Source of the DNA: Sedimenticola sp.
GTDB taxonomy: Bacteria; Pseudomonadota; Gammaproteobacteria; Chromatiales; Chromatiaceae
Reading direction: 5' to 3'
Assembly: GCA_027041035.1 (NCBI GenBank)
Contig: JALULB010000029.1
Location: 2,358 to 16,093 of the forward strand
DNA: 13,736 nucleotides
Part shown: positions 1-13,736 of the stretch, one piece after another
Position numbering within the stretch: position 1 is the first letter of the stretch
How the letters are laid out: each line of letters begins with the position of its first letter
The notes under the pieces: generated by a model
What the model saw: only the letters and a program-made list of their open reading frames with translations
Told to the model about the DNA's origin: nothing
Databases searched by the model: none
Position numbers and translations under genes: made by a program

Positions 1-803
1 CGGCTGTCGGCGCGCACCACGCGAATCTGGAAATCGCCGATGACGATGGTCTCGCCGCTTTTCGGCAGCCGGCCGAAGGCATGGGTCACCAGACCGCCGA
101 TGGTCTCGAACTCCTGGTCGCTGAGTTGCGCGCCGAAGTAGTCATTGAAATCATCGACCGGGGTCTGCGCCTTCACGGTGTACTCGTCGTCGCCGAGCTT
201 CAGGATGCTGGCGCCTTCCTCGAAATCGTGTTCGTCCTCGATCTCGCCGACGATCTGTTCCAGTACGTCCTCGATGGTCACCAGACCGCTGGCCGCGCCA
301 TATTCGTCGATGACGATGGCCATGTGATTGCGGCTGGCGCGGAACTCCTTCAGCAACACGTTCAGGCGCTTGCTCTCCGGCACGAATACCGCCGCGCGCA
401 ACACGTCGCGCATGTTGAAGCGGCGTTCGCCCCGCTCGCAGTAGCCGAGCAGATCCTTCGCCAGCAGGATGCCGACCACCTCGCCCTTGTCGTCGGCGAT
501 CACCGGGAAGCGCGAATGCGCGGTCTCGACCACGGTCGGCAGGAGTTCCTCCAGCGGCGCATCCCGGCAGATCACCGTCATCTGCGCGCGTGGCACCATG
601 ATATCGCGCACGCGCAGGTCGGAGACCTGCAACACGCCCTCGATCATCGTCAAGGCGTCGGTATCCAGCAGGGATCGGGCGCGCGCCTGTTTTACCAGGT
701 TCAGCAGCTCCTCGCGGTTATCCGGCCCGCGCGGGGCGCCGACCAGCAGGCTGGCCAGCCACGCCCGGAAGCGCGGGCCGATGGGACTTCGATCTTTATT
801 CAT
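1..803 (-). CDS. corC: CorC/HlyC-type CBS-domain protein (YbeX), 3' end cut off by the window edge
   Basis: The minus-strand frame is open from an ATG at 803 to base 1 without a stop and gives 267 residues. The family is about 290 residues long, so roughly 25 C-terminal residues are missing. Two CBS domains are visible at about residues 67-123 (starting at VRDIMVPR) and 132-188 (with [22 protein letters not shown]). A CorC_HlyC C-terminal domain begins near residue 203. There is no membrane segment, as in E. coli CorC, so it is a soluble cytoplasmic protein. The family is linked to magnesium/cobalt efflux, but its exact biochemical role is still debated. It starts 11 bases after the ybeY stop and is the last operon gene in view. 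In E. coli the apolipoprotein N-acyltransferase gene lnt follows, but this cannot be seen here. The family call is secure; the transport role is inherited from relatives. Confidence 0.93.
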
Positions 804-814
804 AAGGGCGGTTT

Positions 815-1273
815 TCAGTCCTGGGAGGATTGATAGGGGTCGGCGATGCCGAGATCGGACAGGATTGCAATCTCGCGGGCTTCCATGGCATTGGCTCCGG
901 CGGGCTCGATGTGGTCGAAACCGCGCAGATGCAGGACGCCATGCACGACCATGTGCACCCAGTGGGCGGCCGCCGGCTTGCCCTGTCGGGCGGCCTCGTC
1001 GTTCACCACCTGGGCGCAGATCACCAGGTCGCCGAGGTGCGCGACCTCCAGCCCCGGCGGCGCCTCGAACGGAAATGACAGCACATTGGTCGGACGCTTC
1101 TTGCCACGGTACTCGGTATTCAGCGCCTGGCTCTCGTTTGGTCCGACGATGCGGATCACCAGCTCGGTGTCGGCCGGCAGCCCCTCCAGCGCGGCCTCGG
1201 CCCAGTGCTGGAAGTTGCTGTCGTCCGGCGCCATGTCGTCATCGGCGGCGCGCTGTATCTCAACGATCGCCAT
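815..1273 (-). CDS. ybeY: Endoribonuclease YbeY (rRNA maturation / ribosome quality control)
   Basis: This is a metal-dependent endoribonuclease needed for 16S rRNA 3'-end maturation and 70S quality control in E. coli. From the chosen start it has 152 residues, normal for the family. The signature HGVLHLRGFDH places the three zinc-binding histidines at 111, 115 and 121. The conserved basic block KKRPTNVLSFPF is at about residues 58-69. Three in-frame ATGs are possible, at 1285, 1279 and 1273. I chose 1273 because a GAG Shine-Dalgarno-like triplet lies 7 bases upstream, and MAIVEIQ resembles the usual YbeY N-terminus. The 5' end overlaps the 3' end of the PhoH gene by 14 bases (26 with the longest start), pointing to translational coupling. 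YbeY and PhoH-family proteins are adjacent in many bacteria and probably work in the same RNA pathway. Confidence 0.95.
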   Translation of the reverse strand: MAIVEIQRAADDDMAPDDSNFQHWAEAALEGLPADTELVIRIVGPNESQALNTEYRGKKRPTNVLSFPFEAPPGLEVAHLGDLVICAQVVNDEAARQGKPAAAHWVHMVVHGVLHLRGFDHIEPAGANAMEAREIAILSDLGIADPYQSSQD

Positions 1274-2249
1274 CTTCATTCTCATGGGTGTCGTAGGCGC
1301 TGACGATGCGTTGCACCAGCGGGTGGCGCACCACGTCGCGCGCGCTGAACATCGTGAAGCTGATGCCCTCGACGCCGTGCAGAACCTCCAGCGCGTGGCG
1401 CAGGCCGGAACGCTGACCGCGCGGCAGGTCCACCTGGGTCACGTCGCCGGTGATCACCGCGGTGGAGCCGAAGCCGATGCGCGTCAGGAACATCTTCATC
1501 TGCTCCGGCGTGGTGTTCTGCGCCTCGTCGAGGATGATGAAGGCCTCGTTCAGGGTGCGACCGCGCATGTACGCGAGTGGCGCGACCTCGATGACGTTGC
1601 GTTCGACCAGCTTGTCGACGCGCTCGAAACCGAGCATCTCGTACAGGGCGTCGTACAGCGGGCGCAGGTAGGGGTCGATCTTCTGGCTCAGGTCGCCGGG
1701 CAAAAAGCCAAGCCGCTCGCCGGCCTCCACCGCCGGACGCACCAGCAGGATGCGGCGTACCTGGTCGCGCTCCAGTGCATCCACCGCGCAGGCGACCGCC
1801 AAGTAGGTTTTGCCGGTGCCGGCCGGGCCGATGCCGAAGTTGATGTCGTGCGTGACCACGCTGTGCAGGTAGACCTGCTGGTTCGGGCCGCGCGCGCGCA
1901 CCAGGCCGCGCCGGGTCTTGATCACGGTTTCGGGCAGATCACGCGCGCTTTCCGCGATCGCCGCGTCGATCCCGGAGGATTGCAGAAACAGATGCACGCG
2001 CTCGGGGTTCAGGGTTTCCTCGGCGCTGGCGGCATACAGGTCCTGCAACACCTGGCCACCGGCGGCGATCGCCTGCTTCTCGCCGACCAGTTGGAACTGG
2101 CTGCCGCGATTGGAGATCTCGATGCCCAGGCGGCGCTCGATCTGGCGCAGATGCTCGTCCAGCAGGCCGCACAGATTCGCCAGCCGGGGGTTGTCCTCCG
2201 GCAGCAGTGCAAAGTTCAGGGTTTCGGGGTGCTCGTTACGGGCGTTCAT
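1260..2249 (-). CDS. ybeZ: PhoH-family ATPase (YbeZ)
   Basis: This is a cytoplasmic P-loop NTPase of 329 residues, normal for YbeZ. The Walker A motif GPAGTGKT is at 141-148 and the Walker B motif FIILDEAQ at 237-244. The segment around 268-284 ([17 protein letters not shown]) is also typical of the PhoH domain. The N-terminal 110 residues carry the extra region found in YbeZ-like members. Family members are thought to act as RNA-associated ATPases or helicases with YbeY; the original phosphate-starvation name does not define the function here. The ATG is only 3 bases after the miaB stop, without a clear Shine-Dalgarno sequence, so translation is probably coupled to miaB. Its 3' end overlaps ybeY. 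Confidence 0.94.
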
Positions 2250-2252
2250 GAA

Positions 2253-3593
2253 TCAGCTGGCCGCGCGTGTCGGCAGCCATTCACCGCGTAGCGAGTTCGG
2301 CAATGCCTCGCTGATGCGCACATCGACGAACTCGCCGATCAGCTCCGCCGGGCCATCGAAATTCACCACCCGGTTGTTCTCGGTGCGGCCGGCCAGTTGT
2401 GCCGGGTTCTTGCGCGACGGCCGGTCGACCAGCACGCGCTGTACCGTGCCGACCATGCGCCGACTGATGCCGCTGGCCATCTCGTTGATGCGGCGCTGCA
2501 GGCGCGCGAGGCGCTGCTGCTTCACGCGCGGCGGCGTGTCGTCGCGCAGGTCGGCGGCCGGGGTGCCGGGCCGCGCGCTGAAGATGAAGCTGAAGGAGTG
2601 ATCGAAACCGATGTCCTCGATCAATTGCATGGTCGCCTCGAAATCGGTATCGCTCTCGCCGGGGAAGCCGATGATGAAGTCGGATGACAGGCTGATGTCC
2701 GGGCGGATCTCGCGCAGGCGGCGGATCCGGGCCTTGTATTCCAGCGCGGTGTGGCCGCGCTTCATCAATGCCAGAATGCGGTCGGAACCGCTCTGCACCG
2801 GCAGGTGCAGATGGCTGACCAACTGCGGCACGTCGGCATACACATCGATCAGCGGATCGCTGAACTCGACCGGATGCGAGGTGGTGAAACGGATGCGCTC
2901 GATGCCGTCGACCGCCGCGACATAGCGGATCAGCAGCGCCAGATCCGCCTGTTCACCGTCGTGCATGAGGCCGCGAAAAGCGTTCACGTTCTGGCCGAGC
3001 AGATTGATCTCGCGCACCCCCTGCCTGGCCAGCGCCGCGACCTCGGCGATCACGTCGTCGAACGGCCGGCTGATCTCCTCGCCGCGCGTGTACGGCACGA
3101 CGCAGTAGGTGCAGTACTTGGAGCAGCCCTCCATGATCGAGACAAAGGCCGTCGCGCCCTCGGCGTGCGGTTCCGGCAGGCGGTCGAATTTCTCGATCTC
3201 CGGGAAGGAGACATCCACGACATGCCGCTGGCCGGCGTTTGCCTGCTCCAGCAGCCGTGGCAGGCGGTGCAGGGTCTGCGGGCCGAACACCAGGTCGACA
3301 TAGGGCGCGCGTGCCTGGATCGCTTCGCCCTCCTGGCTGGCGACGCAGCCGCCGACGCCGATCACCAGATCCGGCCGCGCCGCCTTCCACGGACGCCAGC
3401 GGCCGAGCTGCGAGAACACCTTCTCCTGCGCCTTCTCGCGGATCGAGCAGGTGTTCAGCAACAGCACATCGGCCTGCTCGGCGTCGTCGGTCAGTTCCAG
3501 TCCGTGAGATTCGCGCAAAACGTCCGCCATCTTGGCCGAGTCGTACTCGTTCATCTGACAACCAAAGGTCTTGATATAAAGCTTGCGCGCCAT
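2253..3593 (-). CDS. miaB: tRNA-2-methylthio-N6-dimethylallyladenosine synthase MiaB
   Basis: This radical-SAM methylthiotransferase converts i6A37 to ms2i6A37 in tRNAs that read UNN codons, using two 4Fe-4S clusters. The 446-residue length is normal. The N-terminal UPF0004 domain starts [16 protein letters not shown] and supplies cluster cysteines C12, C49 and C83. The radical-SAM motif CSKYCTYC gives C157, C161 and C164. A TRAM-like domain occupies about residues 378-440 and ends just before a short tail. It is the first gene of the minus-strand operon, with a good sigma70 promoter about 30 bases upstream. The ribosome binding site is weak and the inferred leader is only about 20 bases long. 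No key residue is missing. Confidence 0.97.
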
Positions 3594-3622
3594 GGAAACG
3601 GGATATTTAAGAAGGGTCTTAT

Positions 3623-3651
3623 ATTGTAGCTGGCGTCCGCGACTTTGCCAA
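3623..3651 (-). promoter_or_regulatory. Sigma70-type promoter of the miaB-phoH-ybeY-corC operon
   Basis: Read on the minus strand, TTGGCA (3651-3646) is followed after exactly 17 bases by TACAAT (3628-3623). Each hexamer matches the consensus at five of six positions. Transcription would begin near 3616, about 23 bases before the miaB ATG. This is a sequence match only. Confidence 0.72.
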
Positions 3652-3680
3652 ACCCGGCACGTTTTTCGCCCGCCGGAGAG

Positions 3681-3709
3681 TGGTCAAGTCGGCCACTTCC
3701 TGACATAAT
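3681..3709 (+). promoter_or_regulatory. Possible promoter of the CAU tRNA gene
   Basis: TGGTCA (3681-3686) and CATAAT (3704-3709) are separated by 17 bases. The -10 matches five of six consensus positions and the -35 four of six. The tRNA begins about 70 bases after the expected start site, leaving a leader to be trimmed. A small hairpin, TTTCG/CGAAA, lies in that leader at 3718-3731. The match is modest and its position between the two divergent units is the main support. Confidence 0.4.
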
Positions 3710-3786
3710 GAAGCGGCTTTCGCGAGCGAAATACACAGGGACGTGAATCCTCTCCGGTCGGCGTGGCCGCTGGCAAACCCTCTCCC

Positions 3787-3863
3787 GGGCCCTTAGCTCA
3801 GTTGGTTAGAGCAGTGGACTCATAATCCATTGGTCGAAGGTTCGAGTCCTTCAGGGCCCACCA
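3787..3863 (+). tRNA. tRNA with CAU anticodon, probably tRNA-Ile2 (lysidine type); elongator tRNA-Met is the alternative
   Basis: A complete 77-base cloverleaf with an encoded CCA end. The acceptor stem is GGGCCCT/AGGGCCC, the D stem GCTC/GAGC, the anticodon stem GTGGA/TCCAT with loop CTCATAA, and the T stem GAAGG/CCTTC with loop TTCGAGT. The anticodon CAT can belong to initiator Met, elongator Met or Ile2. The first acceptor pair is a normal G-C pair, against initiator. C4-G69 and C5-G68 are the pairs known to favour lysidine synthase TilS in E. coli, and the sequence resembles E. coli ileX, so Ile2 is preferred. Automatic tools usually label such genes Met. Confidence 0.95.
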
Positions 3864-4153
3864 CATACCGTAAACCTTCCGCGAAGGTAGTGTACTGAGC
3901 CAGAAGGGCTGTACTGAACGCCCCATGGCAACACTGGTCAAGACACCTTTATGTGGAAATACACCTAAGTTGTTGATTTTCAAGGGCCTGGGGTGGTGCG
4001 GCCTGTGCATCCCTGTCCCGCTGTGCCAGCGCCAGGAGAAGGGTTGATGCCTCAATCAGCTCCACGGGATTCCGTTCGCTTCCCCAGTGTGGCGTAAGAT
4101 CCGCCAGGCGCTCGCACGAGACAATTCCGAACCGCCTTTCGGGGTCATCCGGT
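3864..4153. other. Gene-free stretch downstream of the tRNA
   Basis: I see no gene here that I can support. A short perfect hairpin, CCTTC-cgc-GAAGG, lies at 3875-3887 just after the tRNA but has no T-run, so it is not a standard terminator. On the minus strand a frame that is already open upstream of 4149 runs to a stop at 3949 and contains a regular-looking stretch (VELIEASTLLLALAQRDRD). It has no convincing start or ribosome binding site and I do not recognise it. It may be another decayed fragment. Confidence 0.5.
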
Positions 4154-4535
4154 TTATGTGTGCTGATGGTGGTTACGATCAGATCGCTGGATCAGGCTTT
4201 CGAGAGGGATATGCAGCCCCTCCCAGAGATTACGGATCATATCGATGGAGAGGGGGCGTTTGCGATTCAGCACCTCGGATACACGCCCGCTTTTGCCGAT
4301 GTATGGTTCCAACGCCTTACGATCAAGTCCACCCTGCTCCATGCGAAACAAGATCGCTTCGATAGGATCAGGTGGGGTAATAGGATGGTGCTTATCCTCA
4401 TATGCCTCGACCAGCGTAATTAGCACATCGAGCTTGTCGCCTTCAGGGGTATCAGCTTCAGCCCCCCCAAAGTTGCTCGATCTCGGCCAGAGCCGCATCG
4501 TAATCCTGCACTGTCTTGATAGGGCGAATATCCAT
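4154..4535 (-). pseudogene. HigA-family antitoxin / HTH regulator, broken by a +1 frameshift in a G7 run
   Basis: The natural start is the ATG at 4535, preceded by GAGGA with a 7-base gap. The frame reads MDIRPIKTVQDYDAALAEIE and on to LWGG, then hits TGA at 4460-4458, after 25 codons. Removing one G from the seven-G run (4468-4462 on this strand) restores AEADTPEGDKLDVLITLVEA and a full 126-residue HigA-like antitoxin. Its helix-turn-helix lies at about residues 65-115, with GKSGRVSEVLNRKRPLSID as the core. HigA-type antitoxins bind and neutralise an RNase toxin and repress their own operon. A toxin 3' fragment lies just upstream in the expected higB-higA order. The region is more AT-rich than its neighbours, suggesting acquired DNA. 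A sequencing error in the homopolymer would also explain the break. An internal ATG at 4498 opens the downstream frame but would lose the native N-terminus. Confidence 0.82.
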
Positions 4536-4551
4536 CGTTCTATCCTCGCTA

Positions 4552-4614
4552 TTACTTCAAATTGAGCTTGTCGTATTGTTTATGTTTATGAGTGCCTGTA
4601 AAACCCCGAACCAT
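4552..4614 (-). pseudogene. 3' remnant of a HigB-type toxin gene
   Basis: The last 20 codons before the stop at 4552 read MVRGFTGTHKHKQYDKLNLK. This resembles the C-terminus of HigB-family mRNA interferases, where a strand ends in a pattern like IRFxGTHxxYDKI. The stop is 16 bases before the HigA start, the spacing and order expected for higB-higA. Nothing upstream in any frame looks like the rest of HigB (about 75 further residues), so the toxin has lost its catalytic body. The match is short, so this call is moderate. Confidence 0.5.
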
Positions 4615-4655
4615 GGTTGGTGCGCTGAAGAGTTCCCGCGCGTACAGGGGTATCT

Positions 4656-4781
4656 TCAGGATGTGGTCGGTGCGCGCGGTGGGCGGCTGTGTGGATCGCC
4701 GGCGATGATCTCGCAGACCAGGTGATCGGGTGACGCAAGCAGGTCTTCGTAGCCGGCGGGTTTCAATAGACCGTCCGACAT
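4656..4781 (-). pseudogene. N-terminal stub of a Uma2-family (DUF820) nuclease-fold protein
   Basis: A 41-residue frame from an ATG at 4781 contains GYEDLLASPDHLVCEIIAGD followed by a Pro/Arg-rich tail. This matches the usual Uma2 N-terminus, in which YEDLLALP is followed by LVGEIIDGEL and a PRP-type segment. Uma2 proteins are about 180-200 residues long and belong to the PD-(D/E)xK nuclease superfamily. The catalytic core is absent: the frame stops at 4656 and the DNA beyond leads into the HigB remnant. No clear ribosome binding site is visible. It is most likely a deletion relic and not a functional small protein. Confidence 0.55.
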
Positions 4782-4857
4782 GGCGAAAGTGTAGCGGGTG
4801 CGCGCCTTTCCTCCGTCGGGTTGGCGCAAGCTGGTCATCCAAGCGGCCGCATCCGCG

Positions 4858-4866
4858 TGATATGAT
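4858..4866 (+). promoter_or_regulatory. Extended -10 promoter element upstream of the TraB-family gene
   Basis: TG-a-TATGAT forms an extended -10 element, with TATGAT matching the consensus at five of six positions. There is no convincing -35 at 16-18 bases. Extended -10 promoters often lack one. The expected start is near 4873, giving a leader of about 40 bases that contains the AGGAG ribosome binding site at 4901-4905. Confidence 0.45.
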
Positions 4867-4911
4867 AGCCGCCCGCCATAGGCATCCCGCCACGCCCGCA
4901 AGGAGCACGCA

Positions 4912-6108
4912 TTGCCAGATTCCGCGCATCGAGAACCCGTTGTCGAAGTCGAGATTGAACACGGTCGCATCACGCTGTTGGGCACCGCGCATGTCTCGCG
5001 GGCAAGCGCCGACAAGGTGCGGGAGTTGCTCGCCGGGGGCGATTTCGATGCCGTCGCGGTGGAGCTGTGTCCGAGTCGTTATCAGGCATTGATCGACCCG
5101 GATGCGTTGAGCAAGATCGATCTATTCCAGGTCGTGCGTCAGGGCAAGGCGACGCTGGTCGCCGGGCAGCTGGCGCTGGGCGCTTTTCAACAGCGACTTG
5201 CCGAGCAGTTCGACATCGAGCCGGGGGCCGAGCAGCGTGCCGCGATCAGCGAGGCCGAGCAACGCGGTCTGCAACTGTTGTGCATCGATCGTGATATCGG
5301 CACGACACTGAAGCGCACGCTGGCGAACGTGCCCTGGTGGAAGCGCATGGGGCTGTTCAGCGCGTTGATTGCATCGGTGCTGTCGCGTCAGGAGGTCTCC
5401 GAGCAGGAGATCGAGGCGCTGAAGGAAGGCGACATGCTCGACGCCACCTTCGCCGAGTTCGCCGAGGATCGCAGCGAGATCTACCAGCCATTGATCGCCG
5501 AACGCGACCGCTACATGGCGGCCAAGCTGATCGAGGCCCTGCGCGACAAGCCGGGGCGGCATATCCTCGCGGTGCTCGGCGCCGGGCATCTGGCCGGCAC
5601 CCAGGCGGCACTGGCGGAAGGCATGCCGGACACCGCGAGCACCATCGCGGAACTGGAAACACTGCCGGAGAAAACACGCGTCTGGAGATTCGTGCCGTGG
5701 CTGATCGTACTGCTGGTATTCATCGGCTTCGGGATCGGCTTCGCGCGCAGCCCATCGCTCGGCTGGTCGCTGGTATGGGACTGGGTGCTGATAAACGGCA
5801 GCCTGTCGGCGCTGGGCGCGCTGATCGCCGGCGGCCATCCCGGCACCGTGCTGACCGCCTTCGTCGCTGCGCCGATCACCTCGCTGAACCCCACCGTCGG
5901 CGCCGGCATGGCGACCGCGGCGGCGGAGCTCTACTTCCGCAAACCGACCGTCGGCGACTTCTCGCGACTGCGGCATGACACCACCCACTGGAAAGGCTGG
6001 TGGCATAACCGCGTGTCACGCACCCTTCTGGTGTTCATCTTCAGCACGCTGGGTTCGGCTGTGGGTACCTGGCTGGCGGGATTTCGGATATTCGACAAGT
6101 TGACCTGA
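4912..6108 (+). CDS. TraB/PrgY-family membrane protein
   Basis: This 398-residue protein belongs to the TraB/PrgY/GumN superfamily. The soluble N-terminal domain carries GTAHVS at 24-29, ELCPSR at 51-56 and a later GAGHLAG near 221-227. These are conserved motifs of the family, which is related to the Tiki/EreA fold of proposed metal-dependent hydrolases. Four hydrophobic segments follow at about 257-278, 284-308, 313-340 and 372-392, so the C-terminus is anchored in the inner membrane. PrgY, the best-known relative, lowers peptide pheromone production in Enterococcus; no such role is shown for proteobacterial members. Translation starts at TTG, chosen because AGGAG lies 7 bases upstream and no ATG precedes the conserved region. 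It appears to be a single-gene unit, ending 36 bases before the marR promoter. Confidence 0.9.
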   Translation: MPDSAHREPVVEVEIEHGRITLLGTAHVSRASADKVRELLAGGDFDAVAVELCPSRYQALIDPDALSKIDLFQVVRQGKATLVAGQLALGAFQQRLAEQFDIEPGAEQRAAISEAEQRGLQLLCIDRDIGTTLKRTLANVPWWKRMGLFSALIASVLSRQEVSEQEIEALKEGDMLDATFAEFAEDRSEIYQPLIAERDRYMAAKLIEALRDKPGRHILAVLGAGHLAGTQAALAEGMPDTASTIAELETLPEKTRVWRFVPWLIVLLVFIGFGIGFARSPSLGWSLVWDWVLINGSLSALGALIAGGHPGTVLTAFVAAPITSLNPTVGAGMATAAAELYFRKPTVGDFSRLRHDTTHWKGWWHNRVSRTLLVFIFSTLGSAVGTWLAGFRIFDKLT

Positions 6109-6144
6109 GACGCTTCAGACGGTAGTGATGCTCGATCTCCAGCC

Positions 6145-6173
6145 TTGACAGTCGAATAATGTGCATATACACT
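6145..6173 (+). promoter_or_regulatory. Sigma70-type promoter of the MarR-family gene
   Basis: A perfect -35 TTGACA (6145-6150) is followed after 17 bases by TACACT (6168-6173), four of six matches to the -10 consensus. Transcription would begin around 6179-6181, on top of the ATG at 6180, which predicts a leaderless or nearly leaderless mRNA. The MarR operator palindrome overlaps the spacer and -10, as expected for autorepression. Confidence 0.6.
6161..6172. promoter_or_regulatory. Candidate MarR operator 1 (marR promoter)
   Basis: GTGCATATACAC is a 12-base inverted repeat with one mismatched pair, overlapping the -10 of the marR promoter. It shares the GTGnAnnTnCAC framework, and the following TT, with the palindrome at 6686-6697. 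Binding is inferred from the symmetry, position and repetition. Confidence 0.6.
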
Positions 6174-6179
6174 TTAATC

Positions 6180-6656
6180 ATGCCTGACACCGATACCCTA
6201 TGTGATCTTCAGCAATGCCGGGAAATCGGCTTGCGCTGCGCGGTGTTGAATCTGCGCAAGGCGTCGCGGGTGATGACGCGGCTGTATGAAGACATCATGA
6301 AGCCCAGCGGTTTGTTGCCGACGCAGTTCAGCCTGTTGGTGGCGGTGCGGGCGCGTGGGCCAGTGGGTATCACCCGGCTGGCGGAGGCGTTGTCGATGGA
6401 TCGCACCACGCTGACGCGCAATCTGCGTCCGTTGGCGCGCGAGGGCTTGTTGACGATAGAACGGGCCTCGGGTGATCGGCGCGCGCGGCAGGTGAGTCTG
6501 AGCGACGCGGGCCTGGCGCGCCTGGAAGTCGCGTTACCGTTGTGGCGGGAGGCGCAAAGGCGTACCGCCGAGTTGCTCGGCGAGGCGCGCCTAGATCGCC
6601 TGTTGGGTGACCTGCGCGCGGTGGTGGAGCGTGGCGGCGAGCGGATTGCCGAATGA
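6180..6656 (+). CDS. MarR-family transcriptional regulator
   Basis: From the chosen ATG this is a 158-residue winged-helix regulator, typical for MarR. LYEDIMKPSGLLPTQFSLL (36-54) is the dimer/helix region. The recognition helix lies near 74-84 (MDRTTLTRNLRPL) and the wing contains the conserved SGDRRARQVSL at 97-107. An ATG 21 bases upstream (6159) would add seven residues, but it lies inside the promoter, so 6180 is preferred. There is no Shine-Dalgarno sequence, consistent with leaderless translation. Cysteines at 8, 13 and 20 could act as redox sensors, but this is only a suggestion. Matching palindromes at its own promoter and before the downstream exporter gene suggest that it represses both units. 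Ligand unknown. Confidence 0.92.
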   Translation: MPDTDTLCDLQQCREIGLRCAVLNLRKASRVMTRLYEDIMKPSGLLPTQFSLLVAVRARGPVGITRLAEALSMDRTTLTRNLRPLAREGLLTIERASGDRRARQVSLSDAGLARLEVALPLWREAQRRTAELLGEARLDRLLGDLRAVVERGGERIAE

Positions 6657-6675
6657 CGGCCTGTGCTTTTTTTTC

Positions 6676-6697
6676 GTGCAATTAGGTGTAATTACAC
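6676..6697. promoter_or_regulatory. Candidate MarR operator 2 with tandem half-site, upstream of the RND exporter gene
   Basis: GTGTAATTACAC at 6686-6697 is a perfect 12-base palindrome. Immediately before it lies GTGCAATTAG (6676-6685), a direct copy of the left part (GTGTAATTAC) shifted by exactly 10 bases, one helical turn. The AT-rich stretch right after it (TTATAT, 6698-6703) could serve as a -10 element, so bound repressor would block it. The site is 38 bases before the exporter ATG. Confidence 0.65.
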
Positions 6698-6735
6698 TTA
6701 TATGCCGCCCGGCGGATGAGAGAGGAGATTTCTGA

Positions 6736-9135
6736 ATGACCGACGAAAGCCTGAAAATGACACGCGCCTGGCGGGTGTTCTGGTGGATTACCGCTTTTCC
6801 GAAGCGTGTCATTCTGCTGGGTCTGGTGCTGATGCTCGGCAGCGGGGTGTTTATCCCGAGCTTGGTGAAGGACACCCGCTCGGATGCCTTTCTGCCGGAC
6901 GACGAGCCGGCGCTGGTGTATCGCGACAAGGTCAAGCAGATCTTCGGTCTTTCCGATCCGATGGTGGTGGCGGTGCTCAACGACGGGCCGCGCGGTGTTT
7001 TCAATCCGCATACCCTCGCCCTGGTCGACTGGCTGACCCGGGAGATCGCCAAGCTGGAGAATGTCGACCCGGATCGCATCACCAGCCTGGCCACCGAGAA
7101 CGATATCCGGGGTGACGCGGAGGGTATGCGGGTAGAGCCGTTCTGGGAGGATGCGCCGCCAAGCACCCAGCAACAGGCCGACGCGGTGCGCGCGGCGGTG
7201 ATGGACTTTCCGCTTTACCTCGGCAGCCTGGTCGCGGCGAACGGTGGTGGCACGCTGATCGTCGCCGAGGTCGCGGATCAGGCCAGGGCGCAACAGTTGT
7301 ATCAGGATCTACTGGCGTTGGCCGGGCGCGCGCCGGTCGGTCCGGGGGAGGTGATCCATGTCGCCGGCGAGGGCGCGGTCAGCGGCTACATGGGCAGTTA
7401 CATCGATGCCGACGCCCAGCGCCTGAACCCGCTGGCGGCGATCATCATCACCACGGTGTTGTTCATTGCTTTTCGCACGCCGCGCGGCGCCTTGTTGCCG
7501 AATCTCGTGGTGCTGGCCACGGTGGCGGCGGCGCTGGGCCTGATGGCAGCCTTCGGGGTGCGCTTCTTCGTCATCACCAATGGATTGTTGCCGGTGCTGA
7601 TCGGCATCGCGGTGGCGGATTCGATTCATATCTTCAGCCAATACTACGAGGAGCAGGCGCGCCATCCCGGCGACGACGCACGCGTGATCGTGGTGCGCGC
7701 CATGACGCGCCTGTGGCGGCCGATCAGCATGACGACGCTGACCACGCTGGCCGGATTCTTCGGCTTGTACCTGGCTTCGGTGATGCCGCCGATGAAGTAT
7801 TTCGGCCTGTTCGCGATGGTCGGCGTAAGCGCGGCCTGGGTGTATTCCGTCAGCGTGCTGCCCGCGTGGCTGAGCCTGCTGAAGCTCAGGCCCAGCCCGG
7901 CCTACCGCCTGGCGCCCAAGTCGGATACCCAGCGCGTCGATGCCTTCGGTCGCGCGATGACGGCTTTCGGCCGGGGCGTGGTCAGGTGGCCCGGCCTGGT
8001 ACTGGGGCTGGCCGCCGTGGTCGGTGTGGTCGGTATCCATGGCGCCGCCCACCTGGAACTCAACGAGATGCGCATCCGTGTGTTTCAGCGGGATGAGCCG
8101 ATCGTGCGTGCGGATCACGCCATCAACGCGCGATTCGACGGTGTCTACTATCTGGACATTCTGGTGGAAACGCCGGAGCCGGAGGACATCTTCGCGCCGG
8201 CCAACCTGCGGCGTATCGAAGCCTTGCAAGCCTATCTGGAAACCCTGCCGCATGTCGGCGGCAGCACCTCGGTGGTGGATTATCTGAAGCAGATGAACCG
8301 CTCGTTGAATGCGGGGCGCGCCGATGCCCATGCACTCCCGGAAGACAAGGATCTGATCGCGCAGTACTTCCTGCTGTATTCGGCGAGCGGCGATCCGGAC
8401 GACTTTCAGGAGGAGGTGGACTACGACTACCGGCTGGCGAATGTCCGCGTCAGCATGGACTCGGGCAAGTACACCGACGAGAAGCTTGTCGTCGAATCCG
8501 CGCAAGATTACATCGACCGGCATTTCAATGCGCCCGGGATCGGCGCGACGCTCTCCGGTCGGGTCAACGTCGACTACCACTGGATCAAGCGTCTGGGCGA
8601 GACCAACTGGGGCAGCGTGGGCCTCGCGTTGCTGATGGTCTGGCTGATGGCCTCGCTGGCCTTCCGTTCCCTGCTGGCCGGCGTCGTCACCGTGCTGCCG
8701 GTCACCCTGACGGTGCTGCTGGTGTACGCGGTGATGGCCTTCAACGGTATCTGGCTGTCGATCGGCACGTCGATGTTCGCCGCGATTGCGATCGGCCTGG
8801 GCGTGGATTTCGCGGTGCATACCGTCGAACGCCTGGAGGTGCTGCTGCGCGACGAACGGCTGTCGCTGGATGAATCCATCGTCGCGCTGTTCCCATCCAC
8901 CGGCCGCGCCTTGCTGTTCAATTTTCTCGCCCTGGCGCTGGGTTTCGGCGTGCTCGCGACCAGCAAGGTCGTGGTGCTTCAGGAGTTCGGCGCGATCGTC
9001 GCGCTGGCCGTCACAGTGAGTTTTCTGTCCAGCCTGACCCTGCTGCCGGCGATCGCCAAGGTGTTTCAGCCGCGTTTTCTGGGTTGTGACAAATCCGCGC
9101 CGCCGGCGCGAGCGAATCCCGAAGCGATGCCGTAG
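6736..9135 (+). CDS. RND superfamily (MMPL-type) exporter, 12 transmembrane segments
   Basis: This 799-residue inner-membrane transporter has the duplicated RND plan. TM1 is at about 24-44, a large periplasmic loop follows to about 229, and TM2-6 span 230-382. TM7 is near 415-435, a second loop runs to about 625, and TM8-12 span 626-785. Conserved acidic residues sit in GIAVADSIHIFSQYYEE (about 290-306) and GLGVDFAVHTVERLE (about 687-701), the likely proton-relay helices. The sequence DAFLPDDEP after TM1 is usual for the COG1033 'predicted exporter' group, which includes lipid and hopanoid transporters. It is shorter than the roughly 1000-1050 residues of tripartite drug pumps such as AcrB, and no membrane-fusion protein gene is nearby. 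A good ribosome binding site (GAGAGGAG) lies about 7 bases before the ATG. The downstream LolA-like and barrel genes suggest a lipid or other hydrophobic cargo. Confidence 0.92.
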   Translation: MTDESLKMTRAWRVFWWITAFPKRVILLGLVLMLGSGVFIPSLVKDTRSDAFLPDDEPALVYRDKVKQIFGLSDPMVVAVLNDGPRGVFNPHTLALVDWLTREIAKLENVDPDRITSLATENDIRGDAEGMRVEPFWEDAPPSTQQQADAVRAAVMDFPLYLGSLVAANGGGTLIVAEVADQARAQQLYQDLLALAGRAPVGPGEVIHVAGEGAVSGYMGSYIDADAQRLNPLAAIIITTVLFIAFRTPRGALLPNLVVLATVAAALGLMAAFGVRFFVITNGLLPVLIGIAVADSIHIFSQYYEEQARHPGDDARVIVVRAMTRLWRPISMTTLTTLAGFFGLYLASVMPPMKYFGLFAMVGVSAAWVYSVSVLPAWLSLLKLRPSPAYRLAPKSDTQRVDAFGRAMTAFGRGVVRWPGLVLGLAAVVGVVGIHGAAHLELNEMRIRVFQRDEPIVRADHAINARFDGVYYLDILVETPEPEDIFAPANLRRIEALQAYLETLPHVGGSTSVVDYLKQMNRSLNAGRADAHALPEDKDLIAQYFLLYSASGDPDDFQEEVDYDYRLANVRVSMDSGKYTDEKLVVESAQDYIDRHFNAPGIGATLSGRVNVDYHWIKRLGETNWGSVGLALLMVWLMASLAFRSLLAGVVTVLPVTLTVLLVYAVMAFNGIWLSIGTSMFAAIAIGLGVDFAVHTVERLEVLLRDERLSLDESIVALFPSTGRALLFNFLALALGFGVLATSKVVVLQEFGAIVALAVTVSFLSSLTLLPAIAKVFQPRFLGCDKSAPPARANPEAMP

Positions 9136-9180
9136 ACGCGATCGCGATAGACATCCGAACAAACCACCTGGAGCAACCTC

Positions 9181-10026
9181 ATGAGCAACACGACAAGTCA
9201 TCACGCCGACCGGCCCATTGCACTGATTACCGGGGGATCCCGGGGTATCGGCCTCGCCCTGGCGAGGCAGTTTCTCCAGCACGATCATGACCTGATCCTG
9301 GTCGCGCGTGACGAAACGACGCTCGCGCGGGCGGCGGAGGATCTGGAGCGGGAGTATCCCGGCCGAGCGGTGACGCCGATCAGCCTGGATCTGAGCGCCG
9401 CCGACGCGCCCGCCGAGCTGTTTCGTCGATTGCAGGCGAAGGGTATTCAAATCGATGTGTTGGTGAACAACGCCGGCGTCGGCGACTACGGTCCGTTTGC
9501 CGAATCCGATCCGGATCGCCTGTCCGCGATGATGCGGCTCAACATGCAGGCACCGACCGAGCTGATCCGGCGGTTTCTGCCCGCCATGATCGCGCGTGGA
9601 AGCGGCCGGATACTCAACGTGGCCTCGCTGACGGCCTTCTTTAGTGGCGGCACCAACTGGAGCAGCTATGTCGCATCCAAGCATTACATGCTGGCCTTCA
9701 GTCGCGGGCTGCGCGGCGAGCTCGCCGGCTCCGGGGTCAGCGTCACCGCGCTGTGTCCCGGTCCGGTGGCGACGGATTTCGTTCAGCGCTCCGCCGTTGG
9801 CGGTACCCGCGTCTACCGCTGGCTATCGAAGCTCGATCCCAATGCCGTCGCCCGGCGCGCCTGCCGTGCGGCCATGGCGGGTCGGGCGGTCGTCGTGTCG
9901 GGCGGGGTCAACAAGTTGCTCGCCTTCCTCGGTGAGCTGCCGCCCCGGGGCATCGCGCGCACGGTGTTCGCCTTTCTGCTGCGTGGCAACGCCTCGGGCG
10001 AAACCCTGCCGGAGCGGGTCGCGTGA
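9181..10026 (+). CDS. Short-chain dehydrogenase/reductase (classical SDR)
   Basis: This 281-residue NAD(P)-dependent oxidoreductase has the cofactor motif TGGSRGIG at 17-24 and NNAG at 96-99. The catalytic set is complete: N121, S149, Y163 and K167 (YVASK). An arginine after the second strand (VARD, R43) favours NADPH over NADH; this is an inference. The C-terminal 40 residues are hydrophobic or basic and may touch the membrane. The ATG is 45 bases after the exporter stop, with GGAG about 7 bases upstream. The stop overlaps the next gene by four bases (GTGA), so the two are translationally coupled. Substrate unknown; relatives act on ketones, hydroxy lipids and sterols. Confidence 0.93.
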   Translation: MSNTTSHHADRPIALITGGSRGIGLALARQFLQHDHDLILVARDETTLARAAEDLEREYPGRAVTPISLDLSAADAPAELFRRLQAKGIQIDVLVNNAGVGDYGPFAESDPDRLSAMMRLNMQAPTELIRRFLPAMIARGSGRILNVASLTAFFSGGTNWSSYVASKHYMLAFSRGLRGELAGSGVSVTALCPGPVATDFVQRSAVGGTRVYRWLSKLDPNAVARRACRAAMAGRAVVVSGGVNKLLAFLGELPPRGIARTVFAFLLRGNASGETLPERVA

Positions 10027-11003
10027 GCCGTGCGCCCAAGCTCGCCTTCGCGGTCGCCGTGGTGGCGATGGCCGGTCTGTCCGCCTGCGCCGCGCCACGG
10101 AACGCGGCGTCGCCAAGCCCGCGTTTCGCGGTCGATAAATCGCTGTTTCCCTACGCATCACACAGCCTGCGTCTGGAGAATGGCGCGGATATTCACTATG
10201 TGGACGAAGGCGAGGGGCCGGTGCTGCTGCTGTTGCACGGCAACCCGACCTGGTCGTTCCTGTACCGGCATCTGATCGCCGCGTTGCGGGACGACTACCG
10301 CGTGATCGCGCCGGACTATCCGGGGTTTGGCCTGTCCAGCGCGCCGCCGGACTACACCTTCACCGCGTCCGAGCAGGCGGCGTCGATGAGCGAGTTCGTG
10401 GAACGCCTGGATCTACGCGGCGTAACGCTGATGGTGCAGGACTGGGGTGGGCCGATCGGCTTCGCCATCGCCGAAGCGCATCCGCGGCGCTTCGATGCGT
10501 TTATCATCGGTAACACCTGGGCATGGCCGCTGGAACGCGGCGGACACAAGGTTTTCAGCACGCTGATGGGCGGTTGGCCCGGCCAGTTCGCCGCCTGGTG
10601 CTGCAACGGTGTCGTGCGCTTCTTCCTGTCGCAAGGGATGCGGCGGGAGCTGAGCGAGGCCGAACGGGCCATGTACTTCGCGCCGTTCGAGGCACGCGAC
10701 TCGCGAACGCCGACCCACGTCTTTCCCGCCCAGCTATGGGACGCGGATGCTTTTCTGCGAAAAGTAAGAGCCGGTTTACCCGGTCTCTCCGGGCGACCCG
10801 CGTTGATCGTCTGGGGACAGGCGGATTTCGCCTTCCAGAAGCCAGAACGAGAGCGGTTCGAGCAACTGTTCCCGAATCACCAGACCCTGTTGCTGGAGAA
10901 CGCCGGACATTTCATCCAGGAGGACGCGCCGGACGAGATCATCGCCGCGATCCACGCCTGGACCAAAAACACCCAACTATCCAAAGGAGCACATCATGAG
11001 TAA
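10023..11003 (+). CDS. Haloalkane-dehalogenase-like alpha/beta hydrolase with a lipoprotein signal
   Basis: This 326-residue protein starts at a GTG that overlaps the SDR stop. The first 22 residues look like a lipoprotein signal: basic MSRAPK, a hydrophobic stretch, then lipobox LSAC with C22. The residue after the cysteine is Ala, which by the E. coli Lol rule favours the outer membrane. The mature part has the alpha/beta hydrolase fold with the haloalkane dehalogenase layout: HGNPTWSFLYR (72-82), nucleophile D140 in VQDWGGPIG, acid D268 in WGQADFAF and base H296 in AGHFIQE. N74 and W141 match the halide-stabilising pair of that family. Asp as nucleophile rules out a normal serine esterase. 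The D-H-D plus N-W pattern resembles HLD subfamily III, which also contains OleB beta-lactone decarboxylases. Epoxide hydrolase is less likely. Real substrate unknown. Confidence 0.88.
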   Translation: MSRAPKLAFAVAVVAMAGLSACAAPRNAASPSPRFAVDKSLFPYASHSLRLENGADIHYVDEGEGPVLLLLHGNPTWSFLYRHLIAALRDDYRVIAPDYPGFGLSSAPPDYTFTASEQAASMSEFVERLDLRGVTLMVQDWGGPIGFAIAEAHPRRFDAFIIGNTWAWPLERGGHKVFSTLMGGWPGQFAAWCCNGVVRFFLSQGMRRELSEAERAMYFAPFEARDSRTPTHVFPAQLWDADAFLRKVRAGLPGLSGRPALIVWGQADFAFQKPERERFEQLFPNHQTLLLENAGHFIQEDAPDEIIAAIHAWTKNTQLSKGAHHE

Positions 11004-11502
11004 ACCTGAATGCCTGAGTCCCTTTTCCTCGCCAGGAACCGCTGACGAAGACCACGCCGGCGTGCATGTCCCGCCACCCGTGCTGCATATCGCCGCCGTT
11101 CTCTCCGGTGTCGGGCTGGCCACGGTTTTTCCGTTGAGGTTGCCCGCTCCCACGTGGCTGGCGGTAGCCGGCTTGCTGCTGATGACGGGCGCATTGCTGA
11201 TCGCCGGCTGGGCGTTTCGCGAGTTCGGCGACAAAAGCAACCCGGTGCCGCCCAATCAGCCCATCGGCGCGTTGATGACGGGCGGCCCGTTCCGCTTCAC
11301 GCGTAACCCGCTGTATCTGGCGCTGGCGTTGTTGCATGCCGGCATCGGCCTGCTCAGTGGCAATGCCTGGGTGTTGCTTGCGCTGATTCCGTCCTTGCTG
11401 ATCGTTCGCTTCTACGTGATCGCCCGGGAGGAAGCCTACCTGATCCGGCGTTTCGGCAAGGCTTATCGCGACTATATGGCCAGCGTGCGCCGCTGGTTCT
11501 AA
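10996..11502 (+). CDS. ICMT/PEMT-like membrane methyltransferase
   Basis: This 168-residue integral membrane protein has about four hydrophobic segments (about 29-46, 53-72, 104-121, 124-142). The C-terminal half carries the motifs of the isoprenylcysteine carboxyl methyltransferase / phospholipid methyltransferase group: GGPFRFTRNPLYL at 96-108 and REEAYLIRRFGKAYRDY at 144-160. These residues form the S-adenosylmethionine site. Bacterial members methylate small lipophilic compounds or lipids; prenylated proteins are not expected here. It overlaps the hydrolase gene by 8 bases, and AAAGGAG lies about 7 bases before its ATG. A membrane-embedded methyltransferase fits a pathway handling a hydrophobic molecule. 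Confidence 0.88.
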   Translation: MSKPECLSPFSSPGTADEDHAGVHVPPPVLHIAAVLSGVGLATVFPLRLPAPTWLAVAGLLLMTGALLIAGWAFREFGDKSNPVPPNQPIGALMTGGPFRFTRNPLYLALALLHAGIGLLSGNAWVLLALIPSLLIVRFYVIAREEAYLIRRFGKAYRDYMASVRRWF

Positions 11503-11599
11503 CCCAAAATATCATGAAGCTGCACGAAGATCGCGCGGCATATCGATTTTTCCGGGTCAGGCCGTTGGTTCCAATCCGACAGACTCCCAGGAGGCAAAC

Positions 11600-12400
11600 A
11601 TGAACTATCGAAGTGGATGGCTGCTTGCCGGCATGCTGCTGGCGCCCGCACTGGCGATCGCCGCCGAATGGCCGAACGGCGACGAGATCGCGCGGCGCAT
11701 CAACGCGCGTGACGAGGGCGTCGCAGTGACGCGAAACCTGGACATGCGCATGACCGACCGCCACGGTAAGACGCGCACGCGGGAGACGCGTGCATTTCGC
11801 AAATATTATGGTGACGAGAAACGCACGCTGATCATCTATCTCAAACCCAGGAACGTGAAGGGCACCGCCTTCCTGACCTGGGATTATCCCGACGCGGACA
11901 AGGACGACGACCAGTGGCTGTACCTGCCGGCGATGCGCAAGGTCCGGCGCATCTCCGCTTCCGATAGAGGCGACTATTTTCTCGGCACCGATCTGAGCTA
12001 CGAGGAGATCAAGCTCGAATCCCGGGTCGCGATCGATGACTACCGGCGCAAGACCATCGGCGAGGACGAGGTGGACGGCCATCACTGCTATGTCGTCGAG
12101 TCCATCCCGGTGGATGCGAAGATCGCCAGGGAACTGGGTTACGCCAAGGTGGAGCAATGCGTGGACAGCGAGATCTGGATGGTGCGCCGCGCGAGATTCT
12201 GGGATACCCACGGCAAGCCGCTGAAAACCGCCTATTTCCGCGATATCCGGCGGGTGCAGGGCATCTGGACCCAGCACCGTATCGAGGTGGAGAACCACAA
12301 GAGCGGGCACAAGACGCTGTTCCTATTCAGCGACGTGGACTATGCCGCCGGCGTGCCGGACAATCGTTTCAGCCGTAACGCACTGAAGCGCGGGTTGTGA
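11600..12400 (+). CDS. LolA-like outer-membrane lipoprotein-sorting family protein
   Basis: This 266-residue exported protein has a Sec signal peptide (MNYRSGWLLAGMLLAPALAIAA, split as a basic start then a hydrophobic core) cleaved at about residue 22. The body matches the LolA-like family often annotated 'outer membrane lipoprotein-sorting protein': KGTAFLTW near 87-94, QWLYLPAMRKVRRIS near 105-119 and YFLGTDLSYEE near 126-136. The fold is an open beta-barrel that can hold acyl chains. Members are commonly encoded beside RND exporters and outer-membrane barrels, as here. C163 and C187 could form a disulfide. AGGAGG lies about 7 bases before the ATG. A 97-base gap, without a promoter I can support, separates it from the methyltransferase gene. 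It is not LolA itself, which is shorter and housekeeping. Confidence 0.88.
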   Translation: MNYRSGWLLAGMLLAPALAIAAEWPNGDEIARRINARDEGVAVTRNLDMRMTDRHGKTRTRETRAFRKYYGDEKRTLIIYLKPRNVKGTAFLTWDYPDADKDDDQWLYLPAMRKVRRISASDRGDYFLGTDLSYEEIKLESRVAIDDYRRKTIGEDEVDGHHCYVVESIPVDAKIARELGYAKVEQCVDSEIWMVRRARFWDTHGKPLKTAYFRDIRRVQGIWTQHRIEVENHKSGHKTLFLFSDVDYAAGVPDNRFSRNALKRGL

Positions 12401-13719
12401 TGCGAGTGCCTCGATTGGCGCTGGCCGGATTGCTGCCGGCGGTTGCGTTGTCGCATGCCGCCGGAGACGAATTCTTCGTCGCCCTGCGCGGTCAGTGGGC
12501 CGTCGCTATCGACGGCGGCGAAACCCAATCGCTGGAGATGGACCTGGAGCCGGAATGGGTGCGCCGCTTCGACAACGGCTGGCGTCTCACCGTCAGTGGT
12601 CGCCTGCGTGTTCAAAATCAAGCTGGCCTACGTCCCGGGGATATGCAGACCGCCGGTTACAGCCCGCTGACGCGCCCGTGGCGAATCAGCGATACGGCCG
12701 AGTTCACGCCGCGCGAGTTCTATCTGCAAGGCGAGCGGGGCGGCACCTACCTGACCCTGGGCAAGCAGCAGATCGTCTGGGGCAAGGCCGATGGCCTGAA
12801 GGTGCTGGACCGTGTCAATCCGCAATCGTTTCGCGAATTCATCCTGGAAGACTTCGAGGACTCGCGGATTCCGCTTTGGGCGGTGAACGTCGAACGTCCG
12901 CTGGGCGACTGGGACGCGCAACTGGTGTGGCTGCCTGATACCAGCGTGCATGCCCTGCCCGGGCGTGGCGCACGCTACGCTTTCAGCGCGCCGATGCTCG
13001 TGCCAAGCGTGCCGCCCGGCATGCGGGTCGATCCGCGCGAGGCCAGGCGACCGGGCCGGGTGATCGCCGATTCCGATATCGGCCTGCGCCTGTCCCGCTT
13101 CTGGAACGGCTGGGACATCAGCCTGAACTACCTCTATCAGTACGACGACTTCCCGGTGCTCTACCAACAGCCGGGCGTGTCGGAAACCGGCCCGCGAGTG
13201 ACCATAACACCGCGCTACGAGCGTACGCATGTCCTGGGCGGCAGCTTCAGCAACGCCTTTGGCGACTGGGTGCTACGTGGCGAAGCCGCCTGGTTCAGCG
13301 ACCGCTACTTCCTTGCGGATCTCGCGCGACAAACGAACGGCATCGCCCAGGCCGGCGAGCTGTCCAGCGTGCTGGGTCTCGACTGGAGCGGAATCCGCGA
13401 CAGCTTCGTCAGCGTGCAGCTTTTTCAGAGCCGGGTACTGGGCGGCGCGGAAGGCATGCTCCGCGACCGAATCGAAACCACCCTGACCCTGCTGTTGCGG
13501 CGCGACTTCAACAACGACACCCTGCACGCACAAACCCTGTGGCTTGCCGGAACCAACCGGGGCGACGGACTGCTGCGCTTCAAACTCAGTTACGACTGGC
13601 GGGACGAGCTGCGCGTGTGGCTCGGCGCGGACGTATTCTATGGCGACAGCGAGGGGCTGTACGGGCAGTTCGACAACAATGATAGGGTGTTGGTTGGGGT
13701 TGAGGTTGGGGTTAATTGA
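12400..13719 (+). CDS. DUF1302-like outer-membrane beta-barrel protein
   Basis: From the ATG overlapping the previous stop by one base (TGATG), this is a 439-residue exported protein. A GTG one codon earlier is possible. The N-terminus MRVPRLALAGLLPAVALSHA is a signal peptide. The mature chain is full of alternating hydrophobic strands and aromatic girdle residues. The stretch from about 119 (TYLTLGKQQIVWGKADGL) to KVLDRVNPQSFREF is the clearest DUF1302 hallmark. Members are predicted outer-membrane channels paired with a LolA-fold or DUF1329 protein and an RND exporter. It is shorter than many DUF1302 proteins, and its C-terminus (VGVEVGVN) lacks the terminal aromatic residue preferred by the BAM complex. 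The last codons are unusually rich in GTT and GGG. The gene ends 17 bases before the window edge, so it is complete. Confidence 0.82.
   Translation: MRVPRLALAGLLPAVALSHAAGDEFFVALRGQWAVAIDGGETQSLEMDLEPEWVRRFDNGWRLTVSGRLRVQNQAGLRPGDMQTAGYSPLTRPWRISDTAEFTPREFYLQGERGGTYLTLGKQQIVWGKADGLKVLDRVNPQSFREFILEDFEDSRIPLWAVNVERPLGDWDAQLVWLPDTSVHALPGRGARYAFSAPMLVPSVPPGMRVDPREARRPGRVIADSDIGLRLSRFWNGWDISLNYLYQYDDFPVLYQQPGVSETGPRVTITPRYERTHVLGGSFSNAFGDWVLRGEAAWFSDRYFLADLARQTNGIAQAGELSSVLGLDWSGIRDSFVSVQLFQSRVLGGAEGMLRDRIETTLTLLLRRDFNNDTLHAQTLWLAGTNRGDGLLRFKLSYDWRDELRVWLGADVFYGDSEGLYGQFDNNDRVLVGVEVGVN
13685..13713 (+). repeat. G-rich direct repeat at the 3' end of the barrel gene
   Basis: GGTTGGGGTT occurs twice, at 13692-13701 and 13704-13713, offset by 12 bases, with another GGG just upstream at 13685-13687. 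It encodes the terminal VGVEVGVN. The run of G-tracts could form a two-tier G-quadruplex in the coding strand and mRNA. Codon choice here (four GTT in a row) differs from the GTG/GTC-rich rest of the gene. Confidence 0.6.
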
Positions 13720-13736
13720 TGGGTGTCCCGTCGTAC

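Follow-up and report, generated by a model that had tools for sequence, protein, structure and literature searches.

A putatively MarR-controlled cassette for a pump, a LolA-like carrier and an outer-membrane barrel, with enzyme genes that form a separable module

The window, that is, the whole 13,736-nucleotide stretch of Sedimenticola sp. DNA analyzed here, comes from a bacterium related to sulfur-oxidising symbionts. Its seven plus-strand genes at 6145..13719, which a first-pass annotation had proposed as one cassette, were all found again, each has a Pfam match above cutoff, and together they make up a real operon. They encode, in order, a MosR-like MarR repressor (158 aa; 6180..6656), an HAE3-type MMPL/RND pump (799 aa; 6736..9135), a classical SDR (281 aa; 9181..10026), an HLD-III-type alpha/beta hydrolase with the features of a lipoprotein (10023..11003), a PEMT/ICMT-type membrane methyltransferase (168 aa; 10996..11502), a LolA_like periplasmic carrier (266 aa; 11600..12400), and a DUF1302 outer-membrane barrel (12397..13719; 440 aa, or 439 if it starts at ATG 12400). 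The description of these genes as running together is partly generous: there are overlaps of 4 bases, 8 bases, and then 4 or 1 (barrel start at GTG 12397 or ATG 12400), but gaps of 79, 45, and 97 bases separate marR from the pump gene, the pump gene from the SDR gene, and the methyltransferase gene from the LolA_like gene. The contig (G000:C29; 16,093 bases, of which the window is 2358-16093) stops with the window, 17 bases past the barrel gene.

A consensus scan places the marR promoter at 6145..6173 on the plus strand (TTGACA 6145-6150, a spacer of 17, TACACT 6168-6173), and TTGACA lies at an equal distance at L033, L034, L041, and L140. Operator 1, GTGCATATACAC (6161..6172), covers the -10 element, has a footprint in relatives, and is a strict match to the palindrome GTGYATATRCAC, for which 0.06 matches are expected at up to one mismatch. 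Operator 2, GTGTAATTACAC (6686..6697), is a perfect palindrome 5' of the pump gene that departs from the strict pattern at two central bases. The MarR start assigned at first, ATG 6159, falls within the promoter and operator of marR itself, and homologues favor ATG 6180.

The repressor matches Pfam MarR, and its best solved relative is 4fx0 (E 1.7e-18). A cysteine invariant in all ten aligned MarRs lines up with the first Cys of the MosR Cys-x-Cys. The MosR-type pair at the start of helix 1 is absent from the window MarR, which has the first Cys and a Val at +2 (CAVL); the complete Cys-x-Cys is present in the MarRs of L038, L069, and L070. A strict operator scan returned 22 sites spread over 11 genomes; 15 lay at marR loci belonging to the cassette system and seven elsewhere, versus one site for the reversed control. 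In search of cargo genes, we inspected four further sites of the operator (G167:C19, G009:C5, G002:C284, and G278:C17) and saw no system gene there; the last carries a different MarR (41%). The conserved operator supports the control by MarR that had been proposed.

The pump scored 116.6 bits against Pfam MMPL (cutoff 20.5). It is HAE3-like and lies below the curated cutoff for membership: NCBIfam TIGR00921 HAE3 gave 224.4 bits against a cutoff of 351.9, yet is its best NCBIfam match. D295 is kept in 16 of 17 homologues (Glu in one) and D691 in 17 of 17; we take these to be the TM4 and TM10 acidic residues of the proton path. The LolA_like carrier reached 197.6 bits against PF17131 (cutoff 30), with 9tp6, 4z48, 3bk5, and 3buu as solved relatives, and the barrel 50.8 bits against DUF1302 PF06980 (cutoff 23.2). 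A model of the barrel (pLDDT 85.6, pTM 0.83) matched the folds of OprD/Occ and AlgE; the matches listed were OprD/Occ, AlgE, and porins, and the FadL fold was not among them. Pump and LolA also occur as one natural fusion, and comparison with such a fusion gave 1,023 matching database proteins (E 1e-50 or better). We considered using this fusion to dock LolA on the pump, but the L041 model had a pTM of 0.67 and a disordered linker (782-830), and we claim no interface.

These proteins might serve uptake: barrel and LolA-like carrier would import a hydrophobic growth substrate, hydrolase and SDR would start its breakdown, and the pump would run in reverse or clear the membrane. The modeled barrel fold resembles OprD-type uptake channels, and named holders of the fusion include Oleiphilus messinensis and Maricurvus nonylphenolicus, which by name or habit presumably hint at hydrocarbons or phenols. 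RND pumps with conserved aspartates, however, are proton antiporters and export. The closest expression report, induction in Thalassolituus oleivorans on the long alkane n-C28, fits uptake as well and weighs against the export reading favored below: in the cited text, TOL_3187 (MMPL with a LolA domain) was up 42-fold and TOL_3188 (a porin) was found exclusively there (PMC6304351). TOL_3187 is likened to the fusions by description, not by sequence, and in its authors' proposal the porin itself is what the pump transports (PMC6304351); the authors of a second system, AmeABCD, read theirs as an exporter (PMC6394551). We consider uptake the least probable of the readings weighed here.

Among the enzymes, the SDR matches adh_short and is predicted to be cytosolic (no signal peptide was seen); its best NCBIfam match is mycolate reductase, at 157.7 bits, which is below the cutoff of 380. 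The hydrolase matches Abhydrolase_1, and its nearest solved structures are 8ooh and 8ckp. D140, W141, N74, and D268 are present in 121 of 121 aligned rows and H296 in 120. The Asp nucleophile, the adjacent Trp, the Asn of HGNPTW, and the Asp and His of the triad are what we take to be the defining HLD-III set, and the alignment indicates that the hydrolase has all of them. Its lipobox (LSAC, then Ala) recurs in 29 of 120 relatives under a simple pattern; we rejected it as a family trait and claim "lipoprotein" for the window copy and some relatives. Copies with a readable N-terminus carry a lipobox, a signal, or helix anchors and probably face the periplasm. The methyltransferase scored 53 bits against PEMT (cutoff 25) and matched ICMT 4a2n at E 0.00039. 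Ole-type hydrocarbon synthesis within the cassette was considered and dropped: no OleA- or OleC-like match occurs among the seven proteins, and the SDR is adh_short. Nor is the halogenated cargo suggested earlier indicated, because the HLD-III subfamily, as far as the cited text goes, is reported with low dehalogenase activity (PMC10503415); against haloalkane dehalogenase PRK03204, the hydrolase reached 241 bits, short of the cutoff of 466.

Comparison of 17 loci separated a core from optional parts. This count leaves aside L043-L050, which have distant LolA forms or fragments, and L092, L093, and L096, which share contigs with L034, L036, and L033. The order pump-LolA-barrel holds at 15 of 17 loci, with pump and LolA fused in a single frame at four. 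Enzyme genes stand between pump and LolA at seven loci (the window, L031, L033, L034, L035, L067, and L068), and the full six-gene set occurs at two. Thus the six-gene cassette of the first-pass annotation stands as a pump, LolA-like carrier, and barrel core, with SDR and hydrolase in the same regulated set, whereas its enzymes are optional; the refuting condition that the annotation itself had set, that the six genes are rarely neighbors, holds for the full set but not for the core. G8, an eighth gene family that matches nothing in Pfam, lies 3' of the barrel gene at 4 of 17 loci and encodes a polytopic membrane protein in relatives; it is not visible in the window because the contig ends past the barrel gene. 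An ORF at L142 (7498-8235) was rejected as a G8 homologue at an identity of just 19-21%. We also rejected traB as a member: 22 of 32 relatives have it (E 1e-40), and in G002 and G001 the stretch read around it contains no adjoining cassette. Presence of the cassette is patchy among genomes, and a genome of the same genus keeps the upstream neighbors with the cassette missing from that place. Glutathione transferase genes adjoin the cassette at L032 and L035, and at L067 a KAS I-type fatty-acid synthase gene lies ~125 bases 5' of the pump gene.

The palindrome GTGYATATRCAC marks the marR loci of transport cassettes and also those of enzyme-only operons. Operons with the same MarR and enzymes alone are found at L140 and L171, and L108 has G8 alone; in a Lamellibrachia symbiont genome, L034 (transport) and L108 (G8) lie apart. 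A TetR that has a conserved operator of its own occurs at four transport loci and at four enzyme-only loci (L141-L144), and TATAGACA with the operator half after it is present at all eight, four with and four without the transporter. Evidence for this second switch is drawn from four perfect sites together with an alignment of the TetR loci; in a one-mismatch pattern scan, 6 of 12 rows lay elsewhere, with seven for the reversed control, which is background level outside the loci. L142 and L144 belong to one genus, have hydrolases 92% identical, and are not independent. No methyltransferase was found in L140-L144 or L171. At L140-L144 and L171 the enzymes stand under the same regulators with no transporter, and many transport loci lack the enzymes. 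Comparison shows a core unit, operators held in common, conserved catalytic residues, and the separability of transport and enzyme genes as modules with common switches, the last of which is new here.

Modules found apart under the same operators, and numerous transport loci without enzymes, could mean that the genes are bystanders of one regulon, with transporter and enzymes responding to the same stress but acting on different molecules. The enzyme genes between pump and LolA at seven loci, the window overlaps of 4 and 8 bases, and the probable periplasmic face of the hydrolase speak against this reading, which we consider unlikely. We give about as little weight to a lipid-building line, in which the enzymes would complete a product of fatty-acyl or terpenoid type for the transporter to insert into the outer membrane, on the model of MmpL3 or HpnN. 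The mycolate reductase match of the SDR (below cutoff), the KAS I-type gene at L067, which counts against our preferred reading, and the predicted single enzyme each for cytosol, inner membrane, and periplasm all fit such a line, as does OleB, an HLD-III member active in hydrocarbon synthesis according to the cited text (PMC10503415). On the other side, no chain-building synthase is among the seven proteins, the enzymes are optional and also found without the transporter, and control by autoregulated repressors, together with the patchy presence of the cassette, suggests a conditional function.

We favor, tentatively, an inducible, repressor-controlled pathway by which a reactive lipophile would be converted and expelled, over a lipid-building line that is always on. 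Glutathione transferase genes next to the cassette at L032 and L035, its absence from the corresponding place in the same-genus genome, and the relief of monoterpene toxicity by AmeABCD (PMC6394551) count in favor of this reading. A proton-driven HAE3/MMPL pump would lift a hydrophobic molecule from the inner membrane, and the LolA-like carrier would ferry it through the periplasm to the OprD/AlgE-like DUF1302 barrel in the outer membrane. The cytosolic SDR would reduce a carbonyl, and the exported, membrane-attached hydrolase would attack an electrophilic carbon, such as that of an ester, beta-lactone, or halide, via its Asp nucleophile; an inner-membrane methyltransferase would be added in the window and G8 in relatives. 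MarR would silence marR and the structural genes via the 12-bp palindrome over the -10 and would release once its cysteine or pocket meets an inducer. Export direction, cargo, enzyme action on the cargo, and thiol sensing are what we infer here. The fuller proposal is rather unlikely: an undescribed electrophile- or redox-responsive pathway with one enzyme per compartment acting on one outbound lipophilic metabolite, built from two exchangeable modules and two interchangeable repressor-operator pairs.

The passage of hydrophobic molecules through the Gram-negative periplasm is only partly understood, and HAE3-type pumps with LolA-like partners, though numerous, have to our knowledge received almost no experimental study. 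Defined operators for a transport and enzyme regulon would make the inducer, and then the cargo, searchable by a simple reporter. The locus also places an HLD-III-type enzyme outside the cytoplasm, beside a transporter.

Several known systems resemble parts of the cassette. The window pump has the RND/MMPL fold in common with the lipid exporters HpnN, BstA, and MmpL3, but its NCBIfam scores fall far under their curated cutoffs (hopanoid transporter TIGR03480, 86.7 bits against 751.85; sterol transporter NF045600, 34.3 against 1400; MmpL3, 22.8 against 1400). AupA/AupB were set aside as relatives: the description seen pairs a FadL-like protein with an inner-membrane protein of unknown function, and "RND" is absent from it. 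MosR of Mycobacterium tuberculosis (4fx0/4fx4) is the best solved relative of the window MarR and has the aligned first Cys, whereas the window MarR lacks the second Cys two residues on and the target genes differ (PMC5823404). The HLD-III enzymes DhmeA, DmbC, DrbA, and OleB, in the cited text, have the catalytic residues in common with the window hydrolase, which differs in being exported as a lipoprotein and encoded within a transport operon, with no adjoining OleA/OleC (PMC10503415).

Of published systems, AmeABCD and TOL_3187/3188 are the nearest. Like the window, the monoterpene efflux system AmeABCD of Castellaniella defragrans co-encodes an HAE3 or HAE3-like RND pump, a LolA-superfamily periplasmic protein, and a DUF1302 outer-membrane protein; it makes monoterpenes less toxic and lowers the Nile Red load (PMC6394551). 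The likeness is by description: AmeB (451 aa) belongs to DUF1329, AmeA is 605 aa long, and the cited text describes no SDR, hydrolase, or methyltransferase between its genes (PMC6394551). None of the seven cassette proteins matched a family like that of AmeC (COG4447; PMC6394551) at E 0.001, and because such a protein is missing we did not file the cassette as an AmeABCD member. TOL_3187/TOL_3188, likewise likened by description, joins in one protein the pump and LolA that are separate in the window, where enzymes are added to them (PMC6304351).

All seven genes of the cassette lie on the plus strand between 6145 and 13719, as the first-pass annotation had claimed. Pfam and NCBIfam assign their products as a MarR repressor, an MMPL pump (best NCBIfam match HAE3, scoring below cutoff), a classical SDR, an alpha/beta-fold hydrolase with a lipobox, a methyltransferase of PEMT/ICMT type, a LolA_like protein and a DUF1302 barrel. 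The overlaps were confirmed, but gaps of 79, 45, and 97 bases are also present. The proposed MarR start at 6159 falls inside the promoter (TTGACA at 6145, TACACT at 6168) and was abandoned; homologs favor the ATG at 6180. The contig ends 17 bases 3' of the barrel gene, in a genome that is 63% complete, from a host we take to be a sulfur-oxidizing member of the Sedimenticolaceae.

To separate core from variable parts, we compared 17 distinct loci (the window, L031-L042, and L067-L070), counting fusions and allowing intervening enzymes. Conserved co-occurrence, which the first-pass annotation proposed to check for all six families, holds only for the transport core: pump, LolA, and barrel occur in this order in 15 of 17 loci, the full set in two (window and L031). 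In L039 the barrel gene survives as a cut fragment (E 1.9e-10), in L036 LolA is followed by an alcohol dehydrogenase gene, and L070 stops at the pump. An SDR lies between pump and LolA in 5/17 (window, L031, L033, L034, and L035), a hydrolase adjoins the pump in 5/17 (window, L031, L067, L068, and L070), and a methyltransferase is found in 4/17 (window, L031, L067, and L068). The hydrolase gene of L070 is separated from the downstream pump gene by a remnant of a second marR (2509-2637; its end, residues 120-162, 63%), likely an insertion scar. The same locus has an NmrA-type gene 5' of the hydrolase and a DoxX gene upstream. L069 encodes a 666-aa metallo-beta-lactamase-fold protein 3' of the barrel (4791-6791). 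The hydrolase relative P0019 has first residues that look like the beginning of the pump protein and not like a usual signal, as if a pump start and a hydrolase had recombined.

The block is accessory. The same-genus genome G002 matches the window at 87-90% across ybeY-phoH-miaB-tRNA-traB up to 6109, and the 2.6 kb from there to the contig end hold no cassette part. In G001, traB alone matches (83%, ending at 6111), and the cassette was not found in the next 5.8 kb; both genomes lack a close pump or LolA elsewhere. Among relatives, the pump was found in 12 of 190 at E 1e-60 (four at 63% identity or more), and LolA in 20 of 194 family genomes at E 1e-40 (five at 67% or more) and 6 of 210 order genomes at E 1e-60. 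The hydrolase was found in 8 of 194 family genomes at E 1e-80 and 2 of 369 class genomes at E 1e-70; weak matches are frequent (45/55 at E 0.001). Immediately after tRNA-Met (3787-3863), the window also has ~1 kb of low-GC DNA (3864-4889) that contains an unassigned minus-strand ORF (4154-4498); G002 lacks this DNA, its tRNA-traB spacing being ~70 bases. A second, distant pair, LolA-like (35%) plus pump (24%), lies elsewhere in the window's own genome (G000:C382, L091/L094).

Three of the eight hydrolase-bearing family genomes fall within the 17-locus comparison. The other five (L140-L144) showed no pump, LolA, or barrel by tblastn at E 0.001 (14-18 kb in four, 5 kb in L144), and, taking the genome set as the same, none is among the 20 LolA matches at E 1e-40. 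Their regulators are those of the transport loci. L140 reads marR-SDR-hydrolase-G8 with two strict predicted operators, L141 has TetR with SDR-hydrolase, L143 has TetR with hydrolase-G8, and L142 and L144, from one genus with hydrolases 92% identical, have TetR with hydrolase. Two further loci were found via the operator pattern: L171 (marR, small membrane gene, SDR, and G8) and L108 (marR and G8). No methyltransferase was found in any of these seven enzyme-only loci. L108 and L140 are one shared locus in two tubeworm-symbiont genomes, with neighbors identical in kind, holding marR-G8 only in L108 versus marR-SDR-hydrolase-G8 in L140. G8, an eighth family of hydrophobic proteins (233-248 aa) without a Pfam or NCBIfam match at cutoff, lies 3' of the barrel at four loci: L032, L033, L067, and L031, in the last as a cut fragment (E 2.9e-5). 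It also occurs in enzyme-only loci L108, L140, L143, and L171 and was not found in the remaining transport loci searched. We predict with moderate confidence that G8 lies 3' of the window's barrel, past the contig end.

MarR is the regulator at 9 of 17 loci and a divergent TetR at four (L031, L032, L035, and L068); neither was seen in L036 (whose stretch starts within the pump), L037, L042, and L067. In the window, L033, L034, and L069, a palindrome covers the marR -10 and recurs before the first structural gene, the window's second copy departing from the strict pattern at two central bases. L039-L041 carry ATG-type variants (in L040 before the pump only), and no palindrome appeared in the stretches read of L038. 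The strict predicted operator, GTGYATATRCAC, gave 22 sites in 11 genomes against one for the reversed control. Of these, 15 belong to the system's own marR loci (G000, 1; G563, 2; G516, 4; G167, 3; G484, 2; G009, 2; G278, 1); seven lie elsewhere (G167:C19, G009:C5, G127:C91, G002:C284, and three at G278:C17 near another MarR). G001 and G032, also scanned, have none. At each of the eight TetR loci, TATAGACA precedes a near-palindrome of form AACYRGTTGGTCTG, which carries one to three deviations in L035 and L144. L031, L032, L068, L141, and L143 have a clear second copy; this copy is degenerate in L142 and L144, and in L035 it lies partly within the stretch cut. Across seven genomes, the four perfect sites are all at TetR loci of the system; allowing one mismatch gave 12 matches, six at the loci and six elsewhere, with seven for the reversed control. 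The best NCBIfam match of this TetR is AcuR, below cutoff. Transport and enzyme-only loci thus both include MarR-type and TetR-type operator patterns, so that each module comes under two different repressors.

In L038-L041, pump and LolA share one frame; a search with a fusion of this kind yields 1,023 matching proteins (E 1e-50 or better). Among the best 120 of these (P0121-P0240), 119 have a hydrophobic segment N-terminal to LolA followed by small-x-Ala; with shuffled tails, the count averages 80 and never exceeds 95. We read this segment as a putative internal signal peptide, which fits the topology because RND pumps have a cytosolic C-terminus and LolA has to be in the periplasm. Cleavage there may release LolA, making the fusions possible polyproteins processed by signal peptidase.

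The cassette is likely a trans-envelope conduit for a hydrophobic molecule, with outward movement likelier than inward; that its enzymes act on the same molecule is plausible but unproven. We suggest inducible disposal because the system combines repressors, optional enzymes, and patchy presence with a cassette without a synthase, and because glutathione transferase genes neighbor it at L032 and L035. Two points speak against disposal: a KAS I-type gene 5' of the L067 cassette and the reported induction of Thalassolituus oleivorans TOL_3187/3188 on alkane (PMC6304351). Our searches, which covered open papers, turned up no account of the gene set or its operators, and we do not claim absence from print. 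Within that literature, the nearest systems to the cassette are AmeABCD of Castellaniella defragrans (PMC6394551) and TOL_3187/3188.
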